Shown here one piece after another: positions 1 to 64,000 of a stretch of DNA of 64,000 nt. Positions within the stretch are counted from its first letter, which is position 1, and every line of letters starts with the position of its first letter. Made by a program: the position numbers and the translations under genes. Source of the stretch: Nitrospirota bacterium. GTDB lineage: Bacteria; JACPQY01. Under the pieces are notes generated by a model. It did not search any database. It saw only the letters and a list, made by a program, of their open reading frames with translations, and was not told where the DNA came from. Location: assembly GCA_016180645.1 (NCBI GenBank), contig JACPAV010000006.1:1-64000 (forward strand). Direction: 5' to 3'.

Positions 1-590
1 CAGGGCAACCAGTCGGCGTCCGCCACCACCCGGCTCTCCAGCACTTCCTCCAGAGTGACGCGGGATTGGAAGTGGGCGAAGGGGTTGAGCGCCCCGTGGG
101 CGTGGTTCTTCACGGAGATCAACGCCAACTGCTCCTTCGTCGTACCGTACTTCGCCATATGCTGTTGCGCAATCATCGCAAAGACGGACGGCATCACGCG
201 GCCCATCGCCCCCTCCAGGTCATCCTCTCTCGGAGGGATGACTCCCTTTATCCGGTCGGACAACTTCTCCATCCCCACGGCCAGAACGACATCCGCCATC
301 CCGTGAGCGATGGCCAGCATCGCATAGCGGAGGGCCGAGGAGCCACTCGCGCAAGCATTGTCGACATTGAGGATTTCAACGCCGGTCAGGCCGAGCTCCG
401 AGAGCACCCTTTGGCCCGCACAGGTTCCCTGCCGGGTGTGCCCCACATAGGCCATCTGAATGCTGTTTGGCGGCAGGCCACTGTCCTTGATCGCATCCAC
501 GATGGAAGAACGCGCGAGATCATCGATCCGTCGCTCCGGAAACTTGCCGAAGGCGGTCATGCCCACTCCGGCCACGTAGGTCTTCCTCAT
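1..590 (-). CDS. Thiolase / lipid-transfer-type acyl-CoA thiolase, 3' end outside window
   Basis: The frame opens with ATG at 590 (MRKTYVAGVGMTAFGKF) and runs off the window edge after 196 codons. It has the thiolase-superfamily N-terminal strand and the nucleophilic cysteine in a VDNACASGSSAL context (about residue 89), as in SCP2-type and non-condensing thiolases. The start overlaps the DUF35 stop as ATGA (587-590), so the two are translationally coupled. DUF35 proteins form complexes with such thiolases (for example Ltp2-ChsH2 retro-aldolases and archaeal thiolase/HMG-CoA synthase assemblies). Whether this one cleaves or condenses acyl-CoA cannot be told without the C-terminal catalytic residues. 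Identification as thiolase fold is secure; substrate is unknown. Confidence 0.9.
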   Translation of the reverse strand, partial: MRKTYVAGVGMTAFGKFPERRIDDLARSSIVDAIKDSGLPPNSIQMAYVGHTRQGTCAGQRVLSELGLTGVEILNVDNACASGSSALRYAMLAIAHGMADVVLAVGMEKLSDRIKGVIPPREDDLEGAMGRVMPSVFAMIAQQHMAKYGTTKEQLALISVKNHAHGALNPFAHFQSRVTLEEVLESRVVADADWLP

Positions 591-1021
591 GACGGTTCCC
601 CATGAGGTCTGAACTTGTAGCACCAGACTTCCTGACCATTTTCTTCCATGCGCAATTGTCCAAACGTCAGCGCCATCGGCATGCCGATGCGTAGGGGCGG
701 GGCATGCCCCGCCCCTACATCTACATCCAGTATCGAGAACACCCGCACACCCTCTGGCAGGTCGACGTACCCGATGACGTACGGCGCTTTCAGATGAGGC
801 AGCGACATCCGGCAAACGGTAAACGTGTACAACGTACCCTTCTTTGAAAGCGGGACACGGCCGAGTTTCTGCCCAAAGCAAGCGGGGCACCACTCGCGAC
901 CGGGGAAGCACGTCTTCCGGCAGTCCTCGCAACGCATTCCGATCAGGCGTCCGGATTCCGAGTCATTCCCCGGAAGCTCGAAAAGATCCGGAAAAAAGGG
1001 CCTCGGAGGAAGTTGATTCAT
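587..1021 (-). CDS. DUF35 OB-fold / zinc-ribbon acyl-CoA partner protein
   Basis: About 144 residues from ATG at 1021 (MNQLPPRPFF), chosen because it overlaps the upstream ligase stop as ATGA; a longer frame to 1093 would invade that gene. The N-terminal half has a rubredoxin-like zinc ribbon (CEDC at about residue 28 and CPAC about 12 residues later); the C-terminal half is the OB fold typical of DUF35/ChsH2. It likely binds the thiolase encoded next and shapes its acyl-CoA site. Oddity: a perfect 28-bp GTAG...CTAC palindrome (691-718) lies in frame and adds about nine residues (VGAGHAPPL) before the conserved RIGMPM segment. Confidence 0.88.
   Translation of the reverse strand: MNQLPPRPFFPDLFELPGNDSESGRLIGMRCEDCRKTCFPGREWCPACFGQKLGRVPLSKKGTLYTFTVCRMSLPHLKAPYVIGYVDLPEGVRVFSILDVDVGAGHAPPLRIGMPMALTFGQLRMEENGQEVWCYKFRPHGEPS
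691..718. repeat. REP palindrome inserted in a coding region
   Basis: Perfect 28-bp palindrome starting GTAGGGGCGGGG and ending in its complement, with GTAG at one end and CTAC at the other. The same boundary tetranucleotides flank all other REP hairpins in this window (for example 26720, 35087, 46591). Here it sits inside the DUF35 frame and is read as VGAGHAPPL without breaking it. Confidence 0.75.
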
Positions 1022-2454
1022 CTCTGATCGTAGCTTCGCTCGAAGTAGTCCTTTTTCGAAGCCGTTCTCGAAAGAGATTGGGCAGGCACCCACTGGATTT
1101 CAGGGGTCACTTTTAGCTGCGAGTGGAAGGCGTCCTTCAGACGATCCGCAAGTCCTGCCAGATACTCAGGCTCGATGACGTCCCGTGCGGTGGTGCCGCA
1201 AAACCCCTCCCCCGTGTCCGCATATTCCACCTTGAGCCGAAGCGGCGGATTGACGCGGGGCGGAGGTTGATCGAGGACAATCCGGAATTCACCGGTCAGT
1301 TCGGGTTGGAACGATCCGATGACATTTTTCACCGCCGCCGGATAGACGATCACACCTTTCACTTTCAACATGTCGTCCGTGCGCCCGATGATCCGAGACC
1401 GGATGCCCGTCAGGCCACAGGGGCACGGCTCCGTGAAGATCTGCTGGAGATCGCCGGCGGTGTACCGGATGAATGGCGCCGCACCCTTCCATAGTTGAGT
1501 CGTAACCAATTCCCCAATCGCGCCGTTGGTCATTTCGATGGGCTGCTTCGATTCCGGGTCCACCAGTTCATAGTAGTAGAAGTCGTCCATGAGTCGGTGC
1601 ATTCCCTGATACTCCGGCGCATCGCAGGACATGTTGGGCCCTTGCAGATCGAACACCCGCGCTCCGAATTCGCGTTCGAGCTTCTCCTTGACGCTTGGAA
1701 TCCCCACGCCAGTTTCCCCTCCCAGGAGCAGAGTCTGAATGCCCAGCGTTCGGGCAGAACTTCCCATGATCTCTGGAGCCTTCTCGATAAGATGCTCAGC
1801 CAATGAGGGAGTCGCCAACAGGGCCTGAGGCCGGGTGAGCAAGGTGAACTTCAGGATCTTCGACGCCCCGCTCTCGGCGCCCACCGGGACAACACCCATC
1901 CCGAATCGCTGGGCCGCGACGACGTTTGGGACACCGCCGACAAACATGCCCAGGCCGAATCCTATGAGCACGCGCATGCCCGGCCTCAGCCCGGCTCTCC
2001 AGAATGCCCTCGCACGGCCCTCGCACCATACGGCCAAGTCTTTCTCCGCGAAAAGGTAGAATGTCGGTTCACCCGTCGTGCCGGAGGTGGCGCAGAAAAG
2101 CCGAATCTCTTCCGGCCGCGCGCATAGCGTTGTGCCGAAGCCGTGGCCCGGCCGTGATTGAGACTCCTCTTGGGCGAGCCGTTGATCTTCTTTCGTGAAC
2201 AAGGGGACCCGGCTACGAAAATCCTCGAATGAATTGATCTTGGCCGGCTTCCTCCGAAGTCCAGCCAGGCGCGAGCGATGAAATTCCGAGGATCGTTCGA
2301 CGTAGTTGAGAACAGCCTTCAAGCGCTTGAGTCGGGTGGGTTCAAGATGAGGAGTTCCCAGGTGCGATTCGACCTCCATGTTCCAGTACGGTCTCTTGAT
2401 TCGCGGAACCCGGGCGCGTTGGTGTCCGGGCCTGCCTTTGGTCCTCGAACCCAT
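1018..2454 (-). CDS. PaaK-like adenylate-forming acyl-CoA ligase
   Basis: About 478 residues from ATG at 2454 (MGSRTKGR); a TTG at 2514 would extend it by 20 residues and collide with the divergent gene. It resembles phenylacetate-CoA ligases: the family opening YWNMEVES, the P-loop-like SGTTGEPTF (about residue 125), and a C-terminal GRTDDMLKVKGV hinge followed by a small lid domain. It should activate a carboxylic acid with ATP and load CoA; substrate unknown. It is first in a coupled set with DUF35 and thiolase (ATGA overlap at 1018-1021), suggesting an activation and carbon-carbon cleavage pathway for an aromatic or branched acid. Start is moderately certain. Confidence 0.85.
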   Translation of the reverse strand: MGSRTKGRPGHQRARVPRIKRPYWNMEVESHLGTPHLEPTRLKRLKAVLNYVERSSEFHRSRLAGLRRKPAKINSFEDFRSRVPLFTKEDQRLAQEESQSRPGHGFGTTLCARPEEIRLFCATSGTTGEPTFYLFAEKDLAVWCEGRARAFWRAGLRPGMRVLIGFGLGMFVGGVPNVVAAQRFGMGVVPVGAESGASKILKFTLLTRPQALLATPSLAEHLIEKAPEIMGSSARTLGIQTLLLGGETGVGIPSVKEKLEREFGARVFDLQGPNMSCDAPEYQGMHRLMDDFYYYELVDPESKQPIEMTNGAIGELVTTQLWKGAAPFIRYTAGDLQQIFTEPCPCGLTGIRSRIIGRTDDMLKVKGVIVYPAAVKNVIGSFQPELTGEFRIVLDQPPPRVNPPLRLKVEYADTGEGFCGTTARDVIEPEYLAGLADRLKDAFHSQLKVTPEIQWVPAQSLSRTASKKDYFERSYDQR

Positions 2455-2513
2455 CGAATCCACCCTAGCGGGTTTGACGATGGAGTTCAATTGGCTTGAC
2501 GTGAGGTCATCCA

Positions 2514-3740
2514 ATGGAGAGGATATCGATCGCGCCGATGATCGATTTCACACCCCCTCCAGGCGTGGAAGAGGCTCTGGAGAAAATCCGGTGGTTGGGT
2601 CGGGAACGACTTCGACCGCTCGGCATGGAATGCGACGTGAAACATGAGCCCCTACCGCCGGACCATCCCTTCTTCAAGGAGTTCCTCGCTTTGAATCTGC
2701 CGCTCGGGATCAGACCTGGCGTGAAACTGCCGGGAGAAGAAACGGGCGAAAAAATGCTGGGTCGGTTCCGCGTTCTGGTCGGTGAGGAAATTGGGTATTG
2801 GGACCAGGGAGTAGCCCTATCCCTCCCCGGACCCGGCTTGGCCAGTCCTCCCGTCATGTTGATGGGAACCCCGGACCAGAAGGCGGCCTTCTACAGGACC
2901 TATGTAGATAAGAGCATGCCCCACTGGGGTGCTTTCGCCCTCACCGAGCCCGGCGCAGGATCGGATGTCGCGCAGATCAGGAGTACCGCGCGGAAGGACG
3001 GCCGGCACTACGTTCTGAACGGCGAAAAGATGTTCATCACAAACGGGGCGCGTGCCGACTGGGTGATTTGGTTTGCCACCGTCGATCCCAATCAGGGTAG
3101 GGCGGGGCATCGGGCGTTTCTCATCCGGAAAGGTACGCCCGGATTTCGTGTAGCCCGAATCGACAAAAAGATGGGGTTGCGCGGTTCGGAAACAGCGGGA
3201 CTGATCTGTGAAGATTGTCGCGTCAGCGAAGACGATCTGCTGGGCGGTGAAAAACACTATGAGCGGAAAGAAGGATTCAAGGGCGCCATGGGAACCTTCG
3301 ACATGACGCGCCCCACCGTCGCCGTTATGGCGGTGGGAATCGCGCGCGCCGCCTTCGACCACGCCCGATCGTTTGTCCGCGAAGTGCTCGTCCTTTCCCG
3401 CCCGGTACCTCGTTCTCACCGAGTATTGGAACGTCTCAGCATGATGCGGCAGAAGATTGAGACCGCCCGGCTGCTGTGTTGGAGGGCGGCGTGGCTTCTG
3501 GACAAAGGGAAACCCAACAGCATCGAGGCCTCAATGGCCAAGGCATACGCGCCGGTCGCCGCACTCGAAGTCATCCGATCTTCGATGGAAGTCATGGCTG
3601 AGGCGGGCGTGCGACAGGATCGGTTTGTGGAGAAACTATTTCGGGATATCAAGGTCTTCGACATTTTCGAGGGCACGGGCCAAGTTCAGAGGTTGGTTAT
3701 TGCCAAGAAGCTGGCGGGTTATCCGGGTTCGTCGGGGTAG
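2514..3740 (+). CDS. Acyl-CoA dehydrogenase
   Basis: 408 residues with the full ACAD layout: helical N-terminal domain, FAD-contacting FALTEPGAGSD (about 140), the ITNG segment after it, and the C-terminal IFEGTGQVQR carrying the catalytic glutamate at about residue 386. A flavoprotein that would introduce an alpha-beta double bond into an acyl-CoA and pass electrons to ETF. Start at 2514 is supported by a GTGAGGT ribosome site at 2501-2507; an internal ATG at 2538 (MIDFTP) is the alternative. Divergent from the ligase/DUF35/thiolase set, so probably the same pathway from a shared 60-bp control region. Substrate not inferable. Confidence 0.93.
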   Translation: MERISIAPMIDFTPPPGVEEALEKIRWLGRERLRPLGMECDVKHEPLPPDHPFFKEFLALNLPLGIRPGVKLPGEETGEKMLGRFRVLVGEEIGYWDQGVALSLPGPGLASPPVMLMGTPDQKAAFYRTYVDKSMPHWGAFALTEPGAGSDVAQIRSTARKDGRHYVLNGEKMFITNGARADWVIWFATVDPNQGRAGHRAFLIRKGTPGFRVARIDKKMGLRGSETAGLICEDCRVSEDDLLGGEKHYERKEGFKGAMGTFDMTRPTVAVMAVGIARAAFDHARSFVREVLVLSRPVPRSHRVLERLSMMRQKIETARLLCWRAAWLLDKGKPNSIEASMAKAYAPVAALEVIRSSMEVMAEAGVRQDRFVEKLFRDIKVFDIFEGTGQVQRLVIAKKLAGYPGSSG

Positions 3741-4076
3741 CCGTTTGTCGATCTCGCCCGGAGCCCGGCGACTCGATCCGTCAGCCCTCAACATCCGGAC
3801 CGTACCGGGCTCCTCTGGCGAGTCTCTACCGGTTCATGACGCAATCTCCATACCAGCCAACGCAAGGCGTCCGGGCCACGATCAATTGCAGCACACCTGT
3901 TGAGCCCACTCGAATTCCCAAATCCGTGTGACCTGGCTCACTTCGACAAGGCGCAAAAATGCAACGGTGGAGGCTTGATCTTTTTTCAAGAGGTGGGGAC
4001 AGCCATCACCACCGGCAACACCATGCGAAGGTTTCGCTGTTCAATCCGCCCCGCTTTGACTAGAATAGCGCATTCA
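3741..4076. other. Non-coding gap of 336 bases
   Basis: No convincing gene. The in-frame extension upstream of 4077 has no signal-peptide logic or ribosome site. A TAGAAT hexamer at 4061-4066 could be a -10 element for the next gene, but no good -35 was seen. Confidence 0.4.
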
Positions 4077-5027
4077 ATGGTAGCGCGAACGGCCCTCCCG
4101 CTCCTTTGGCTGCTTCTCCCGAAACTCGCCTTTGGCGATCAGTTCGGCTGGAAGCTCACGGTTTCCATCGAGCCCGCGGAAATCAGCTTCCTCGGATCGC
4201 TCCCTGTCGAGACCCTTTGGGCCGAGGGGAAGTCTCTCGAACTGACCCCCGCTCGAGACAATCCCCTCGCAGAGCCGAATCAGCTTGTAATTTCCGGCCA
4301 GCGGGTGGACCTGAATTCGTTCCAAGGACGGCAATTCTATGTGCGGTACACGATCCCGTCCGGAGCGCGCGAAATACGGTTTGTGCTCGTCGATGCGAAC
4401 AAGAGGGAACGCGAGGGCATGATCGCCCTCCCCGAGGTTTCCGCAACGGCGCTTGACAGCGCCCCTGCTATCTTGGCGGGAGATGTCCGCGCTGATCCCC
4501 CAGCAGCTCTGGGCGTCTCTCTGACGCTGCCACCCGGCTACCAGCTGGTGGATCGCTTCTCCAAAACGATCCCGGGAGATCGGCCCACGATCCAGGTTGT
4601 CGCCCGCAAGGCCCACGGGGAGTATCCGATCTTCCTCAAGACACCCGAGGGGCTGACCTTGATCTACCGGCTCATTGCCGATCTCAAGTTGCCGGAAGGA
4701 TGGGACTGGCCCGAGCGAGGCGCCTTGGATTCAGGGTCTCCCGGTAATTCGCCCGGGACGTTGGAAGCCGGTGCGGCACCGAGAATTCGCCGCCCAAAGA
4801 GAGTCGTTTGGACCGGACTCATGGTCGGAGTCGCTACCGCGACGGCGGCCGCCGTTACCTACTACAATGCTCGGGTGCAGCAGAGAGTCGCCGAAAGAAC
4901 GGATAATCCGGACCGCGAGAGGGAATTGCGCAATCGGATCAAGATCGAAAACGCGGCGGCTCTAGGTCTGGCGGCCCTGTCAGGCGCTTCCTTCGGGATC
5001 TCCGCCACCGTGGCCCTCGCCTGGTAG
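4077..5027 (+). CDS. Exported membrane-anchored protein, unknown function
   Basis: About 316 residues if started at ATG 4077, which gives a clean signal peptide (MVARTALPLLWLLLPKLAFG, cut before DQ); ATG at 4023 is an alternative. The body is a beta-rich extracytoplasmic region with a PEGA-like stretch (PEGLTLIYRLIADLKLPEGW near residue 190). It is followed by a basic RRPKR, a hydrophobic segment (WTGLMVGVATATAAAV), a charged helical linker (about 30 residues) and a last hydrophobic helix ending ATVALAW. This resembles periplasmic proteins with a C-terminal hairpin anchor. Convergent with the large lipoprotein gene, from which it is separated by a 28-bp inverted repeat. No function assigned. 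Confidence 0.7.
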   Translation: MVARTALPLLWLLLPKLAFGDQFGWKLTVSIEPAEISFLGSLPVETLWAEGKSLELTPARDNPLAEPNQLVISGQRVDLNSFQGRQFYVRYTIPSGAREIRFVLVDANKREREGMIALPEVSATALDSAPAILAGDVRADPPAALGVSLTLPPGYQLVDRFSKTIPGDRPTIQVVARKAHGEYPIFLKTPEGLTLIYRLIADLKLPEGWDWPERGALDSGSPGNSPGTLEAGAAPRIRRPKRVVWTGLMVGVATATAAAVTYYNARVQQRVAERTDNPDRERELRNRIKIENAAALGLAALSGASFGISATVALAW

Positions 5028-5038
5028 GCTCTACTATC

Positions 5039-5100
5039 GGTATTATCGGTGACAGTATACTTTATTACCGTCAATAAAGTATACTGTCACCGATAATACC
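5039..5100. terminator. 28-bp perfect inverted repeat between convergent genes
   Basis: Left arm 5039-5066 starts GGTATTATCGGTGACAG; the right arm 5073-5100 is its exact complement, and the loop is six bases (ACCGTC). It lies between stops at 5027 (+) and 5100 (-), so it can form a hairpin in both transcripts. It is AT-rich, far longer than usual terminators and lacks a U tract; the right arm reaches into the TAG stop of the minus gene. A bidirectional terminator is the simplest reading; a recombination or inverted-repeat element end is possible. Confidence 0.7.
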
Positions 5101-8100
5101 TACTGCGGAGAAGGAGGGATGAAATCGCAGCGTCTGCCGCCGGGCTTGAACTCGGACTCCAAGCAGCGGTCGTCGCGAATTTCACGCCCTTCCGATTGAA
5201 AGAACCGCCCGATCTGATTGACCATGAACGTATCCATGTCGAATGCCTTTTGGGGCGAGGAGATGAAGAAGCCGTGCTGGTCGGTACCGAAGCCGCACTT
5301 GGACTGGAAGTCATCCTCCTCCAGATGGTCATTGGGACACGTCAGCGGAAGTCTTAGCCCGGACACACCGGGGACACCATAGACGCCTGTCTCCAAGGTC
5401 TTGCGGAGAGGCGGGTCCAGGCGGGGAGGGCAGGTTCCCTTCTGGCAAAGCCCGTCCGTCCCATCAGACAAGTTGTCAGGATCAAAAAGCAGTCCAAACG
5501 GATTGAACCGGTTCAGGGATTCGAGATTCTCGAACACGCGATTGTCGATCAGAACATCGTTGTCGGATTTCCCATAGCGGGAATCCACTTTCCGATATTC
5601 CAGGATCCCCGCCGATCGCGCGATCATCAGGGCGGTATTCAGCGGCACGTTCATGTCGCCAATGGTGCCGATCACGAGCACGTTGCTTCCCTTCCAGTCC
5701 GGCGGCGCCGGCTCCTGCCGGATCGGATCGAGAAAATAGTGGGTCGCGTAGTTGGCGGGATCGGCCGGATCGACAATCATCTGGGCGATCTCCATAAATC
5801 GCCTTGTGTCCGGATTGTTCCGCCTGTAGCCGTATCCACTCGCCAGGGACACGAGCGGAGAATCCTTGGGATAGTTCACCTTCGAACTTCCATCCGAACT
5901 GTAGCTCTGGAAACTTGCGTCCACCCCAAACGTGTTGATTTCGTGCCGAATGGCACAGGCGCCGGCCAGGACCTCATCCTCCAAGGAAGCTGGACACGTG
6001 GCCCCATCGTAGATCGTGACGTTCAGCCGATCTCCCTTGTCCGAAGTAATGTGTGCCCTCATGAAATTGGCTTGGTGTACGCGAACCACGTCGCGCCTCC
6101 CATTGACCGTGTTCTCGACAGACACCCAATCGCCCGCGTTGAGCGCTCCCGTGCGGGCAAAGGTGATCTTCACGTCCCGATTCACATCATGGATGAGAAA
6201 TTTCAAATCCACCTGGTTGTCCTTGGATGGCTGAGCGATGACCATTGGACCGAAGAGGGGCAGAAACACCGCTTCGACGACGCCTCCCTGAATCGTTCGG
6301 GCGCCGATGTCGATGAGCCCGCCTCCCCCGGACACCGGTGCGGCGGCGCGCACATAAGGCTCTATTCCGGCCAGGACGGAAGACAAAATCCCCCCCAGCG
6401 ACTGCCCCCAGGCATAGAAGGGGTTGTCCGGACCGCCGATGTCCGGTGTCCCGTCATGGTTGAAATCACCGGCGATGTCATCGGCTTGGCCGTTATCGTT
6501 GATGTCAAACGGCCACAGCTTCTTGCCGTCATACGTCCTCAGAATCCGGATGAGCTGCATGTAATCCACAACACTTTGTCGCACGACATCCCGAGTGTGG
6601 AACGTATCGGCGGAGAAGAAATCGCCTCCGGAGTCCCCCACCCCGTCCCCATTCAGGTCGCGCGTCCTTCCCGTGCGCGCCTTCAGTAGCGGGCTGAGAC
6701 CATAGGGCGATAGGGCCAGGGGCGCCACGTCGAGAATCTCCTTGGAGAGCGGGATGCCATGCCCCACCGCTTCCATGCCCACGGTGGCGAATCCGAACTT
6801 CGCCATGTGTTCGGCGAAGCCGAGAAACTCCACCCGATTCCCTGTATAGCCGTGACCATAGAAGACCACCGGGAATGGAGGGCCGTAACCGGCTTTTGGA
6901 TTCGCTTTCGGCACGGCCAGCCAGAATACGCCGACGTCCTTCCCCAACCCCTTGACCTTTCCCGAGGCCAGATCGATATCGAAAACCCCGAGATCATCCC
7001 TGTCGCATTTCCTCTCCTCCTCGATCCATCGATTGCAGATGAAATAGGGCGTCTCGAATTCGCCCTGAACGATGTAGTCCACGTAATCCCGATAGGCGCC
7101 TGTGATGGCCTTCTGTTGGTTTTCTTCCGTCTGCAGGCCCAGCAGGCTGATCACCTGCTCCAAGAGCTTGACGATATCCACCGCCTTGAGCGTATAGGGA
7201 TTTCCACCTGCCGCACCCTTGACGATCTCCGCATCGCATGTCCTCGAGAAAATGTCCTGCTTGTTCTCCTCCTTCCATTTCTCCGTGCAGTAGAGGGGCG
7301 GAACGTTGAGAAGTTCGGGCGGAGTAAAATCCGAGAGAAGCTTGAGCGGTCCGGAGCCGTAGAGACCTTTGCGGATGGCCACCAGGTCGCGCGTGATGCT
7401 CTGGGTCGTGAAGGACCATGCAAAGGCCACCTGGTCGATCGACCGGCCCCATCGCGACAGGATCGACGGAAGTTTCTTCAATTCCCGGGTTTGCTGGGTG
7501 TGATTGATGTATTCGAACGGCGATTCCACGTACTGGCCGTTTTCGCCGATGAGGTCCGTGGTGAGCACCACTGCATAGTTGGTTTCTTCTCGAAGGGGCG
7601 CCACCGTTTTGAGGATCAGGGTGTTGTCCGAGAGGTCATAGAAAGTGACCAGATCGTCGTAACAGTTGCCCGTCCCATTTTTCTTGAAGTTCGGGACGCC
7701 GAGTCGACCGTCGTCGTTTGTATCTTCGCCGGGATCGAGCAGGCCGTTGCCATTCAGATCTTCATTGACCGTCTCGAAGAGGATCGTGCAGGAACCCGCG
7801 CGGGGATCGTTATCGAAGTACGAAGTTTCCTCCAGTCCAACGGGGAAGTTTCCCCGCCCCATGTCGATCTCCACCGGCTCCTCTTCGGGGCGATCCAGAT
7901 TGAACACGTAGACCGCGTCATCCGCCAAATCGTGGTTCTTTTGATGCCGGTCGATCAAGGTCTGGAGATCGAGCGGCGAGTCAAACGAGACGGTGATGGC
8001 GCTGATCGTGCTGAAACCGGAAAGACGATCCACTTTGGCCCGAATATCGCGCTCCAGGAGCGTCGGACCCACCAGGCTCGCGTTGACGCGCCGGCCCGTT

Positions 8101-8306
8101 GGCGAACTGGGATCGATTCGCGTGGCGACGTTATTGGGAAACGGGATTTTGGGAAACGGTTTCGCGGTCAGTTCGAACACAATCCGGGGTCCATCCGTCA
8201 ATCGGCGCGGGGCCAAGCCTACATTGGGTTCATTGCCTGAACAGGATAAGACTGCCATACCCAGCAGGGTGCCGACCGCGAACGAGCCACGAATCGGATG
8301 ATTCAC
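5100..8306 (-). CDS. Giant lipoprotein alpha/beta hydrolase with calcium-loop motifs
   Basis: 1068 residues starting with GTG at 8306, fixed by an AAGGAGG site at 8311-8317. The signal peptide ends in a lipobox-like VLSC (about residue 22). An Ig-like N-terminal region resembles extracellular VolA/Pla-type lipases. It is followed by a hydrolase domain with VVFYGHGYTGN (oxyanion strand), the nucleophile elbow GQSLGG (about residue 635) and a C-terminal DQHGFF that may hold the catalytic histidine. Aspartate-rich loops (DLNGNGLLDPGEDTNDDG, DLNGDGVGD, DINDNGQADD, DFNHDGTPD) look like EF-hand or thrombospondin type-3 calcium loops. Probably a cell-surface esterase or lipase. Overlaps the TRAP-type gene as GTGA, hence one operon. 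Confidence 0.82.
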   Translation of the reverse strand: MNHPIRGSFAVGTLLGMAVLSCSGNEPNVGLAPRRLTDGPRIVFELTAKPFPKIPFPNNVATRIDPSSPTGRRVNASLVGPTLLERDIRAKVDRLSGFSTISAITVSFDSPLDLQTLIDRHQKNHDLADDAVYVFNLDRPEEEPVEIDMGRGNFPVGLEETSYFDNDPRAGSCTILFETVNEDLNGNGLLDPGEDTNDDGRLGVPNFKKNGTGNCYDDLVTFYDLSDNTLILKTVAPLREETNYAVVLTTDLIGENGQYVESPFEYINHTQQTRELKKLPSILSRWGRSIDQVAFAWSFTTQSITRDLVAIRKGLYGSGPLKLLSDFTPPELLNVPPLYCTEKWKEENKQDIFSRTCDAEIVKGAAGGNPYTLKAVDIVKLLEQVISLLGLQTEENQQKAITGAYRDYVDYIVQGEFETPYFICNRWIEEERKCDRDDLGVFDIDLASGKVKGLGKDVGVFWLAVPKANPKAGYGPPFPVVFYGHGYTGNRVEFLGFAEHMAKFGFATVGMEAVGHGIPLSKEILDVAPLALSPYGLSPLLKARTGRTRDLNGDGVGDSGGDFFSADTFHTRDVVRQSVVDYMQLIRILRTYDGKKLWPFDINDNGQADDIAGDFNHDGTPDIGGPDNPFYAWGQSLGGILSSVLAGIEPYVRAAAPVSGGGGLIDIGARTIQGGVVEAVFLPLFGPMVIAQPSKDNQVDLKFLIHDVNRDVKITFARTGALNAGDWVSVENTVNGRRDVVRVHQANFMRAHITSDKGDRLNVTIYDGATCPASLEDEVLAGACAIRHEINTFGVDASFQSYSSDGSSKVNYPKDSPLVSLASGYGYRRNNPDTRRFMEIAQMIVDPADPANYATHYFLDPIRQEPAPPDWKGSNVLVIGTIGDMNVPLNTALMIARSAGILEYRKVDSRYGKSDNDVLIDNRVFENLESLNRFNPFGLLFDPDNLSDGTDGLCQKGTCPPRLDPPLRKTLETGVYGVPGVSGLRLPLTCPNDHLEEDDFQSKCGFGTDQHGFFISSPQKAFDMDTFMVNQIGRFFQSEGREIRDDRCLESEFKPGGRRCDFIPPSPQ

Positions 8307-9328
8307 GTTTCCTCCTTTTTCAATTTCAGGATTTCATCCACCAAGGCCCTGGGGAAGAGCCCCTTCCGAACGAGGTCGTCGGCTACGGGGCGCGTTTTCG
8401 CCTTGAATTCCTCCAGCGCTTCGACGGAAGGCACCACGATCTCCATTCCGCGCTTTTTCATTCCCGCCAGGGCGTGTTCATTGTCCTGTCTCATGGTTTG
8501 GATCGTTTGAGGTTCGTATTTTTCGAAGACCGTTTCAAGCAGTTTCCGAAGCTCCGGGCCGAGGGACTGCAATCGTTCTCTCCGGAGGAGGATAACCGCG
8601 GGTGCATATCGGTAGTCCAGCTTGAGAACGAACCTGAGGTACTGATGCCACCCGAGGGCGAGGCACGTGAGCGGTGTAGTGGTGATGACGTTGATCCGAC
8701 CCGAGGCCAAACCCTCTCCGACCGCGGGCACGGGCAGCGGCACCGGTTCAATTTCCAGCGATCGATAGGACTCCGCGTGAACGGCATTGCCCTCCCACAC
8801 CCACACCTTCTGGCGAGCCAGATCGGACAGGGTGGAAATCCGTTCCCGCGAATACATCTGGATGAACCCGGCTTGGTCGGTGAGGCTCAGAAGTGAAAAT
8901 CCTTCCCGCTCGAATTGAGCACCGAATTTCTTTTTCAGGGCCGGCCTCATCCGATCGACTTCGCGCAGCGAATCGAACAAAAAGGGAATTTCCAGAACGG
9001 CCATCTCGGCAACGATCTCCTGGATCCCAAGAGTGGTCATGAGGGCTCCATCCAATTCACCGGATTTCATTTTGCGCACCATCTCCGGCTCATCGCCCAG
9101 GACGCCGCCGAAAAACGATTTTGCTTTGATGCGTCCTTGAGAGAGTGACGTGATCTCGTCGAAAATCTGTTTGAACGTCCGGTCCCACGTGGAGCCCCGT
9201 GGCGCCAGGCTTCCGAAACGGAGCACTACCGATGGTGGGGTTTCGGACGCTGCCTGGAGCGGAAACAGAAAGAAGAAACCAAGAATGACAGTTGAGAGAA
9301 ACCCACCGTATTCGCGCCCGTGCGACAC
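8303..9328 (-). CDS. TRAP-type solute-binding protein (DctP family)
   Basis: 341 residues from GTG at 9328, selected because it places a signal peptide at the N-terminus (hydrophobic STVILGFFFLFPLQA); the open frame continues upstream to 10267 but lies antisense to the HupE-like gene. DctP hallmarks: LRFGSLAPRGSTW, the SFFGGVLGDEPEMVRKMKSG segment and WVWEGNAVHAE. Such proteins deliver organic acids or similar solutes to DctQM permeases. No dctQ or dctM gene lies nearby, and the gene is coupled (GTGA) to the giant surface hydrolase, so it may bind that enzyme's product or work with a permease elsewhere. Confidence 0.88.
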   Translation of the reverse strand: MSHGREYGGFLSTVILGFFFLFPLQAASETPPSVVLRFGSLAPRGSTWDRTFKQIFDEITSLSQGRIKAKSFFGGVLGDEPEMVRKMKSGELDGALMTTLGIQEIVAEMAVLEIPFLFDSLREVDRMRPALKKKFGAQFEREGFSLLSLTDQAGFIQMYSRERISTLSDLARQKVWVWEGNAVHAESYRSLEIEPVPLPVPAVGEGLASGRINVITTTPLTCLALGWHQYLRFVLKLDYRYAPAVILLRRERLQSLGPELRKLLETVFEKYEPQTIQTMRQDNEHALAGMKKRGMEIVVPSVEALEEFKAKTRPVADDLVRKGLFPRALVDEILKLKKEET

Positions 9329-9349
9329 GCCGTGTAGACTACAGACATC

Positions 9350-10951
9350 GTGCGACTTTGCAATGCGGCAAGAGCGTGGGCGGCCACGGCATTTGTCGTT
9401 GGCTCTCTTGGCGCCCGCGCGGCCCAGGCGCACCAGCCCGGGGTCTCGCTCGGCGAGGTACGGGTCGACCTCGGCGCCTTGGAGTGGACCGTGTGGATCT
9501 CCTACGAGGACTGGACTCGGGCCTTCTTCCTCCAGGGGAACATGCCGGTGATCCGGTCGGAGAGCGAGCTTCTCGCGGCGCGGCCGGAGATCGAAAGGGC
9601 GCTGATCGAATTGCTCTCCGTTGAGCACGCCGGCCACGCATGCGAGGGAGTAGCGGAGGACACACGCGAGGCCATCCGGCAAGACCATCCATTCGCCCAA
9701 ACCCGCCTCCGTTTCACCTGCGGACAGGAGTGGGAGTCGCTGACCCTTCACGCTCCGCTCGCCCGATACTTCCTCCCTCAGCACCGCATGTTCGTTACCC
9801 TTCACGGGGTGAAGGGGACCTCCACGCTCCTTTTCGGACCCGGACAGGAAGACATTACCGTGCGGGACTTTGCCGCAAAGATCGCCATTTGGCCGCAGGT
9901 GCCGAAATTCATCCGCCTTGGGATCGAACATATCTTCACGGGCTACGATCACGTCCTCTTTCTCATCGGGCTGATCCTCGGCGCCGGAAGGCTTCGCTCG
10001 CTGATCACCATCGTGACATCGTTCACCGTAGCGCATACGGCCACGTTGGCCGCGGCGACGCTCGGTTATGTTTCGCTCCCACCGCGATTCGTGGAACCCC
10101 TTATCGCACTTTCGATTGTCTACATCGCGGTCGAAAATCTCTGGAGGGAGCCGCGGAAGCGCTTGCCCCACGATGCGGCCATCCGTGGCCGCGAACAGCG
10201 GTCGCAAGCGCCTCCCCCATCCTGGGGGAAGCGGTGGATGGTCACCTTCGGATTCGGATTGATCCATGGTCTTGGCTTTTCGAGCATCCTGCTCAGCATG
10301 AATATCCCGCGCTCCCTGATCGGCGCCGGACTCCTCAGTTTCAATTTAGGCGTGGAAATCGGCCAAGTCGCCATTGTTGCCGTCGTTTACCCGCTCCTCC
10401 ACACGATCGCCCGGTTCTCCTGGCAGCCGAAGCTTCTCCGCGTTGCATCGGCCGGCATTCTCGTTGCGGGCTCCATCTGGCTCATGGAGCGAACCGCTTT
10501 CGCTCACCCCGAGGCAACCTCCTATGCCCGCATCGAAATCACGGACAAGACCGTGCGGATCGAATCATGGATCGGGTCGTGGGAGTGGCAACCGTACCTG
10601 CCGCGAGAGATGGACCCCACGAATCGTCGTTTGAGCGAGAGGGAACTGGTTGCCGGCCGCAGCGACGTGGATCGCCTGTTCTCAGAAACCATTTTTGTAA
10701 AATCAGCCGGTCAGTACTGCCCCCCGAAAGTGGAGGCCCTCAAGCAGCTCGATATGGGCGGGCACAACTACCTGGCCTGCACGCTTGTGTACACTTGCAG
10801 GCGGCCGCTCGCTGATGTCAGGTTGGACGTCCGACTGCCTCGCAAGTTCGGAGGGGGCCATCAAATGATCGCCTCAATCGCCAAGGGCAAGGCGAAGGAG
10901 CGAGTCGTGTTCACTTCGTCCAAAGAGGTTTGGACTCTTAGCCCCGAGTGA
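9350..10951 (+). CDS. HupE/UreJ-like membrane protein with flanking extracytoplasmic domains
   Basis: 533 residues from GTG 9350; signal peptide to ARAAQA then HQP. A soluble domain of about 140 residues precedes the six- or seven-helix HupE/UreJ_2 core, with IEHIFTGYDHVLFLIGL, TSFTVAHTATL, FGLIHGLGF and FNLGVEIGQ, the histidine-rich helices thought to move metal ions such as nickel or cobalt. A second soluble domain (from AHPEATSYARIEI, about residue 390) follows the last helix and looks like a diverged copy of the first. Only 21 bp separate it from the divergent TRAP-type gene. Metal transport is the family expectation, not proven here. Confidence 0.85.
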   Translation: MRLCNAARAWAATAFVVGSLGARAAQAHQPGVSLGEVRVDLGALEWTVWISYEDWTRAFFLQGNMPVIRSESELLAARPEIERALIELLSVEHAGHACEGVAEDTREAIRQDHPFAQTRLRFTCGQEWESLTLHAPLARYFLPQHRMFVTLHGVKGTSTLLFGPGQEDITVRDFAAKIAIWPQVPKFIRLGIEHIFTGYDHVLFLIGLILGAGRLRSLITIVTSFTVAHTATLAAATLGYVSLPPRFVEPLIALSIVYIAVENLWREPRKRLPHDAAIRGREQRSQAPPPSWGKRWMVTFGFGLIHGLGFSSILLSMNIPRSLIGAGLLSFNLGVEIGQVAIVAVVYPLLHTIARFSWQPKLLRVASAGILVAGSIWLMERTAFAHPEATSYARIEITDKTVRIESWIGSWEWQPYLPREMDPTNRRLSERELVAGRSDVDRLFSETIFVKSAGQYCPPKVEALKQLDMGGHNYLACTLVYTCRRPLADVRLDVRLPRKFGGGHQMIASIAKGKAKERVVFTSSKEVWTLSPE

Positions 10952-10958
10952 CTACAAT
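10930..10958 (+). promoter_or_regulatory. Probable promoter of the selenoprotein gene
   Basis: TTGGAC (10930-10935), 17-base spacer, TACAAT (10953-10958). The expected start of transcription coincides with the ATG at 10965, so the mRNA would be leaderless or nearly so; no ribosome site is visible. The -10 is part of an 11-base palindrome CTACAATGTAG. Confidence 0.4.
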
Positions 10959-10964
10959 GTAGCC

Positions 10965-11549
10965 ATGAAAGAGTCGCCCGGATTCACGAAGAAGGGGTAC
11001 ACCTTGGGAGAATTTGTCGGCGCCTTCTCCGCGCTCAGGCCGGCCGCGGGATCCATCATCCGGCTGTATGCCGGACCGAACAAGTTGGAGACCCGTCTCC
11101 GAGAGCGCATCATGCTCAGCGTGGCGCTCACCAACGATTGCCGGCACTGAATTTTCGCCCACAAGCGCCTGGGACAGGCGGCAGGAATGGATTCAGAGAG
11201 TGTCGTCCGGGGTGAGAAGGCAGAGGATGCGAGAACACGTGCGGCGGTGGATTACGCCCTCGGCCTGATTCTGGGCGTTGAGAAACAGCCCGACCTCTCT
11301 TCACACTTTACAGAGGCTCACGCTCAACAGATTCGGGCTGCCGCTTTGCTTCTCAATTTCACCAACCGGGCGGGGAACACGGTGGATCGCTGGCTGTTCC
11401 GGCTCTGGTACCCTGGGAAGGTGAAGGAGAGTTCGTTCCTGGCCGACATGCTGATCGCTCTGCTCTGGGCATCCGTCGCGCTTCCCGAAGGGCTGTGGAT
11501 TCTCCTGCGCGTTCCGCGGTACCGCCGGGCGAAGCCGGCCGCCGCTTGA
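10965..11549 (+). CDS. AhpD-like / carboxymuconolactone decarboxylase-family selenoprotein (UGA = Sec62)
   Basis: One reading frame of 194 codons with a single internal TGA at 11148-11150. Upstream it reads RERIMLSVALTNDCRH and downstream IFAHKRLGQAAGMDSES, which together make the classic CMD/AhpD active site with CxxU (C59, Sec62) and the conserved histidine four residues on (H66) in place of CxxCxxxH. Homology-like sequence continues to the end (LLLNFTNRAGNTVDRWLF is the family's C-terminal helix). A SECIS-type hairpin lies just downstream (11166-11180). Expected role: thiol/selenol peroxidase-like redox enzyme. The alternative is a pseudogene with one nonsense mutation, but the TGA position and hairpin argue for recoding. 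selA, selB and selC are not in this window. Confidence 0.85.
11166..11180 (+). promoter_or_regulatory. Bacterial SECIS-like hairpin
   Basis: CGCCTG (11166-11171), loop GGA, CAGGCG (11175-11180): six perfect G-C-rich pairs. The stem starts 15 bases after the UGA and the loop lies 21 bases after it. A G occupies the first two loop positions, as in the bacterial SECIS consensus recognised by SelB. Confidence 0.75.
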
Positions 11550-11589
11550 CGGTCCGGCTGTCGATCCCTACCATTCCCGGAAAAATTCC

Positions 11590-12066
11590 ATGGAAAAGAG
11601 GTACCCGAGAATTCAGGTCGAAGAGGATCCGGCGAAGTACAATTTCAAAACCAGCCTGCGCGTTCGTTTCGCAGAAACCGACGCTCAAGGCGTCGTTTAT
11701 AACTCCAATTACCTCGTCTACTTCGAGGTGGCGCGTGTTGAGTATTTTCGGAATCTGTTTGGCGAGAACTGGTTCGACGGGCAGCGTCCGTACAATGTGA
11801 CCGTCGGCGAGGCCGGCTGCCGATTCAAGTCCCCGGCCCGGTTCGATCAGGTTCTGGATCTCCACGTGCGCATCGGCGAGATGCGAAACGCCAGCTATGT
11901 GTTCGAGTATCTGATCCGCAACGCCCGAACGGGAGAAGCGGTTGCCGTCGGCTACACCACTTTAGTGACGCTCTCAAAGGACAGCGGCCGCGCCATCCGC
12001 GTTTCGGAGGAAGTGCGTCAGAAGATCATGACATTCGAGAAAGGACACGTCCGGACCGTCGAATAG
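11590..12066 (+). CDS. Acyl-CoA thioesterase, hotdog fold (YbgC/4HBT type)
   Basis: 158 residues. The signature VRFAETDAQGVVYNSNYLVY (residues about 25-44) matches the 4-hydroxybenzoyl-CoA thioesterase family; D31 is the expected catalytic aspartate. A single hotdog domain at normal family length. It would hydrolyse an acyl-CoA to free acid and CoA in the cytoplasm. No partner gene is obvious: it follows the selenoprotein by 40 bases on the same strand and may be cotranscribed. Substrate unknown. Confidence 0.88.
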   Translation: MEKRYPRIQVEEDPAKYNFKTSLRVRFAETDAQGVVYNSNYLVYFEVARVEYFRNLFGENWFDGQRPYNVTVGEAGCRFKSPARFDQVLDLHVRIGEMRNASYVFEYLIRNARTGEAVAVGYTTLVTLSKDSGRAIRVSEEVRQKIMTFEKGHVRTVE

Positions 12067-12152
12067 GGCGTTCAACGGATCAAAGTCGTCGTTCGCTTCA
12101 CGGGGTGCCGACAGGGTTGCCACCCTCGAATCGGAGGTGCCGGACTGGATTC

Positions 12153-12386
12153 ATGAGAAATTCGAAACGGGGAGGAGCAAAGATCCGGCGATTCACGTTG
12201 GAATATTGGATGGATGATGGTTCGTACGTGGGGAGGCTGAAGGAAGTGCCGGGCGTATTCAGTCAGGGTGAAACGCTCGCTGAACTTGAGAAGAATGTCC
12301 GCGATGCCTTTGGAATGATGATCGAGGAGGTCCGTTCCATCGTGTCACGCCATGTTCGCACGAGGGAGATCGGGGTCACGGTCTGA
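12153..12386 (+). CDS. hicB: HicB-type antitoxin
   Basis: 77 residues from ATG 12153 (MRNSKRGG), with GGAGGT about 12 bases upstream. The partial RNase-H-like fold of HicB is visible: EYWMDDGSYVGRLKEVPGVF, SQGETLAELEKNVRDAFG, ending MMIEEVRS. It should bind and neutralise the HicA product of the overlapping next gene. It lacks an obvious added DNA-binding domain, so autoregulation would rely on the short C-terminal tail. GTG 12105 is an alternative start. Confidence 0.82.
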   Translation: MRNSKRGGAKIRRFTLEYWMDDGSYVGRLKEVPGVFSQGETLAELEKNVRDAFGMMIEEVRSIVSRHVRTREIGVTV

Positions 12387-12562
12387 ATCTGCGCGAACTC
12401 ATTCGCGGATTGGTCAGCCGTGGCTGCTTCCTGAAACGCCATGGCGCCAATCATGACATCTACATGAATCCCAGGAAAGGACGGACGGCTCCCGTCCCAC
12501 GCCACAACGAGATCAAGGAGAGCTTGGTCCGGCTCATCAGAAAACAACTCGGCCTTGAGTGA
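12383..12562 (+). CDS. hicA: HicA-type mRNA interferase toxin, non-standard start
   Basis: 59 codons: LNLRELIRGLVSRGCFLKRH, then the conserved catalytic-His region GANHDIYMNP, KGRTAPVPRHNEI and KESLVRLIRKQLGLE. The double-stranded-RNA-binding-like HicA fold is complete. There is no ATG, GTG or TTG at the right place: the frame begins with CTG at 12383 (overlapping the hicB stop) or CTG at 12389, so translation probably depends on termination of HicB, keeping toxin yield low. Too short to be listed by ordinary ORF cut-offs. Confidence 0.8.
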   Translation: MNLRELIRGLVSRGCFLKRHGANHDIYMNPRKGRTAPVPRHNEIKESLVRLIRKQLGLE

Positions 12563-12655
12563 ACGGAAGGTTCCACGCCCGTCAACAATAGTACACAAGA
12601 ACGTGGAGGCGGTTTGTCGAGTACGGCCGCCGCAGAGGGTGAGCGTGCTGTCGCC

Positions 12656-14548
12656 CTACTCTCCCGGCTCCTCAACTCTCTCGCGTGGGGTGCGTTTTTC
12701 TCTCATGCCCATTTTTTCGAGTTTCAAGCTCAAATTCGCGGCGCTCAACCCAAGTTTGCCTGCCGCCTCCGACTGAGTCTTGGACCCTGACAGGACCATC
12801 TCAAGCAGGCGCCTCTGGAAAAGGCGGGTCATTCCCATGAAGTCCTTGCCGTCTGAAACAGCTCGGACAAGTAATGGGAAAAGTTTCACCGCCGCATTCG
12901 GGAGCCTGTCGGTCACGGCGGGATCCATTTCACCTCTGAAGTACCGTCCGGACGCCGCCGCGATGCGGAGCACTTTGGCCGTCTCGTTCGGGGTCATTCC
13001 GAGCTCACACACGCCCAGAACACGCGGCTCCTCCATCCACTGGGTCCTATCGGCGTTCCCGAACTCCCGGCTTGAATGAACAACCACAATGGGAAGCTCG
13101 CTCTTCTGATCTTTCAGATCATCCATGAGCGGCCAAACGCGATCTTCCTCGTTTCTCGCCACGACCAGCGCCAGATCATACGACTTGGATGCCAAGGCTT
13201 TCTGCAAGAACTCCCATTCACTCTCCGCATATTGAACCACGAAATCTCGTGCGATCCTCTCCCCCAACCCCGCCCGGATCCGCCCCCCAGGGTCGAGACA
13301 GAGCAGCGTCATCGGGGAACTTGCCGCGGTCCACGGCAGCAAGGGCTCCTCCCCGATCCGGGTATCCCATTCTTTTTCGGATTTTCCAACCAGAGTTCTG
13401 AATTCCAGGGTTACCTTCACGGCGATCTCCAGCTGACGCGCCAGCGCCCCGAGCAGTCGGAAATCCTGGGTGGAAAAAAGGACGTGATCAAGACTTTTTC
13501 CCAACAGGAGTACTCCGAAAGGCTTGTCCGAGTCGCCGAGGCGAACAAGGGCGGAGTAGCCCTTCTCCCTCATTTCCAGTCGGTGGGGATCGGGCAGCAA
13601 ATCGGGCACTACGATCTTGCCCTTCGAAAACGCGAGCAGCTCAGGGCTGGGTGTCGGCATGTCGCGGTTGCCGTACATCCTTGACGCTCGGCCCCGTTCG
13701 GAGAGGAGTTTGATGCCGATATCCGGGACCGCGAACGCCGCTTGAAGCGCCTTGGAAAACCCGGCCAGATCGAGGTAGTTCTGTGGGTTTCCAAGGGCTT
13801 CCTTCACTTTTTCGTGCATCCAGAAACGTTGCGTCTTGAGCAAGGGCCCAAGGCCGAGTTCGATGTCGTAAAGTCGGTGCTTGGCCATCGCATAGTAGAA
13901 AGCGCCAGTCCCGAAGGTGAAGGCAAAGGGGCCCAGGACATAGACTCCGGAAAGGCCCAGCAGGGGAAGCACGACATTCGAGAGGGCCGCCAGCGAGCCG
14001 CTGATCACCATTCCGACGAGTACGATTTCCGCCTGGGCCCGCTCCCGTCCTGTCAGCCGCAAACAGACGTACCACGCACGCCCAAGCCCCAGGAGCCCCA
14101 GCAGGCCGCAAGCGGCCATCTGCAGGCCGTAGTATCGGCCGTACTCAAAAGCCATGCCCGTGCTCTTGCGGGCCGCGCTTGCCACCACTTCCGGATGGAA
14201 GGCAAGGATGGCGAGGCCAACTCCGAATATCGATGCGGTGATCGTGGACCAGTGCAGCAGCTTCCTTGTCCCACTGCCTTCAAAGTCGCGCAGGAGAGCG
14301 AGGTAGGTGACAACCGCAGCAATGGGACCGACGAATGCCATGCGTGCCCAAAACACGGCTTCCGGATCCGTTGCGGCAATGAATGCCAGGTAGAGCGCCA
14401 GCGACCACCCCGCGACCGACATTCCAAACATGAACGCCAGGATGTGTCTAGGGCGGGCGGGATGCCGAGCCAACACCAGCACCGCTGTGCCGGCAAAGAC
14501 CACGCTAAGAGGGAGCAGCAATCCCCCGATCAACTCCATCGCAGCCAT
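12656..14548 (-). CDS. Membrane-anchored 7TM-GAF-Fis regulator without kinase domain
   Basis: 630 residues. The first 230 hold about seven hydrophobic helices like the N-terminal 7TM module of some histidine kinases. Then comes a GAF-like domain (about 285-400, containing DKPFGVLLLGKS), and a receiver-like region with no clear phospho-acceptor aspartate (about 425-560). Last is a Fis-type helix-turn-helix (RRLLEMVLSGSKTQSEAAGK...LGLSAANLSLKLEKMG, about 585-625). No HisKA or HATPase and no AAA+ domain are present. The layout suggests a membrane-bound one-component transcription factor. Targets unknown; nearest neighbours are HicBA (convergent) and a PaaK-like ligase upstream on the same strand. 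Confidence 0.75.
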   Translation of the reverse strand: MAAMELIGGLLLPLSVVFAGTAVLVLARHPARPRHILAFMFGMSVAGWSLALYLAFIAATDPEAVFWARMAFVGPIAAVVTYLALLRDFEGSGTRKLLHWSTITASIFGVGLAILAFHPEVVASAARKSTGMAFEYGRYYGLQMAACGLLGLLGLGRAWYVCLRLTGRERAQAEIVLVGMVISGSLAALSNVVLPLLGLSGVYVLGPFAFTFGTGAFYYAMAKHRLYDIELGLGPLLKTQRFWMHEKVKEALGNPQNYLDLAGFSKALQAAFAVPDIGIKLLSERGRASRMYGNRDMPTPSPELLAFSKGKIVVPDLLPDPHRLEMREKGYSALVRLGDSDKPFGVLLLGKSLDHVLFSTQDFRLLGALARQLEIAVKVTLEFRTLVGKSEKEWDTRIGEEPLLPWTAASSPMTLLCLDPGGRIRAGLGERIARDFVVQYAESEWEFLQKALASKSYDLALVVARNEEDRVWPLMDDLKDQKSELPIVVVHSSREFGNADRTQWMEEPRVLGVCELGMTPNETAKVLRIAAASGRYFRGEMDPAVTDRLPNAAVKLFPLLVRAVSDGKDFMGMTRLFQRRLLEMVLSGSKTQSEAAGKLGLSAANLSLKLEKMGMREKRTPRERVEEPGE

Positions 14549-14653
14549 CTTACCAGAAATTATTGAACATAGAGAAAAAGAATTGGCCCTGGATGACCTC
14601 CTGCCGAGACCACCCAGGGCCTATGTTTCCGACCGCGTCGGGGCGGCGCTCGC

Positions 14654-16399
14654 CTACTTGTGTTCTTCCAGAAAGTACGAATCCTTCACGCGAGCTTCAG
14701 TCCCCTCGGTCGGCCACAGTTCGAAAGGCAGAACCTCCACAAGGGGATCCGCCGATTCGGGATTGGACCGGTAGGACTCCTCGAAGTCCGCATTGGATTC
14801 GATGAGCTTCCTGACGATCGATTCCTTACAGACGCGCGCGAAACGGGGATCGGGCCTCCTCCCCAACGCCGCCCGCAGCAGGATCGTCAGCTTCGGGCTC
14901 CCCGCTTCCGGGTGCCGGATGCCCATCTTGAACGTGGAGATGGCGCCGGCGATCTCCGGGGCGGAGGCCAAAGCGCTTGCCACGGATTCAGGGTAGATAT
15001 TCGCACCGTCGATGGACACGGTTCCGTCGCTTCGTCCGAACAGATACAAGAACGGGAGCGCGAGTTCTTCGTTCACACACGCCAGCCCCGCCTCCCGAAC
15101 CATTCGGCGGACGTCCTCAAAGGCGAGGAGGCCTCCTTCGTCCCCGGGGCAGTACTTGATTCGCGGGGAACAGGTGTGGCGGCTGAGCATGGTAACTTCA
15201 ATTTCCTGCTGGCCCCGGCGATTCGGCGCCGATTGGATGTAGTATCCACCGGGATTGAACTGGCCAAAGAACACCGGCTCCCGGGCCGTCCCGATCAGAG
15301 CCCGCCTCAATCGGACGTCGGCGGCCATGGCTTTCAAGATCCCCGTAGAGTACGGGGTTTCTCCTGCCACGCCGATTTCCAGATCCGATGCGCCGTATCC
15401 CGAGACGATTCTCGCGCCCTCCATCACACGGCTCTCGAGAAAGGTTCTCCAACCCTCGGGAAATCCCTCGCCGCCCGTCATCATGTCGATGCGGTAGGAT
15501 TTCAGGTCGAAGTCGTCACGTTCGCTCAAGAACCGAACGAGTTCCTTTAGGAATGGCGGGTAGCCGGCCAACAGGTAGTGCTCCTCCGGGCCGAGAAACT
15601 CCAGCGTCTTTTGGATCCGCGGAATATCGGGTCCTATATTCTTCACCAAGCACCAACTCTCGGTCCATGCCCCGAGCCGGAATCCACCCGCCCAGGCGCC
15701 GCACGAGAAGGCGTTGATGAGAATGGTCGGACGCCGGCCCTCACGCCCAAAACTGAAATCGAGCGCCAGTTGGGTGATGTGACGGAGTCCGAGCAGTTCT
15801 CGATCCGATCGGACCCAATTCACCGGAGTGCCGCTGCTTCCCGCGCTTTCGTCGATGGAACCCGTCACGGGAAATCGACCGCCAACGCACCGCTTCCGTA
15901 TGGGGTAGACGGAGATGTAATTGTTCCGTCTGGTCTGCGGGACGGATTGATCGAAATCCTCCGCACTCCGGACGATCCTCGGGTCCACCTCATGAGACCG
16001 GAGGAACTCGGCGTAGGCCGGCACATGGGTGGCCGCCCGTTGAAAAGCCGAAACCGCCAGCCGGCGCGAAATGAGATTCGGCAGAGAGGTGTTCGAGCTC
16101 GTGCGGAGATATCGTTCCACCAAGAATGGGTAGTTCTTGGTGAGTTCGACACCTGCCCTTAGCAAGCCGACTGGAACGATGGAATACATACCCTCCATCG
16201 CCCGCCACATCCAGTTTTCCCATCGTTTGCCACCGTTGTCGGAAAGCCGACCGTTCGGAGGCGCACCCAAGGCTTCGGACACGGGCCGGGGCGTTGGGTT
16301 CTGGTTGGGGACGCTTCTTTCGGGTTGACGATCTGCGGAAATGCTGCTTCTTACAATTTGCACGAGATTCTCCTTTCTGATTGTGCCTGCGAGAGCCAT
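14654..16399 (-). CDS. PaaK-like adenylate-forming enzyme, second copy
   Basis: About 581 residues from ATG 16399 (MALAGTIRKENLVQIV); the frame stays open to 16555 and ATG 16432 is possible, so the start is uncertain. After a long N-terminal extension the PaaK-type body begins near MYSIVPVG. It has a nucleotide loop AGSSGTPVNW, GGEGFPEGWRTF, a GASDLEIG segment and a C-terminal GRSDGTVSIDGANIYPE lid. It resembles uncharacterised adenylate-forming enzymes related to phenylacetate-CoA ligase and capsular-polysaccharide CapK proteins. The acceptor may be CoA or another nucleophile. Stands alone between the 7TM regulator and a long leader region. Confidence 0.78.
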   Translation of the reverse strand: MALAGTIRKENLVQIVRSSISADRQPERSVPNQNPTPRPVSEALGAPPNGRLSDNGGKRWENWMWRAMEGMYSIVPVGLLRAGVELTKNYPFLVERYLRTSSNTSLPNLISRRLAVSAFQRAATHVPAYAEFLRSHEVDPRIVRSAEDFDQSVPQTRRNNYISVYPIRKRCVGGRFPVTGSIDESAGSSGTPVNWVRSDRELLGLRHITQLALDFSFGREGRRPTILINAFSCGAWAGGFRLGAWTESWCLVKNIGPDIPRIQKTLEFLGPEEHYLLAGYPPFLKELVRFLSERDDFDLKSYRIDMMTGGEGFPEGWRTFLESRVMEGARIVSGYGASDLEIGVAGETPYSTGILKAMAADVRLRRALIGTAREPVFFGQFNPGGYYIQSAPNRRGQQEIEVTMLSRHTCSPRIKYCPGDEGGLLAFEDVRRMVREAGLACVNEELALPFLYLFGRSDGTVSIDGANIYPESVASALASAPEIAGAISTFKMGIRHPEAGSPKLTILLRAALGRRPDPRFARVCKESIVRKLIESNADFEESYRSNPESADPLVEVLPFELWPTEGTEARVKDSYFLEEHK

Positions 16400-16974
16400 G
16401 AATCGGTTCTTTCGCGGGCGAAAATTGACCATTTTTGTTAAACATAGGTAAACAGCAGGTCTGGGAGGATCTCGCTGTCTGGGGCGCCGGGCGCACCTGT
16501 ACCATCCAGGTATTGGTAGATGGAAAGCCCTCCATGGCTCACCATGAAGAGCCATGGCCTGGGATTACTCCCGAAGGAGGTACTTATGCAATAGTTTTGT
16601 GTTGTTACGAGTTGGTCGGCCAAACATGCGTGGGGGTGGCTCTCTGATGTCCCGTATCACTTCAGGCGAAACGAAGTTGGCTTGTGCGAAGTAACAGAAC
16701 AAGAGACGTGGACCCATCTGCCCAAGAAAATTGAATGTCGATAAACTTCGGACGAATACCTTGCTCCTCTCAAGCCCTCAATCCAATTGTGATCCATGTC
16801 ACAGACAGATGCCGAGCCATGTGCCAGCCTCATTCCCACACGATGATGGGATTCGGTTTTGGAACTCCGGCATGAAATATCGCGGCGACGGGACAACCAG
16901 ACCTGTGCCGGGTCGATCCCGAACGACGCACCGCACGGAGAGGTAGAGCCAACATAGCCTCAGAAACGCAGGAA
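16400..16974. other. 575-base gap with a strong hairpin and a two-codon ORF
   Basis: No convincing gene. It holds a perfect 9-bp hairpin (CCATGGCTC 16532-16540, 8-base loop, GAGCCATGG 16549-16557). On the plus strand a consensus AAGGAGGT (16574-16581) sits before ATG CAA TAG (16586-16594), a two-codon reading frame. It separates a minus-strand ligase from a plus-strand hybrid kinase, so both promoters should lie here. No known riboswitch motif was recognised. Confidence 0.5.
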
Positions 16975-18549
16975 GTGGATTCAAGATCGAATCTTCCCAA
17001 GACCGGAATCAACATTCTGCATCTGGAGGATGACCACCGGTTCTCCGAACTGGTTCAGCAGATCTTCGCAGCAGAGTGCGGCGGAGGCCGGGTGACTCGT
17101 GTCGACACGCGGGAGGATTTCGAGGCGGCGCTTGAGGCCGGCGGTTTCGATCTCATCCTCGCCGATTACCGGCTCCCGGGCTTTGATGGAGAGTCTGCGC
17201 TCGCCCTCACAAGAGAGAAGCGCCCCGCGTGGCCGTTCATCCTCCTGACCGGCGCCATCGGCGAGGAGGAGGCCGTGGAGTGCCTAAGGAAAGGCGCGAC
17301 GGACTACATCTTGAAAGCCAGGATGGAACGTCTTGCTCCTGCCATCCAGCGGGCCATGCGGGAAACCCGGCATCGGGGCGAGTTGGCACACACTCAGCGC
17401 TTGTTGCTTCAAGCCCAGAAGATGGAGGCGATCGGGAGGCTGGCCGGCGGCCTGGCGCACGATTTCAACAATCTCCTGACGGTTATACTCGGAGAAACCG
17501 AAATCGCCCTTGCCGACCCTTCTCTACCCGATTCCTTGCGAGAAGGGCTGGAGGATGCTCGATTGGCCGCCGACCGCGCCGGCAGCCTCACCCGCCGCCT
17601 ACTTGCGTTCAGCCGCGAGCAAGCACTGGAACCCAGGGTTCTCAACCTCAATCAGGTGGTTTCCAATATTGCGACCATGATCCGGCGGCTGATTGGTGAA
17701 GACGTCCTTCTCGCGGTCGACTTGGATCCGGGATTGGGCTCCATCAGGGCCGATCCCGGCCAAATGGAGCAAGCTATTCTCAACCTGGCCGTCAATGCCA
17801 GGGACGCGATGCCGAACGGCGGCCAACTCCGGCTGGAAACGAGAAACGTCCGCCTCGACGAAGCCTACGCCGCCCAGCATCCCGAGGTGAAGGCGGGAGA
17901 CTACGCCATGGTCGCCCTCACCGACAGTGGCGTGGGGATGGATGCCGAGACCCAATCCCACATTTTCGAGCCCTTCTTCACCACGAAAGACGCGTCCAAG
18001 GGAACCGGACTGGGACTGGCGATGGTGTACGGATTCGTTCGGCAGAGTGGAGGCCACATCTACGTTTACAGCGAGCCCGGGCTCGGGACCACGGCCAAGA
18101 TCTATCTTCCTGCGCTTGGCCTGCAAAAACAGAAGGATTCGTCTGCAGTAGCCGTCGAGCCGGCGCCCGGTGGCACGGAGACGGTCCTCCTTGCGGAGGA
18201 CGACTCCATGGTTCGAGGATTCATCGGCGCTGCGCTGCGCTCCAAGGGCTACACCGTGCTCGAGGCTGCAGACGGAGCCGAAGCCGTTCAGATCGGGTCT
18301 CGACACGCCGGGCCGCTCGATCTCCTCGTCCTGGACCTCGTCATGCCCCACATGTCCGGTCAGGATGTGGCGCAACGCTTGAAAAGCAATCGGCCCCAGC
18401 TGCGGGTCGTGTTCATGTCCGGCTATTCCAGTTCGGGAGCGAACTCCCAGCGCATCTTGCCGGCGGGGGCCAACTATCTCCAAAAGCCCTTCAGCGTCGA
18501 GGATCTCGCCCGTATAGTTCGGCGATCGTTGGACGCCCACAACGTGTGA
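16975..18549 (+). CDS. Hybrid sensor kinase: REC-HisKA-HATPase-REC
   Basis: 524 residues, GTG start, no membrane segment. Receiver 1 (about 13-130) has the acidic pair LEDD and phospho-acceptor D64 in LILADYRLPG. The dimerisation helix carries GGLAHDFNNLL, with the histidine typical of the HDFNNLL subfamily. The HATPase has N box NLAVNARDAMPNGG and G boxes SGVGMD and KGTGLGLAMV. Receiver 2 (about 395-520) has LLVLDLVMPHMSG. A soluble phosphorelay hub receiving input from another kinase through REC1. No output gene adjoins; the downstream neighbour is convergent. Confidence 0.92.
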   Translation: MDSRSNLPKTGINILHLEDDHRFSELVQQIFAAECGGGRVTRVDTREDFEAALEAGGFDLILADYRLPGFDGESALALTREKRPAWPFILLTGAIGEEEAVECLRKGATDYILKARMERLAPAIQRAMRETRHRGELAHTQRLLLQAQKMEAIGRLAGGLAHDFNNLLTVILGETEIALADPSLPDSLREGLEDARLAADRAGSLTRRLLAFSREQALEPRVLNLNQVVSNIATMIRRLIGEDVLLAVDLDPGLGSIRADPGQMEQAILNLAVNARDAMPNGGQLRLETRNVRLDEAYAAQHPEVKAGDYAMVALTDSGVGMDAETQSHIFEPFFTTKDASKGTGLGLAMVYGFVRQSGGHIYVYSEPGLGTTAKIYLPALGLQKQKDSSAVAVEPAPGGTETVLLAEDDSMVRGFIGAALRSKGYTVLEAADGAEAVQIGSRHAGPLDLLVLDLVMPHMSGQDVAQRLKSNRPQLRVVFMSGYSSSGANSQRILPAGANYLQKPFSVEDLARIVRRSLDAHNV

Positions 18550-18579
18550 CTTTCATCCCGCACGCGGTAACGGGGCGAG

Positions 18580-19555
18580 CTACGCGGGGAGCTTGGTCGC
18601 GGTGACTGCCGGGACGTTCGGGGCCGGGTCTCTGTGCTTTGCCTTGTAACCCTCCCAATCCCGAGGAGAGAACAACTCGCTCGCCGCCAGACGCCCCGAT
18701 TCGTACGGGCGGTCCCCATGGACGAGCGGGACATCGACCTCGTGTCCTGCCGAATCCCCCCAAAACAGGTCTTCGGCGTGTGCGCGTCGTCCCCCGCTCA
18801 GATCGTCTCGCTCCAGAAGATACAGGGCCGTCTCCAACACGCCGGCGCTTTGGAGACGATTGCACATCATCTCCATCTTCTCGAAGAAGCCTTCCTCACC
18901 GGGGGGCCGTGTAGGAACCGGCCGCGGTTTCCCCCTCGCCGTGGCCGATGTCTCCCCATCAATTGGCGGGGAAAACGACGGTGTACCCGCGTTCAACAGC
19001 CACGGCCAGAAACGGCTGCTTCTCACTGCTCTCCAAGGTTTGCTTGGACCATTCCTGCGTGGTCTGCTCCACGTCGATGGTCGCCGCGCCCTGCTTAATG
19101 CCGAAGGCTTCAGCCACCGAGGGAAATTTCTTCAATGCAATGATGGCCACGGATTCCATGAACTCCAAGCCGCTGCCGTGGAGGTGGAGCAGGAGAGGCT
19201 TGGCCGGATCGGACTGCCCGCTTGCAGGGTAAACGACATCGAAGAACGTCGGTTCCCCCGGGTATTTTGCTTTGCCCGGCATGTCCAGCCAGTCGGCCCC
19301 GCCACGTCGAACACATAGAAACTCAGGCACGACATAGCGATCAACCGGTGCCCGGAAGCCTGCTTGCAGGTAAGGATTGGCCACGTCTCCCGGAGCGGCT
19401 GCATCCTCCGCGGCAAGGTACTGCCTCGAATGGAACTCGGGATCGAAGGAAGGCCCGGACGCCTCGCCCGAGCATGCGGTGAGAATGAGTCCTGCGAAGA
19501 GGAAACGATCAGCTCGCAGGGGGGGCGCCGGCTTGGTGGTGAGGAGCCACACCAC
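18580..19555 (-). pseudogene. Lipoprotein hydrolase-like gene broken by an in-frame TGA and a frameshift
   Basis: Starts GTG 19555 inside the nuoI 3' end. Lipobox LTAC, then a secreted domain with KPLLLHLHGSGLEF and AVERGYTVVFPAN. A TGA follows (18959-18961), yet sense-looking sequence continues (WGDIGHGEGETAAGS) until a C6 run (18901-18906) where the frame changes. Removing one C restores EEGFFEKMEMMCNRLQS and onward through a GDSAG nucleophile-like motif, ending LPA at 18580. The C-terminal part expected for such a hydrolase appears short. Most likely a decaying gene. A selenocysteine reading is possible because a hairpin (18919-18947) follows the TGA at SECIS-like spacing, but the frameshift would then have to be an assembly error. 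Confidence 0.55.
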
Positions 19556-20111
19556 CTACGATAGGTTGGTGCGGCTTCATGGGCAGAGGCGATCGTTTCA
19601 AATTCATCGGCGTGGCTGGCCCCGGCACGAGCATCTGATCCTTCCGGTAAACCAATTTGCGAAGATCATAGTCCGCCAACTCATAGGTCGGAGTCATGGT
19701 GATCGCTCCCGTGGGGCATGCATCGACGCACAGACCGCAGAAGATGCACTTACCCATGTTGATCTCGTACCTCTTCGCATATCGCTCGCCCTTGGAATAG
19801 GTCGCCTCCGGCCTGTTCTCGTCCGCCTCAATGTTAATGCACTTCGTGGGACACGCCGCGGAGCACAAGAAACAACCGACACACAATTCCAATCCGTTGG
19901 CATCGCGGTTGAGTTGGTGGCGCCCCCTATAGTAATCGGGCAAGGGAACCCGTTGCTCGGGGTATTCCACCGTGTAGGCCCCGCTGAACCAAGTCTTGAA
20001 GAAGTGAAACAGCGTGACATGCATGCCTATGAGAATGCCCCACCACGAAGGCCGGGCCTTCGAACGAACGTCCAGCACCTTCACCTTGTACGCCGGGGAG
20101 AAGATACTCAT
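19509..20111 (-). CDS. nuoI: NADH-quinone oxidoreductase subunit I
   Basis: 200 residues from ATG 20111 (MSIFSPAYK); the frame is open further upstream but that part lies within nuoG. Two 4Fe-4S clusters are evident: CVGCFLCSAACP (from C77) and CIFCGLCVDACP (from C122). The N-terminal amphipathic region GMHVTLFHFFKTWF is the usual membrane-contacting helix. It carries electrons between NuoG and NuoB in complex I. The tail after residue 180 is long and proline-rich. Two bases after the nuoG stop, so coupled to it. nuoH, which normally lies between G and I, is absent. Confidence 0.95.
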   Translation of the reverse strand: MSIFSPAYKVKVLDVRSKARPSWWGILIGMHVTLFHFFKTWFSGAYTVEYPEQRVPLPDYYRGRHQLNRDANGLELCVGCFLCSAACPTKCINIEADENRPEATYSKGERYAKRYEINMGKCIFCGLCVDACPTGAITMTPTYELADYDLRKLVYRKDQMLVPGPATPMNLKRSPLPMKPHQPIVGGVAPHHQAGAPPAS

Positions 20112-20113
20112 GG

Positions 20114-21691
20114 TTATTCTCCGCGAATGCCCCAATGATCGTAGGTATAGCGGCTCTCCCACGGTTGGCGGCCCACCGGCTGAACTCCTTGCGAAGAAAG
20201 GTCTGGCGACAGCGTCCGCACGTCGTCCAGTTTCTGAAAGTTCTTCTCGAATCCGAGACCGCGAAGAAGTTGACTCAGGATCCACCATCCGGGCCGGGCT
20301 GCGCCGTGAGGATCAACAACCTTCTGAAAAGTCTGCGTGATGCCATCCCCATTGACCCAGGTGCCGCTGGATTCGAAGAACGTGGCCTGTGGGAGGACGA
20401 CGGATGCCGACTTGTGAGCAGGCCGGTCGAGAATATCCTGCGCGATGACCGCCTCGGCCCTCTCCAGATCTCCCCCAGGAAGACCTGCCAATTCGAATGG
20501 ATCCTCGGGGCCCGCCTGAATCACGTACAGGACTTGGGCAGATCGAGCCTCCGCCAATCCTTCGCCCACTTTCTTTCCAAACAGACTTTCCAGTCCGTGA
20601 CGATTGGGTCCCCGATCCCCGGAAATCCAAAAGGCCTTGTATCGAATTTCCTCTCCCTTCGGCGACACCAAGGCCAACCGTGCTCCCGGGAGGAAACGAT
20701 CGATCAACTCCTTCACAAGAAGTCCCTCTTCCTGGCTAAGAGAAGTGGTGACCACAACTCCGATCGACCGCTTATCCTTCACGGCTTGGGAGAGAAGTCC
20801 GGCGGCCTTGCGGACGTAAGCATCCCACGTGCCGGCGGTCCCATTGGATTTCAGCTCGCGCAGCCGTTTGGGATCGGATTGAAAACGGTACTCGAAACGG
20901 CCCACGTCGCACATCCAATAGGAATTGATTTTGGCATTGAAACGGGGGGTGATGCGGAAAAGGGTGTCCTCTTTCTGCCACACGGTCGTGTTGCACCCCC
21001 GGCTGCACAGGCCGCAGACGGAATCCACGGGGTGCAGATCCCAGACGCGGGATCGAAATCGGAAATCTTTTGTCGTAATCGCTCCCACTGGGCATACATC
21101 CGCCATATTGCCCGAAAGAAGGTTTTCGACGACGCGATCGGGATACGGCGAGACGTACGTGTGCGAGCCGCGATGGGAGAGGGTCAACTCGTCCTCTCCC
21201 GCAACCTCCTTGCATACCCGGATGCAGCGCGTACAGACCACGCATCGATTCCGGTTGAGGATTTCCCTCCCCAGATCCAAATCGCCTTGAACCCGCTTCG
21301 GCTCGTCGTACCGGCTCTTCGCGGGACCATGGCGCATTGTAAATTCCTGAAGCTCGCATTCGCCGCCCTTGTCGCACACCGGGCAATCCAGCGGATGATT
21401 GGTCAGGAGCAGTTCCAGCATTTCGTTCCGGGCCTGCTTGGCGGGATCACTGGAATGCGCCATCACGTTCATCCCCTCGCGGATCGGCGTGGAGCACGCC
21501 GCCTGGAGTTTGGGCATGCCCTCCACGGCCACAAGGCAGAGCCTGCACTGGGCCACGATCGAGAGGCCCGGATGAAAACAATAGTGGGGAATTTCGACTC
21601 CATGCCGGAGCGCCACCGGAAGGATGGTCTCGGTGGGATCGGCCTCGACGTCGCGACCGTCAATCTTGAAGTGAACTTTCTTGTCGCTCAT
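20114..21691 (-). CDS. nuoG: NADH-quinone oxidoreductase subunit G (short form)
   Basis: 525 residues. N-terminal plant-type 2Fe-2S domain (C38, C49, C52, C66); the HxCxxC iron-sulfur segment around H99, C103, C106 and C112; a 4Fe-4S set CVVCTRCIRVC (150-160) with NMADVCPVGA. Then follows the molybdopterin-like domain opening with CGLCSRGC (about 226) and ending after about 300 residues, shorter than the roughly 900 of E. coli NuoG but usual in many lineages. It conducts electrons through the peripheral arm of complex I. Only nuoI follows; no other nuo gene is in the window. Confidence 0.93.
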   Translation of the reverse strand: MSDKKVHFKIDGRDVEADPTETILPVALRHGVEIPHYCFHPGLSIVAQCRLCLVAVEGMPKLQAACSTPIREGMNVMAHSSDPAKQARNEMLELLLTNHPLDCPVCDKGGECELQEFTMRHGPAKSRYDEPKRVQGDLDLGREILNRNRCVVCTRCIRVCKEVAGEDELTLSHRGSHTYVSPYPDRVVENLLSGNMADVCPVGAITTKDFRFRSRVWDLHPVDSVCGLCSRGCNTTVWQKEDTLFRITPRFNAKINSYWMCDVGRFEYRFQSDPKRLRELKSNGTAGTWDAYVRKAAGLLSQAVKDKRSIGVVVTTSLSQEEGLLVKELIDRFLPGARLALVSPKGEEIRYKAFWISGDRGPNRHGLESLFGKKVGEGLAEARSAQVLYVIQAGPEDPFELAGLPGGDLERAEAVIAQDILDRPAHKSASVVLPQATFFESSGTWVNGDGITQTFQKVVDPHGAARPGWWILSQLLRGLGFEKNFQKLDDVRTLSPDLSSQGVQPVGRQPWESRYTYDHWGIRGE

Positions 21692-21854
21692 CTCAAGCTT
21701 AAAAGCTTATCAGGTATTCGGCGGCACTCCAAGCGGCACTCCCTTCGCGTTTCCGACCTACCATGGCTGGAAACGTAGGAGACATAGGCGGCCAGCATCA
21801 CGCCGGTTGCTTCCACCGTTGAGGGTTTTTACGCAATACGCTATACGAAGGGCC

Positions 21855-23465
21855 ATGCTCAGAGCGGAAAACGTCGAGCGGCTCCGGCGGCAACACTTCG
21901 ATCTCATTGTTGTTGGGGGAGGCATCAACGGATGCGCGATTGCACGCGATGCGGTGCTCCGCGGCCTGAAAACGGCGCTCGTGGAGAAGGGAGACTTTGC
22001 ATCGGGGACCTCCAGCCGGACCTCAAAGATGATCCACGGCGGCTTCCGATATATGGAGCAGGGCCATTTCGGTCTCGTTCATGAGGCGGTGAGCGAGCGG
22101 GACCGGTTACGCAGGCGGCTCGCCCCCGGACTCGTGCGCCCGCTGCCATTCCTGTTCCCCATGTACCGCGACAGTCGAGCCAAGCCCTGGATGATGCGCA
22201 TGGGAATGGCCATCTATGACGCGCTGGCCGCTTTTCGGAATGTGGACCGGCACAAGATGCTCCCGACCGGCGAGGCCCTCGAGTGGGCACCGGGCCTCCG
22301 CACCGAGGGATTGCTCGCGAGCGGGCTGTTCTACGATTGTTCGATGGACGATGCCCGGCTGACCCTCACCGTGCTCCGGAGCGCCTCAGAGTTCGGCCTC
22401 GTCGCCGCCAACTACCTCCGGGTGGTTCGCTTCACGGAGGATCGTAGCCGGGTCACAGGAGTCGTCGTGCAGGACGGGCCCGAGGGGCAGGAGTTCTCCG
22501 TGCGCGGACGAATGGTCGTCAATGCCGCCGGACCGTGGGTTGACGACGTGCAACGACTGGTGCATGAACCGGAACACCTCCTTCGAAAAACAAAAGGGAT
22601 CCACTTGATCGTGCCGAAAGAGACGTTTCCGCTTCGATGCGCTGTGGGAATGGCCCACCCTGGGGACAGACGCCTGATGTTCGCGGTCCCGTGGGAGTCG
22701 GCCATTCTCGTGGGCACGACCGACACCGATTACCAGGCGGCAGCGGAAGACGCGTATGCCACCCCGAAGGAGGTCGACTACCTCCTGGAGGCCATTCACC
22801 ACTACTTCCCGGGCGTCCTCTTTGGCAAGGACGGCGTCATGACCACCTACTCCGGGGTGCGGCCGCTGGCCGCTTCGGAGGATCCGCGGCTCAAGCCCTC
22901 GCAGGTATCGCGTGAGGAGGTGATTCGGGTCGGCTCGAACGGCGTCCTTTCCGTGGCCGGTGGGAAATTTACGACGCATCGACGCATCTCCGAAAAGGTA
23001 CTCGATATGATTTGCAGGCGGACCGACCTCATGCCCCCTGTGTGGGCGAGGAAACGATCCCGTACGACCGATGTTCCCCTCTTCCCTCCGGATGAACTTC
23101 TCCGCGCGTCGACCACAGAGCGGCTCGACCACCTCCTCCACCGGTACGGAACACGGGCAGGCACCATCATCCGAACCATTCTGGAAAACCCCGATTCAGG
23201 ACGCCCCCTGGTCTCCGGGCTGCCTTACACCTGGGCCGAGATCGACCATGCGATCCGCGAGGAGATGGCCGAGACGCTGATCGACGTTCTCTACCGACGG
23301 CTACCGCTCGCTCTCGTCAATCCCGCTGCCAGCGGGGCCTTGGCGCCGGCCGTGGCCGCGCGAATGGCCGAACTGAAGGGCTGGACGAAAGGCGAGATCC
23401 AGAAGCAGGTTGGGGACTTCACTCAGGAAATCGACCGAAACCGGGCCTGCCTCCGGGAATCATGA
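21855..23465 (+). CDS. glpD: FAD-dependent glycerol-3-phosphate dehydrogenase
   Basis: 536 residues from ATG 21855 (MLRAENVERL); the frame extends to 21681 but that part is antisense to nuoG. The Rossmann FAD motif VVGGGINGCAIARDAVLRG opens the protein. TSSRTSKMIHGGFRYMEQ, the substrate-side GTTDTDY and SVAGGKFTTHR, and the C-terminal DUF/GlpD cap are present. It oxidises sn-glycerol-3-phosphate to dihydroxyacetone phosphate at the membrane and feeds the quinone pool. Overlaps the JAMM gene as ATGA. Divergent from nuoG, so two quinone-reducing systems share a control region. Confidence 0.95.
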   Translation: MLRAENVERLRRQHFDLIVVGGGINGCAIARDAVLRGLKTALVEKGDFASGTSSRTSKMIHGGFRYMEQGHFGLVHEAVSERDRLRRRLAPGLVRPLPFLFPMYRDSRAKPWMMRMGMAIYDALAAFRNVDRHKMLPTGEALEWAPGLRTEGLLASGLFYDCSMDDARLTLTVLRSASEFGLVAANYLRVVRFTEDRSRVTGVVVQDGPEGQEFSVRGRMVVNAAGPWVDDVQRLVHEPEHLLRKTKGIHLIVPKETFPLRCAVGMAHPGDRRLMFAVPWESAILVGTTDTDYQAAAEDAYATPKEVDYLLEAIHHYFPGVLFGKDGVMTTYSGVRPLAASEDPRLKPSQVSREEVIRVGSNGVLSVAGGKFTTHRRISEKVLDMICRRTDLMPPVWARKRSRTTDVPLFPPDELLRASTTERLDHLLHRYGTRAGTIIRTILENPDSGRPLVSGLPYTWAEIDHAIREEMAETLIDVLYRRLPLALVNPAASGALAPAVAARMAELKGWTKGEIQKQVGDFTQEIDRNRACLRES

Positions 23466-23890
23466 CCAAACGGATTCTTCGAATTCCGCAGTCAATCATT
23501 TGCGAGATGTGGAAGCACGGCCTCGAAGAGTACCCGAACGAGTGCTGTGGCCTGCTCGCGGGACGGGGAAACGAAGTGGAGCGATTCTATCGCGTAGAGA
23601 ACAAATTGAAGAGCCCCACGCGTTTCCTGATGGAACCTCGGGACCAACTAAGGGCGTTCAAGGAGATGGACAAGGCCGGGATCGAACTGCAGGTCATCTA
23701 TCACAGCCACACACGCTCTCCGGCGTACCCATCGGGGACGGATCTGGAGTTGGCCGTCTTCCCGGAAGTGAACTATCTGCTGATGTCTTTCCAGTGGGTT
23801 CTTCCGCAGCAGAGGGATCCCTTCCCTGATACTCAAGTCTACTGGATCACAAACGGGAGCATCACCCCGGCCCGGGCCGATATCGTCTGA
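23462..23890 (+). CDS. JAMM/MPN+ zinc metallopeptidase-like protein
   Basis: 142 residues, ATGA overlap with glpD. The JAB/Mov34 layout is complete: E27 in YPNECCGLLAG, then IYHSHTRSPAYPSGTD, the HxHx(7)SxxD zinc motif. Bacterial members remove C-terminal residues from ubiquitin-like sulfur carriers (ThiS, MoaD, CysO), or act in siderophore and cysteine pathways. No sulfur-carrier gene lies next to it, so the substrate is open. Normal single-domain length. Confidence 0.9.
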   Translation: MTKRILRIPQSIICEMWKHGLEEYPNECCGLLAGRGNEVERFYRVENKLKSPTRFLMEPRDQLRAFKEMDKAGIELQVIYHSHTRSPAYPSGTDLELAVFPEVNYLLMSFQWVLPQQRDPFPDTQVYWITNGSITPARADIV

Positions 23891-23918
23891 CCGGGGAAGG
23901 AGCGCGGGGGACGAACGA

Positions 23919-24317
23919 TCAACGCGCGCGCCGACGGGATCGGCGTGCCGCGGAACGACCGCGTGGTGCGGCCGGTGTGGACTTGGAGTCACCCTTCGAG
24001 GAGCTGGAGACTTGTTTCGCCAAACCCGTCACTTTCTTGAAAATCCCCTGCAATTCCGACGAAGTGGGCACCTTGAGTTGGCGGGTGGCCCGGCTGACGC
24101 TTTCTTGAATCTTTTTCTCGAGGACCTTCCGGTTCTTCTCTACTCGTGAGCTCACCTGCGATATGATCTTGCGGGCGTCGGTTCTGGAAAGAGAGCCCCG
24201 CCGCACGAACTGCTCGACCGTCTTTCGAACCTCCTCGGCCGAGAGAGAGAGAGCCCCCAAGGTCACAAACCAAAGTTCTTTCAAGGCCTGAGGAACCTTC
24301 TGCTTCGTTTCCGGCAT
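23919..24317 (-). CDS. Phasin-like protein with basic histone-like tail
   Basis: 132 residues. The N-terminal half (ALKELWFVTLGALSLSAEEV, then RKTVEQFVRRGSLS) matches polyhydroxyalkanoate granule-associated phasins of the PhaF/PhaI type. A long amphipathic helix follows (about 50-95), and the end is Ala/Ser/Arg-rich (GRSAARRSRRRAR), as in PhaF, which binds both granule and nucleoid. Last of three minus-strand genes with the same motif. Confidence 0.7.
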   Translation of the reverse strand: MPETKQKVPQALKELWFVTLGALSLSAEEVRKTVEQFVRRGSLSRTDARKIISQVSSRVEKNRKVLEKKIQESVSRATRQLKVPTSSELQGIFKKVTGLAKQVSSSSKGDSKSTPAAPRGRSAARRSRRRAR

Positions 24318-24340
24318 GACTCCCTCCGTCTCTGCTTTTC

Positions 24341-24565
24341 CTACCGCCCGAATGCTTCGAGAACCTGCTTCGGCCAGCCGCTCGCTCGCTGCGTCAGGCG
24401 AGCATGCTCTTTCTCGCCGCGCTCGATGAGCGTCTTGCGGATCTGGTCCCTACCTTCCCAGAGGGTAACATACGTCCCCAGTGCTGCCAAGTAAAACCGG
24501 TAGGCCGGCGTCTCTTCAACCGTGCCGTGAAGTACCGATGACTTGCGGATGGATTGTGTGGCCAT
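24341..24565 (-). CDS. Small phasin-motif protein
   Basis: 74 residues from ATG 24565 (MATQSIRK), fixed by GGGAGG just upstream on the minus strand; the longer frame to 24688 overlaps the neighbour. Its core, FYLAALGTYVTLWEGRDQIR followed by KTLIERGEKEHARL, aligns with FLFAPVGAYLTLRDRGTEIF in the upstream gene and LWFVTLGALSLSAEEVRKTV downstream. That makes it a third, minimal member of the same phasin-like family. Confidence 0.7.
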   Translation of the reverse strand: MATQSIRKSSVLHGTVEETPAYRFYLAALGTYVTLWEGRDQIRKTLIERGEKEHARLTQRASGWPKQVLEAFGR

Positions 24566-24629
24566 GATTCCTCCCTGGTCTATTATTCTGAGATTCGATG
24601 CCCGGCCCGGGAAGGCGCCGGAATCATCC

Positions 24630-25019
24630 CTATCGTACAAGCCCCTGGATCCGCGTTCGAAGCTTCTCGACGCGGTCGCGGACTTCAAGGTTCTTCAGCG
24701 TCTCGGGGAGATTGAGATCCTCCCAGGTCTTCCGGGCACGTTGCGAGGTGCTCTCCAAGCGGATCCGGACCCACTCTGGAACTTTCAAGTCCAACCCTTC
24801 GACGCGCTCTCGCACTTTCGCGACCTCTCTCCGAATGCGCGGCTCAGCCTTCCTCCCCTTGTCGACCAACCCGGAGAAAATTTCCGTCCCGCGATCCCGA
24901 AGGGTGAGATAGGCCCCGACGGGCGCGAACAGGAAATCAGCTCCCGACTGCCGGGTGTGCGAAACCGAATGAGTCTGTTTCTCCGCATGTGCTTTCGCTG
25001 GATGCGTCTTGGCTGCCAT
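24630..25019 (-). CDS. Phasin-like coiled-coil protein
   Basis: 129 residues from ATG 25019 (MAAKTHPAKAHAEKQ), preceded by GGGGAGGA; the frame from 25091 has no ribosome site. A Lys/Ala/His-rich start, then the family segment FLFAPVGAYLTLRDRGTEIF and SGLVDKGRKAEPRI, then a long charged helix likely to form a coiled coil (REVAKVRERVEGLDL onwards). First of the three-gene phasin-like cluster, probably granule- or surface-associated. It is expressed from the 25.02-25.19 kb control region containing two TGACGC dyads. Confidence 0.68.
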   Translation of the reverse strand: MAAKTHPAKAHAEKQTHSVSHTRQSGADFLFAPVGAYLTLRDRGTEIFSGLVDKGRKAEPRIRREVAKVRERVEGLDLKVPEWVRIRLESTSQRARKTWEDLNLPETLKNLEVRDRVEKLRTRIQGLVR

Positions 25020-25076
25020 GTTCTGTCCTCCCCGATTCAATTCAAGCGACTCGAACCTTCCATATCTTTCTCTTTT

Positions 25077-25100
25077 TGACGCGTTTAACACGGTGCGTCA
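25077..25100. promoter_or_regulatory. Operator-like dyad, copy 1
   Basis: TGACGC (25077-25082), 12 bases, GCGTCA (25095-25100). The same 24-base layout recurs 40 bp away. It lies between divergent phasin-like and TonB-like genes. Confidence 0.6.
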
Positions 25101-25116
25101 TTTTTGTCAAGGGTTT

Positions 25117-25140
25117 TGACGCGGCGCGTTAGTGGCGTCA
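25117..25140. promoter_or_regulatory. Operator-like dyad, copy 2
   Basis: TGACGC (25117-25122), 12 bases, GCGTCA (25135-25140). Centre-to-centre spacing of 40 bp from copy 1, close to four helical turns, so two dimers would bind the same DNA face. The inner TGACGCGGCGCGTTA is itself a near-palindrome. Confidence 0.6.
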
Positions 25141-25192
25141 CGCTCCGTTCCGGCACCGCCGCGTGTCGCCCTTTCGGCCGCGGGAAGGTAGA

Positions 25193-25930
25193 ATGAAACG
25201 ACGGAACATGGCATTGACCCTTCGACGCTCTTTCGTTGTTTCTCTCGGATTGCACGGCGCGTTTGCGATGGTCGTGGCTGTGGCCAGCTGGGCGGGGGCA
25301 TGGTTCCATCCGGAGGTGCGGGTTTATCGAGTCTCGCTGGTATCGGGATCCGTGCCTCGCGCGGCGGCGCCGGCGCCTTCACCGCCCTCGACTCCGGCTA
25401 ACGCTTCTGCCCCATCCTCGGTGAAGCCGAAGAAGGCTGACGCATCTCTGGCCGCGCCGCCGGGACCCAAGTATGTTGTGAAGAAGAAAAAGAATGTCAT
25501 CGCGGAGAAGAAGACCGACGGAGCAGCCCCACTTGAAGGGCACCTGCAGGAAGCGCTGGAGCGAATCCGGTCCGGCCTCCATGAAGACCCCCACCCTTCC
25601 GGGAAGGGCGGCTCCGTCTACGAATCGACGATTCAACGACTTTCCGACCTTCGGTTTAGCGCCTATTACGGGGTGCTGTGGGACTCGATCAAGCAGAATT
25701 GGTCCGTGCCGGGTCAGCTTCCCGATTGCTCGGAACTGACGGCGGACATCGGGGTGGAGATTGCCCCGGACGGCGCCGTGGCTACCCAGTGGCTGGAACG
25801 GCCTTCCAAGAACATGACCTTCAATTACGCCGCCCTCAAAGCTGTGATGAAATCGAACCCCTTCCCGGCCCCACCCCGCTCTTTCGGTCAGGGCAAACTC
25901 GCCATCGGCTTCCGGTTTATCTGCTCGTAG
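25193..25930 (+). CDS. TonB/TolA-like energy transducer
   Basis: 245 residues from ATG 25193 (MKRRNMALTL) with AAGG just upstream. One N-terminal membrane anchor (SFVVSLGLHGAFAMVVAVAS), a periplasmic Pro/Ala/Lys-rich spacer (about 55-110), a charged helical stretch and a C-terminal TonB_C/TolA-like domain (YYGVLWDSIKQNWSVP, then PNMTFNYAAL-like and PFPAPP; about 150-245). It should couple inner-membrane proton force to outer-membrane proteins. No exbB or exbD gene lies beside it. Divergent from the phasin-like genes. Confidence 0.8.
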   Translation: MKRRNMALTLRRSFVVSLGLHGAFAMVVAVASWAGAWFHPEVRVYRVSLVSGSVPRAAAPAPSPPSTPANASAPSSVKPKKADASLAAPPGPKYVVKKKKNVIAEKKTDGAAPLEGHLQEALERIRSGLHEDPHPSGKGGSVYESTIQRLSDLRFSAYYGVLWDSIKQNWSVPGQLPDCSELTADIGVEIAPDGAVATQWLERPSKNMTFNYAALKAVMKSNPFPAPPRSFGQGKLAIGFRFICS

Positions 25931-25960
25931 AACTGCCTTTCCCACAGACCGGCGTCGCTC

Positions 25961-25989
25961 TTGACCGCACGGTATTCCTTAGGTATAAC
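25961..25989 (+). promoter_or_regulatory. Promoter of mazEF
   Basis: TTGACC (25961-25966), 17-base spacer, TATAAC (25984-25989). The predicted transcript start falls at the ATG of mazE (25996). The overlapping ACCATGGT palindrome (25988-25995) is a plausible autoregulatory site. Confidence 0.6.
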
Positions 25990-25995
25990 CATGGT

Positions 25996-26232
25996 ATGAA
26001 AACTGCTGTTTCCCTGCCTGATGAACTTTTCGTTTCTGCGGAAGCCCTTGCCAAACGTCTGGGCCTCTCCCGAAGCCGCTTGATCGCCACGGCACTCGCT
26101 GATTTCATCGCGAAACACCGCGGAAGCCGCATCACGCACCAACTGGACAAAATTTACTCGCATGTGGACAGCCGTTTGGACGCTTCTTTGCGGGATCTCC
26201 AGGCTCGTTCCCTGCGGCGAGACGAGTGGTAG
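25996..26232 (+). CDS. mazE: MazE/ChpI-like ribbon-helix-helix antitoxin
   Basis: 78 residues from ATG 25996 (MKTAVSLPDELF). The N-terminal ribbon-helix-helix DNA-binding domain is plain: beta strand KTAVSLP, then SAEALAKRLGLSRSRLIATA and LADFIAKH. The C-terminal tail (DKIYSHVDSRLDASLRDLQ) is the toxin-binding part. It should repress its own promoter, which overlaps the start. Overlaps mazF by a few bases. Confidence 0.9.
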   Translation: MKTAVSLPDELFVSAEALAKRLGLSRSRLIATALADFIAKHRGSRITHQLDKIYSHVDSRLDASLRDLQARSLRRDEW

Positions 26233-26570
26233 TCGAACGTGGCGAAATCTGGTGGGCTGACCTTCCCAGTCCGGTCGGTTCCGGCCCGGGCTATCCACGC
26301 CCCGTGATTATCGTTCAGAGCGACGCCTTCAACCGAAGCCGAATTCAGACCGTCCTCGCAATGGCACTGACCTCGAACCTGGCGCTGGTGGATGCGCCCG
26401 GAAATGTGCTCATTCCCGCCGGAGCATCCGGTCTTCCAAGAGATTCCATCGCAAACGTCTCGCAGGTGCTTACCATCGACCGAGAATTGCTTGCCGAACG
26501 CGCTGGGCGCCTCCGGGGGAGTCTCCTTGATTCCGTTGACACCGGTCTTCGCCTCGTGCTTGACCTGTAG
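26226..26570 (+). CDS. mazF: MazF-type mRNA interferase
   Basis: 114 residues, GTG start overlapping the mazE stop. PemK/MazF fold: VVERGEIWWADLPSPVGSG, GYPRPVIIVQSDAFN, the IANVSQVLTIDRE loop and a C-terminal helix. The conserved arginine/serine/threonine catalytic cluster is represented. Sequence-specific endoribonuclease of a type II toxin-antitoxin pair. Confidence 0.92.
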   Translation: MVVERGEIWWADLPSPVGSGPGYPRPVIIVQSDAFNRSRIQTVLAMALTSNLALVDAPGNVLIPAGASGLPRDSIANVSQVLTIDRELLAERAGRLRGSLLDSVDTGLRLVLDL

Positions 26571-26719
26571 CCGCCCGTACCGGTCAACGCCGCGGTTTAC
26601 AACCGAGCCATCATAACCCCGAACCCTTCCGGCGCCACTTCGGGGAGTCAACAAGTGAACTAATCATGCCTACGTCGAAAATACAAGGACGTATTGATAT
26701 CACCCATCTTATCTTACAT

Positions 26720-26745
26720 GCAGCCGAGCCTTAAGGCTCGGCTAC
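26720..26745. repeat. Single REP hairpin (GTAG type)
   Basis: AGCCGAGCC (26722-26730), loop TTAA, GGCTCGGCT, ending CTAC at 26742-26745 (GTAG on the minus strand). Lies in a 336-base gap after mazF in which no gene was seen; it may also stop transcription. Confidence 0.65.
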
Positions 26746-26906
26746 GGGAGAGGCATTTTCATCGTTTGTGGGTGGCCGTTCGGCCATGATGACTGACCCC
26801 ATCGTCCCAAGCTTTGCTTGTTTGCATTTTGTCATCAAGTATCCCAAGCATCAGAGATGACGACGGGTTCAGGTAGAGCGAGTGCGGCCTTTGCCTCCGG
26901 ACTGCA

Positions 26907-27158
26907 TCAGTCCACTTCGGTGATTTCGGGGTCGCGCATGTCCCGGCCGACGATGACCTTGGTCTTGCCGTTCCGGTTGCGGATAATGATATCCCACTTC
27001 TGCATGGTCCCCGCTCCGACCAGCATGTCCTGTCCAAGATCAGGCGAGACGAGAGCGTCGTCTTGGATCATCTTTTCTCCTATGGTCATGACAAGCGTCA
27101 CCCCTGCCGTCCGGTCGTCCAGCGTGGCAATCGTAATATTGAGGATCGGCTTGCTCAT
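26907..27158 (-). CDS. Small protein resembling the C-terminal half of retropepsin-like proteins
   Basis: 83 residues, ATG 27158. The segment QDMLVGAGTMQKWDIIIRNR followed by NGKTKV recalls the second half of clan AA aspartic peptidase-like proteins (LLG...W/L motifs), but no catalytic DTG/DSG is present or found in nearby frames. It could be a non-catalytic relative, a remnant, or unrelated. Surrounded by repeats and by lipoprotein genes; expression uncertain. Confidence 0.4.
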   Translation of the reverse strand: MSKPILNITIATLDDRTAGVTLVMTIGEKMIQDDALVSPDLGQDMLVGAGTMQKWDIIIRNRNGKTKVIVGRDMRDPEITEVD

Positions 27159-27331
27159 GACAGAATGACCCCAGTTCCCACAGTGCGATCCGTATCCATA
27201 AGTAGACGGTAGCGCCAGGTGAAGAGGGTGTCAATCAGCGGAGGAGATGGGAAGAAGCGCGAGCAATAAACAAGACCGCTTTCCCGCCTTTGCGGGAATG
27301 ACTCCGCGGCTATCGCGGGAGCCGAGGGACC
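27159..27331. repeat. Intergenic repeat-like DNA with a GC hairpin
   Basis: The segment 27270-27330 contains CCCGC, CTTT loop, GCGGG, followed by a second CGCGGCTATCGCGGGA motif. Its style matches the larger repeat-like tract at 31.7 kb. It lies directly after the LPP20 gene stop on the minus strand and may end that operon. Confidence 0.4.
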
Positions 27332-28348
27332 CTACTTGATTTCCTGGGCGGCGCCGAGGATGGAGGTCTTGAGAAGCGAGTCGAATTCGGACTGCACGAG
27401 GCCCCGGATTTTCACGATGGCGCGCTGACGGGCCAGATCGAACGTGTTGGAACCCTCGTCGCCCACTTTGGAGAGCGTGCCGACTGCTTCGCCAGTCGCA
27501 TTGTCCATAATCTCGATCCGCAGGCCCCACTTGGCAAACTTGGTTGGCGTGCCGCGGTCGAACTCGTTGACTTCCAGTTCGCCCTGCACCAGCAGGTCCT
27601 CTTTTTGCCCTGCCGAAACACCGCTGAATCCGATTCCGGTCAGAGCCTGATTGATCGTCTTGATCACATCGGCGAGGCCCTCGCCTTTCACGTCCACTCG
27701 GAACTTCACGTCGGCCAACGCCTTGTCGCGTTTGATCCGCGTCTCGCCGGCGCGGTAGACCACGCCCGTCCCCGTCGGACTCACCACAGCGAGCTGGCTG
27801 CTGTAGCCGTCGGCCTTCGCGAACTTCTCCCACGCGCTGTAGAGCCCCTTGGCCTTTTGCAACTTGTTCTCGGTGTTTGCCGCCTTGAGAAGTTCATCGC
27901 CTTGAAGATCCAGGTCGGTCGCCTTCTTGCGCAGGTCCGCGGCTGTCTTCTCACGATCGAGGGAGGCAAGCGCCCACACGATGTTGTCGTCCTTGTAGGT
28001 CTCCACAATTTCGACACCCTCCAGCGTCTCTTCCACTTTCACCTTCGTGGCGCTCGACGCCTCAAAGGTCTGCTGCGTAGAGGTCTTCTTGCCTGTCGTT
28101 TGCGAAGCATAGGTTTCCTTGTCCTGCTGCACCTGCTCGACCTTCGATTTGAGAATCTTGGCGATTTCCGCCCGCGCTTTGTCTTTCGCACTGCTCTCAT
28201 CGGGCGAGCTGCCGACTCCGATGAAGAACTTCTCAGGTGGGTGTTTCTTGGACGTATTTTTCTCCACCCATTCCGGCTTGGCCCAAGCCTGCCCGGCCAC
28301 CAGGGAAACGGAGACGATACCCGCGATCAGACCACGTATGCTCATCAT
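27332..28348 (-). CDS. LPP20-family exported protein
   Basis: 338 residues with a cleavable signal peptide (GIVSVSLVAGQAWA then KPEW). An LPP20 domain (about 25-125): PEWVEKN, KFFIGVGSSPDESSAKDKAR, AEIAKILKSKVEQVQQD and VWALASLDRE. It is followed by a second periplasmic domain (about 165-335) that includes a repeated small alpha-beta unit. Last of three genes (LpoB, COG3014, LPP20), a conserved envelope-lipoprotein trio. Overlaps the COG3014 gene by four bases, so coupled. Probable role in outer-membrane or peptidoglycan maintenance by association. Confidence 0.82.
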   Translation of the reverse strand: MMSIRGLIAGIVSVSLVAGQAWAKPEWVEKNTSKKHPPEKFFIGVGSSPDESSAKDKARAEIAKILKSKVEQVQQDKETYASQTTGKKTSTQQTFEASSATKVKVEETLEGVEIVETYKDDNIVWALASLDREKTAADLRKKATDLDLQGDELLKAANTENKLQKAKGLYSAWEKFAKADGYSSQLAVVSPTGTGVVYRAGETRIKRDKALADVKFRVDVKGEGLADVIKTINQALTGIGFSGVSAGQKEDLLVQGELEVNEFDRGTPTKFAKWGLRIEIMDNATGEAVGTLSKVGDEGSNTFDLARQRAIVKIRGLVQSEFDSLLKTSILGAAQEIK

Positions 28349-29940
28349 TCAACTCCCTTCGCTTCCATCGACACCACGCGGACAAAGGTTTTCTTTCCGG
28401 CTTTCACTTCCACGCCTTCGAGATTCACTTCCCGCATGGCGGCGCCGTTCTCGTCCAGCAACTTCACGGTGAGGTTGTGCCGGCCTGGGGGCAACGGAAC
28501 TCGGGAAATAAGAATCTGCCCGGGGAGGGTGCGCCAGCTTCGTTTGTCCGCCTCTTCCGTGGCCGCACCGCCGGCCGCCACGGCGGCCTTGACGATTTTT
28601 CCCCACGTGCCGCCGGCAAACTGCTCGACCGCGGCGCCGCTTCCCTGAGCGATGGCAAACTTCACCACCGCCCGCGCGATCGCCTTACCGAGAACCCTCC
28701 CGATGCGATCCTGAAGGCTCCGGATGCCGATAGCTTCGATGTCTTCCACCAGATCGCTCTTGATCCCCCCCCCCGGCAATTCGGTTCCGGCCACGACAAC
28801 TTCCGACCCTCTGATGGGGGCCGGCCGCTTCCTAAAATCGGGGATGGCCAGCGTGATGACGTTCCCTTGCGCGGCAATGGCGCCGATGGCGCGGGACCCG
28901 GCTGTTGCGGCTTGTCCCGCATCGCTTCGAATATTCGCCGCGAGGAGCGCCGGGCTGCACCCCTGGCCGCTCGTGGCCGCGGCCGCCGCCACGGCGCCGA
29001 TGATTTCCAGGGCCATGAGGGCGTTCTTCACCGTGCTCTGGTCCGCCTCCGGCACTTCCTGCGTCTGAAGGATGGCCGTGCCGCACGCCGCGCCGACTTG
29101 CGTGACGAAATCAACCTTCTGGGGCGCGAGGCCGGTGTAGTGGATCACGACGACTTCGCCCGAAGTTTTTCCCTTCGGGGTTTTCGGAGCGTTCGGCGCG
29201 TATTCCTTGCGGATCTCCTCTTCGAAATCGCTGAAGCCAAGTTGCATGGCGGTGCGGAGGGCATCGTTCACCAGGGCCGCAGGAACAGGCGTCTTGTAGT
29301 TGACCTGGTATTCCTTCGCGTAGGCCTCCAACGCCTGCTTGTATGATATGTACGCTTCGTTGAGCTCCTCGGTGGATGCCTTGTTCTCATGGATCATCCC
29401 GGCCAGGTAGCGCGCGAAGGCATCCGTCTGGTACGCAACCTTCTTCCCACCCGTCCGTTCAGCCACCACCTTCAGCTTGAGGTCCACTTTCCGTGCCTCA
29501 ACGAGGGCATCGTCCAGTTGATTCATGAACACGTAGTTGAGCGCCGCGATGACATGCACCACAACCATCTCAAAGTCCTCGCCCGCGTACTCTTTCACGT
29601 TGTCGTTCACGAGGAAGGATGCGGCCTGCTTCGAGACGCTCTTTGAGTAAAGATCCTCGATGGCCTTCTCCGCGGCGTAGAGCGCCTCGTTCGACTTGGC
29701 GTAATCGCCCGCGAGATGGGCGGTCATCGCCAAATCGAAGTAATATAGGAGCCGGTCCCGCTGGGGATAAGTCTTGTCCGGTTCCTTCTGGACGTGTTCC
29801 TGCGCTGCGGCGTACTGGTTCTTTACAATGTAGGACTCGAGGTCCTTGTAGTAGGACTGCTTGACGCCGCAGCCGGCGAGGACGGCGGTTGCCGCGAGGG
29901 CCGCCGTACCACGCAGCAGGCGTGAACGGTTGTGGATCAC
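28345..29940 (-). CDS. COG3014-family TPR-containing lipoprotein
   Basis: 531 residues with a lipoprotein signal (AALAATAVLAGCG). The first 220 residues are helical and TPR-like (YKDLESYIVKNQYAAAQEHV, YYFDLAMTAHLAGDYAKSNE, VVHVIAALNYVFMNQLDDAL). The middle contains a hydrophobic Ala-rich stretch (ALEIIGAVAAAAATSG). The C-terminal part has PLPPGRHNLTVKLLDENG, a PEGA-like domain. Middle gene of the LpoB/COG3014/LPP20 operon. Confidence 0.82.
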   Translation of the reverse strand: MIHNRSRLLRGTAALAATAVLAGCGVKQSYYKDLESYIVKNQYAAAQEHVQKEPDKTYPQRDRLLYYFDLAMTAHLAGDYAKSNEALYAAEKAIEDLYSKSVSKQAASFLVNDNVKEYAGEDFEMVVVHVIAALNYVFMNQLDDALVEARKVDLKLKVVAERTGGKKVAYQTDAFARYLAGMIHENKASTEELNEAYISYKQALEAYAKEYQVNYKTPVPAALVNDALRTAMQLGFSDFEEEIRKEYAPNAPKTPKGKTSGEVVVIHYTGLAPQKVDFVTQVGAACGTAILQTQEVPEADQSTVKNALMALEIIGAVAAAAATSGQGCSPALLAANIRSDAGQAATAGSRAIGAIAAQGNVITLAIPDFRKRPAPIRGSEVVVAGTELPGGGIKSDLVEDIEAIGIRSLQDRIGRVLGKAIARAVVKFAIAQGSGAAVEQFAGGTWGKIVKAAVAAGGAATEEADKRSWRTLPGQILISRVPLPPGRHNLTVKLLDENGAAMREVNLEGVEVKAGKKTFVRVVSMEAKGVE

Positions 29941-29951
29941 GTAGGTAAGGT

Positions 29952-30554
29952 CTAGAGCTTGTGACCCTTACGTTCGACGAGCTTCTTTATTTTCTTCTGT
30001 CCGATCCAGACCTTCTCGCTGCTCTCGATGTCGATCATCTCAAGCTCCACTTGGTAGAACTTGAGCTGCTTGCCGCCGGCCGCGTCCATGATCGTATTGA
30101 TCTGGCCTTTGACCATGTAGTCCGCGGCTTTTTCCTGACCGATGGATTTCGCGGTGTCCACGCTGGCGTGCGCCTGCTGATCCGCCTTCTCCTCGCGGAC
30201 TTCCTCGCGCTGTTCCTTGGAGGCCACGAACTTCACCTTGCCGGAGTTGAGGAGCTCTTTCTCAAGGTCCTTGGTGAAGGTTTGGGTATTGATGTGCTCC
30301 GAACTGCGGTTGAGCACGGCGCCAATGATGACTCTGGGGCGTGCCTTTTTCGCGTTCGTGAATTCTTCCAACCACGGGCGCGCCAGACTGTCGCGAATCA
30401 TCTCTTCGGCCACGAGGCGGGAATCGGTGTCGTTCCAATCGCCTGACAAGTCGATGGCTGCGCTTTCATCGGTTCGCTGGACGGCTTTTCCACCGCATGA
30501 GGCCAGGAACAGGCCCAGGATCAGGGCGGAAACAGGAAACATTTTTCGGTTCAT
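29952..30554 (-). CDS. lpoB: Penicillin-binding protein activator LpoB-like lipoprotein
   Basis: 200 residues from ATG 30554 (MNRKMFPVSALILG), fixed by AAGGAGG at 30561-30567. Lipobox LASC. The LpoB fold is visible: DLSGDWNDTDSRLVAEEMIR near the start, RVIIGAVLNRSSEHINTQTF, KDLEKELLNSGKVKFVASKE, a long charged helix, then the final strands DYMVKGQINTIMD and KVWIGQKKIKKLVER. LpoB relatives stimulate class A penicillin-binding proteins from the outer membrane. Heads a three-lipoprotein operon. Confidence 0.88.
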   Translation of the reverse strand: MNRKMFPVSALILGLFLASCGGKAVQRTDESAAIDLSGDWNDTDSRLVAEEMIRDSLARPWLEEFTNAKKARPRVIIGAVLNRSSEHINTQTFTKDLEKELLNSGKVKFVASKEQREEVREEKADQQAHASVDTAKSIGQEKAADYMVKGQINTIMDAAGGKQLKFYQVELEMIDIESSEKVWIGQKKIKKLVERKGHKL

Positions 30555-30608
30555 GAATACCCTCCTTCTCAAACTCCCTATTCCAAACTCTTTCGTTCTT
30601 TCGAGGGC

Positions 30609-30638
30609 TGATTAACCCTTTTGCACGTGCCTTGTCAA
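30609..30638 (-). promoter_or_regulatory. Probable promoter of the lpoB operon
   Basis: On the minus strand TTGACA (30638-30633), 18-base spacer, TAATCA (30614-30609), about 55 bases before the lpoB start. Confidence 0.5.
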
Positions 30639-30764
30639 GCGGATTTCAGGCCAACGGTGAAGAATCACGTTGAGGTCCTGATAGCAAGGACCGTGAACTG
30701 TTGTGATTGATCCAATCCTGCCCTTCGGGTCGGCTCGTGGAAAACACATGAGATGACAGCGGAA

Positions 30765-30793
30765 TTGACCTTTGACGTAATGTGCCGTAGACT
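30765..30793 (+). promoter_or_regulatory. Promoter of the DUF433/DUF5615 pair
   Basis: TTGACC (30765-30770), 17-base spacer, TAGACT (30788-30793). The expected transcript start is within three bases of the ATG at 30803, giving a leaderless or near-leaderless mRNA. Confidence 0.6.
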
Positions 30794-30802
30794 CGAACGA
30801 GT

Positions 30803-31063
30803 ATGGACGTCAGCGGGTACATTGGCATCGATGCCAACATCTGCCACGGAAAGCCGTGTTTCAAAGGGACGCGGATCATGGTTTACCTCGTGCTCGAAAT
30901 GCTCCAAGACGGTGCGAGTCCGACCGACATTCACGAAGCCTACCCCAGCCTCACCCCGGATCATGTCAAAGCCGCTTTGGAGTTCGCGGCCCGAGCGGTG
31001 GAAACCGGGCGGTATGACGCCGCCCTCATGACCCCTCAACGCCATGCGATTCCTGGCCGATGA
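30803..31063 (+). CDS. DUF433-type antitoxin
   Basis: 86 residues. DUF433 signature: NICHGKPCFKGTRIMVYLVL with the small helix-turn-helix (QDGASPTDIHEAYPSLTPDH). The family is paired with DUF5615 PIN-like proteins, as here, and its N-terminal part probably binds DNA of its own promoter. The C-terminal extension overlaps the next gene by 20 bases. Confidence 0.88.
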   Translation: MDVSGYIGIDANICHGKPCFKGTRIMVYLVLEMLQDGASPTDIHEAYPSLTPDHVKAALEFAARAVETGRYDAALMTPQRHAIPGR

Positions 31064-31412
31064 AAACGTCCCGGCGAAACTACTCGCATTCCTTCGTTCG
31101 CTTGGCCATGATCTCCGGCCCGTCCTGAAGGGGACGGCCGACCCCGCGCTCGCGGCCCAAGCCCAAGCGGAATCCCGCGTCCTTCTCACATACGACACGG
31201 ATTTTTCCAATGTGGATCGGTATCCGGCCTCAAGCCACGCGGGGATCATTCTGATCCGCATGAACCCGGTCCACATCGAGAAGGCCAAGGCAGTCCTTGA
31301 GGATCTCCTCACGAGCATCCCGGAGTCCGGGTTGACGGGCCGGCGATACCTGGTGTTTGAAGAAACCTTTATGGAGGTGAAAGAGAACGACGCGATCCCT
31401 TTCGGCCCATGA
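31044..31412 (+). CDS. DUF5615 PIN-like toxin
   Basis: 122 residues starting MRFLADENVPAKLL, the acidic DEN of the PIN-like fold. A second acidic cluster, RVLLTYDTDFSN, and the strand AGIILIRM follow, with a C-terminal helix. Presumed ribonuclease of a type II toxin-antitoxin pair with the overlapping DUF433 gene. Confidence 0.88.
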   Translation: MRFLADENVPAKLLAFLRSLGHDLRPVLKGTADPALAAQAQAESRVLLTYDTDFSNVDRYPASSHAGIILIRMNPVHIEKAKAVLEDLLTSIPESGLTGRRYLVFEETFMEVKENDAIPFGP

Positions 31413-31882
31413 GCGTGAACCCTCGCTTGAGAAATCTTGGCTCGCTCAAGCTCAAATCGTTGCCTTCCGTGGCGCTACCGGGGCCTTCAATCGCCCAATC
31501 TCGTCTTGCGGCGCAAGAAAAGCCCTTTGCGTGGGAAGCGTTCTAGTCCATCCGCCGCGTGATTGAAACGTTGTCCGGCCGGAAGGTCGGGCAAGCGTCA
31601 CGCACCGCACCTTGCACTTTTCCTGCTCTCGCCTGTATCGCGTGGAGAGTTGGCCCCTTCCCCGGTTGGCCCCATCCCCCCACTTTCGACGGGAATGACG
31701 AACTTCCGCCCTGTCATTCGGTGCTTGACACGGAATCCAGTATCTGGGTTCCCGCTCCCCGATCAAAGTCGGGGACAGGTTTCGCGGGAGTGACGGAAGA
31801 AAAAAAGAGCAAAAATGCATAGGGTTAATACCACCTGTCACCAGGTCAAAGACCTGCCTTCCGGCAGTGACAGGTGGTGGGG
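31413..31882. repeat. Repeat-like intergenic tract with two hairpins
   Basis: No credible gene; the open frames are low-complexity shadows. Contents: a hairpin TCCCCGA (31756-31762) / TCGGGGA (31769-31775) within a tract similar in style to the 27.27 kb repeat. A larger structure has outer arms CCACCTGTCAC (31830-31840) and GTGACAGGTGG (31866-31876) enclosing CAGGTC/GACCTG (31841-31855). The latter lies just past the stop of the SUMF1 gene and may terminate it. Confidence 0.5.
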
Positions 31883-33223
31883 TCACGGCGTCCTGGCACA
31901 GCGAAATCCGAGGCTGCCGCTCGGGGCCGGCGGATCGTTAAAGCTGTAACGGTTCACGGAGCGCGCGCCGTTCGAGCGGTAGATCCACGAGCCACCGCGA
32001 ATCACCCGATATGTTCCGCTCGTCGGGCTCGGCGGGTCGGTCGAAGGCGCCGAGCTATAGTACGTCGCCTCGTACCAGTCGTTCACCCACTCCCACACGT
32101 TCCCGGCCATGTCGAGAACGCCGTACGGCGAGGCACCGCTGGCGTAATTGCCAGCCAAACTCGTATCGCCGACACACGATGATAAGACGCCCCCGCTCTC
32201 GTAGTATTTCTCGTAATTGAGCTTCGTGCAGTCCGCGCCCGTTGCGTAGGGCACGCTCGTCGTGATCGTCCCGCCCCAGGGGAAGGGCCGGATGTTGCAG
32301 TTCGCATCGTTTCCCGTGCCCGCCGCGTCCGCGGAGGCACATTGGCCGCTCGAAACCCCCACCAAGCTGCCATCCGCCGGTCCCCGCGCGGCCTTCTCCC
32401 ACTCGGCCTCCGTGGGGAGCCGCCGCCCCTTCCACGTGCAGTAGTCCACGCTCTGCTGCCAGTTGACGTAGATCACGGGGTAGTTGTCGTACGTCGCGTT
32501 GCCGTAATACGGGGTGCGGGTGTACGAATTGGCACTTGATGGGGCCGTGCAGTCGCCTGCCGTCACGCACGCCTTATAGTTCGCGTTCGTCACCTCGTAC
32601 TTGTCGCTGTAGTAATTCGAGAGCGTGACGAGCCGCCGGGGATTTTCTGACGCGTATCCCTCGCCGGTTTTCGATCCCTGCACGAACGTGCCCGCCGGGA
32701 TGGCGATCATGCAGTCGTAGGCCTCCGTTGCGCAACACTCGAAGGCTTGACCGTTGCACGAGGCAAGCGGGGCCACCTGCGTCGCGGCGCTCGTTTGCAC
32801 GGTGTTCGTATCCTGGTTGCCCGCCTCGTCCACGGCCCGGGAAACGAAGTAGTAGGTGGCACCCGCGCTGAGTCCGGTCGCACCATAGGACGTGACGCCC
32901 GCGTTGGTCGTGTAGGTGGCCGCGAAGCTCGTCTGGCAGGCACCCGCCGTGGTCGACCGGCAGATGCGGTAGATGATCGCGGACGACGTTGAGAGGTTGT
33001 CCGTGGCTGGTGACCAGCCGAGATCAATCTGGAAGGTCGAGACGGCCGTTGCCCTCGTGAGCCCGCCAAACGTCGGTGCGGCTGTATCCAGAACCTCCGA
33101 AGGCTTGCCCGTGACCACGACGTCAGGCTGCACTGTTCCCTTGTTTCCGCTCGCTCCGCCGCAGCCGACCATGATGCAAACAAGAATGTACGCGATCACT
33201 AGGTTTGTCCCATGCCCCGTCAT
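31883..33223 (-). CDS. Lipoprotein with fibronectin type III and SUMF1/FGE-sulfatase-type domain
   Basis: 446 residues. Signal peptide ends at lipobox MVGC. Residues about 45-150 form a fibronectin type III domain (DLGWSPATDNLSTSSAIIYR ... SYGATGLSAGATYYFVSRAV). From about 170 the SUMF1 fold begins: IPAGTFVQGS, DKYEVTNANYKACV, GRRLPTEAEWEKAARG, GVLDMAGNVWEWVNDW and the terminal RGGSW...SLGFRCAR. The paired active-site cysteines of true formylglycine-generating enzymes are not present near the C-terminus. It is therefore probably a ligand-binding or structural member, not a sulfatase activator. A (CCTG)12 tract lies 172 bases upstream of its start. Confidence 0.88.
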   Translation of the reverse strand: MTGHGTNLVIAYILVCIMVGCGGASGNKGTVQPDVVVTGKPSEVLDTAAPTFGGLTRATAVSTFQIDLGWSPATDNLSTSSAIIYRICRSTTAGACQTSFAATYTTNAGVTSYGATGLSAGATYYFVSRAVDEAGNQDTNTVQTSAATQVAPLASCNGQAFECCATEAYDCMIAIPAGTFVQGSKTGEGYASENPRRLVTLSNYYSDKYEVTNANYKACVTAGDCTAPSSANSYTRTPYYGNATYDNYPVIYVNWQQSVDYCTWKGRRLPTEAEWEKAARGPADGSLVGVSSGQCASADAAGTGNDANCNIRPFPWGGTITTSVPYATGADCTKLNYEKYYESGGVLSSCVGDTSLAGNYASGASPYGVLDMAGNVWEWVNDWYEATYYSSAPSTDPPSPTSGTYRVIRGGSWIYRSNGARSVNRYSFNDPPAPSGSLGFRCARTP

Positions 33224-33269
33224 GACGCTCCCCTTTCCCGACTTGATCCAGGGCGAACGATTTTCCCCC

Positions 33270-33355
33270 GTAGCGTCCAGCCTTATCCCACAACCGGATG
33301 CAGGTGGTGGGATGATGCCGGACGATGCATCGCCCCGTGTAAAACGGGGCGCTAC
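33270..33355. repeat. Probable REP pair upstream of the SUMF1 lipoprotein
   Basis: Starts GTAGCG at 33270 and ends CGCTAC at 33350-33355. The right half is a clear hairpin (CGCCCCGT, five-base loop, ACGGGGCG); the left half is imperfect (ATCCCAC ... GTGGGAT). It sits just upstream of the minus-strand gene, so it may affect its leader or promoter. Confidence 0.5.
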
Positions 33356-33394
33356 AGGAAAAGATGAGAGGAGTTTCGCTAAGGGGCTATGAAA

Positions 33395-33442
<48 letters not shown>

Positions 33443-33592
33443 CGCAAGGAGTGATCCAATCTCGTATCCACGGGCGGATAGTCCCGGAAATGTCGGAACC
33501 TGTCAAGCATTCCGAACCGGGCCTATTCCGTACATTCCGTAAACCGCTACGGGGCCGGTCTTCTGTGTGGTCGTCCCGTCGCCCGGAGGGCG

Positions 33593-33706
33593 TCAGGCGC
33601 GTTTCTCCAGACGGCGACCGTACCGGATGCCGACGTAGAGGCTGAATGCCAGCCAAGCCAAACCAGCTCCCATCAAGAGAAGCAGTCCTAAGCTTGCTCC
33701 ACTCAT
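33593..33706 (-). CDS. 37-residue single-pass membrane protein
   Basis: MSGASLGLLLLMGAGLAWLA then FSLYVGIRYGRRLEKRA: one transmembrane helix followed by a basic tail, in shape like CcmD. Its ATG overlaps the stop of the upstream gene as ATGA (33703-33706), which strongly suggests it is translated. Function unknown. Confidence 0.6.
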   Translation of the reverse strand: MSGASLGLLLLMGAGLAWLAFSLYVGIRYGRRLEKRA

Positions 33707-33903
33707 GCCTTGACTCTATCTCCATTCACGAACTTGGTCAACCATACTGAAACCGCCAGAAAAACAACGCCGGACGGAATGGCAATAACTCCGATCCAAA
33801 GCGGCTCCTCAAGATGGATTACGTGTCTAGCGCCGAAGCCCACGAGGGCAATGCCGAATACCATGAGGATCTGAGCGGTTCGGTCGAATTGCTTGGGCGT
33901 CAC
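33703..33903 (-). CDS. Small two-helix membrane protein
   Basis: 66 residues from GTG 33903 (MTPKQFDRTAQ). Two hydrophobic helices (ILMVFGIALVGFGA; LWIGVIAIPSGVVFLAVSVW) joined by a short HLEEP loop, then a charged tail. ATGA-coupled to the 37-residue protein. No family recognised; the pair may form a small membrane complex. Confidence 0.6.
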   Translation of the reverse strand: MTPKQFDRTAQILMVFGIALVGFGARHVIHLEEPLWIGVIAIPSGVVFLAVSVWLTKFVNGDRVKA

Positions 33904-34177
33904 GCGTCAGTCGTATCATGGAGCAAAACGACCCGTCAACGCGAGGCAGAGCGCACACTCCGGTCCCGCTGGGCCTCTCGGGGTTGCATCGGCCAAGCTG
34001 GAGTCGATAGAATCCCCAAGCTGGCCCGTCTCCCGCGCAAACTCTCGATTTCGCCCCTCCAAAGACATCATTGAGAATCGAACGTTGGCATTCCGATTTT
34101 CAAGGATCACCCTGTGTCCATGCTTGAATGGCCCGCCCTGGCCGCGGGAACGGGGTATGCTCCAATGGATGGATCGC

Positions 34178-34205
34178 TTGACATTGGCGGGGGGGGACCT
34201 AGAAT
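34178..34205 (+). promoter_or_regulatory. Sigma-70-type promoter with G8 tract in spacer
   Basis: TTGACA (34178-34183), 16-base spacer, TAGAAT (34200-34205). Eight consecutive G (34189-34196) lie in the spacer. Gain of one G would give the optimal 17-base spacing. Confidence 0.65.
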
Positions 34206-34227
34206 GGCGCGCCAGGAGGTGATCGAT

Positions 34228-34788
34228 ATGAAGAATTGGAAATTTGCAGCAGGCGCTTTGGCGCTACTCCTGATGGCCGTTCCGGCCTGTGGAGGAAAAA
34301 ATACCCTTTCCGGCGACAGCGGTGCACCGGCTTGGGTGAATAAAGGCAGCGGTGCCTTCAAGGACGCCGGCAAGAAAGTTTTCTATGGTGTCGGCGTGGT
34401 GCAGGGGATCAAGAATCCCGGCATGCAGAAGAGCACCGCCGAGAACCGGGCGCGCGCGGAAATCTCCAAGCAGATGGAGACCTATTCCGCGTCCCTCATG
34501 AAGGACTACATGGCGGCCACGTCGGCAGCCGGGAAGTCCTCCGAAGAGCAGCACGTTGAGCAGGCGATCAAGACCGTCTCCGCCACCACGCTGAGCGGCG
34601 TCATGATCGTCGACTACTGGCGCACGGGCGAGGATGGCGACACCCTGTATGCCCTGGCGAAGCTCGATTTCGAATCGTTCCAGAATGCCCTCGGGAATGC
34701 GAACGAGCTGAGCGCGCAGGCCAAGGAAGCCATCAAGGCGAACGCCGACAAGTCGTTCGACAGCCTGTCCAAAGAAGAAAAAAAGTAA
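34228..34788 (+). CDS. LPP20-family lipoprotein, second copy
   Basis: 186 residues from ATG 34228 (MKNWKFAAGALALLL), fixed by AGGAGGT at 34214-34220. Lipobox VPAC. LPP20 domain: PAWVNKGSGAF, KKVFYGVGVVQGIKNPGMQK, NRARAEISKQMETYSASLMK, VMIVDYWRTGEDGDTLYALA. Related to the N-terminal domain of the 27.3 kb gene but without the second domain. Single-gene unit: own promoter upstream and a strong terminator downstream. Confidence 0.88.
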   Translation: MKNWKFAAGALALLLMAVPACGGKNTLSGDSGAPAWVNKGSGAFKDAGKKVFYGVGVVQGIKNPGMQKSTAENRARAEISKQMETYSASLMKDYMAATSAAGKSSEEQHVEQAIKTVSATTLSGVMIVDYWRTGEDGDTLYALAKLDFESFQNALGNANELSAQAKEAIKANADKSFDSLSKEEKK

Positions 34789-34810
34789 CCTCGAGTTTTT
34801 TCGAGTTTCA

Positions 34811-34842
34811 AAGTCCGCGCCCCGTGGCGCGGACTTTTTTTT
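34811..34842 (+). terminator. Rho-independent terminator
   Basis: AAGTCCGCGCC, loop CCGT, GGCGCGGACTT, then a run of T. Eleven perfect pairs, 22 bases after the LPP20 stop. Confidence 0.95.
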
Positions 34843-35000
34843 GGCCGGGCTAAGGAAAGGGATAGAGATTGCCACGGGATCGTCGCCATTGGCGCCGATT
34901 TCCCCCTTGCCGAGGATGGCATGGGGCCATGATACAGCGGTTATGTGCAGCGCCGTCCTGGCGCTGCCTCCTCTCGCAGTACCAGGCCGTCCTGGGCCAG

Positions 35001-35042
35001 GCATGTCGCCGCGCCACGGACGGCACGGCATGGACCATGGCC
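35001..35042 (+). repeat. Partial copy of the ~68-bp structured element
   Basis: CATGTCGCCGCGCCACGG... through CATGGACCATGGCC matches the 3' two-thirds of the element at 35235-35302. Its inner stem is less perfect (CGCGCC / GGCACG), consistent with decay. Confidence 0.5.
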
Positions 35043-35067
35043 TCGCAATGACACCACACTAAGAGCC

Positions 35068-35158
35068 TCTAACAGAATGCCGATTCGTAGGGGAGCATCT
35101 TCAGATGCTCCCTCTTGCCGGGAGGGTCTGAAGACCCTCCCCTACGCATTCTGTTAGA
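35068..35158 (-). repeat. 91-bp REP-pair element, copy A
   Basis: Terminal inverted repeats TCTAACAGAATGC (35068-35080) and its complement (35146-35158) enclose GTAG (35087), a GAGCATC-TTCA-GATGCTC hairpin, a GGGTC-TGAA-GACCC hairpin and CTAC (35142-35145). Same length and layout as copies at 47464, 52420 and 53486, but in the opposite orientation. Confidence 0.88.
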
Positions 35159-35194
35159 CGCACTCAGTCATTGCGGGCAAGTGGTCCGAGGTGT

Positions 35195-35320
35195 GTAGGG
35201 CAGCAGCTTTAGCTGCTCCCAAGCAGGGAGGACCCCGTGCCACGGAGGGTACGGGGCCATGCAATGTCGCCGCGCCAGCGATGGCGCGGCATGGAACATG
35301 GCCTGAAGGTCCTCCCCTAC
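35195..35320. repeat. REP pair interrupted by a nested element
   Basis: GTAG (35195), hairpin AGCAGC-TTTA-GCTGCT, then GGGAGGACC, a 68-bp insert (35235-35302), then TGAAGGTCCTCCC and CTAC (35317-35320). Without the insert the second half would be a normal REP hairpin with loop TGAA. Confidence 0.65.
35235..35302 (+). repeat. ~68-bp structured element nested in a REP loop
   Basis: Opens near CCCGTGCCACGGAGGGTACGG and ends CATGGAACATGGCC. Two stems: CCCGT/ACGGG and GCGCC/GGCGC. The inverted copy at 47356-47426 has CCCAT/ATGGG and GCACC/GGTGC, so both stems are kept by paired changes. Confidence 0.65.
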
Positions 35321-35363
35321 GGCAGGTAGTTTCCAGACGCACTCTTGGTGTATAGTCTCCCCC

Positions 35364-36566
35364 ATGAATCCGAAGCCCGCGACACGAGTGGACCGTCTGC
35401 CGCCCTACGTTTTGGGCACGGTCACCGAACTCAAATTGAAGGCACGGCATGCGGGGGAGGACATCATCGACCTCGGGATGGGCAATCCGGATCTCGCGAC
35501 ACCGAAGCACATCGTGGATAAGCTCGTCGAGGCAGCCCGGAAGCCCCAGAATCACCGCTACTCCGCTTCGCGAGGCATTCAGAAATTGCGGCTCGCCATC
35601 TGCGATTGGTACAAGCGGCGGTACAACGTCGATTTGGATCCGGACCGCGAGGCGATCGTCACCATCGGCGCGAAGGAGGGCCTGTCCCATTTCGTTCTCG
35701 CCCTGCTCCGCAATGGAGAGGCGGCCGTCGTCCCCTCCCCCACCTATCCGATCCATGCCTATTCGGTCATCATCGCCGGCGCGGATCTCGTAAGTGTGCC
35801 ATTGGTGAAGGGGCGCGATTTCCTCGAGGAATGCGAGAAGGTCGTGAAGAATCACTGGCCGCGTCCCCGGCTACTCATCCTCTCGTTCCCGCACAATCCG
35901 ACCACGGCCGTGGTCGATCTCCCCTTCTTCCAGCGGGTGGTCGAGTTTGCCAAGGCGTACAATCTGTATGTCATTCATGACCTGGCGTATGCGGACCTGG
36001 TGTTCGACGGCTACACCGCGCCGAGCTTCCTCCAAGTCGAGGGCGCGAGAGAGATCGGGGTGGAGTTCTTCTCCCTCTCCAAGAGCTACAACATGCCAGG
36101 ATGGCGCGTGGGATTCTGCGTGGGCAATCCGGACCTGATCCACGTGCTCGCCCGAATCAAGAGTTACCTTGACTACGGAACCTTTCAACCCATCCAGATC
36201 GCGAGCATCATCGCGCTGAACGGCGACCAGAAATGCGTGGAGGAAATCCGGGAGACCTATCGGCACCGGCGCGACGTGCTGGTGGACGGGCTGAACCGGA
36301 TCGGATGGGAGTTCGAGAAACCCGTGGCCACGATGTTCGTGTGGGCGCCCATTCCCGAGCCGTTCCGGACGATGGGCTCGGTCGAATTTTCGAAGCTGCT
36401 TCTGAAGCACGCAAAGGTGGCGGTATCACCCGGCCTCGGTTTCGGCGAATACGGCGAAGGCTATGTGCGTTTCGCGCTGGTTGAGAATGAGCACCGGATG
36501 CGGCAGGCCGTGCGCGGCATCAAGAAAGTTCTCCACGGCGATTTCGCGGAACGCGCCGTCGCCTAG
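35364..36566 (+). CDS. alaC: AlaC-type aminotransferase (class I/II)
   Basis: 400 residues. Close in pattern to AlaC of enterobacteria: [52 protein letters not shown]. The PLP-lysine motif is [12 protein letters not shown] (about residue 236-247), and [20 protein letters not shown] holds the substrate arginine. Transfers an amino group between glutamate and pyruvate (alanine synthesis), or a related keto acid. A TATAGT (35351-35356) seven bases before the ATG would give a leaderless transcript. Heads an operon with thrC. Confidence 0.9.
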
Positions 36567-36577
36567 CTGGAGGAACC

Positions 36578-37636
36578 GTGGCTGGGTGGAAGGGCGTCAT
36601 TCTGGAATACTGGGACTACCTCCCCATCAAGGACCGATCGGCCGTGGTCACGATGCAGGAGGGAAACACCCCGCTCGTCCGATCACAGTTCATCGAAAAG
36701 CGATTTCCCAAGAGCGTCGAGATCTATTTCAAGTACGAAGGGGCGAACCCGACGGGATCGTTCAAGGACCGCGGAATGACCGTGGCGATTTCGAAGGCCA
36801 GGGAAGAAGGAGCCAAGGCGGTGATCTGCGCATCCACCGGGAACACCTCGGCGGCGGCGGCCGCCTACGCGGGCCGCTGCGGAATGAAAGCCTATGTGCT
36901 GGTTCCTGAAGGCAACATTGCGATGGGGAAACTGGCGCAGGCGATGATCTACGGGGCGGAGGTGCTGCAGGTTCAGGGAACGTTTGACGACGCTCTCATC
37001 GCGGTGAAGCAGATCGCCGAGAAGTTTCCCGTCACCATTGTAAACTCGATCAATCCCTACCGGTTGCTCGGGCAAAAGACGGCCGCCTTTGAAATCGTCG
37101 AGGCCCTCGGCAAAGCGCCCACCTTTCATGCGCTCCCCGTCGGCAATGCAGCCAACATTGTGGCGTACTTCAGGGGATACAAGGAGTACCGCGATCTCGG
37201 GAAGTGCGTCGCGGCGCCCCGCATGTTGGGCTTCCAGGCGGAGGGAGCGGCACCGATCGTCAAGGGGCACGTCATTCCGAACCCGAAAAGTGTTGCTTCC
37301 GCCATCCGGATCGGAAATCCGGCGAGTTGGAAAGCGGCGGAGCAAACCCGGGATGAAAGCAAGGGAACCATTGATTCCGTGACCGATGAGGAGATTTTGT
37401 CGGCCTACAAATTGCTGGCGGAGAAGGAAGGCGTTTTTTGCGAACCGGCCAGCGCCGCGTCCATCGCCGGCATCCTGAAACTCTCAAGCCAGAATTGGTT
37501 CCACCCGAACGATTCGATCGTCTGCACGCTCACCGGAAACGGCCTGAAGGATCCGGACAACGCGATCGCCCAGGCGCGAAAGCCGAAATCCGTCCCCGCG
37601 AAATTCGACGCCGTCGCCGAGGCGATGGGATTTTAG
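36578..37636 (+). CDS. thrC: Threonine synthase
   Basis: 352 residues, GTG start, 11 bases after alaC. PLP fold type II with the lysine in NPTGSFKDRGMTVAI (about residue 58), phosphate loop and ASTGNTSAAAAAYAGR, and LPVGNAANI further on. Short class of threonine synthase. Converts O-phosphohomoserine to threonine. No thrA or thrB beside it. Confidence 0.95.
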   Translation: MAGWKGVILEYWDYLPIKDRSAVVTMQEGNTPLVRSQFIEKRFPKSVEIYFKYEGANPTGSFKDRGMTVAISKAREEGAKAVICASTGNTSAAAAAYAGRCGMKAYVLVPEGNIAMGKLAQAMIYGAEVLQVQGTFDDALIAVKQIAEKFPVTIVNSINPYRLLGQKTAAFEIVEALGKAPTFHALPVGNAANIVAYFRGYKEYRDLGKCVAAPRMLGFQAEGAAPIVKGHVIPNPKSVASAIRIGNPASWKAAEQTRDESKGTIDSVTDEEILSAYKLLAEKEGVFCEPASAASIAGILKLSSQNWFHPNDSIVCTLTGNGLKDPDNAIAQARKPKSVPAKFDAVAEAMGF

Positions 37637-37640
37637 GTCC

Positions 37641-38357
37641 GTGGCGGACGCCACTCCTCCCGGTCCCCCGAAACGAAAGAAGCTCGGCGAGATGCTGGTC
37701 GAAGACCGGTTGATCGACGATTTCCAGGTTCGCAGCGCGCTCGCGCATCAGAAGAAATGGGGGGGAAGGCTTGGCGCGAATCTGATTGCTCTCGGGTTTC
37801 TGACGAGCAAGCAACTCCTGGAGTATCTAAGCCGGAAGCTGGCCTTGCCCAAGGTCGACATCCTAAGAGAACGGACCGATCCGAAAGCCACCGAGAAAGT
37901 GCCCAAAGAGCTTTCCATTAAGCATGGCGTATTGCCCCTTCGCGTGGTGCAGGAAGGGCCCACCACGTATCTCCTCCTCGCCATGTCCGACCCAACGAAC
38001 CTCGCCGCGATGGACGAGGTCCGATTCCGCAGCGGGATGAATATCCGCCCCGTGCTGGCCGACGAATCGGACATCATGAAGGCCATCCAGTTGAGCTACA
38101 GCGGCGTTTCGCTCGATCCGCGAACTCTCGCCCAGAGTCCGATTTCCGCGGAGGTGCCGCCGGCCCCGAAGGAGGGTAAGGATTTCGTAATCTACGGGAT
38201 GAAGACATCGGCAGAGAAGGACATCAAGGGCTTGCTCGGAACCGACCCACAGATGCTCAGAACGTTGATCGACCTTCTGATTGAAAAAAAACTGTTTACG
38301 GAGGAGGAATTCAAGCAGAAAATGGCCGCACCGAAGAAGAAGTTTACAACACCATGA
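37641..38357 (+). CDS. Stand-alone MshEN/GspE N-terminal-domain protein
   Basis: 238 residues, GTG start four bases after thrC. Two MshEN repeats (KLGEMLVEDRLIDDFQVRSA ... LAHQKKWGGRLGANLIALGF), then VPKELSIKHGVLPLRV and LLLAMSDPTNLAAMDEVRFR, as in the N-terminus of type II secretion/MSHA ATPases. No ATPase domain follows; instead there is a linker and a second short helical repeat (DPQMLRTLIDLLIEKKLFTE). MshEN domains bind cyclic di-GMP, so this may be a c-di-GMP adaptor. Partner unknown. Confidence 0.82.
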   Translation: MADATPPGPPKRKKLGEMLVEDRLIDDFQVRSALAHQKKWGGRLGANLIALGFLTSKQLLEYLSRKLALPKVDILRERTDPKATEKVPKELSIKHGVLPLRVVQEGPTTYLLLAMSDPTNLAAMDEVRFRSGMNIRPVLADESDIMKAIQLSYSGVSLDPRTLAQSPISAEVPPAPKEGKDFVIYGMKTSAEKDIKGLLGTDPQMLRTLIDLLIEKKLFTEEEFKQKMAAPKKKFTTP

Positions 38358-38360
38358 ATC

Positions 38361-38463
38361 GTGAACCCGATAACCGTGAACCTGTGAGCCAGAGGGAGAA
38401 GAAAGACCGGTCGGACATCCGGGGTTCCATCGGGATCACGGGATTACGGGTTCACGGGATCAC
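38361..38463. repeat. Inverted pair of 8-bp unit arrays, copy 1
   Basis: Forward array 38361-38399: GTGAACCC, GATAACC, GTGAACCT, GTGAGCCA, GAGGGAGA. Reverse array 38432-38463, read on the minus strand: GTGATCCC, GTGAACCC, GTAATCCC, GTGATCCC. It fills the gap between the MshEN and macro-domain genes. Confidence 0.7.
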
Positions 38464-38468
38464 GATCC

Positions 38469-39029
38469 ATGATTGAGATCGAAATTCGCCAGGGAAGTAT
38501 TCTCGAGGCGGGGACGGAAGCCATCGTCAACGCCGCAAACAGCATTGGCGTCATGGGCGGCGGCGTCGCCGGCGTCATCCGAAAGGCAGCCGGCGAGGCA
38601 GTCGAGCGTGAAGCCATTAAGAAAGGGCCGACCCCGGTGGGCAAGGCGGTCGTAACAACCGCCGGACAGCTCGCCTTCAAGGGCATCATCCACGCGCCCA
38701 CGATGGAACGTCCCGCCATGCTGATCCCCGCCTCCAACGTGGGGAGAGCGACGAGCGCCGCACTTCACGCCGCCGAACACGCAAAGTTTGCCTCATTGGC
38801 CCTCCCCGGTCTCGGCACCGGCGTTGGCGGCGTTTCCGTGGCCGACGCCGCAGGAGAAATGGTGAAGGCCATTGCCGATTTCAAGAGCAAACACCTGAAG
38901 AAAGTCGTCCTTATGGATATCAGTGGAGACATGGTTCAGGCTTGGCGCGAGGCCCAGAAGCCCCCGGCGCAGGGACCGGATAGCGACTCGTCCCACCGTC
39001 CTCGAAGCACCGCAGAGAGGGCAGCCTGA
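38469..39029 (+). CDS. Macro-domain protein (ADP-ribose binding or hydrolysing)
   Basis: 186 residues. Macro fold: EIRQGSILEAGTEAIVNAAN, SIGVMGGGVAGVIRKAAG (ligand loop), LALPGLGTGVGGVSVADAAG (second loop). Could remove or read ADP-ribose marks or process O-acetyl-ADP-ribose. A low-complexity tail of about 25 residues follows the domain. Thirteen bases before tldD, probably cotranscribed. Confidence 0.9.
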   Translation: MIEIEIRQGSILEAGTEAIVNAANSIGVMGGGVAGVIRKAAGEAVEREAIKKGPTPVGKAVVTTAGQLAFKGIIHAPTMERPAMLIPASNVGRATSAALHAAEHAKFASLALPGLGTGVGGVSVADAAGEMVKAIADFKSKHLKKVVLMDISGDMVQAWREAQKPPAQGPDSDSSHRPRSTAERAA

Positions 39030-39042
39030 GAGAACCGTCCCG

Positions 39043-40434
39043 ATGACGGCTGCCATTCGCGATTTCGATCTCACCCGAATTCTCCGCACCGCTCTCCGCG
39101 GGGGGGGGGAATATGCCGATCTTTTCTACGAGCGGACCGTCTCCACCACCCTGTCGAAGGAAAACCGAAGGATGGAAAAGGCGCTGGGATCTGAAGATGT
39201 GGGGGTGGGACTCCGGATCATCGCGGACGGCTGCGCCCACTACGGCTACACGAATGACGTAACCGAGAAAGGCCTCCTTGATCTCGCGGAGGCCCTGGCG
39301 CGTGAAGCCAGAGGAAGAAGCCGGGAGACCTCCCTTCAGATGGAAAAGAAAGATGCCGGAACGCGGCACCCGGTCAAGCGCTCGCCGGAAACGGCCGACT
39401 TGGAGGACAAAGTCAGGATCGTGAAGCGCGCCGATGAGCGGGCGTGGTCCAAGTCGGACTTGCTGGCGCAGGTACGCGTGGCCTATGGCGACACACATCG
39501 GGAAATCGTCGTGGTCAATTCGCGGGGTAGGTTTTCCGAGGATCTGCAAACCCGCGTGGTCTTAAGCATTCAGGCGGTGGCGCGCAAAGGCGAATTGGCC
39601 CAGACCGGCTACGAAGCCGTGGGCGGGCTGCTCGGGCTCGAGCTGTTCGACGAGAAGAAGCCGGAGGACGTGGCCGACCGGGCCGTTCAACGGGCGCTCA
39701 TGGCCTTGGGAGCCGCGCCCGCGCCGAAAGGAAAGATGCCGGTGGTTATCGCCTCAGAGGCCGGCGGCACCATGATTCACGAAGCCGTTGGGCACGGGCT
39801 GGAGGCCGATCTTGCCCGCGAGGGACTTTCGGTTTACCGGGATCGAATCGGCGAGAAAGTCGCCAACGACCTGGTGACGGTTATCGACGACGCCACACTC
39901 CTGAACAAGCGCGGTTCATTCACGTTCGATGACGAAGGATCGCCGGCGCAGAAAAAGGTTCTGATCGAGAAGGGCGTACTTAGGGGATACATGTACGACA
40001 TGACGTATGCGCTCAAGGACGGGCGGGAATCTACCGGGAACGGGCGGAGACAATCCTATCGGTACAGGCCGATCGTTCGCATGACCAACACATTTGTCGC
40101 ACCCGGCCCGCATTCTCCCGAGGAGATTCTCAGCTCAACCGATACGGGTCTCTTCGTCAAAAAGATGGGGGGTGGGCAGGTGAACACCGTCAATGGCGAC
40201 TTCATTTTTGAAGTCATGGAAGGCTATCGGATCGAGGGTGGGAAGATGGGGGAGCCGGTCCGAGGGGCCACTCTTGTTGGGAACGGCCCCGACGTGCTGA
40301 AGATGATCGATCGGGTGGGCAATGACCTGGGGTTTGGGATCGGGACCTGCGGCAAGGATGGTCAGGGCGTCCCCGTTTCAGATGCTATGCCTACGACACG
40401 AATCCCGGAAATCATCGTGGGCGGCGGCGAGTGA
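39043..40434 (+). CDS. tldD: TldD-type metalloprotease
   Basis: 463 residues from ATG 39043 (MTAAIRDFDL); the frame extends upstream but overlaps the macro gene. Zinc motif HEAVGHGLE within TMIHEAVGHGLEAD (about residue 247), GSFTFDDEGSPAQKKVLIEK and GYRIEGGKMGEPVRGATLVG. TldD with TldE digests unfolded or modified peptides (microcin B17, CcdA). No tldE gene is adjacent. Confidence 0.93.
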   Translation: MTAAIRDFDLTRILRTALRGGGEYADLFYERTVSTTLSKENRRMEKALGSEDVGVGLRIIADGCAHYGYTNDVTEKGLLDLAEALAREARGRSRETSLQMEKKDAGTRHPVKRSPETADLEDKVRIVKRADERAWSKSDLLAQVRVAYGDTHREIVVVNSRGRFSEDLQTRVVLSIQAVARKGELAQTGYEAVGGLLGLELFDEKKPEDVADRAVQRALMALGAAPAPKGKMPVVIASEAGGTMIHEAVGHGLEADLAREGLSVYRDRIGEKVANDLVTVIDDATLLNKRGSFTFDDEGSPAQKKVLIEKGVLRGYMYDMTYALKDGRESTGNGRRQSYRYRPIVRMTNTFVAPGPHSPEEILSSTDTGLFVKKMGGGQVNTVNGDFIFEVMEGYRIEGGKMGEPVRGATLVGNGPDVLKMIDRVGNDLGFGIGTCGKDGQGVPVSDAMPTTRIPEIIVGGGE

Positions 40435-40447
40435 GACCCGACTGCGC

Positions 40448-41164
40448 TTAGGGCGTACAGTCGGCGGACTCCCCCGATCCCGCTCGGGCCAGCGCGAAGT
40501 CATCGTAGTCTGCTTCGGCCGATGAATCCGTGGCGTTCGCGTCGGTGAGAATTCCGATGGCTTGGACGTCCGGAGCCGATTTTCCAAAGAATCGCCGGTA
40601 GTCACTGCAAACGTTAACCGATTCTTCAATCCACAGCCCCTTCTTCTCTTCACCGCTTTCAAGTACCACGATCTGGTTGTACCCCCTGCCCGTTCGAACC
40701 GAATCTCCCACCGGGAGGCCCGTGCTCCAGACATATTTGAGCGCATTCGGGTAGATCTGGATCCCGCGCCGCTCGAAGACCACGTACACACCGGCGGCAC
40801 TGTCATTTCTCAGCTTCTCGTTCGCCCTTGGAGGGAGTTGATGCACCCGCCAGCGAAAGCGCAGAAACGGGAATTCGCTCGGGTCCCATTCTGCCTTTTT
40901 CACGATCTTGATCGATTCACCCCGGTCCAAGGCGTGTAGGTACCGTTCTCCACTTTCCTCGATCACTTCGTAGGGCGCGGGGGGCTTATCGCGCGACTTC
41001 TTCCAACCTGCGGGGAAGCGACCGACCGCGGATGAGGAAAAGTCTTCAAGAATACGGATGCCCGGCTCCGCCATCGCCGGAGTGGACGAGTGGACCAGTG
41101 ACCCAGTGATCAAGGGGACAAGCGCAACAAGCCGGAAAGCAGGGATGCGACTATAGTTCTTCAC
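40448..41164 (-). CDS. DUF3047 exported protein
   Basis: 238 residues, GTG start at 41164. Signal peptide ending PAMA, then the beta-sandwich DUF3047: ILEDFSSSAVGRFPAGWKKS, LRFRWRVHQLPP, DSAAGVYVVFERRG and DYRRFFGKSAPDVQAIGILT. Function unknown; the fold resembles carbohydrate-binding sandwiches. Part of the signal-peptide coding (41081-41112) is made of 8-bp repeat units, and the GTG start is itself a repeat unit. Confidence 0.82.
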   Translation of the reverse strand: MKNYSRIPAFRLVALVPLITGSLVHSSTPAMAEPGIRILEDFSSSAVGRFPAGWKKSRDKPPAPYEVIEESGERYLHALDRGESIKIVKKAEWDPSEFPFLRFRWRVHQLPPRANEKLRNDSAAGVYVVFERRGIQIYPNALKYVWSTGLPVGDSVRTGRGYNQIVVLESGEEKKGLWIEESVNVCSDYRRFFGKSAPDVQAIGILTDANATDSSAEADYDDFALARAGSGESADCTP

Positions 41165-41220
41165 TTGACCACATGATCACTTGACTACCTGAACACGTCT
41201 CTTCTGGATCACTTGTCCAC
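41081..41220. repeat. Inverted pair of 8-bp unit arrays, copy 2
   Basis: Forward: GTGGACGA, GTGGACCA, GTGACCCA, GTGATCAA (41082-41113). Reverse, on the minus strand 41220-41162: GTGGACAA, GTGATCCA, GAAGAGAC, GTGTTCAG, GTAGTCAA, GTGATCAT, GTGGTCAA. It covers the end of the NtrC-type gene, whose last codons VDK and stop are repeat units, and the beginning of the DUF3047 gene. Confidence 0.7.
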
Positions 41221-42732
41221 TCTCCTCCGCGGCGGCGCCGGTATCTTGAGCCGAACCATCTTGTCCAACAGACCTTTCCGGCTGAGGCCCAGCTCGCGGG
41301 CAAGCCTGGCCTTGTTCCCACGGGTCCGCTCGAGTCCATCCCGGATGATCCCCTCTTCGACTTCCGCCGTAATGTCCTTCATCGAAGTACCCCTTTTCAC
41401 TCTTGATCGTTTGACCAGGCCCGTGCGGAGCCGCTCGGAGACCATGTCCGCCGTCAGGCGGGAAGCGCCCGGATGGAGGGTTATCATCCGCTCGATCTCG
41501 TGCTCAAGTTCGCGGACATTCCCCGGCCAATCGTACCGGTCGAAGGCCTCCAGAAGATTGGGGTGAATCTCCATGCGCCCGTTCTTGCCCCGCTTCTCCG
41601 CGAAATGGCGCACGAGCATCGGCAGGTCCTCTTTTCGATCCCTCAAGGGTGGGAGCGATATCTGAACAACATGCAGGCGGTAGTATAGATCGTCCCTGAA
41701 TTTCTTTTGCTGTGCCATATGAAAGAGGTCCCGATTGGTTGCTGAGATGATCCGGGCACGCGTCGTGCGGGGTCCGTCGTCCCCCACTCTTGTGTAGGAT
41801 CCGTCCTGGAGGACTCGGAGGAGTTTCACCTGGAGCGCGGCGCTCATCTCTCCCACTTCATCGAGGAAGAGCGTGCCTTCGGAGGCGACGTCGAACAGAC
41901 CCCGCTTGTCCCGAATGGCGCCTGTGAACGCGCCTCGCGCATGGCCGAACAGCTCTGAATCGAGAAGCGTCTCCGTCAGCGCGGCGCAATTTTGTGCCAC
42001 GAACGGCTTGTCCTTGCGCGCTCCGTTGAAATGAATGGCCTTGGCCACCATCTCCTTGCCGGTTCCGCTCTCGCCCTGTATGAGCACGGTAACATCGGAT
42101 GGGGAAACTGTTTCGATCAAGCGATAGACCTTCTGCATCGCGGAACTGCGGCCCACGAGCGAATCGAACCGGTGCCGCTCCGTGAGATTCTGGCTCAAGA
42201 CGGAGATCTGCTCCTCTTTCTCCCGGAGCTGCTCGGCAAACGCGCGCCGTTCCGCTTCCATCAATTTCTCCTGAGCCTCTTTCAATTCGGCAAGCGTACG
42301 TTCAAGCGCCTCATTCTTTTTCAGAAGGTCTGTCCGGAGCTCTCCTCGTTCTTGGAGGAGGCCACGGTACTCCACAGCCCGGCGAACGATCACGCGCAGA
42401 TCCCCGGGCTGCCAGGGCTTGGTGATGTAGTGGTAGACCTTCCCGGCGTTGATGGCTTCGACCAGCGACTCGATGTCGGTGTACCCGGTCAGGATGATGC
42501 GAACGGCCATGGGCGCCGTATCGAGAGTCTTTTCCAGAAACTCGGTCCCGCTCATCCCCGGCATCCGCTGGTCGGTAATGATCACCGCCGAATCCGGGTT
42601 CCTGGCAAGCAGCGCCAGGCCCTCCGTACCGGACGTGGCCCCCAACACGTCATACTGTTCCTCCAAGGCGATCGTAAGGGCCTCGACAATGTTCGGCTCA
42701 TCATCCACCACAAGGACTTTGTCTCGCTTCAT
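41209..42732 (-). CDS. NtrC-family sigma-54 response regulator
   Basis: 507 residues. Receiver (1-120) with D54 in ITDQRMPG; long coiled coil (125-185); AAA+ domain with Walker A GESGTGKE, the sigma-54 contact GAFTGA, and Walker B LFLDEVGE; C-terminal Fis helix-turn-helix (LARELGLSRKGLLDKM). It should activate sigma-54 promoters when phosphorylated by the kinase whose gene overlaps its start as ATGA. No sigma-54 site was identified nearby. Confidence 0.95.
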   Translation of the reverse strand: MKRDKVLVVDDEPNIVEALTIALEEQYDVLGATSGTEGLALLARNPDSAVIITDQRMPGMSGTEFLEKTLDTAPMAVRIILTGYTDIESLVEAINAGKVYHYITKPWQPGDLRVIVRRAVEYRGLLQERGELRTDLLKKNEALERTLAELKEAQEKLMEAERRAFAEQLREKEEQISVLSQNLTERHRFDSLVGRSSAMQKVYRLIETVSPSDVTVLIQGESGTGKEMVAKAIHFNGARKDKPFVAQNCAALTETLLDSELFGHARGAFTGAIRDKRGLFDVASEGTLFLDEVGEMSAALQVKLLRVLQDGSYTRVGDDGPRTTRARIISATNRDLFHMAQQKKFRDDLYYRLHVVQISLPPLRDRKEDLPMLVRHFAEKRGKNGRMEIHPNLLEAFDRYDWPGNVRELEHEIERMITLHPGASRLTADMVSERLRTGLVKRSRVKRGTSMKDITAEVEEGIIRDGLERTRGNKARLARELGLSRKGLLDKMVRLKIPAPPRRRVDK

Positions 42733-44903
42733 GTAAGTGGTATTTCCCGGACCGGGAGGGAAATGGTGAACTTGGTGCCACGGCCGGGCGAGCTGTCCAC
42801 CCGAATGCTGCCGCCATGTTTCTGGACGATGTTGTAGGAGATGGACAGACCCAGCCCCGTCCCCCTCCCAACCGGCTTGGTGGTGTAGAAGGGCTCAAAG
42901 ATCTTCTTCTGTACTTCGGGCGGCATGCCGGCGCCGTTGTCCTCGATCTCGATTTCAACGCTGCCGTCTTTCCGGCGCGTTCGAAGCCAGAGGTCGCCGC
43001 GTTCCGAAATGGCGTCCACGGCATTCACCAGCAGGTTCAGGAAAACCTGGTTCAATTCGCTCGCGTAGCAACCGATCTTGGGGAGGGTGTCCAATTCCCG
43101 ATGAATCTGGATGTTCTTTTTCATCTTGTTGTGGATCAGATTCAGGCTGCTTTCAAGGCCCTCGTGAATATCCACCCGCTTCCATTCGGCTTCGTCCAAC
43201 CGTGAGAACGTTTTCAGGTCGCCCACGATCTTCCGGGCCCGATCGGCTCCCTCGTCCATTCCCTTGAGGAGCCTTTCCATTCTGTCAATGAGATCCGGGG
43301 CGGCTCCGGCGCGTTTCAGGCGGTCCACCAATTCCTGGAGGAGTTTCACGTTTGAATACACAAACGACAGAGGGTTGTTCAGCTCGTGCGCCACGCCGGC
43401 CACCAGTTGTCCGAGTGAGGCCATTTTCTCCGAGTGGATCACCTGAGCCTGAGCGTGCTTGAGCTCGCTGAGAGTCTGTTCCAGCTCTCTCGTCCGCTCC
43501 TTCACCTTGTTGTCGAGGTCGAGATTGAGACTCCGGATGCTCTCCATTTTTTCCCGGAGGGCCGCTTCCATCCGATTGAAGGCCATCGCCAGTCGCCCGA
43601 TTTCGTCCTCCTCTCCAACGGACACGCGGCGGGTCAGATCCCCCGTGCCGATGTCGGACGCCGTCTGTGCCAGCTCGACAAGCGGCTGGGAGATGTCGTC
43701 CGACCAATAGACCACGACGCCCACGGCCACGAGAAGCAGGACCGCAAAGAAAACGATCAGGAGGCCCGGGTCGAGCGCTTGTATGGATTGGAGCGTGCTG
43801 GCAAGGTACGCCAGACTCACGGTAAAGACCGTGAGGGCGAGGAAGCTGGCCATGAGTTTCCATCGGAGGCTGAGGGCCCGCACGGTACCCACGATTTCGG
43901 GATGACGCTCCGAGAGGTGGGCGATGAAGGGCTTGAGAATGCGCCGATGCCAATTGGCCTGATACAGTCCGACGCCCAAGGCCGTCGGGATCAGGCCCGC
44001 GAAGAGCACGAAAGCCTTTCGCAGCGGCATGTCGAGGAAGAACACCTGCACGGGCACAAAGAACATGCCCGCCCCGGTCCAGAGGAGTAGGATCACCGCC
44101 GCAAGCTCGTAGGGAAACCGCAGGGCGACGAGTCGCGCCTGCCGCAGATTCTTTTCCTTGTGCGGCAGCCCCTCCACCTCGTGTTTCATGTATTCCAGAA
44201 CCGGGTTCAATCGGAGCAGCGTGAATCCGATCACGAAGACCGGGTAGAACACCACGACGGGGATCGAGAAAGTGTACGCCACCCGCATTTGTTCGGGGGT
44301 CATCACGATCAGGCGGAGCGCGTAGAAATAGGAAAGCGTGATGGCCACAAATCCCAGGAAGGCCGCGGAGGCGAAGAGCTTTTCCAGGACGGTGAGGCGG
44401 AAACACGCGATGAAATCGTTCGGCCCCTGCAGGGTCTCCACGCGCCGACGCAGCAGATACCGCCACAGCAGGAGCCGGTCGATGTGAAATGCGGAAGTGG
44501 AGAGGATGTAGGCGCCCGACACGATGATGGCATCCACCCAACCCATCCCTCCCAAGGCGATCTGGAAAAAGAGAAAGACCGCGCCCACTCCGTACCAGAG
44601 GGCGAACGAAATCCCCGTTCCGAACCATGGGAGAACGAGGACCTGTCGGAGCGCCTCCCTCCCCTCAGGAGTGCCGGGGGTCGCCTTCGCCCATCCGCGT
44701 TTCATCTGGCGGTAGATGAGCGGGAGCACGGCCCCGACCTGAAGGAAAAGAACGGCAATAAAATTGATACCGACCAGACGCGACTGAAGACCGGTGTGGT
44801 GGATCGATATCAGAAAGAACCCGCCGAAGCCCGCCATTTCGCAGACGAAGAAAATGGCATGCGTCAGTGCGATCGCCAGGAAGGCGGTGCGGAAGTTCGA
44901 CAC
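42729..44903 (-). CDS. Membrane sensor histidine kinase partnering the NtrC-type regulator
   Basis: 724 residues. About eight hydrophobic helices in the first 400 residues form two bundles, a HAMP domain follows (about 390-450), then a coiled linker, HisKA with GVAHELNNPL (phospho-accepting His), N box NLLVNAVDAISERG and G2 box GRGTGLGLSISYNIV. Overlaps the regulator gene, so a true two-component operon. Signal unknown; the large membrane region suggests a hydrophobic or redox cue. Confidence 0.93.
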   Translation of the reverse strand: MSNFRTAFLAIALTHAIFFVCEMAGFGGFFLISIHHTGLQSRLVGINFIAVLFLQVGAVLPLIYRQMKRGWAKATPGTPEGREALRQVLVLPWFGTGISFALWYGVGAVFLFFQIALGGMGWVDAIIVSGAYILSTSAFHIDRLLLWRYLLRRRVETLQGPNDFIACFRLTVLEKLFASAAFLGFVAITLSYFYALRLIVMTPEQMRVAYTFSIPVVVFYPVFVIGFTLLRLNPVLEYMKHEVEGLPHKEKNLRQARLVALRFPYELAAVILLLWTGAGMFFVPVQVFFLDMPLRKAFVLFAGLIPTALGVGLYQANWHRRILKPFIAHLSERHPEIVGTVRALSLRWKLMASFLALTVFTVSLAYLASTLQSIQALDPGLLIVFFAVLLLVAVGVVVYWSDDISQPLVELAQTASDIGTGDLTRRVSVGEEDEIGRLAMAFNRMEAALREKMESIRSLNLDLDNKVKERTRELEQTLSELKHAQAQVIHSEKMASLGQLVAGVAHELNNPLSFVYSNVKLLQELVDRLKRAGAAPDLIDRMERLLKGMDEGADRARKIVGDLKTFSRLDEAEWKRVDIHEGLESSLNLIHNKMKKNIQIHRELDTLPKIGCYASELNQVFLNLLVNAVDAISERGDLWLRTRRKDGSVEIEIEDNGAGMPPEVQKKIFEPFYTTKPVGRGTGLGLSISYNIVQKHGGSIRVDSSPGRGTKFTISLPVREIPLT

Positions 44904-44973
44904 GTCAGCATTCTACTCGCGGGTCATTGACATCGCCACATCGTGCACCGAGAATGAGCGGAGAGGTGACCCC

Positions 44974-46578
44974 TTGATTCAAACTGATTTTCTCGTGCTG
45001 GGCAGCGGCATCGCGGGCCTGAGCTTCGCCCTGAAGGCGGCGGATCATGGCGAGGTTATCGTCCTCACCAAGGCCGGCGAGAACGAATCCAACACCAAGT
45101 ACGCTCAGGGCGGCATTGCATCCGTGATCTCGGAGGAAGATTCCTTTGACCTGCACATCGAAGACACACGCCGGGCCGGCGCAGGGCTGTGCAACCGCCG
45201 CACGGTTGAGTTGGTGGTCCGGGAGGGGCCGAGGATGATCCGCGAGCTGGTCGATCTGGGCGTACCCTTCTCGCGGCAGGAGGGAAACGGTGAGTTTGAG
45301 TTGGGCATGGAGGGGGGTCACACGAAGCGCCGTATTCTCCATGTGCGGGACTTCACGGGGCGGGAGATCGAGACCGCGCTCGTGGCGCGCATCCGGAACC
45401 GGCCGGAGATCCGTCTCCTCCAGTATCACACGGCTATTGACTTGGTCACGCGACGCAAAGCGCGTATCCCACCTCATGACGATCGAGTCATCGGCGTGTA
45501 CACGCTCGACCGCGCGAACCAAAAGATCGAATCCTATTGCGCGCGTGTGGTGGTCCTGGCTACCGGAGGCTCCGGAAAGATTTATCTGTACACTTCCAAT
45601 CCCGACATCGCCACGGCGGATGGCCAGGCCATGGCCTACCGCGCCGGAGCTGTGCTGGCCAACATGGAGTTCTTCCAGTTCCATCCCACGTGTCTCTACC
45701 ACCCCAAGGCCAAATCGTTTCTGATTTCCGAGGCCGTTCGCGGCGAGGGCGCCGTCCTTCGGCTTCAGAATGGCGAACCGTTCATGAAAAAATACGATGA
45801 GCGCGGCGAGCTGGCTCCAAGAGACATCGTCGCCCGGGCTATCGACAGCGAGATGAAAAAACGAGGGGACGATTACGTTCTTCTCGATCTCACCCACAGG
45901 GACGGAGCGTTCATCCGGGAACGGTTCCCGATGATCTACGAGAATTGCCGTCAATACGGGTACGACATGGCGCGCGAACCGATTCCGGTTGTGCCCGCCG
46001 CGCACTATGGCTGCGGAGGCATCAAGGCGGATGAATGGGGACGATCCAGTCTCCCCGGACTCTACGCCATCGGAGAGGTCGCCTGCACCGGCCTGCACGG
46101 CGCCAACCGCCTCGCCAGTAATTCTCTTCTGGAGGCGCTGGTTTATGCGGATCGGGCGGCGGCCCAAGCGATCAAAACATTCCGTGATGAAAAGCTCGAT
46201 TTCTCGTCGGTCCCGCCATGGGACGAAGGCACGGCCATCGACTCGGACGAAGCCGTCGTCATCTCCCAGAATTGGGACGAGATCCGCCGGCTGATGTGGA
46301 ACTATGTAGGCATCGTACGCTCCGACAAACGGCTGGCGCGCGCGCGGCAACGGATCGATCTGCTCATGCGCGAGATCAACGACTACTATTGGAACTTCAC
46401 GCTGACGTCAGATTTGATCGAACTTCGGAACGTGGCGGCGGCGGCTGAAGCCACCATCCGAAGCGCCCTCAGCCGCAAGGAAAGCCGCGGACTGCACTAC
46501 AACTTGAGCTATCCCCTCTCGGACGAGCGATGCGCCAAGGACACGGATGTCAGGCGACTGCCCAGTTCCTCGTGCTGA
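44974..46578 (+). CDS. nadB: L-aspartate oxidase
   Basis: 534 residues from TTG 44974 (LIQTDFLVLGSGIAGLSFAL), chosen for its GAGAGGTG ribosome site and normal family length. FAD motif GSGIAG; KYAQGGIASVI; active-site region EFFQFHPTCLY; GEVACTGLHGANRLASNSLL. It oxidises aspartate to iminoaspartate for NAD synthesis. nadA and nadC are not adjacent. Divergent from the sensor kinase. Confidence 0.95.
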   Translation: MIQTDFLVLGSGIAGLSFALKAADHGEVIVLTKAGENESNTKYAQGGIASVISEEDSFDLHIEDTRRAGAGLCNRRTVELVVREGPRMIRELVDLGVPFSRQEGNGEFELGMEGGHTKRRILHVRDFTGREIETALVARIRNRPEIRLLQYHTAIDLVTRRKARIPPHDDRVIGVYTLDRANQKIESYCARVVVLATGGSGKIYLYTSNPDIATADGQAMAYRAGAVLANMEFFQFHPTCLYHPKAKSFLISEAVRGEGAVLRLQNGEPFMKKYDERGELAPRDIVARAIDSEMKKRGDDYVLLDLTHRDGAFIRERFPMIYENCRQYGYDMAREPIPVVPAAHYGCGGIKADEWGRSSLPGLYAIGEVACTGLHGANRLASNSLLEALVYADRAAAQAIKTFRDEKLDFSSVPPWDEGTAIDSDEAVVISQNWDEIRRLMWNYVGIVRSDKRLARARQRIDLLMREINDYYWNFTLTSDLIELRNVAAAAEATIRSALSRKESRGLHYNLSYPLSDERCAKDTDVRRLPSSSC

Positions 46579-46590
46579 TCTCCTAGGCCG

Positions 46591-46643
46591 GTAGCCGCAG
46601 GCTTTAGCCTGCGCCTGCTTCGCGGGCTGAAGCCCGCGCCTAC
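46591..46643. repeat. REP pair
   Basis: GTAG (46591), GCAGGC-TTTA-GCCTGC, then GCGGGC-TGAA-GCCCGC and CTAC (46640-46643). The CTA supplies the TAG stop of the minus-strand lipoprotein gene. Confidence 0.85.
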
Positions 46644-47242
46644 CACTTGATGACGGCTTCGCCGAGCGGACCCGTCACGACAAGTCGATAGTCCCGCACC
46701 AGGACATCATCCGTTAAGGGGCGCTTGTCCTTGTCGCTTGGCCGGTTGAAACGGATCAGGTAGGTCCGGTTCCACTCCTCGGCGGGGTGAAGATCAGCCG
46801 CATCGTCTTTGGACGACTTCTGGATTTTCGCCGGCTCCACCCTGGCGCCGTCCGGGCCTACGAGGTAGATGCGCCAGTGCGAATCGCGGCGATCGAAATC
46901 GTTCCAAGTCCGCTTCGGTGTGAAGGCCGACAGGTAGAAATCGGCATTCTGCTCCCATTCTTTCCGGGCCTTTTCACGCCGGGAGGCAACCTCTTGAGTG
47001 CCGAGATGAAAATCCAAGGTCTGACGGGCAACTGCCCGTTCGCGAAGATCGAGTGAATGGTAGGTGATGTAGCCCTCCAGATTCACGTCCAGAGCATCGT
47101 AGACGCGCACGTCTTTTGTCCACCGGTCGCTCGCCGGAGGCAGCACGAGCTTGTCGGGTGGGGTTCGGCCGAGACACCCTGAGAAGAAGGCCAGGAAACA
47201 AATCAGAACCCGGCTCCCGATCTTTTGTGCGTGCATCCCCAT
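46640..47242 (-). CDS. Lipoprotein of unknown function
   Basis: 200 residues. Lipobox FSGC (LICFLAFFSGCLG). The mature part is beta-rich with a central helix (VASRREKARKEWEQNADFYL), then SHWRIYLVGPDGARVEPAKI and a C-terminal strand-rich end. No family recognised. The stop codon is formed by a REP boundary. Flanked by REP elements on both sides. Confidence 0.65.
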   Translation of the reverse strand: MGMHAQKIGSRVLICFLAFFSGCLGRTPPDKLVLPPASDRWTKDVRVYDALDVNLEGYITYHSLDLRERAVARQTLDFHLGTQEVASRREKARKEWEQNADFYLSAFTPKRTWNDFDRRDSHWRIYLVGPDGARVEPAKIQKSSKDDAADLHPAEEWNRTYLIRFNRPSDKDKRPLTDDVLVRDYRLVVTGPLGEAVIKW

Positions 47243-47300
47243 TAGCGCGTAGTATCGGGGATCGGGGGCGTCGGATCAAGTCGATCCTGAAAGTGAAAGA

Positions 47301-47324
47301 CGCAGGCATGAAGCCTGCGCCTAC
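47301..47324. repeat. Single REP hairpin
   Basis: CGCAGGC, loop ATGAA, GCCTGCG, ending CTAC at 47321-47324. Confidence 0.65.
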
Positions 47325-47344
47325 CGTGGAAAAAGATTCTCGGG

Positions 47345-47437
47345 GGTAGCCGCGGGCCATGTTCCATGCCGCACCATCCGTGGTGCGGCGACATTTCATG
47401 GTCCCATACCCTCCGTGGCATGGGGCTTCAGCCCGCG
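47345..47437 (-). repeat. REP interrupted by an inverted ~68-bp structured element
   Basis: GTAGCCGCGGGC at the left and CTTCAGCCCGCGCC at the right would make one REP hairpin (stem CGCGGGC, loop TTCA). Between them (about 47356-47426) lies an inverted copy of the 35235-35302 element with about eight differences, most of them paired across stems. Confidence 0.65.
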
Positions 47438-47463
47438 CCTTTTCGTTAGACGCTCCAAGTGCG

Positions 47464-47554
47464 TCTAACAGAATGCGTAGCGGAGGGTCTTCAGACCCTC
47501 CCGACAAGAGGGAGCATCTGAAAATGCTCCCCTACGAATCGGCATTCCGTTCGA
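47464..47554 (+). repeat. 91-bp REP-pair element, copy B
   Basis: TCTAACAGAATGC (47464-47476), GTAG, GGGTC-TTCA-GACCC hairpin, GAGCATC-TGAA-(A)ATGCTC hairpin, CTAC (47532-47535), GCATTCCGTTCGA. Ends six bases before the mtnP stop region. Confidence 0.88.
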
Positions 47555-47559
47555 GGCTC

Positions 47560-48444
47560 TTAGCGTTTCCTCCGAGGCTTCGGAAGGTACTTTCCGATCA
47601 AAGGGGCGAGGCTTCGTCGGGTGGATGCCGGTATGCGCTTTGGATCGGTGATGATCGCGTTCTTGAGCGCCGAGCCGCACGAGCATGCGGCGGCCTCCGG
47701 TAGGATGGCCGCCACGGCCTTCACGATGGACTTCGCCGTTTCGGCATTCTGCTTCAAAATGCGGAGCACACTTTCAATGTTCACATCTTCTTCGGTCTCA
47801 TGCCAGCAGTCGTAGTCGGTGACCAATGCGAGTGTCGCGTAGCAGATCTCCGCCTCCCGGGCGAGCCGCGCTTCCGAGAGATTGGTCATGCCGATTACGT
47901 CCACTCCCCACGAACGGAACACCTTCGATTCAGCGCGTGTCGAGAACTGAGGCCCTTCGATGCAGATGTAGGTCCCACCACGATGAACGGTTGCCCCTAC
48001 TTTCGCGGCAGCATCGCCGAGAGCCCTCCCCAGGGAGGAACACAGCGGATCGGCGAAATTGATATGGACCACCACTCCATCCCCAAAAAAGGTCCGCGGC
48101 CGATTCAGAGTTCGATCGAAGAATTGATCGGGAACGACCATGTGCCCCGGCTGGATCGACTCTTTCATGCTGCCCACCGCTCCAAGCGAAACGATCTGTC
48201 GCACACCGAGCAGTTTCATCGCAAAGATGTTCGCCCGGAAATTCAATTCAGAAGGAAGGATTCGGTGCCCCACTCCATGACGCGGCAGGAAGGCCAGGCG
48301 ACGTCCTTCGAGTTCGCCCAGGATGATGGAGTCGGAGGGATCGCCGAAAGGGGTGTGGACCTTCACTTTGCGCACGGCGTGCAGACCCTGCATATCGTAC
48401 ATGCCGCTCCCGCCGATGACGCCGAGGTCCGCGCGGGCATTCAT
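47560..48444 (-). CDS. mtnP: S-methyl-5'-thioadenosine phosphorylase
   Basis: 294 residues. Opens ADLGVIGGSGMYDMQGL. PNP/MTAP motifs: FLPRHGVGHRILPSELNFRA, SLGAVGSMKESIQPG, YICIEGPQFSTRAES, VIGMTNLSEARLAREAEICY. Phosphorolyses methylthioadenosine in methionine salvage. C-terminal basic tail KPRRKR. Upstream neighbour ndk is on the same strand 16 bases away. Confidence 0.95.
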   Translation of the reverse strand: MNARADLGVIGGSGMYDMQGLHAVRKVKVHTPFGDPSDSIILGELEGRRLAFLPRHGVGHRILPSELNFRANIFAMKLLGVRQIVSLGAVGSMKESIQPGHMVVPDQFFDRTLNRPRTFFGDGVVVHINFADPLCSSLGRALGDAAAKVGATVHRGGTYICIEGPQFSTRAESKVFRSWGVDVIGMTNLSEARLAREAEICYATLALVTDYDCWHETEEDVNIESVLRILKQNAETAKSIVKAVAAILPEAAACSCGSALKNAIITDPKRIPASTRRSLAPLIGKYLPKPRRKR

Positions 48445-48460
48445 GGAAGGCGAGGCCGGG

Positions 48461-48880
48461 TTATCTCAAGGATTCGAGTCCGCCGAAGAAGAAACACATC
48501 TCCCAAGCGGCCGTCTGGGGCCCATCGGACCCGTGAACAATATTCTTCTCTATCTCCGTTGCGAAATCCTTTCGGATCGTGCCGGGTGCGGCATCCTTGG
48601 GGTTCGTGGCTCCCATGATCTCGCGGTTCTTGAGGATCGCGTTTTCCCCTTCCAGCACAAGTGCCACGATCGGTCCGGACGACATGAATTTCGTCAGGCT
48701 CTCGAAAAAACCCTTGCCCTTGTGAACCTGGTAGAAGAATTCCGCTTCCGCCTTCGACAATCGCACCATTTTCAGCGTGACGATCCTGAGCCCGGCCTTC
48801 TCCCATCGGCGAATGACCTCGCCGATGAGTCCGCGTTCGACCCCATCCGGCTTCACCAGAGCCAGCGTCCGTTCATTCAT
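48461..48880 (-). CDS. ndk: Nucleoside diphosphate kinase
   Basis: 139 residues from ATG 48880 ([20 protein letters not shown]); the longer frame is inside the upstream gene. Catalytic histidine in NIVHGSDG, substrate residues in [17 protein letters not shown] and [14 protein letters not shown]. Overlaps the upstream gene end by eight bases. Balances NTP pools. Confidence 0.97.
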
Positions 48881-49442
48881 CGGGCGCGTACCATAGCACA
48901 ACCAGCGCGAAAGGGCCCTTCGATTCACTCAGTGCCTGAGGGGGTCCTGAGCGAATCGGAGGGCTTGTGAGCCGTTCGAGATTGACCCGGCCGCGGAGCC
49001 TCACCCGCGCCGGCTGCGGCTGTTTTTCCAATTCGCGCGTCTTCTCGCCCACGGCAAGTTGGAAGACCACCCCACCGGGCTCGGAACGAAACGTGTTCTT
49101 GTATCCCTCCCGGAAGTAGACGCCGCGGCACTCCAGAATCATCTCTTTGAGTTCATGTCCGGACGCTCCAACGGCACGTCCGACCTCCGCGACAGGGACG
49201 GCCGCCTCCGGCTGAAGCTCCACGCGGATCTTTTTTTCCCGCCATGATCCCTCCGTCTTCTTTACGCCCGGGATCTTCCGAACCGCGCGATCCACCGCAT
49301 AGAGATCGAGCTCATCGCGCATCTCGCTCTTAAACCGCAGATCCATGTACGCTGTCGCCTTTTCCGCCTCGGCTGCCATAATCGTGTGGGGCAAGAACCC
49401 AAGCAGGACCGCCCAGGTCCAGGCACTCGCTCGCAGCATCAA
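48873..49442 (-). CDS. Exported protein with HMA-like fold, unknown function
   Basis: 189 residues; signal peptide ending TIMAAEA. Residues about 30-95 ([20 protein letters not shown] ... [20 protein letters not shown]) have the beta-alpha-beta pattern of heavy-metal-associated domains but lack the CxxC. A second strand-rich part follows. ATGA overlap with the HD-GYP gene and overlap with ndk place it in one operon. Function unknown. Confidence 0.65.
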
Positions 49443-51058
49443 TTCGCCTTGCCGAGGATCTGCTTGATGAAAGGGGACTGGATCCCATCCGGATATTTCC
49501 TCTCGTGGGGCGGCTTGGCGGCCTCCTCCACAATCCCCTCGTGCAGCTTTTCCTTCCGGAACAAATCCAGGAGCGTGAGATCGATCTTGTTCTGCTTCCC
49601 TTCTTCCTCAATGATCGAGTAACTGCGCTCCACCGGGACGGGTTTCTTGTAGGGGCGGTCGTAGGCCGTAAGGGCGTCGAAGAAATCACACAGGGCGATC
49701 ATCCGCGCCTGAAGGGGGAGGGCGTCACCCTTGATGCCGTTCGGGTATCCCGAACCGTCCAGTTTCTCGTGATGACCGCCGGCGTAGACGCAAACATTCT
49801 TGAGGTGCTTCGGGAAGGGGATGCGCGTCAAAATCTCGATGGACTTTACGACGTGATCTTCAATCTCCTTCCTTTCCTTGGAGGTCAGGCTGCCGCGTCG
49901 GATGGAGAGATTCTCGTATTCAAACTCCGTGATGAGCGGCTGCTCCTGGCCCGAGGGATCGGTGTACCGCTTTTTCGCGATCTCCTGGAGGCGCGCGGCC
50001 TTGTCATCCGCCACCACGGTCGGAATGTACACTTGCTCCACAAATTTCAAGTCATCTTCCAGTTGCCGCACCTTCTCCTGTGCCTCCGACTCCGTCTTTC
50101 GGGCGCCCTCCACTCCCAACCCTTCCCGGGCGATTCGCTCAAAGCACTCCCGCAGGGTCCGCTCCTTCACATAGTGGAATCGCTGCCGAATCGCCTCCAA
50201 TTGGTCCTTGGTCAGCTTGTTCTCCTTGTCCAACACCGTTTCCCGAACGCCGATCTTCCCAATGTCATGGAGGTAGGCGGCAATATAGATTTCCTCCAAC
50301 TGGTCCTCGCTCAGCTTCACTTCCTTGAACGGCCCATCCTGCTGGCGAGTGACGGCATCGGCCAGACGCATGGTGTACTCGGCCACGCGCACGGTGTGCC
50401 CGGCCGTGTGGCGGCTTCGAGCGTCGACCAGCACGCCGCAGTACGTGACGAGGGCGTTGAACGTGGTCTTCAATTCCTTGACGAGGCGGACGTTGTTGAT
50501 GCTGATCGCAGCCTGGCTGGCCAGCGAGTAACTGATATCGCGGTCGCTCGCGGAGAAGGGCTGCACGGCCCCGTTCCCATCCAGCTTGTTGAGGAGTTGG
50601 AGCACGCCGATAATCTGCTCTTCATGATCGCGCATGGGAATGGCCAGAATCGACTTGGAGCGATACCCCGTTCGCTCGTCGAACGCGCGATTGAATTGAT
50701 AAGGGACAGTAGGAGGAAGGGTATATACGTCGCCAATCATGAGAAGCTCTCCGCGCAGGGCGACATACCCTGCGATGCTTTTCTCGTTCAGGGGCATCTT
50801 GAACGCGTTGAAAGGTTCCATCTTCCCAGCCCTTTCCAACGAATCGTTCTGGGCCACCTCAAAGCTGAGTTGTTCGTGCTCAACGATGTAGAGGCTTCCG
50901 GCATCCGCCCCGACGAAACCGCGCGCTTCGTGGACGATTTTTTCAAGGAGGACTTTGAGGTTCCGCTCGGAGGTCAGCGCGATGCCGATGAGGCACATCC
51001 GCTTGATCTGATCTTCCAGATCGACGACGCGGTCGACGAGTGATTCTTTGAGAGTCAC
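49439..51058 (-). CDS. GAF-HD-GYP protein (predicted c-di-GMP phosphodiesterase)
   Basis: 539 residues. GAF domain (about 20-190) and HD-GYP (about 200-490). The metal ligands are visible: HTAGHTVRVAEYTMRLADAV, AAYLHDIGKIGV, and the GYP loop GGHHEKLDGSGYPNGIKGD. Between HDIGK and HHE there is a long charged coiled insertion (about 100 residues, RQRFHYVKERTLRECFERIA ... KARLQEIAKKRYTD), unusual in length. Soluble. Hydrolysis of cyclic di-GMP is the family role. Confidence 0.9.
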   Translation of the reverse strand: MTLKESLVDRVVDLEDQIKRMCLIGIALTSERNLKVLLEKIVHEARGFVGADAGSLYIVEHEQLSFEVAQNDSLERAGKMEPFNAFKMPLNEKSIAGYVALRGELLMIGDVYTLPPTVPYQFNRAFDERTGYRSKSILAIPMRDHEEQIIGVLQLLNKLDGNGAVQPFSASDRDISYSLASQAAISINNVRLVKELKTTFNALVTYCGVLVDARSRHTAGHTVRVAEYTMRLADAVTRQQDGPFKEVKLSEDQLEEIYIAAYLHDIGKIGVRETVLDKENKLTKDQLEAIRQRFHYVKERTLRECFERIAREGLGVEGARKTESEAQEKVRQLEDDLKFVEQVYIPTVVADDKAARLQEIAKKRYTDPSGQEQPLITEFEYENLSIRRGSLTSKERKEIEDHVVKSIEILTRIPFPKHLKNVCVYAGGHHEKLDGSGYPNGIKGDALPLQARMIALCDFFDALTAYDRPYKKPVPVERSYSIIEEEGKQNKIDLTLLDLFRKEKLHEGIVEEAAKPPHERKYPDGIQSPFIKQILGKAN

Positions 51059-51084
51059 CCCACCACTCCCTTTGTGGATCTCAC

Positions 51085-51105
51085 ATTTGAGATTTGAGAT
51101 TTGAG
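51085..51105. repeat. Heptamer tandem repeat (ATTTGAG)3
   Basis: Three perfect copies between the HD-GYP gene start (51058) and the Mut7-C gene end (51126), in an otherwise GC-rich region. It may lie in the promoter of the HD-GYP operon. Confidence 0.8.
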
Positions 51106-51125
51106 ATCTTGGGACGCAGGGCAGA

Positions 51126-51758
51126 TCACAGCAGCCCCACCGCTTTCAGGCTTTCCACGGCGGAGGTCCGATGCGTAGCCGCCCAGAAGATCCGCCCGCA
51201 GCCATGGCAGCGAGAAAACTCGGGTTGGGTGGAATACACATAAGGCGGTACGATCCGCTCCACGTCCGATCGCGACACTTCATCCAGTTCAACGTTGCAC
51301 CTCAGGCAGCGCGTGAACAGTCGGTCGCCGGACACCCGCAGATCGAGCTCACGACAAAGATCCCGGAGCTGCTCAAGAACCCGATCACTGCCGATCCAGC
51401 AGCGGGCTTCCGGCGGCAATCGTCCCATCAAGTCCCGGTCGCGCGTCAAAACAATCCTCCCCGTTTCACGCCGTCGTTTGAGAATTTCCCGATCGGACCA
51501 TCGCCGGTCGTATTCACAATCATACCCCAGGATCCGAAGCCAGGTGGCCAGCCGACCCAGCATGACATCCGCAATGAAAAGTCGGGAAGAAAGAGCAGAC
51601 GAGCACCGTTCGCCCGTCGTCCATCCCGCCCCGAGAGGCCCTTTCAGGCCGAACGGCCCCGACCGCTGACTCCCGAGGTCCGAGAGTCCCCCGCGGAACA
51701 GCCTACTCCCCCATGATGCGGACGATGAACTTCCGTTTTCGAGGTCCGTCGAATTCAC
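51126..51758 (-). CDS. Mut7-C RNase-like protein with zinc ribbon
   Basis: Up to 210 residues; the conserved domain begins at RLFIADVMLGRLATWLRILG (about residue 59), so the true start may be internal. Mut7-C PIN-like motif with acidic residues in FIAD and VLTRDRDL, then a zinc ribbon (CLRC ... CHGCGRIFW). Predicted RNA-processing nuclease. Its start region overlaps the UPF0047 gene end by 56 bases if the long start is used. Confidence 0.82.
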   Translation of the reverse strand: MNSTDLENGSSSSASWGSRLFRGGLSDLGSQRSGPFGLKGPLGAGWTTGERCSSALSSRLFIADVMLGRLATWLRILGYDCEYDRRWSDREILKRRRETGRIVLTRDRDLMGRLPPEARCWIGSDRVLEQLRDLCRELDLRVSGDRLFTRCLRCNVELDEVSRSDVERIVPPYVYSTQPEFSRCHGCGRIFWAATHRTSAVESLKAVGLL

Positions 51759-52113
51759 CGAAGAAAATCGCTTGCCATTGGCCCAGCACCACCTTGGATT
51801 CCATGACGGGCAGCGTGATATCCGCGCCCACCAGGATGGATTTCATGTGCGCGCTGGCGTTCTTCCCGTACAGATTGTGGCGGTAGGTCGGTTTGTTCGG
51901 AATGAGCTCCTCGAGAAAATCCTGAATGTCCTTCGGGAGGACGCTGTCGGTATTGGAGAGATACACACCGGCGGTGGTATGGCCCGAGAAGACAAAGGCA
52001 ATCCCCTCATGAATACCGCTTTCCGATACGGCCTGCTGAATCCGGTTGGTCACGTTCAAATCCTCGACCTTTTTCCGGGTTTCCAGTTCGATGGTCGTCG
52101 TATGGATGCGCAC
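51703..52113 (-). CDS. UPF0047/YjbQ family protein
   Basis: 136 residues from GTG 52113 (VRIHTTTIELETRKK); the open frame beyond it runs through a tandem repeat and is not coding. Family marks: GIAFVFSGHTTAGVYLSNTD, RHNLYGKNASAHMKSILVGA, GQWQAIFFGEFDGPRKRKF. Some members show thiamine-phosphate synthase activity; the physiological role is unsettled. Confidence 0.9.
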   Translation of the reverse strand: MRIHTTTIELETRKKVEDLNVTNRIQQAVSESGIHEGIAFVFSGHTTAGVYLSNTDSVLPKDIQDFLEELIPNKPTYRHNLYGKNASAHMKSILVGADITLPVMESKVVLGQWQAIFFGEFDGPRKRKFIVRIMGE

Positions 52114-52150
52114 TCCGCGGATATTAGGACAAACGAGAACCCTAATCAAC

Positions 52151-52310
52151 TGCCAGCCACGGACGGTGCGGTGCCCCGCCCTCCGGGCCGACCACGATGG
52201 GAGGCCACTGCAGGCGGGGTGCCAGCCACGGACGGTGCGGTACCCCGCCCTCCGGGCCGACCACGATGGGAGGCCACTGCAGGCGGGGTGCCGGCCATGG
52301 ATGGCGCGGT
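52151..52310. repeat. Tandem repeat, 69-bp unit, two full copies plus a partial
   Basis: Units 52151-52219 and 52220-52288 differ at one base (TGCCCCG versus TACCCCG); a diverged third begins at 52289. The unit holds GCCCTCCGGGC. The length is a multiple of three, which gives a spurious repeated protein on the minus strand. Directly upstream of the UPF0047 gene. Confidence 0.88.
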
Positions 52311-52419
52311 CCCGATCCTGCCATGCGAGCCAGGGAGGGCGAGCACAGGAGATCGGTGTCCTTTTCAGCCGTTCCGCCGGGCACGGCACGCCCCGGAGCG
52401 GGGGCGTGTTCTCAGAGCG

Positions 52420-52510
52420 TCTAACAGAAAGCGTAGGGGAGGGTCTTCAGACCCTCCCGACAGGAGGGAGCATCTAAAGATGCTCCCCTACGAATCGGCA
52501 TTCCGTTAGA
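52420..52510 (+). repeat. 91-bp REP-pair element, copy C
   Basis: TCTAACAGAAAGC, GTAG, two hairpins with loops TTCA and TAAA, CTAC (52488-52491), GCATTCCGTTAGA. Same orientation and length as copies B and D. Confidence 0.88.
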
Positions 52511-52538
52511 CTGAGGGCTGATGGCCGAACGCTTACCC

Positions 52539-53453
52539 TCAGATGAACGTCAGCCAGTGATGATAGTCCGCATCCTCACCCCGAACGACCTGGAAAAAGC
52601 GTTCTTGGAGCGATTTCGTAGTCTTCCCCGGCCGTCCGGTCCCGATCTTGCGATTGTCGATCTCCCGGATGGGCGTGATCTCCGCCGCCGTGCCGGTGAT
52701 GAAGACCTCTTCCGCCGTGTACAGTTCATCCCGCGTGAAGACCTGTTCGGAAACCTTCATGCTGAGATCCGAGGCGAACTCCATGATCGTGTCGCGCGTG
52801 ATCCCGCCAAGGATGGCCGTGAGGGGCGGCGTTTTGATCGCACCCTTCCTCACCATGAAGAGGTTTTCTCCGCTACACTCGGAAACGTACCCTTCCGCGT
52901 CCAACATGATGGCTTCGTCGTACCCCGCGTCCACCACTTCCTTCTTGGCCAGAATGGAATTCACGTAATAGCCGGGCGCTTTCGCCTTCGTCATGCTCGC
53001 GTTGATGTGATGGCGCGTGAACGACGAAACCTTCGCCCGGATGCCGTTCTTCAGTCCATCCTCGCCCAAATAAGTCCCCCACGGCCAGCACGCAACCGCA
53101 AGCCGGATCGGCGGGTTCTTGATGAGAAGTCCCATTTCGCCGTCCCCCACAAACACGATCGGACGGATGTAGCCTTCCTTCAATTTATTCTCCAGGAGGA
53201 CCTGAGCGCACGCCGCCGACACTTCTTCCTTGTTGAAAGGAATCTTGATCCCCAGGATGAGGCACGACTCAAACAAGCGGTCAACGTGGTCCCGCAACCG
53301 AAAGACGGCGCTCCGGCCGTCACTACACTTGTAGGCGCGGATACCCTCAAACGCGCCCCATCCGTAATGCAGCGTATGCGTCAGCACGTGGACCTTGGCC
53401 TGATCCCACGCCGTCATTTTCCCGTCGAGCCAGATCTTGTCGGTCTTCTGCAT
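52539..53453 (-). CDS. ilvE: Branched-chain amino acid aminotransferase
   Basis: 304 residues. PLP fold type IV: WLDGKMTAWDQAKVHVLTHT, HYGWGAFEGIRAY, catalytic-lysine region GYYVNSILAKKEV (about residue 160), EGYVSECSGENLFMV and GGITRDTIMEFA. It interconverts branched-chain keto acids with valine, leucine and isoleucine. Flanked by two 91-bp REP elements. Confidence 0.95.
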   Translation of the reverse strand: MQKTDKIWLDGKMTAWDQAKVHVLTHTLHYGWGAFEGIRAYKCSDGRSAVFRLRDHVDRLFESCLILGIKIPFNKEEVSAACAQVLLENKLKEGYIRPIVFVGDGEMGLLIKNPPIRLAVACWPWGTYLGEDGLKNGIRAKVSSFTRHHINASMTKAKAPGYYVNSILAKKEVVDAGYDEAIMLDAEGYVSECSGENLFMVRKGAIKTPPLTAILGGITRDTIMEFASDLSMKVSEQVFTRDELYTAEEVFITGTAAEITPIREIDNRKIGTGRPGKTTKSLQERFFQVVRGEDADYHHWLTFI

Positions 53454-53485
53454 TTCAGATAACTCCCATTTCCAATATTAGTGCG

Positions 53486-53576
53486 TCCAACAGAATGCGT
53501 AGGGGAGGGTCTTCAGACCCTCCCGACAAGAGGGAGCATCTGAAGATGCTCCCCTACGAATCGGCATTCCGTTAGA
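53486..53576 (+). repeat. 91-bp REP-pair element, copy D
   Basis: TCCAACAGAATGC (53486-53498), GTAG, GGGTC-TTCA-GACCC hairpin, GAGCATC-TGAA-GATGCTC hairpin, CTAC (53554-53557), GCATTCCGTTAGA (53564-53576). The intact hairpins match copy A in reverse. Confidence 0.88.
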
Positions 53577-53581
53577 CACTC

Positions 53582-55060
53582 TCATTTCTTGAACATCTTC
53601 TTCCAAATGGTCTGCTCTTTTCCCTTTCGCACGGTGCTCATTCGAATTTCACGCATGGCGTCCAAGTTGTCCGGATTGCACCGGACGGCCGCCTCGAACT
53701 GCTGCTCGGCTTTCTCCATCTGCCCTTCGGCCTTGTAAATGCTCCCGAGAAAGACATACGGTCGATCCATCTTCGGGTTCAAGTCGATGGCCTTGCGCAG
53801 AAAATCCTTTGCCTTTTCCTTTCCACCGGGCGATGAGCCATCTTTGAACAAGGCCCAGCCGAGATGGGCGAGATAGTCCGCCTCCTTGGGATTAAGCTCC
53901 ACCGCCTGCTGGAATGCTTTCACGGCGGGGCCGTATTCCTTGCGTTTGAGAAGGTTCATTCCCTTGCTGTAGTGAATTTCGGCATTGACGATACTCTGCA
54001 TGTCCGTGCCTTCCTGCCCGCCTTTGGGCGCGTTCATCACGGTGGCATCATAGGCTTGCCGTGTGGCATCGTCCGAGAGCGTCGAGTACGCCGTGTTGAT
54101 GTGCGAGAAGACCTGTTCGGCCATTTTTCGCGTGTCATCGCCCTGGCCGGTGAAACGGTCGGGATGGTACTGGCCCGCCATCGCAAAATAGGCTTCCTTC
54201 ACGGCCTCCCGACCCGCCTGGGGGGAGACACCCAGAACTTCATAAAACGTCTTGTCGTTGTATTCACCCAGCAGCCGCTTGAGCTGGTCTCGCGCCCCGA
54301 AGGCGCCGATCCTTCTTGAGGTGGCGCCCGTGCGCAACGCCGTCTTATCCGCCGCCGTCTCGATGAGCCCCGTTTGGACGCAGAAATACAGGAATCGATA
54401 TTTCGGGAGCTCTTCCAGCCGGGGATCGACCAGCAAACTCTCCACCGTCCCCTCGGCGGGCACTTTGAAGTAGAAATCCCGCTCCGGCGGTGAGATCTGA
54501 ACTTCGGAGGAGACCATGTCCATCGATTCCTGGCGCATGTAGAAGTTTCCACGAACCAGATTGAATTCTTTCCGCAGAAAATCCATGCCCAGGCGCTGCG
54601 AGATCCCCGAGTAGATCACCGAAAGCACCGGCTGCGGGTGTCCGGACAGGTGGCCGCCGCCGTCGGCGTCAAACTCAAATTCTCCGGAAGTCCACTCAAA
54701 GGCATTCCAGATTCGTTCCATTTGTTGGCGCCCCAGCCATTCTTCGAGCTCGGCAGCCTTGAGGAAGCCCATCTTCACAAACAACTCACCCTGGCGGATG
54801 GAGGTGCCCTCCATGATGCGGAGGGAATCGCCGAGCGCTTCCTGGGACAGTTTCCCCGCCTGCACCAACATCTGGCCGAGGCAGTCCCGGAGGGCGTTCG
54901 ACCTCGTCTCGAGGATACTGCCCTTGCGGAAAAATACGGCCTTGCGGAGATCTTTCCGCTTTAGGAGCAGGACGCCGGTCTTCTGGTGCCGATGGAGTTG
55001 ATAAAGGAGCCGCGGCACTCGGACATCCTTGACCTGGCCGGATTCTCGCGAAGTTGACAT
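53582..55060 (-). CDS. DUF4388 (PATAN)-DnaJ-TPR fusion protein
   Basis: 492 residues. Residues 1-120 form a PATAN/DUF4388 domain (VPRLLYQLHRHQKTGVLLLK, AVFFRKGSILETRSN). A second winged-helix-like middle part follows. A DnaJ domain (about 270-335) has the HPD motif in YFAMAGQYHPDRFTGQG. Then come TPR units (EIHYSKGMNLLKRKEYGPAV, AFQQAVELNPKEADYLAHLG, AIDLNPKMDRPYVFLGSIYK). Cytoplasmic. An adaptor that could recruit DnaK to a TPR-bound client; such fusions are typical of myxobacteria-like genomes. Confidence 0.88.
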   Translation of the reverse strand: MSTSRESGQVKDVRVPRLLYQLHRHQKTGVLLLKRKDLRKAVFFRKGSILETRSNALRDCLGQMLVQAGKLSQEALGDSLRIMEGTSIRQGELFVKMGFLKAAELEEWLGRQQMERIWNAFEWTSGEFEFDADGGGHLSGHPQPVLSVIYSGISQRLGMDFLRKEFNLVRGNFYMRQESMDMVSSEVQISPPERDFYFKVPAEGTVESLLVDPRLEELPKYRFLYFCVQTGLIETAADKTALRTGATSRRIGAFGARDQLKRLLGEYNDKTFYEVLGVSPQAGREAVKEAYFAMAGQYHPDRFTGQGDDTRKMAEQVFSHINTAYSTLSDDATRQAYDATVMNAPKGGQEGTDMQSIVNAEIHYSKGMNLLKRKEYGPAVKAFQQAVELNPKEADYLAHLGWALFKDGSSPGGKEKAKDFLRKAIDLNPKMDRPYVFLGSIYKAEGQMEKAEQQFEAAVRCNPDNLDAMREIRMSTVRKGKEQTIWKKMFKK

Positions 55061-55119
55061 CGGATCATTTTACCGCCGGAAGGCCCTCCTCCACAACACG
55101 TATGGAAGGTTCCGGTGGA

Positions 55120-55392
55120 CTACCGAACGGCCCGCTTGAAATGAAGACCCGGTCGGAACTTGGGCTGGCGCGACGCGGGAACCTTGATCTCCTTGCCCGT
55201 CTGGGGGTTTCGCACCGTCCGGGCTTTTCGATCCACCACGGTGAACACGCCGAATCCCACGAGCGAGACACGCCCTCCCCGCTTCATCGCGCGGGTCACG
55301 TGAAACGTGAACGAACGGAGGGCTTTGTCGGCCTCCGCTTTGGAGATGCCGGCGTCCCGCGCAATCGCTGCAAGAAGCTCCGCTCGTTTCAC
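55120..55392 (-). CDS. HU-family DNA-binding protein
   Basis: 90 residues, MKRAELLAAIARDAGISKAE. Bacterial histone-like arms: GRVSLVGFGVFTVVDRKART, RNPQTGKEIKVPA, then SRQPKFRPGLHFKRAV. Compacts or bends DNA as a dimer. Single gene, 60 bases upstream of the DUF4388 gene on the same strand. Confidence 0.95.
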   Translation of the reverse strand: MKRAELLAAIARDAGISKAEADKALRSFTFHVTRAMKRGGRVSLVGFGVFTVVDRKARTVRNPQTGKEIKVPASRQPKFRPGLHFKRAVR

Positions 55393-55478
55393 GCGAGTCT
55401 TTATACCTGCATGGAAGCGAAAATCAAGGGAACACGAAACCCCGCGGATGGAGCTTTCTGATATGATTCGCGGCCACC

Positions 55479-56702
55479 ATGAAGAAACGGCGCATGGACC
55501 CCATACCCCCTCCTCTCGCCGTCCCCGCAGTGAAACGGAGGGTGAGGCCGGAAAAAGACTGGGAGGCGAAGCTTGCGGGACTGAGACGAGCGGGACTCTG
55601 GCGTTCCATGCGGGAGATTCAGTCGTCCCAAGGACCCGAGGTGAATCTGAACGGTCGAAAGGTCGTCATGCTCTGCAGCAACAACTATCTCGGCCTAGCC
55701 GGGCACCCCGCTTTGAGGTCCGCGGCCATCCGGGCGGTGGAACGGTATGGAGTGGGATCGAGCGGCGCGCGGCTGATCTCCGGCGCCATGTCGCCCCACA
55801 AGCAACTGGAGGAACGCCTGGCCGCGTTCAAACGGGCGCCCGCTGCACTCGTGTACAACTCGGGGTACCACGCCAATCTCGGATTGCTTCAAGCGCTGAC
55901 GGGGCCGGACGACGTCGTATTTTCAGACGAGCTCAATCACGCCTCGATCATCGATGGCTGCCGCCTTTCACGCGCAAGGATTATGGTCTATCGACATGGG
56001 GACATGGACCATCTGGAATCTCTGCTGAGACGCGTTCGGACAAAGAAGAAGCTCGTGGTGACCGACACGGTCTTTGGCATGGATGGAGATCTGGCACACC
56101 TGCCTGAGTTGGTCCACCTCTCGGAGCACCATGGCGCCCGGCTGATGGTTGATGAAGCGCACGCCACGGGAGTGTTCGGTCCCCGGGGGGGGGGGCTCGC
56201 GGAGGAGTTCGGACTCCAGCATCGCATCCCGATTCAGATGGGAACGCTGGGCAAAGCCCTGGGATGTTTCGGCGCCTACGTGGCCGGTTCGCGTGCGCTG
56301 ATCGACCTGCTGATTAATACGTCACGCAGCTTCATCTTTACCACCGCGCTGCCCCCGGCCGTATGCGCCGCCGCCATCGCGGCTATCGATCTCGTGGAAA
56401 AAGGAACCGCGCTCAGGGAACGACTGTGGAGTCGAGTTCGTCAGTATACCCGGGGTCTCACCGCCCTCGGAGTCGACGCGCAACCGCAGAGCCCCATTTT
56501 GCCGATCGTTCTCGGAGAAAACGCCCGGGTCATGCGTACGTGCGAGTCGCTCCTCGGGCGCGGGGTATTTGCCCAAGGCATACGCTACCCGACCGTTCCC
56601 AAGGGCACCGCCCGACTCCGCACCTCCTTGATGGCGACGCATACTCGGGACCACATCCGAACCGTCCTGACCGCCCTGAAAGCCGTTCTGAATCAGGCTT
56701 AA
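55479..56702 (+). CDS. bioF: AOX-family PLP enzyme (8-amino-7-oxononanoate synthase-like)
   Basis: 407 residues. Alpha-oxoamine synthase marks: VVMLCSNNYLGLAGHPALRS, YGVGSSGARLISG, VFSDELNHASIIDGCRLSRA, LMVDEAHATGVFGPRG and the PLP lysine in MGTLGKALGCFGAYVAGS. Condenses an acyl-CoA or acyl-ACP with an amino acid. BioF (pimeloyl + alanine) is the best guess, with glycine C-acetyltransferase as the alternative; no bioA, bioB or bioD lies adjacent. A TATGAT at about 55461-55466 may be a -10 element. Confidence 0.82.
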   Translation: MKKRRMDPIPPPLAVPAVKRRVRPEKDWEAKLAGLRRAGLWRSMREIQSSQGPEVNLNGRKVVMLCSNNYLGLAGHPALRSAAIRAVERYGVGSSGARLISGAMSPHKQLEERLAAFKRAPAALVYNSGYHANLGLLQALTGPDDVVFSDELNHASIIDGCRLSRARIMVYRHGDMDHLESLLRRVRTKKKLVVTDTVFGMDGDLAHLPELVHLSEHHGARLMVDEAHATGVFGPRGGGLAEEFGLQHRIPIQMGTLGKALGCFGAYVAGSRALIDLLINTSRSFIFTTALPPAVCAAAIAAIDLVEKGTALRERLWSRVRQYTRGLTALGVDAQPQSPILPIVLGENARVMRTCESLLGRGVFAQGIRYPTVPKGTARLRTSLMATHTRDHIRTVLTALKAVLNQA

Positions 56703-56709
56703 CTCAAGG

Positions 56710-57987
56710 CTACACGTTGCACGGCTCGATTCGCCAGGCGCGCCACTTGCACTGGTGGAGGAGGTCGTCGTGAAAGTACCGGAGAGCCGGCGTGGAACCG
56801 CCACGGATGAGTTCCATCGCTCGGGTGGGATCCAAGTACAACCGTTCCGACAATCCGTGCTCACTTTCCCCTCGCGCCAGTACTTGATCGGAAGGGCGCG
56901 CATGATCGAGGATCCGGCCGGCCGGGCACAGCTTGTTGCTCAGCCCCTGCGATCGAATCTCGAGCGCGAGGTCGTTGTCCCACACATGGAGGAAACGCTC
57001 GTCCACCATGGAAGTTCTCATGAATACACTGCGTCGCACGAACGGATAGGCCCCGCCCTCCACTTCGATGGCTTCCGGGGGCAACCCCGCCTCGGTGGGG
57101 CGGACCCCTCTGCGATTCGGGACGCGGCCATGCAGGTTCATCCAATCATGTCTCCGGCTCATGTAGGGAATGCAGGATGCGGTGTACCGGATCGTCCCGT
57201 CCGTCGCCAGGGCCAGCGGCGTGACTTCCCCTACCCCTCCGGTCCGACCGCTCGCTTCCAACAGCGCGGTATCCCATCCGGGAAGCACCTCCACATCATC
57301 GGCGAGCGCGCCCATCAGGTCCGCTTGCGCAAGTTGGAAGAGAAGCTTGTAGGCCCGAATCGTGGAGCGGTGGCCCTGTGAGAAGACCACACCCAATTCA
57401 GGAAGATCATTCCGAGTCGCACGGAGGTATTCCTGAGTTCCGTCCGAACTCCGGTTGTCATACACGATCAGCTCATACGGCGAGATCGTATTCCTGCGGA
57501 CACTTTCGACGAGGATCGCAAGCGAGTCACGCCGATTCCAAGTCGAGACGGCGATCGACAGCGCGGGCGAACACTCCCCTCTCGGCGGCAGGAACTCGAA
57601 GCCAGGCACATCGAGGGATGTTTGCGCAACGGCCAGAAGATTCTCCACCCGGCTCAGGGAGGGCGAATCCAGGCCGAGGAGATTGCTCAGTTTTAGATCC
57701 AGATAGAGAAAGAAAAAGTCATCGGGATCCCGCCGCAAAACCCCGCCGAGAATTCGACGAACCGACGGGATGTCATTTTTCTGAATCCCGGCCACGGCCA
57801 AGGCGTCCAGATACACGCGTTCGGCAGGCGTGAACGGACCGTTTTCGGCCTCGCGCGCGAGGCGGTCGAACGCCCAGTCCAGGTGCTTGCGCCATTCGGC
57901 ATCATTTGAGATCGCACCCCGCAACTGGGCGAAGCACGCCTGCCGGATTTCGTCGAGATGGAAGGGCGCCGGTTCGCGCGAGGTCAC
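56710..57987 (-). CDS. Family 2 glycosyltransferase with N-terminal extension
   Basis: 425 residues. About 140 residues of helical N-terminal region precede a GT-A domain: LSIAVSTWNRRDSLAILVES, YELIVYDNRSSDGTQEYLRA, the metal site GALADDVEVLPGWD, then FLHVWDNDLALEIRSQG. Transfers a sugar to an unknown acceptor. ATGA overlap with the aminoglycoside-phosphotransferase-like gene links it, oddly, to an acyl-CoA operon. Confidence 0.85.
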   Translation of the reverse strand: MTSREPAPFHLDEIRQACFAQLRGAISNDAEWRKHLDWAFDRLAREAENGPFTPAERVYLDALAVAGIQKNDIPSVRRILGGVLRRDPDDFFFLYLDLKLSNLLGLDSPSLSRVENLLAVAQTSLDVPGFEFLPPRGECSPALSIAVSTWNRRDSLAILVESVRRNTISPYELIVYDNRSSDGTQEYLRATRNDLPELGVVFSQGHRSTIRAYKLLFQLAQADLMGALADDVEVLPGWDTALLEASGRTGGVGEVTPLALATDGTIRYTASCIPYMSRRHDWMNLHGRVPNRRGVRPTEAGLPPEAIEVEGGAYPFVRRSVFMRTSMVDERFLHVWDNDLALEIRSQGLSNKLCPAGRILDHARPSDQVLARGESEHGLSERLYLDPTRAMELIRGGSTPALRYFHDDLLHQCKWRAWRIEPCNV

Positions 57988-59042
57988 ACCTTCCCCGTTT
58001 CGGCCGCCCGCGCCGCGGCCTGGGCCAGCACGCGAACCCCTTCAATGAAAATCGAGAATCGCTCGTCCTTCGTCAGTCCCTTCCTGTAGCGATAGTAGAT
58101 TTGCTGGAGAACCACCGCCGTCTTGAAGAGGGCGAATGCGTAGTAGAAAGACAGGTGGGTGACCGCTCGCCCCGTCTTTTCCGCGTATCGCGCCGCCAAC
58201 TCCTTGCGGGTTGGGTTTCCCGGCAGATGGGTAGGCCCGAACCCGAGGGCTTGAAGCTCAAATCCATCGTCCTCCTGCACCCAGTATCCCAGCGTGGTGC
58301 CCAGGTCCATCCACGGGTCCCCCACGGTGGACATCTCCCAGTCGAGGACTCCGATGATCCGGGTCAAATCCGCCGGGTCAAGGACCACGTTGTCGTACTT
58401 GTAGTCATTGTGAATGATGCCCGCGCCGCTCTCCGGCGGCCGATTCGCCTCGAGCCACTTTGCCGATGCGTCGATTTCGGGAATCGAGTCGGTCTGGGAG
58501 TCCGCGTAGCGTCGCGTCCACCCCGTCACTTGACGCTCCACATAACCCTCCGGCTTGCCAAGATCTCCCAATCCCGCGGCCTTGAAATCGATCTGGTGCA
58601 GCACGGCGAGATTGTCGATAAGCGACTCGCCCATTTTGCGAAGGGTTTCCGGTGTGAGGGACACGCCCTCAGGAATCTGGCGGCGCAGGATGACCCCTTT
58701 GATCCGCTCCATCAGATAGAACGGCGCCCCCAACACCGAGACGTCTTCGCAGTAGAGGATCGGCCGAGGAGCGGGAGGATAGACGGCGTGGAGCTTCGAG
58801 AGAATCCGATACTCCCGTCCCATGTCGTGCGCCGTCTTGACCTTGCTCCCGAAGGGAGGGCGCCGAAGGATCCATTCGTGCCCACCCGCTCGCACCAGGT
58901 AGGTCAAGTTGGAATGCCCGCTGGGAAACTGCTCAATGGCCAAAGCGCCCTCGGGTTCTCCCAATTCGCGCGCAAGAAGTTGACCCAGAGCAGCCGGGTC
59001 GAGTTCCTCGCCCGGTCGCGGGGGCCGGGCACCGTCTACCAC
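57984..59042 (-). CDS. APH/ACAD10-type kinase-like protein
   Basis: 352 residues. Protein-kinase-like fold: FPSGHSNLTYLVRAGGHEWI with the ATP lysine region RRPPFGSKVKTAHDMGREYR; Brenner motif IIHNDYKYDNVVLDP; DWEMSTVGDPWMDLG. This family stands beside acyl-CoA dehydrogenases as in ACAD10/ACAD11, where it phosphorylates 4-hydroxyacids so they can be dehydrated. The neighbour here is such a dehydrogenase, five bases away. Confidence 0.92.
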   Translation of the reverse strand: MVDGARPPRPGEELDPAALGQLLARELGEPEGALAIEQFPSGHSNLTYLVRAGGHEWILRRPPFGSKVKTAHDMGREYRILSKLHAVYPPAPRPILYCEDVSVLGAPFYLMERIKGVILRRQIPEGVSLTPETLRKMGESLIDNLAVLHQIDFKAAGLGDLGKPEGYVERQVTGWTRRYADSQTDSIPEIDASAKWLEANRPPESGAGIIHNDYKYDNVVLDPADLTRIIGVLDWEMSTVGDPWMDLGTTLGYWVQEDDGFELQALGFGPTHLPGNPTRKELAARYAEKTGRAVTHLSFYYAFALFKTAVVLQQIYYRYRKGLTKDERFSIFIEGVRVLAQAAARAAETGKV

Positions 59043-59047
59043 CTCCC

Positions 59048-60247
59048 TCAGATGTTCACCCCGTGCTGTTTGAGCAGGCGCCGCGCCACAACCACCTTGT
59101 GCACCTCGTCGGCCCCGTCGTAGATGCGCGAGGCCCGTTCATTCCGATAAAAGAAAGCCAGCGGCGTATCATCCGTTACACCGAGTGCGCCATGGACCTG
59201 GATGGCGCGGTCGATGACTTTTCCCATCACGGCCGCCACATAGAACTTGATCAGGGAGACTTCTTCCCTCGCCTCGTACAGCCCTTCGTTCTCGATTCTC
59301 CACGCCGCATGCAGGACCATCAGCCGGGCCGCCTGAATTTCCGCGCGGCATTCCGCTATCCACTCCTGAACGATCTGCTTGGAGCCGAGCATCTTTCCAG
59401 GTGACATCGGACGCGTGGCCGCGCGATGGCACATCAATTCGAATGACCTCTCACAAATTCCGATCCACCGCATGCAATGGTGAATCCGACCCGGTCCAAG
59501 CCTCTCCTGCGCAATGAGGAATCCGGTACCCTCCTCCCCCAGCCGGTTGGCTTGGGGAACGCGGCAGTTCTGGTAGATGATTTCGGCGTGGCTCGCGTAG
59601 TCGTCGCCCTTATGACCCATGACGGAGATATTCCGGACAAGGTTGAAGCCCGGTGTGCCCGTGGGAACGATGATCTGACTTGCCTGCATGTGGGGTTCGG
59701 CCTCGGGATTCGTGACGGCCATGACCACCGCAAACGCGGCGCCGTCGGCCGCCGTGGTGAACCACTTCTGTCCGTTGATCACATAGTCGGTGCCGTCCTT
59801 CACGGCCTTCGTCTCCATCCAGGTGGGATTCGAGCCGGGCAGCTCGGGCTCGGTCATCGAGAAACAGCTCCGGATTTCTCCTTTGAGGAGCGGAGTTAGG
59901 TACTTCTGTTTCTGCTCCGGGGTGCCATACTGCATCAGGATCTCCATGTTGCCGGAGTCGGGCGCCTGGCAATTGAAGAGGTAATGGCCCAATGGGCTCC
60001 GGCCCAGTTCCTCGCTGATCTGCGCGTGCTCCAGAAGCGAAAATCCCGCTCCGCCGAACTCCTGGGGCACCTGAGGACACCATAAACCCGTCTGCTTGAC
60101 TCGCTCCCGTTTCCCGGCAAGAACGGGGACCATCACCTTGAAGCTTTTTGTGGCGAAATCCCTTTCCAGCGGATACACCTCCTTCTTCATGAACTCGCGA
60201 ATCATCGCGATGACGGTGCGCATTTTTTCTGAGACTGCGAAATCCAT
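59048..60247 (-). CDS. Acyl-CoA dehydrogenase, ACAD10/11 type
   Basis: 399 residues from ATG 60247 (MDFAVSEKMRTVIAMIREFM); the frame extends to 60298. FAD/substrate motifs RSCFSMTEPELPGSNPTWME and WFTTAADGAAFAVVMA. C-terminal IYDGADEVHKVVVARRLL, with Asp where most ACADs have the Glu base motif YEGT, as in ACAD10/11. Together with the kinase gene it could route 4-hydroxyacyl-CoA into beta-oxidation. Confidence 0.93.
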   Translation of the reverse strand: MDFAVSEKMRTVIAMIREFMKKEVYPLERDFATKSFKVMVPVLAGKRERVKQTGLWCPQVPQEFGGAGFSLLEHAQISEELGRSPLGHYLFNCQAPDSGNMEILMQYGTPEQKQKYLTPLLKGEIRSCFSMTEPELPGSNPTWMETKAVKDGTDYVINGQKWFTTAADGAAFAVVMAVTNPEAEPHMQASQIIVPTGTPGFNLVRNISVMGHKGDDYASHAEIIYQNCRVPQANRLGEEGTGFLIAQERLGPGRIHHCMRWIGICERSFELMCHRAATRPMSPGKMLGSKQIVQEWIAECRAEIQAARLMVLHAAWRIENEGLYEAREEVSLIKFYVAAVMGKVIDRAIQVHGALGVTDDTPLAFFYRNERASRIYDGADEVHKVVVARRLLKQHGVNI

Positions 60248-60254
60248 GGATTCC

Positions 60255-60971
60255 CTATCGATAGGTCCAGAGGGACGAGTCCAAGTGCGGCAGGGCATTG
60301 AAGGTGCTGAGCGTAAAGTGCTCGCCTGAGAACAGGAACTCCGTCAGTGCGGAATTCCGGATCACCCACGCCAGGCTCAAGGTTGTCTTCTCGTCCGTAC
60401 CCAGCGCGCAATGCAGGGCGATGGAAATCGGCCCACCCGAGGTAAACGCGACCAGTTTCTGGCCCTTCGACGCCGCTTTCCGCATGGTGTCCAGAGACGA
60501 TCGAACCCGCTCGATAAACGCATCCCATCGCTCCACGCCCGGCCAGTTGAAGGACCCCCCCACCCAAAGCTTCATGATTTCCTGGAAGACAAGCTGGAAC
60601 TTTTTCGATGCCTCCTCCCGCCCGTTCGATTTCTGGAAGTCGTCGACGAGACTCCTGACATTGTCGTACCGGCCAACCAGTTCGGGAAGGGCCTGTCGAG
60701 TGAGTGTTTCCCAATCGTATTCATCCAAACCCGGAAGGACTTCGGCCTTCGGCCACGGAGAGCCATTTTGGAGCGAGGGAGCCGAGGCCAACTCGGCCGT
60801 TTTCAGATGTCTCTTCCTCGGTCCCACGAACACGCGATCGAAGCGCATGCTACGCTCATGCCAGAAAAGGCCGAGACGGCGCGACTGTTCTTCGCCCACA
60901 TCGGAGAGGCGGTCATAGTTCTCGTCCAACCACGAGGCCTGACCATGTCGTACCAAAGTGAGTGTGCTCAT
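60255..60971 (-). CDS. Histidine phosphatase superfamily protein
   Basis: 238 residues. RHG motif TLTLVRHGQASW (H9 phospho-acceptor), FVGPRKRHLKTAELA (second arginine), LPGLDEYDWE, and VAFTSGGPISIALHCALG (second histidine region). Phosphoglycerate-mutase-like fold. First gene of the operon with ACAD, kinase and glycosyltransferase; it may hydrolyse a phospho-intermediate made by the kinase, an inference from position. Confidence 0.9.
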   Translation of the reverse strand: MSTLTLVRHGQASWLDENYDRLSDVGEEQSRRLGLFWHERSMRFDRVFVGPRKRHLKTAELASAPSLQNGSPWPKAEVLPGLDEYDWETLTRQALPELVGRYDNVRSLVDDFQKSNGREEASKKFQLVFQEIMKLWVGGSFNWPGVERWDAFIERVRSSLDTMRKAASKGQKLVAFTSGGPISIALHCALGTDEKTTLSLAWVIRNSALTEFLFSGEHFTLSTFNALPHLDSSLWTYR

Positions 60972-61032
60972 ATCTTGCCGTCGCGAGTGTTTCGAGCCTA
61001 CGCGCGGCTTTTTGTTCTGTCAAAGCCGCCCC

Positions 61033-61953
61033 TCAATCGGGGCGAAGGCTCGACAGAAGGAGGCGCCGCATGAGCGGGATTGGCGCAGGTTGCCCCGTCC
61101 AGATCTGAAACGACTCCGCCGCCTGGTAGAGAAACATCGCCCACCCTCCCAGCGTTCTCCGACCGGCCTTCTTCGCCGCCTTCAAGAAAGGCGTCTCGAG
61201 CGGGCGGTAGACGATGTCAGCAACCCGCGCCTGGCGGGGAGAATCCTGGAATGGAAATCGAATGGCGCTCCGTCCGTCCAATCCGACGGATGTGGTTTGA
61301 ACGATCAGATCGGCCCCCTCGGCGGCGTGTTCCATGGAAGTTCGATCCAGCGCAGCGCTTTCCACGATGGTCTTGCGCGTCACCGTCCTCACATTAACGG
61401 CCAGGCTCCGGGCCCTCGAGACCGTGCGATTCAGGATGATGATCGAGCGTAACCCGCACGGCGCCAGTGCGTGCGCCACTCCCTTCGCGGCGCCTCCCGC
61501 ACCGAGAATCACCACTCTTTTCCCACGCGCGTCGAAGCCGAATTCCTTCTTGATCGCCGCCAGGAATCCCGAACCATCCGTGTTGAATCCCTCCAGTCGG
61601 CGGCCGCGAACGCGGATGCAATTTACAGCCCCGCACACTTTTGCTTCAGGTGAAAGGTGATCGATGAATCGCAGAACCGCCTCTTTGTGAGGCACGGTTA
61701 CGTTCATCCCCAAGGTACGAGCGTGCGGAGCAAGCCCGAAAAACGGCCGGAGCAAACGATGAGGAAGCCGCAGGGGAACATACACATGGGGCAGCCCCAC
61801 TTTCTTGAAGGCTGCATTGTGGAGGAGGGGCGAGAGCGAATGGGAGACCGGGTCCCCAATCAGCCAAGCGACGCAGGGATTCGATCGTCTTTCCACTCGT
61901 CGTCCGTGCAGCGGAGCGGAAGGGAGCGTCTGAGGCTCAATCTTTTCTATCAC
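61033..61953 (-). CDS. aroE: Shikimate dehydrogenase
   Basis: 306 residues. WLIGDPVSHSLSPLLHNAAF, catalytic lysine in MNVTVPHKEAVLRFID, NTDGSGFLAAI, NADP loop VVILGAGGAAKGVAHAL and LNRTVSRARSL, and GGWAMFLYQAAESFQIWTG. An N-terminal extension of about 28 residues precedes the core. Reduces 3-dehydroshikimate in chorismate synthesis. Overlaps ribF by 17 bases. Confidence 0.95.
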   Translation of the reverse strand: MIEKIEPQTLPSAPLHGRRVERRSNPCVAWLIGDPVSHSLSPLLHNAAFKKVGLPHVYVPLRLPHRLLRPFFGLAPHARTLGMNVTVPHKEAVLRFIDHLSPEAKVCGAVNCIRVRGRRLEGFNTDGSGFLAAIKKEFGFDARGKRVVILGAGGAAKGVAHALAPCGLRSIIILNRTVSRARSLAVNVRTVTRKTIVESAALDRTSMEHAAEGADLIVQTTSVGLDGRSAIRFPFQDSPRQARVADIVYRPLETPFLKAAKKAGRRTLGGWAMFLYQAAESFQIWTGQPAPIPLMRRLLLSSLRPD

Positions 61954-63001
61954 GCCCCAAGCGATGGAATGTTTGCGCCGCCCTTTTCGCTCGTGGGTCT
62001 TGCTTGGCTTCGCGCAAGGCCCACGTCCAAGGACGGCGATATGAAACCAGATGATGATGCGGCGCGGAGTGGATGTCTTTGGCGATCTGCCGCTTCAACG
62101 CATCCACGGAATCAAATTTCTTCTCTGACCGAATTCGCTCCAGGAGCTCGACGCGCAAGGTCCGCCCGTAGAGCGGTTTCTTCCATCCTGGGATGTGTAC
62201 CTCCAGGCTGAGCGTCTTCCCTCCCACCGTGGGATTGGTGCCAATGCTCATGACGGCCGGTAGCCGCTCGGGGGGATATTTACCCCTGTCCATCTCCACC
62301 CAAACCGAGTAGATGCCCTTGGCCGGGATCACCGCGTCACCCACATCCAGGTTCGCCGTGGGGAAACCGATCCTGGAACCGAGCCCTCGCCCCTTGCGGA
62401 CAACTCCGATCAACACGTAGGGACGCCCCAGGAGTTTCCGGGCTTCCGCCACTTCGCCCGCATTGATCTTCTCCCGAATCAGTGTGCTCTTGATGAGGAC
62501 CCCGTGCCGGCGGATCGGCGCCACGACCTGAAACTGAAATCCCCATTCCCGGGCCAGTTTCTCCAACAGGGCAGAATCACCCTCCCTATCTCTCCCGAAG
62601 AAGAAGTCATAGCCCACGATCAACACCCGCGCGCCCAGCCCCTTCACCACATAGCGCCGCACAAAATCCCTCGGAGCGAGACGCGCCGTACTGTGGCTGA
62701 ATCGAAGAACAAACAGGTGGTCCACTCCCGAAGACCGGATCTGGCGAATTTTTTCCGGGAGAGGGGTCAACAGCCTGAAATCCGCCGCCTTGCCGAGGAC
62801 CTTTCCGGGATGCGGGTGGAGCGTCACGATCACCGATTGGAGACCGGCCCGTCGGGCCGTCTCGCGGACGCGCCGGAAAATCTCCTGATGTCCCAAGTGC
62901 ACACCGTCAAAATTCCCGATCGTGGCAACGGTCCCGACCTTCCTGCTCCGTGCAGCCAGGATTGAAGCTCGAATCGATTTCAAACCGGTGTGGGCACGCA
63001 T
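61937..63001 (-). CDS. ribF: Bifunctional riboflavin kinase / FAD synthetase
   Basis: 354 residues. N-terminal nucleotidyltransferase: VATIGNFDGVHLGHQEIFRR, VTLHPHPGKVL, VGYDFFFGRDREGD. C-terminal flavokinase from about residue 190: GRPYVLIGVVRKGRGLGSRI, GFPTANLDV, SIGTNPTVGGKTLSLEVHI. Length slightly above the usual 310 because of a C-terminal tail after residue 310. Makes FMN and FAD, needed by the dehydrogenases nearby. Confidence 0.96.
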   Translation of the reverse strand: MRAHTGLKSIRASILAARSRKVGTVATIGNFDGVHLGHQEIFRRVRETARRAGLQSVIVTLHPHPGKVLGKAADFRLLTPLPEKIRQIRSSGVDHLFVLRFSHSTARLAPRDFVRRYVVKGLGARVLIVGYDFFFGRDREGDSALLEKLAREWGFQFQVVAPIRRHGVLIKSTLIREKINAGEVAEARKLLGRPYVLIGVVRKGRGLGSRIGFPTANLDVGDAVIPAKGIYSVWVEMDRGKYPPERLPAVMSIGTNPTVGGKTLSLEVHIPGWKKPLYGRTLRVELLERIRSEKKFDSVDALKRQIAKDIHSAPHHHLVSYRRPWTWALREAKQDPRAKRAAQTFHRLGRDRKD

Positions 63002-63074
63002 AGAATGCGGACACCCAAGCTATCCTCTCGATCCTTCGATGTCAACGGAACGGGCATGATGTAGACTACGCGCC

Positions 63075-64000
63075 ATGATCATGCACGCCTACATCGTCAA
63101 GGAGTTCCTCATTCCTTGTCTCATCGGCTTCTGCTTGTTCACATCCGTATTTCTCTCGGACAAAATTCTCCGCTTGCTGGACCTCCTCCTCACCCAGGGC
63201 GTGCCCTTCGCCGTGATTGCGCGACTCTATCTCCTCTCGCTTCCCTCGTTTCTCCCCATCACCATCCCGCTTTCATTCCTTGTGGGCCTCACGGTCGGGT
63301 TCGCCCGACTGTCCGCCGACGGCGAGTACATGGCGATGAGAGTGTCCGGCCGGCCGTTCCGGTCGCTCCTGGTTGCGCCGGCCGTCTTCGGGGTGATCTT
63401 CTACTCGCTTTCCATGTATGTTTCCGTCTACGCCCAGCCCAAAGCCGCCATGTCCTTCAAAGACCTCCTGAGAGAAACGGCCGAGAGCCAGATCGAGTCC
63501 GCCGTGAAAGAGCGCGTGTTCTTCGACGAGTTCGAAAACCTCCTGCTCTACGTTCAAAAGGTTTCCAAAGATACCCGCGCGTTTGGAGGGGTATTCATCT
63601 CCGACCAACGTGAAGGACGGAACATGACCGTGATAGCACGGAGCGGAGTCCTGACCAAACCCGCGGAGGATGTGCCCGAAGGCGAGCAGGAATCGCGAAA
63701 ATTCGTCCTCGAGGGGGGCGTGTCCGTCAGCCGGGCGAAGGATCGCGACGAGCTGACGCTTGTGCGTTTCGATCGCTACGAACTGCCGATGCGAAATGTG
63801 AAGAAGTCTTTCGTGAAGCCCCTGCCCGACCCGCGGGATCTGACTCACATTCAACTCAAGGCCGAAATCCAGCGCATGAAGGCCGAACAGGTGGAATTCA
63901 AACAGGTCTTTCCCTACGAAATCGAATTCTATCGTAAATGGGCAATGCCCTTTTCGTGCTTCGTTTTTCTCCTGCTGGGGCCCGCCCTCGTGGCGGTGGC
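63075..64000 (+). CDS. lptF: LptF/LptG-type permease, 3' end outside window
   Basis: At least 308 residues from ATG 63075 (MIMHAYIVKEFLIPCLIGFC); an alternative ATG is at 63081. YjgP/YjgQ layout: three N-terminal helices (LSLPSFLPITIPLSFLVG, then FARLSADGEYMAMRVSGRPF), a periplasmic jellyroll (about 125-285) and a start of the second helix bundle (RKWAMPFSCFVFLLLGPALV). LptF and LptG pull lipopolysaccharide from the inner membrane with LptB. A TAGACT (63062-63067) eight bases upstream suggests a leaderless mRNA. F versus G cannot be settled from one gene. Confidence 0.9.
   Translation, partial: MIMHAYIVKEFLIPCLIGFCLFTSVFLSDKILRLLDLLLTQGVPFAVIARLYLLSLPSFLPITIPLSFLVGLTVGFARLSADGEYMAMRVSGRPFRSLLVAPAVFGVIFYSLSMYVSVYAQPKAAMSFKDLLRETAESQIESAVKERVFFDEFENLLLYVQKVSKDTRAFGGVFISDQREGRNMTVIARSGVLTKPAEDVPEGEQESRKFVLEGGVSVSRAKDRDELTLVRFDRYELPMRNVKKSFVKPLPDPRDLTHIQLKAEIQRMKAEQVEFKQVFPYEIEFYRKWAMPFSCFVFLLLGPALVAV

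Follow-up and report, generated by a model that had tools for sequence, protein, structure and literature searches.

The question raised by this locus is whether a UGA codon lying in frame in a gene of the AhpD/CMD family is decoded as selenocysteine (Sec) or interrupts the gene. The locus was analysed within a stretch of 64,000 nucleotides (contig JACPAV010000006.1 of a Nitrospirota bacterium), which is referred to below as the window. The gene was located at 10965..11549 (+), beginning with the ATG at 10965 and ending with its own TGA at 11547-11549, which is included in these coordinates. The predicted product is 194 aa long, residue 62 being Sec, and it was assigned on the basis of TIGR00778, Pfam CMD and full-length homologues with Cys at this residue. 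The sole stop inside the 194-codon frame is the TGA at 11148-11150 (+), codon 62. It is preceded by NDCRH and followed by IFAHKR, and the active-site motif C59-R-H-U62-I-F-A-H66 spans 11139..11162 (+). An earlier note, made from the sequence alone, had described a 194-codon frame broken only by this TGA, with the motif C-x-x-U-x-x-x-H; coordinates, frame and flanks all agreed with that description. Standard annotation would truncate the gene at residue 61, or call just a 120-aa C-terminal fragment.

An open frame of this kind is weak proof of a gene in a GC-rich window. On the + strand, 19% of 194-codon stretches contained at most one stop per frame, and the frame alone was rejected as proof for this reason. 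Coding-like G+C by codon position was kept both 5' and 3' of the UGA at 11148. The gene stands above chance because of homology that extends to either side of the UGA, the exact pairing of Cys codons with the UGA, and a hairpin downstream of it.

Homologues were searched for across 386 genomes. Homologues without an internal stop were found in L027 (34% identity over residues 7-192), L028, L030 and L035. These four, the closest full-length homologues, carry C-R-x-C with the second Cys, encoded by TGC, exactly at the position of the UGA. The UGA itself was found at the same codon in three further relatives, L147, L021 and L023; the latter two are lipoprotein-like, contain the motifs CAAU and CVGU, respectively, and both occur in genome G041. 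Two expectations of the earlier note were borne out by this alignment, namely that family-like sequence continues up to the C-terminus and that Cys homologues have CxxC at the UGA site; no unrelated residue occurred there in L027, L028, L030 or L035. Similarity of the protein to its relatives was only about 30%. A related-locus search with the single protein as query gave no match, and the subfamily alignment offered no sufficiently conserved stretch for such a search. No close orthologue was found in the collection, which includes two genomes of the phylum, and the other of the two (84% complete) was without the gene.

The UGA-containing relative L147 (3534-4025, +) is encoded on a Chloroflexi MAG (VGOB01000010.1) and has the sequence NACRYUAHFH around the UGA, without a C-terminal hydrophobic segment. 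It scored 130 bits against the subfamily profile, versus 63 for the next-best UGA gene among the matches listed. Its neighbour is an unrelated GFO/IDH/MocA gene.

A bSECIS search had been proposed in the earlier note, and a candidate hairpin was found 3' of the UGA. It is located at 11166..11180 (+), with the sequence CGCCUG-GGA-CAGGCG, a stem of 6 bp and a 3-nt apical loop whose start lies 21 nt 3' of the UGA. The published bSECIS model describes an apical loop of 3-9 nt, with G in the first two positions, at a distance of 16-37 nt from the UGA (PMC13188914), and the loop GGA, the 6-bp stem and the distance of 21 nt agree with this model. G[G/U]N triloop hairpins were also present 3' of the UGA in the five other Sec genes closely examined. 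That of selD in the same genome (GUCCAGG-GGA-CCUGGAC, 7 bp, 20 nt) has the same GGA loop as the present gene; L025 has a stem of 7 bp, L021 and L023 of 6 bp, and L147 of 5 bp, each 17 nt after the UGA and with GUU, GUC or GGU as triloop. In the Cys homologues the corresponding stem reached at most 2 bp in 14 of 14 cases, and no triloop hairpin followed the gene's own terminal TGA at 11547-11549.

As a control, hairpins with a stem of at least 6 bp and a G[G/U]N triloop were counted 14-26 nt downstream of TGA. Hairpins as good as that of the gene followed 0.48% of the 1,873 TGA trinucleotides in the window and occurred in 0.64% of shuffles. The local folding energy after the UGA was unremarkable over the first 43 nt (z = -0.13) and lower over 56 nt (z = -2.47). 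The case for a bSECIS element therefore rests on the specific hairpin and not on energy.

The apparatus for selenocysteine decoding was searched for in the window's own genome, a draft of 65 contigs with 97% completeness. All four of the genes named for checking in the earlier note, selA, selB, selC and selD, were found. The tRNA-Sec has a UCA anticodon and is canonical (73.3 bits), SelB is full length with its C-terminal part included (369.8 bits), and SelA and SelD scored 556 and 356.9 bits, respectively. A SelB-like match at C3:267423 was rejected as a second SelB and taken as EF-Tu; it comprises a 399-aa frame and covers profile positions 1-263 only. Among the genomes with homologues, SelB was above the cut-off in G041 and G276, where the homologues have UGA, and below it in G289, G151 and G375, where they have Cys. 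G259 runs against this trend, with SelB alongside a Cys form, and no SelB above the cut-off was detected in the phylum's other genome (84% complete). In most cases, SelB presence tracks the Sec/Cys residue.

Two further genes with in-frame UGA were observed in the same genome. The selD gene (L016; G000:C5:71685-72605, +) has a UGA at the usual Sec/Cys site (LARCAGUAGKIGP) and is itself a predicted selenoprotein gene. A second AhpD-family gene (L025; G000:C21:105967-106104, -) has its UGA at the second Cys (QDCHYUTQSH). L025 is a member of TIGR01926, with 110.5 bits against a cut-off of 81.8.

Taken with the Cys homologues at the UGA and the downstream hairpin, the decoding genes support the earlier proposal of a probable selenoprotein. 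On sequence grounds, the product of the gene is almost certainly an AhpD-like thiol/selenol oxidoreductase, with selenocysteine inserted at the UGA of codon 62. A pseudogene would also present a frame intact except for one stop, and one base change, from TGC or TGT to TGA at the conserved Cys codon of a once Cys-containing gene, would suffice to produce it. This nonsense mutation is nevertheless very improbable, as it would have arisen in a genome that decodes UGA as Sec, in a gene with 194 codons free of any other lesion, and ahead of a hairpin that matches those of selD and of the second Sec gene and is missing in the Cys homologues; independent relatives, moreover, have UGA at the same codon. 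Just as improbable is that the UGA is read as another amino acid, either by general reassignment (e.g. to Trp) or by insertion of Cys rather than Sec. Unusual tRNAs do exist in the genome, as an additional Sec-like tRNA was found whose anticodon, GCA, is that of Cys, but this tRNA reads Cys codons and not UGA, and the tRNA with the UCA anticodon is a canonical tRNA-Sec. General reassignment was rejected because the AhpD-family gene itself terminates with TGA. Least probable of all is that sequencing or assembly turned a TGC or TGT into TGA; the draft state of the genome (65 contigs) might allow such an error, but it would need to have produced precisely the Sec codon, in a genome that decodes Sec, just 5' of a bSECIS-type hairpin absent in the Cys homologues.

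The extra tRNA is encoded at G000:C22:24197-24287 (+; L002 1501-1591). It has a long variable arm and the anticodon GCA, and it passes the tRNA-Sec model with 47.2 bits. By eye, its discriminator position is U. A canonical tRNA-Cys is also present (L003 446-518), and the contig that encodes the extra tRNA also carries selA, at a distance of 22 kb. The tRNA is similar to the selC*-type tRNA-Cys (PMC7609411), but appears by eye to be 7/5 rather than 8/4.

Family searches with the predicted selenoprotein were run with Cys substituted for Sec. The protein passed the cut-offs of the AhpD core domain model TIGR00778 (35.9 bits versus 27.8) and of Pfam CMD, PF02627 (26.6 bits versus 23). None of the named NCBIfam subfamily or equivalog cut-offs was reached (NF041047, 14.6 versus 110; TIGR01926, 11.9 versus 81.8), and NF041238 and NF053654 gave no match up to E = 1. 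Structure prediction with AlphaFold, at moderate confidence (pLDDT 68, pTM 0.62), gave a model with the all-helical AhpD fold. The best PDB matches to the model were AhpD-family structures, with a Foldseek probability of 1.00, an E-value of about 5e-3 and a TM-score of at most 0.70 by target length. Residues E47, C59, H61, U62 and H66 align one to one with E118, C130, H132, C133 and H137 of Mycobacterium tuberculosis AhpD (1gu9), whose motif at this site is CSHC...H; both Cxx(C/U)xxxH and the proton-relay residues are thus present. The M. tuberculosis protein differs in having Cys where the gene has Sec, the similarity is remote (E = 0.01 only), and its aligned part is without the C-terminal hydrophobic segment that was found in the present protein. 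This segment comprises residues of about 162-181 (11447..11509, +), has a mean hydropathy of 1.95 and lies in a low-confidence region of the AlphaFold model. It is a possible membrane anchor, and an analogous segment occurs in L027, L028 and L035.

Decoding at codon 62 would proceed by binding of SelB carrying Sec-tRNA-Sec to the hairpin and insertion of Sec at the ribosome. In the predicted protein, U62 would replace the second Cys of CxxC, equivalent to Cys133 of M. tuberculosis AhpD, the peroxide-attacking residue of that enzyme. Residues U62 and C59 would then form a selenenylsulfide, as in the CxxC of AhpD, with E47, H61 and H66 as the putative conserved proton relay. On this view the protein would reduce peroxides or disulfides, and its hydrophobic C-terminal helix might tether it to the membrane. 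A role as thiol/selenol peroxidase or disulfide relay is likely, with peroxidase activity suggested by analogy to the family.

AhpD-like proteins had been named in the earlier note as an established source of bacterial selenoproteins, and this has been on record since 2005. CxxU AhpD-like or CMD-domain selenoproteins were described in 2005 (PMC1088965) and 2008 (PMC2398784) and are covered in reviews of 2022 (PMC9312934) and 2026 (PMC13188914). This kind of selenoprotein is already known and widespread, and the present gene is an unusually divergent member. It shares with the described proteins of the Sargasso Sea and GOS sets (COG2128/TIGR01926, PF02627, NF041047, NF041238) the UGA at the second Cys of CxxC, the AhpD core, Cys homologues and a bSECIS hairpin (PMC1088965, PMC2398784, PMC13188914), but differs in matching at the level of the domain model TIGR00778 only and in belonging to a separate clade. 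The YciW-related family NF053654 is also AhpD-like and already carries '(seleno)protein' in its NCBI name. L027 and L021 are weakly similar to it (28-30 bits), but these scores are far under the cut-off of 310, and the present protein did not match it, as stated above.

In a tree of 29 sequences, the present gene grouped with L147, L027, L028, L030, L035, L021 and L023 in one clade with support of 100/98; the branch of the present gene is long, and its position within the clade is therefore unsure. The clade mixes Sec and Cys forms, and a hydrophobic segment occurs at the C-terminus of several members. The slightly novel element is this clade, a well-supported, unnamed and divergent branch of the superfamily with both Sec and Cys forms. 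A wider reading, offered tentatively and at somewhat less than even chances, is that the gene is the Sec form of an unnamed AhpD-like clade in which some members have a C-terminal membrane helix and Sec and Cys interchange across several phyla, and that its product could be a membrane-associated selenol peroxidase outside the listed prokaryotic selenoprotein families. If the reading as a selenoprotein is correct, one more Sec gene is added in a poorly sampled phylum, and a divergent AhpD-like clade beyond the reach of named models is flagged. Because the clade contains Sec as well as Cys members, some having the hairpin and others lacking it, it would permit a clean comparison of bSECIS gain versus loss.

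A pattern scan of the genome collection (N-x-C-R-[HY]-UGA-x3-H-x7-G) returned at least 115 stretches. At least 51 AhpD-family UGA genes were recognized by HMM among L020 and L046-L160, the present gene counted; those listed belong to Chloroflexota, Gemmatimonadota, Acidobacteriota, Actinomycetota, Bacillota and others. A strict G[G/U]N triloop hairpin was found in about half of the at least 51 genes by a test that ignores other loop sizes, and the rest may use other bSECIS shapes or loop sizes. Among the matches listed, AhpD-family genes with CR[YH]U were common in soil and groundwater MAGs.

The gene is flanked upstream by a gene for a HupE/UreJ-like membrane protein (9350..10951, +) and is followed, after 40 bp, by a gene for a 4HBT-type acyl-CoA thioesterase-like protein (11590..12066, +). 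Co-transcription of the AhpD-family gene with the thioesterase-like gene is possible. An assignment of function from these neighbours was rejected, as no clear functional link was seen. Further downstream, at 12105-12386 (+) of the window, a small gene shows weak UPF0150/HicB-like similarity, with 25.7 bits just under the Pfam cut-off of 27.3.

Follow-up and report, generated by a model that had tools for sequence, protein, structure and literature searches.

A probable bacterial SECIS hairpin in a CMD/AhpD-like selenoprotein gene of a Nitrospirota bacterium

The stretch of Nitrospirota DNA analysed here, 64,000 nucleotides long and referred to as the window, contains a CMD/AhpD-like gene with an in-frame TGA, and a short hairpin follows this TGA within the coding sequence (Table 1). 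The locus raises two questions: whether the UGA is read as selenocysteine (Sec) and, if it is, whether the hairpin is the bacterial SECIS element that goes with it.

Table 1. Positions of the gene, the hairpin and the neighbouring features in the window
Feature	Position	Strand	Remark
Upstream neighbour, HupE/UreJ-like membrane protein	9350..10951	+	Ends 13 nt 5′ of the selenoprotein start
CMD/AhpD-like selenoprotein gene, 194 aa via internal TGA	10965..11549	+	PF02627, TIGR00778
TGC, Cys59, partner of Sec62 in CxxU (NDCRHU)	11139..11141	+	Cys invariant in the alignment
Possible lower helix, 5′ arm, UGA included	11147..11154	+	Pairs with 11189-11196; seen in the 56-nt fold
In-frame TGA, predicted Sec62	11148..11150	+	Cys in the nearest homologues
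Probable SECIS apical hairpin	11166..11180	+	CGCCTG/GGA/CAGGCG
GGA apical triloop (Gly69 codon)	11172..11174	+	21 nt 3′ of the TGA; selD triloop identical, at 20 nt
Possible lower helix, 3′ arm	11189..11196	+	Pairs with 11147-11154
Terminal stop TGA	11547-11549	+	End of the CMD/AhpD-like gene
Downstream neighbour, YbgC/FadM-family acyl-CoA thioesterase	11590..12066	+	Context

The gene and the decoding of its UGA

The reading frame is intact across the TGA, with 93 open codons before it and 132 after it. The encoded protein scores 26.6 bits with the Pfam CMD model PF02627 (cut-off 23) and 35.9 bits with the NCBIfam AhpD core model TIGR00778 (cut-off 27.8). Its motif, N-D-C59-R-H-U62-I-F-A-H66, has the CxxC(U)xxxH pattern, in which Sec stands where CxxC has its second Cys. 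Homologues with Cys align on both sides of the TGA at about 30-34% identity (L016, L017 and L019), L016 being 34% identical across residues 7-192, and the column of the TGA is a conserved Cys in the homologues. The AlphaFold2 model, made with eight sequences, is all-helical with a mean pLDDT of 82.9, and its best PDB matches in Foldseek are AhpD/CMD structures with a probability of 1.00. Judged by their spacing, E47, C59, H61, U62 and H66 would presumably correspond to the catalytic residues of mycobacterial AhpD (Glu, Cys, His, Cys and His, respectively). A PDB search with the protein sequence gives no match and a search of phages gives no homologues, while a plasmid search yields only distant CMD proteins.

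The genome also encodes components for decoding UGA as Sec. It has a tRNA-Sec with a UCA anticodon (73.3 bits), a SelB (369.8 bits with TIGR00475) that contains both SelB-wing_2 and the SECIS-binding SelB-wing_3 (PF09107), and a SelD (357 bits) with one in-frame TGA of its own, in the motif CAGU. SelA is not recognised in the stretches read around selB and selD, and the PF00384 molybdopterin proteins of this genome have no in-frame TGA within the matched domain. A second tRNA-Cys (L002 1501-1592; G000:C22:24197-24287), with anticodon GCA, U73 and a long variable arm, just passes the tRNA-Sec model, at 47.2 bits with a cut-off of 47, and is similar to the selC*-type tRNA-Cys of an earlier study (PMC7609411).

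If the UGA were instead a true stop or a lesion, the locus would be either a pseudogene or a pair of genes, translation would restart at ATG 11187, and the hairpin would have formed by chance. An ORF with this ATG does exist (11187-11549), and a hairpin this good is expected by chance at a level of about 5%, but the TGA falls precisely where the CxxC redox motif has its second Cys, the homology runs unbroken across it, homologues from two other phyla with Sec-type selD have UGA at the identical position, and tRNA-Sec, SelB and SelD are all present, so that this explanation is very improbable. Still less credence can be given to decoding of the UGA as Cys or another residue by an unusual tRNA. 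Even though the second tRNA-Cys is tRNA-Sec-like and selC*-type tRNAs of such a kind are known (PMC7609411), its GCA anticodon reads UGC and UGU, and a UCA anticodon is seen in just one tRNA, which is clearly tRNA-Sec. The UGA is taken below as a Sec codon.

Geometry, folding and chance level of the hairpin

The original prediction described a CGCCTG/CAGGCG stem that begins 15 bases after the UGA, with a GGA loop 21 bases away that carries G at its first two positions. Exactly this hairpin is present, with a folding energy of -7.9 kcal/mol. The arms 11166-11171 and 11175-11180 form six pairs, C66-G80, G67-C79, C68-G78, C69-G77, T70-A76 and G71-C75 (last two digits of 111xx), all of which are Watson-Crick, and the gaps from the TGA to the stem and to the loop measure 15 nt and 21 nt. 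The interval first proposed for the element, 11151-11186, contains the hairpin, but the hairpin proper is narrower. The codons under it, CGC CTG GGA CAG GCG, read Arg-Leu-Gly-Gln-Ala, as had also been anticipated. Since these residues belong to the conserved active-site helix of the protein, the stretch is under both protein and RNA constraint.

The published model of the bacterial SECIS has a loop of 3-9 nt on a stem of 4-16 bp, G in the first two loop positions, a UGA-loop spacing of 16-37 nt and an energy of -7.5 kcal/mol or lower (PMC13188914). Scoring with such a model had been suggested as a check, and the window hairpin lies within every one of these limits: a 3-nt loop sits on 6 Watson-Crick pairs, the loop is GGA, the spacing is 21 nt and the energy of -7.9 kcal/mol is marginally past its limit. 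A search of Rfam gives no match over threshold.

Taken alone, the hairpin is just mildly unusual, barely more than would be expected by chance, and the statistics by themselves make a weak case. The long ORFs of the window offer 15,704 in-frame codon positions, and after 5.1% of these comes a hairpin that obeys the SECIS rules and equals or exceeds this one in stability, a value that becomes 3.5% when Cys codons only are considered (n=173). The whole published rule is passed by 5.9% of in-frame window positions. When the gene is recoded synonymously, with the protein fixed and the codon usage of the window, the 6-bp stem is kept at its exact place in 5.1% of recodings, and some hairpin of equal stability arises in 13.8%. 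Because about 5% of positions or recodings do as well, the match to the consensus has little weight alone. The exact design, a GGA triloop on at least 6 bp at a spacing of 18-23, is found at 8 of the 15,704 positions and in 1.1% of the synonymous recodings.

A competing fold of lower energy had been named at the outset as a possible objection. Such a fold is absent from most folding windows, in which the 11166-11180 hairpin is the main form, but it is preferred by 1.6-4.7 kcal/mol in some of them, for example 11160-11220. In a 56-nt fold (-18.2 kcal/mol, z -2.5) the apical hairpin is accompanied by a possible lower helix that includes the UGA itself. This lower helix disappears in longer folding contexts and is left out of the claimed element.

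Hairpins of selD and of the homologues

The case is made strong by three comparisons: with the genome's own selD, with 60 UGA-containing homologues and with the Cys homologues. In selD, the second selenoprotein gene identified in this genome, the hairpin GTCCAGG-GGA-CCTGGAC (L036 1531-1563) has a 7-bp stem and the same GGA triloop, and the distance of its loop from the TGA, 20 nt, is nearly that in the CMD gene. A scan of 6,644 TGA trinucleotides on both strands of more than 200 kb of the same genome finds nine sites where a GGA triloop caps a stem of no fewer than 6 bp at a spacing of 16-26; the CMD and selD sites, alone among the nine, have more than 90 open codons on both sides, a result to be read as a test of specificity rather than a blind discovery, since both loci were included in the scan and are the source of the pattern. 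A covariance model built from the two hairpins of this genome (R1) gives no candidates and also misses its two training sites, so that its negative outcome carries no information.

Homologues with UGA occur in two more genomes, from other phyla, one of which (G041) has two copies. In the phylum of the other (G276), represented by 18 genomes, UGA-containing CMD/AhpD genes are numerous, with 2-18 family matches per genome, most of which have one in-frame TGA each. When 60 of these genes (L060-L089 and L104-L133) are aligned in frame and without gaps after the UGA, they have a helix at codons 6-10, with a loop that starts 21 nt past the UGA and is GGNC in nearly all of them. The two column pairs with the highest mutual information of all are pairs within this helix. 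Codon 7 base 3 and codon 9 base 2 form T-A in 31 sequences, C-G in 25 and another combination in 1 (56/57 Watson-Crick), while codon 6 base 2 and codon 10 base 3 form C-G in 33, A-T in 10, G-C in 6 and other combinations in 8 (49/57 Watson-Crick). Across 32 diverged sequences, pairing over the whole helix amounts to 82.8% compared with 69.6% after shuffling, and 0 of 500 shuffles are as high, although the sequences are related and such counts are not probabilities. Slid along the same 32 sequences, the helix is 58.3% paired or less. Retention of pairing, the check put forward at the outset for close relatives, is observed in these 60 UGA homologues on the codons that carry the window hairpin.

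The second base of codon 9, which sets Gln versus Arg, covaries with the synonymous third base of the Leu codon, a link that seems hard to account for by codon usage. To judge from these alignments, the choice between Gln and Arg in the CMD genes of this phylum appears to be made by RNA structure, through the SECIS pairing. The window hairpin sits on the identical codons, 6-10, with its loop at the identical 21 nt, but in a triloop register. A covariance model (R2) built on the tetraloop hairpins of the homologues fails to recover the window hairpin, so a common sequence or register is not claimed. The two G041 paralogues have the hairpins CTCCCG-GTC-CGGGAG and CTCCCA-GTT-TGGGAG, with the loop at 17 nt instead of 21, and differ from each other in the closing pair, which is G-C in one copy and A-T in the other.

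The sixty genes and L027 have the motif CxxUxxH instead of the AhpD pattern CxxC(U)xxxH, so that the active-site His in this subfamily is one residue closer to Sec. A Gly at +8 was considered as a footprint of the SECIS and rejected, since the Cys-type AhpD homologues L018, L021 and L026 have Gly too.

In L016 and L017, which have Cys at the site of the UGA, nothing there is below -2.9 kcal/mol in stability. Their source genomes, G289 and G151, which carry the nearest Cys forms, have no SelD match over the cut-off, and a TGA-containing SelD over the cut-off is found in the genomes with the UGA form (the window's own, G041 and G276). The Cys homologues L019 and L025 do form hairpins, of about -6 kcal/mol and 27 nt away, which serve as a reminder of the background.

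These comparisons also bear on whether the UGA is Sec but the functional SECIS is another or a larger structure, for example one with the lower helix or a shifted hairpin, the 6-bp stem being partly a by-product of the GC-rich codons for Arg-Leu-Gly-Gln-Ala. Such a structure would fit the energy and z-score of the 56-nt fold, the 17-nt spacing in both G041 paralogues and the approximately 5% chance level of the hairpin alone. It is nevertheless improbable, as the lower helix is lost in longer contexts, selD repeats the triloop and the spacing, the position agrees with the covarying helix of the 60 homologues, and stability resides in the apical stem, the portion that the published model describes (PMC13188914).

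No UGA orthologue of the window gene is found in 386 sampled genomes, and the claim of covariation therefore covers the distant homologues and not the gene's own lineage. Two scans of genome contigs for relatives give none in the first and one distant Lokiarchaeota locus in the second. The sole other genome of the same family that was examined (G001, 84% complete) has neither selD nor an orthologue of the CMD gene, pointing to a patchy distribution of the Sec trait in this family.

Proposed function and comparison with known systems

A bacterial SECIS accords with all that is seen of the gene, of the decoding machinery and of the hairpin, and we consider it very likely that the hairpin at 11166-11180 is the SECIS element of this CMD/AhpD-like selenoprotein gene. 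With the UGA in the ribosomal A site, the hairpin would stand at the mRNA entry, where SelB, loaded with Sec-tRNA-Sec(UCA) and GTP, would use its C-terminal winged helix to bind the GGA loop and the upper stem. SelB would then deliver selenocysteine at the UGA in vivo. The predicted product is an AhpD/CMD-type protein of 194 residues whose redox pair is Cys59-x-x-Sec62 and which may have a thiol/selenol peroxidase-type activity. A more tentative proposal, about which we are rather doubtful, is that the hairpin design of this genome, a GC-rich stem capped by a GGA triloop at 20-21 nt from the UGA, might be a genome-specific class of SECIS fixed by SelB, and that SECIS pairing might shape the sequence of CMD selenoproteins.

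Gene type and signal are both of known kinds, found here in a poorly sampled lineage. They add a selenoprotein gene and the decoding of UGA as Sec to a lineage in which one other genome of the same family has been examined. A standard gene caller would truncate the protein at the UGA or begin it at ATG 11187. The comparison of the 60 homologues makes an RNA signal within a coding region testable by covariation, and it places the SECIS on identical active-site codons in far-removed members of the family.

Knowledge of CMD-like and AhpD-like CxxU selenoproteins goes back to the Sargasso Sea survey (PMC1088965), and a review lists the AhpD-type models NF041047 and TIGR01926 (PMC13188914). The window protein is similar to these selenoproteins in its domain, in the position of Sec at the second Cys and in having a SECIS just past the UGA (PMC1088965, PMC13188914). 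Its distinctive features are its length of 194 residues with a long C-terminal helix and its identity of only about 30% to any homologue found. It scores under the cut-offs of both listed models, with 14.6 bits for the GSU3128-family (seleno)protein model NF041047 (cut-off 110 bits) and 11.9 bits for the peroxidase-related enzyme model TIGR01926 (cut-off 81.8 bits), and is a member of neither family.

The window hairpin has all the features of the bacterial SECIS consensus (3 nt, 6 bp, GG, 21 nt, -7.9 kcal/mol), but it is a minimal form, a GGA triloop like that of the genome's own selD, with an energy barely past the limit (PMC13188914). It shares codons 6-10 and the 21-nt loop position with the tetraloop SECIS of the CMD genes in the phylum of G276, and differs from it in register, that loop being a GGNC tetraloop. 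The SECIS of E. coli fdhF is a stem-loop soon after the UGA, with G at the start of its loop, and is bound by the last winged helix of SelB. The window hairpin is likewise a stem-loop after the UGA with a loop that begins with G, although the loop itself is different.

Follow-up and report, generated by a model that had tools for sequence, protein, structure and literature searches.

The window analyzed here, a stretch of 64,000 nucleotides from a Nitrospirota genome (G000), raises a simple question: what binds the two TGACGC-N12-GCGTCA dyads that lie between a phasin-like and a TonB-like gene? A pattern search of the window places exact copies at 25077-25100 and 25117-25140, 40 bp from start to start, just as a preliminary description of the sequence had it. 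To their left, on the minus strand, a phasin-like gene of 129 aa (24630..25019, ATG at 25019; PF05597 at 1.4e-6 and TIGR01837 at 3.2e-6, the latter below its cut-off) opens a three-gene phasin-like run and is the presumed target of any operator here. The run continues on the same strand with a 74-aa phasin-like ORF (24341..24565), which has no Pfam match and shares 11 of 34 residues with the first phasin (E of 7e-5 in a single comparison), and a 132-aa phasin-like gene (23919..24317; PF05597 at 8.1e-11). A gene with a TonB C-terminal domain (TonB_2) diverges from the run on the plus strand (25193..25930, ATG at 25193; PF13103 at 5.3e-13), and a ribbon-helix-helix/PemK-like (MazF-type) toxin-antitoxin pair lies just 3' of it, at 25996-26570. 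All gene calls come from a home-made codon-score script rather than a standard gene finder.

The 24-bp dyad, taken as a unit, does not recur. Its exact form has two matches in the 4.7-Mb genome, both of them here, and none with the reversed pattern as control. When up to two mismatches are allowed, the window contains 6 matches where 4.2 are expected, which leaves the exact pair as the only notable signal. A scan of spacers from N0 to N30 in G000 and in G001, its one relative in the family, gave 38 matches, of which N3 accounted for 7, N12 for the 2 in the window, and the other 29 spacers together for 29. Across 59 other genomes, too, the N12 dyad shows no clear enrichment, with 14 matches against 9 for the reversed control.

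What recurs is a 15-bp palindrome, TGACRC-N3-GYGTYA, that sits inside each dyad, in opposite orientation in the two. We refer to these palindromes as operator 1 (25086..25100; TAACACGGTGCGTCA on the plus strand, TGACGCACCGTGTTA on the minus strand) and operator 2 (25117..25131; TGACGCGGCGCGTTA). Their centers are 31 bp apart, or about three helical turns, rather than the four turns first proposed from the dyads. Scored with a position weight matrix trained without the window sites, operator 1 reaches 19.2 and operator 2 reaches 15.8; the latter is also matched by the TGACRCNNNGYGTYA pattern search. The appearance of 24-bp dyads arises from the outer words, TGACGC at 25077..25082 (plus strand, left half of dyad 1) and GCGTCA at 25135..25140 (minus strand, right half of dyad 2), which are either third half-sites 9 bp out or -35-like hexamers (TTGACG at 25076-25081 and GTGACG, respectively). 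The outer word at 25077 occupies the position expected of a plus-strand -35 (TTGACG, gap of 4), and the word at 25135-25140 is its mirror image.

The preliminary description had expected a TetR or MarR dimer to bind the 24-bp dyads as such. Two perfect copies with identical geometry, unique in the genome, are what such operators might look like. Yet N12 is found nowhere else in G000 or G001, and the lack of clear enrichment in the 59 genomes agrees with this; the N3 palindrome, by contrast, recurs at orthologous promoters. Moreover, an outer half-site at -9 is seen at both window sites, at the phaR locus L071, and at L186, in which it coincides with the -35. We consider the N12 reading very unlikely.

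Recurrence of the 15-bp palindrome is pronounced in both genomes. The TGACRCNNNGYGTYA pattern has 13 forward matches in G000 and 10 in G001, compared to 1 and 0 for the reversed controls, and the stricter TGACRCANTGYGTCA, with one mismatch allowed, has 13 and 8, compared to 0 and 1. In G000, none of the 13 non-window TGACRCNNNGYGTYA places overlaps a called gene, and all are 27-216 bp away from a start; in G001 the site is within a called gene in 3 of 10 loci. Five orthologous promoters have a site in both genomes. At L058/L077 the gene is of response-regulator/GGDEF type and is transcribed divergently from an HD-domain gene; L059/L079 have guaB, L063/L073 an M16 peptidase gene, L065/L076 a response-regulator/cyclase gene together with its kinase, and L067/L072 an SLT transglycosylase gene. 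At L094/L096, where acyl-CoA dehydrogenase and AAA genes diverge, both genomes have weaker paired sites. Targets in G000 alone include MaoC hydratase, porin, groES, nuoJ and DctP genes; in G001, they include an acyl-CoA thioesterase gene (L095), whose automatically called start adjoins the site. The expected recurrence at lipid genes was thus borne out for the 15-mer, which is found genome-wide at acyl-CoA/lipid genes and at phaR; the accompanying expectation of a raised motif frequency holds for the 15-mer and is not clearly borne out for the N12 form. The genome also has two LPP20-type genes, one in the window (27332-28348) and one at L062:4081-5475 that is preceded, at a distance of about 80 bp, by a perfect TGACACAGTGTGTCA site.

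How are the operators arranged relative to the phasin-like gene? A TTGACA hexamer (25105..25110, minus strand) lies 4 nt from operator 1, which fills the spacer between this -35 and a presumed -10, TAAACG (25082..25087, minus strand, 17-nt spacer). The presumed -10 overlaps the TTA arm of operator 1 and is weak (3/6 to TATAAT), and a sigma70 promoter scan of the window listed neither it nor the phasin promoter; its position is conserved relative to L247, L252, L260 and L162. Read on the minus strand, the order is TTGACA-AAAA-TGACGCACCGTGTTA-AACG, and a search for TTGACA-N4-operator gives an exact match at 25086-25110, compared to 0 matches in shuffles. We looked for TTGACA ahead of 88 sites, counting both orientations. 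A gap of 4 nt gave 9 exact hexamers (14 with at least 5/6 positions) and a gap of 5 nt gave 2; every other gap from 0 to 24 gave at most one exact hexamer. This fixed gap means that the operator fills the promoter spacer, with its TTA arm running into the -10, as in the TTGACA-N4-TGACGCACTGTGTTATATTT of L162 and L178. Phasin and phaR promoters elsewhere share the layout. Seen from operator 1, operator 2 is located beyond the phasin -35. The original proposal of a repressor-type operator pair at the phasin promoter is thus supported; the 24-bp N12 geometry as the operator unit is not.

Two other readings of the region were considered. A terminator scan listed dyad 1 as an intrinsic terminator on the plus strand, with a hairpin at 25077-25100 followed by TTTTTG, among 2 terminator-like sites (shuffle mean of 0.8). 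No plus-strand gene runs into dyad 1, however: all three ORFs on its left side are read from the minus strand. In addition, its stem is imperfectly paired, dyad 2 lacks a T-run, and elsewhere the motif lies upstream of starts. We give this explanation almost no weight. Operator control of the divergent TonB-like gene, which the preliminary description had also assumed, is possible. The sigma70 scan found no convincing promoter for this gene, and a protein scan found no counterpart of its product in G001, so the only relative does not share this exact locus. A scan of the phasin protein against the genome contigs also found no relative.

No regulator gene adjoins the dyads, as previously noted, and no TetR or MarR gene lies next to the motif in the window. 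Instead of these families, comparative evidence points to PhaR (PF07879), since the site precedes phaR in several phyla. G000 encodes two PF07879 proteins, on contigs C11 and C2, and G001 also encodes two. The C11 protein (L071), found through the Phasin model, consists of a PHB_acc_N domain (PF07879 at 4.6e-26) and a phasin-like C-terminus, in which residues 147-206 match PF05597 at 6.1e-10, over the cut-off; PF05233 (PHB_acc) was not listed at E<=0.001. About 25 bp upstream, its gene carries the site TGACACACTGCGGCA. Against TIGR01848 (cut-off of 109.45 bits), the C11 and C2 proteins score 89.7 and 75.4, compared to 161.5 for the alphaproteobacterial L226, which makes them members of the PHB_acc_N family and not PhaR equivalogs. 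Two DctP (TRAP solute-binding) genes (L071, L093) also have a site upstream; one of these genes is divergent from phaR, and this phaR-dctP neighborhood is kept in G001 (L082).

We modeled the structure of a Chloroflexota PhaR (L178:3995-4570). The N-terminal 60 residues form a beta-beta-beta-alpha-beta-alpha arrangement with pLDDT of 84-97, in a whole model with a pTM of 0.40. Foldseek found no PDB match to the PHB_acc_N model at E<=0.001, and the best 60 of 162 matches in a PDB sequence search were all weak, coiled-coil-like and aligned with the C-terminal part, with no PHB_acc_N relative among them.

The link between motif and regulator was assessed with a matrix built from 15 typed G000/G001 sites and their reverse complements, leaving out the window sites and the L071 phaR site. 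Two phaR loci, L107 and L120, duplicate L082 and L071 and were excluded at the outset. Of 110 loci considered, 106 were used (L123 was too short; L124, L127 and L128 were not parsed). Within 250 bp upstream of phaR, 23/106 loci have a match scoring at least 12, compared to 13/2197 windows from other parts of these loci and 3/2120 shuffles. At a threshold of 8 the counts are 35/106, 29/2197 and 21/2120; the other 71 loci have no upstream match at this level, and the phaR promoter in G001 has a best score of -5.9. Most of the upstream sites that score at least 12 lie 24-76 bp before the phaR start. Site-bearing phaR genes come from Myxococcota, Chloroflexota and others, L071, L241 and L254 among them. 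Many strong matches elsewhere are themselves phasin promoters, often with paired sites: in Chloroflexota L160, L162, L178, L186 and L199, the phasin gene near phaR (PF05597 in 5/5) has two sites 24-26 bp apart. A PF05597 gene in L260 has paired sites 25 bp apart upstream. In two PhaR-bearing genomes in which every pattern match was inspected (G025, 14/14; G172, 11/11), sites precede phaR, phasin-like, enoyl-CoA hydratase, thiolase, acyl-CoA dehydrogenase and nuoE-like genes, and several others lie within genes; G036 has the highest count (19), known from counts alone.

From these comparisons, we conclude that the dyad region is very probably the control region of the phasin-like operon, with two predicted operators for a PhaR-type regulator (PF07879), and that the regulator is most likely this genome's own PhaR from contig C11.

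PhaR proteins at the surveyed loci fall into two types with different operator arms. Upstream of NRK-type phaR genes (KRYxNRKLYD signature), a TGAC-type site scoring at least 8 is found in 37/106 loci and the canonical PhaR site with at most one mismatch in 0/106. Upstream of NRR-type genes, the TGAC-type site is found in 0/14 and the canonical YTKNTGCRNYGCANMAR site with at most one mismatch in 5/14. We also tried the canonical motif upstream of NRK-type phaR with up to two mismatches and rejected it, as its 5/106 is near background (60/2324 windows elsewhere). In a FastTree tree of 120 domains, 12/14 NRR sequences fall in one clade (support of 0.80), with L127 and L128 apart, so arm type correlates with lineage, which falls short of proving that a residue sets specificity. 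Both G000 and G001 carry one NRK-type and one NRR-type PhaR. The NRR-type proteins (NNRRLYD) are encoded at L127:3414-4480 (contig C2 of G000) and in L128 (contig C83 of G001), both with ATGTTGCATTGCGACAA upstream, and in G000 the gene diverging from the L127 phaR is weakly Phasin_2-like (0.0065, below cut-off). It is possible that the C2-type PhaR and ATGTTGCATTGCGACAA make up a second, insulated PhaR circuit.

Could a more global regulator own these operators and control phaR and phasin genes in several phyla, with PhaR as a target and not the binder? The target list is broad and includes guaB, groES, nuo (nuoJ among them), c-di-GMP (response-regulator GGDEF) and cyclase genes, which one would not readily expect PhaR to control. 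Co-occurrence of motif and PhaR is also moderate: 44 other PhaR-bearing genomes contain 114 matches compared to 30 for the control, and 34 genomes without PhaR contain 35 compared to 19. At least five matches are found in 7/44 of the former and 0/34 of the latter (Fisher, 0.017; Mann-Whitney, 0.045), showing that the motif follows PhaR loosely across genomes. Against a global regulator, phaR autoregulation and phasin targets are the classical PhaR pair. Such a regulator would not predict that arm type tracks PhaR subfamily, NRK versus NRR, even if the NRR rows, 12/14 from one clade, are not independent. Finally, published PhaR cores match the motif center C-GCANTGC-G in register: YGCRNYGCR of Sinorhizobium meliloti (PMC12542648) and YTKNTGCRNYGCANMAR of Ralstonia eutropha (PMC12849132). 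At the window sites this center reads C-ACGGTGC-G, with A in place of G at -3, and C-GCGGCGC-G. On balance a global regulator is unlikely, and PhaR remains our preferred binder.

By analogy with studied PhaRs, we can suggest how the circuit might work. A PhaR dimer would sit on each palindrome, and occupation of operator 1 would block RNA polymerase. The near-integral helical phase of the two sites could allow cooperative binding. The phasin-like C-terminal part of PhaR may bind the surface of storage granules, releasing PhaR from DNA; titrated in this way, PhaR would let coat proteins be made only when a granule needs a coat. Repression, cooperativity and granule release are all inferred from these precedents.

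The nature of the granule is a separate matter. Searches for PhaC_N (PF07167) and class III PhaC (TIGR01836) found no match in G000 (97% complete) or G001 (84%), and PF07167 is present in 13/46 PhaR-bearing genomes, with no match in the remaining 33/46. The granule may therefore not be PHA, though gaps in the MAGs or an unrecognized enzyme could account for the missing synthase. Two site-bearing phasin-like genes from synthase-negative genomes match the lipid-droplet protein model NF033649, well below its cut-off (L252, 5.9e-13; L247, 4e-11). We tentatively propose, as an idea with somewhat less than an even chance of being right, that an NRK-type PhaR branch with its own spacer-built operator, TGACRCANTGYGTCA, runs coat-protein/acyl-CoA regulons in Myxococcota, Chloroflexota and an uncharacterized phylum, mostly without PHA synthase. 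PhaR would then at root sense neutral-lipid or other granule surfaces, not PHA, and G000 would keep two insulated circuits, the C11 TGAC-type and the C2 TGTTGCATTGCGACA-type.

With these results a formerly orphan dyad becomes part of a named circuit that is open to testing. They also suggest an operator consensus for PhaR-type regulators outside the Proteobacteria. They raise the question of what PhaR senses in the many genomes in which no PHA synthase was found. In addition, two PhaR paralogues with apparently different operator arms in one genome offer a natural test of PhaR specificity.

Comparison with known PhaR systems places the predicted operators within a wider family. S. meliloti phaP1 and phaP2 each have two copies of the core flanking the -35 (PMC12542648); Ralstonia eutropha PhaR recognizes YTKNTGCRNYGCANMAR, shows cooperative shifts with more than one site and has a repressor role at phaP1 (PMC12849132); and the Bradyrhizobium diazoefficiens PhaR box is NGCN(3)GC[GA]N(3), PF05233 (PHB_acc) being named for alphaproteobacterial PhaR (PMC10888616). 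The B. diazoefficiens box shares the GCN3GC center and a pleiotropic regulon with our sites and has no TGAC arms. The Rhodobacter/Paracoccus site CTGCNNNGCAG has the same GC-N3-GC center and differs in flanking bases and organisms. Among the papers listed by our literature searches, none describes a TGACGC-type PhaR operator, and we make no claim that none is in print. With the PhaR/AniA operators of Alpha- and Betaproteobacteria (S. meliloti phaP1/phaP2 and R. eutropha phaP1), the sites described here have in common an odd-length palindrome centered on GCRNYGC, two or three copies around the phasin promoter, a PHB_acc_N regulator, and phaR itself as a target. Operator 2 lies beyond the phasin -35, as in S. 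meliloti with its flanking copies. The arms differ, being TGAC/GTCA with C/G at +-4 here and of T/A type (TTKNTGC) or AT-rich in S. meliloti and R. eutropha. Unlike in those species, the operator here is locked in a 17-bp spacer 4 nt from TTGACA, its targets include guaB, groES and signaling genes, and its candidate regulator falls below the TIGR01848 cut-off.
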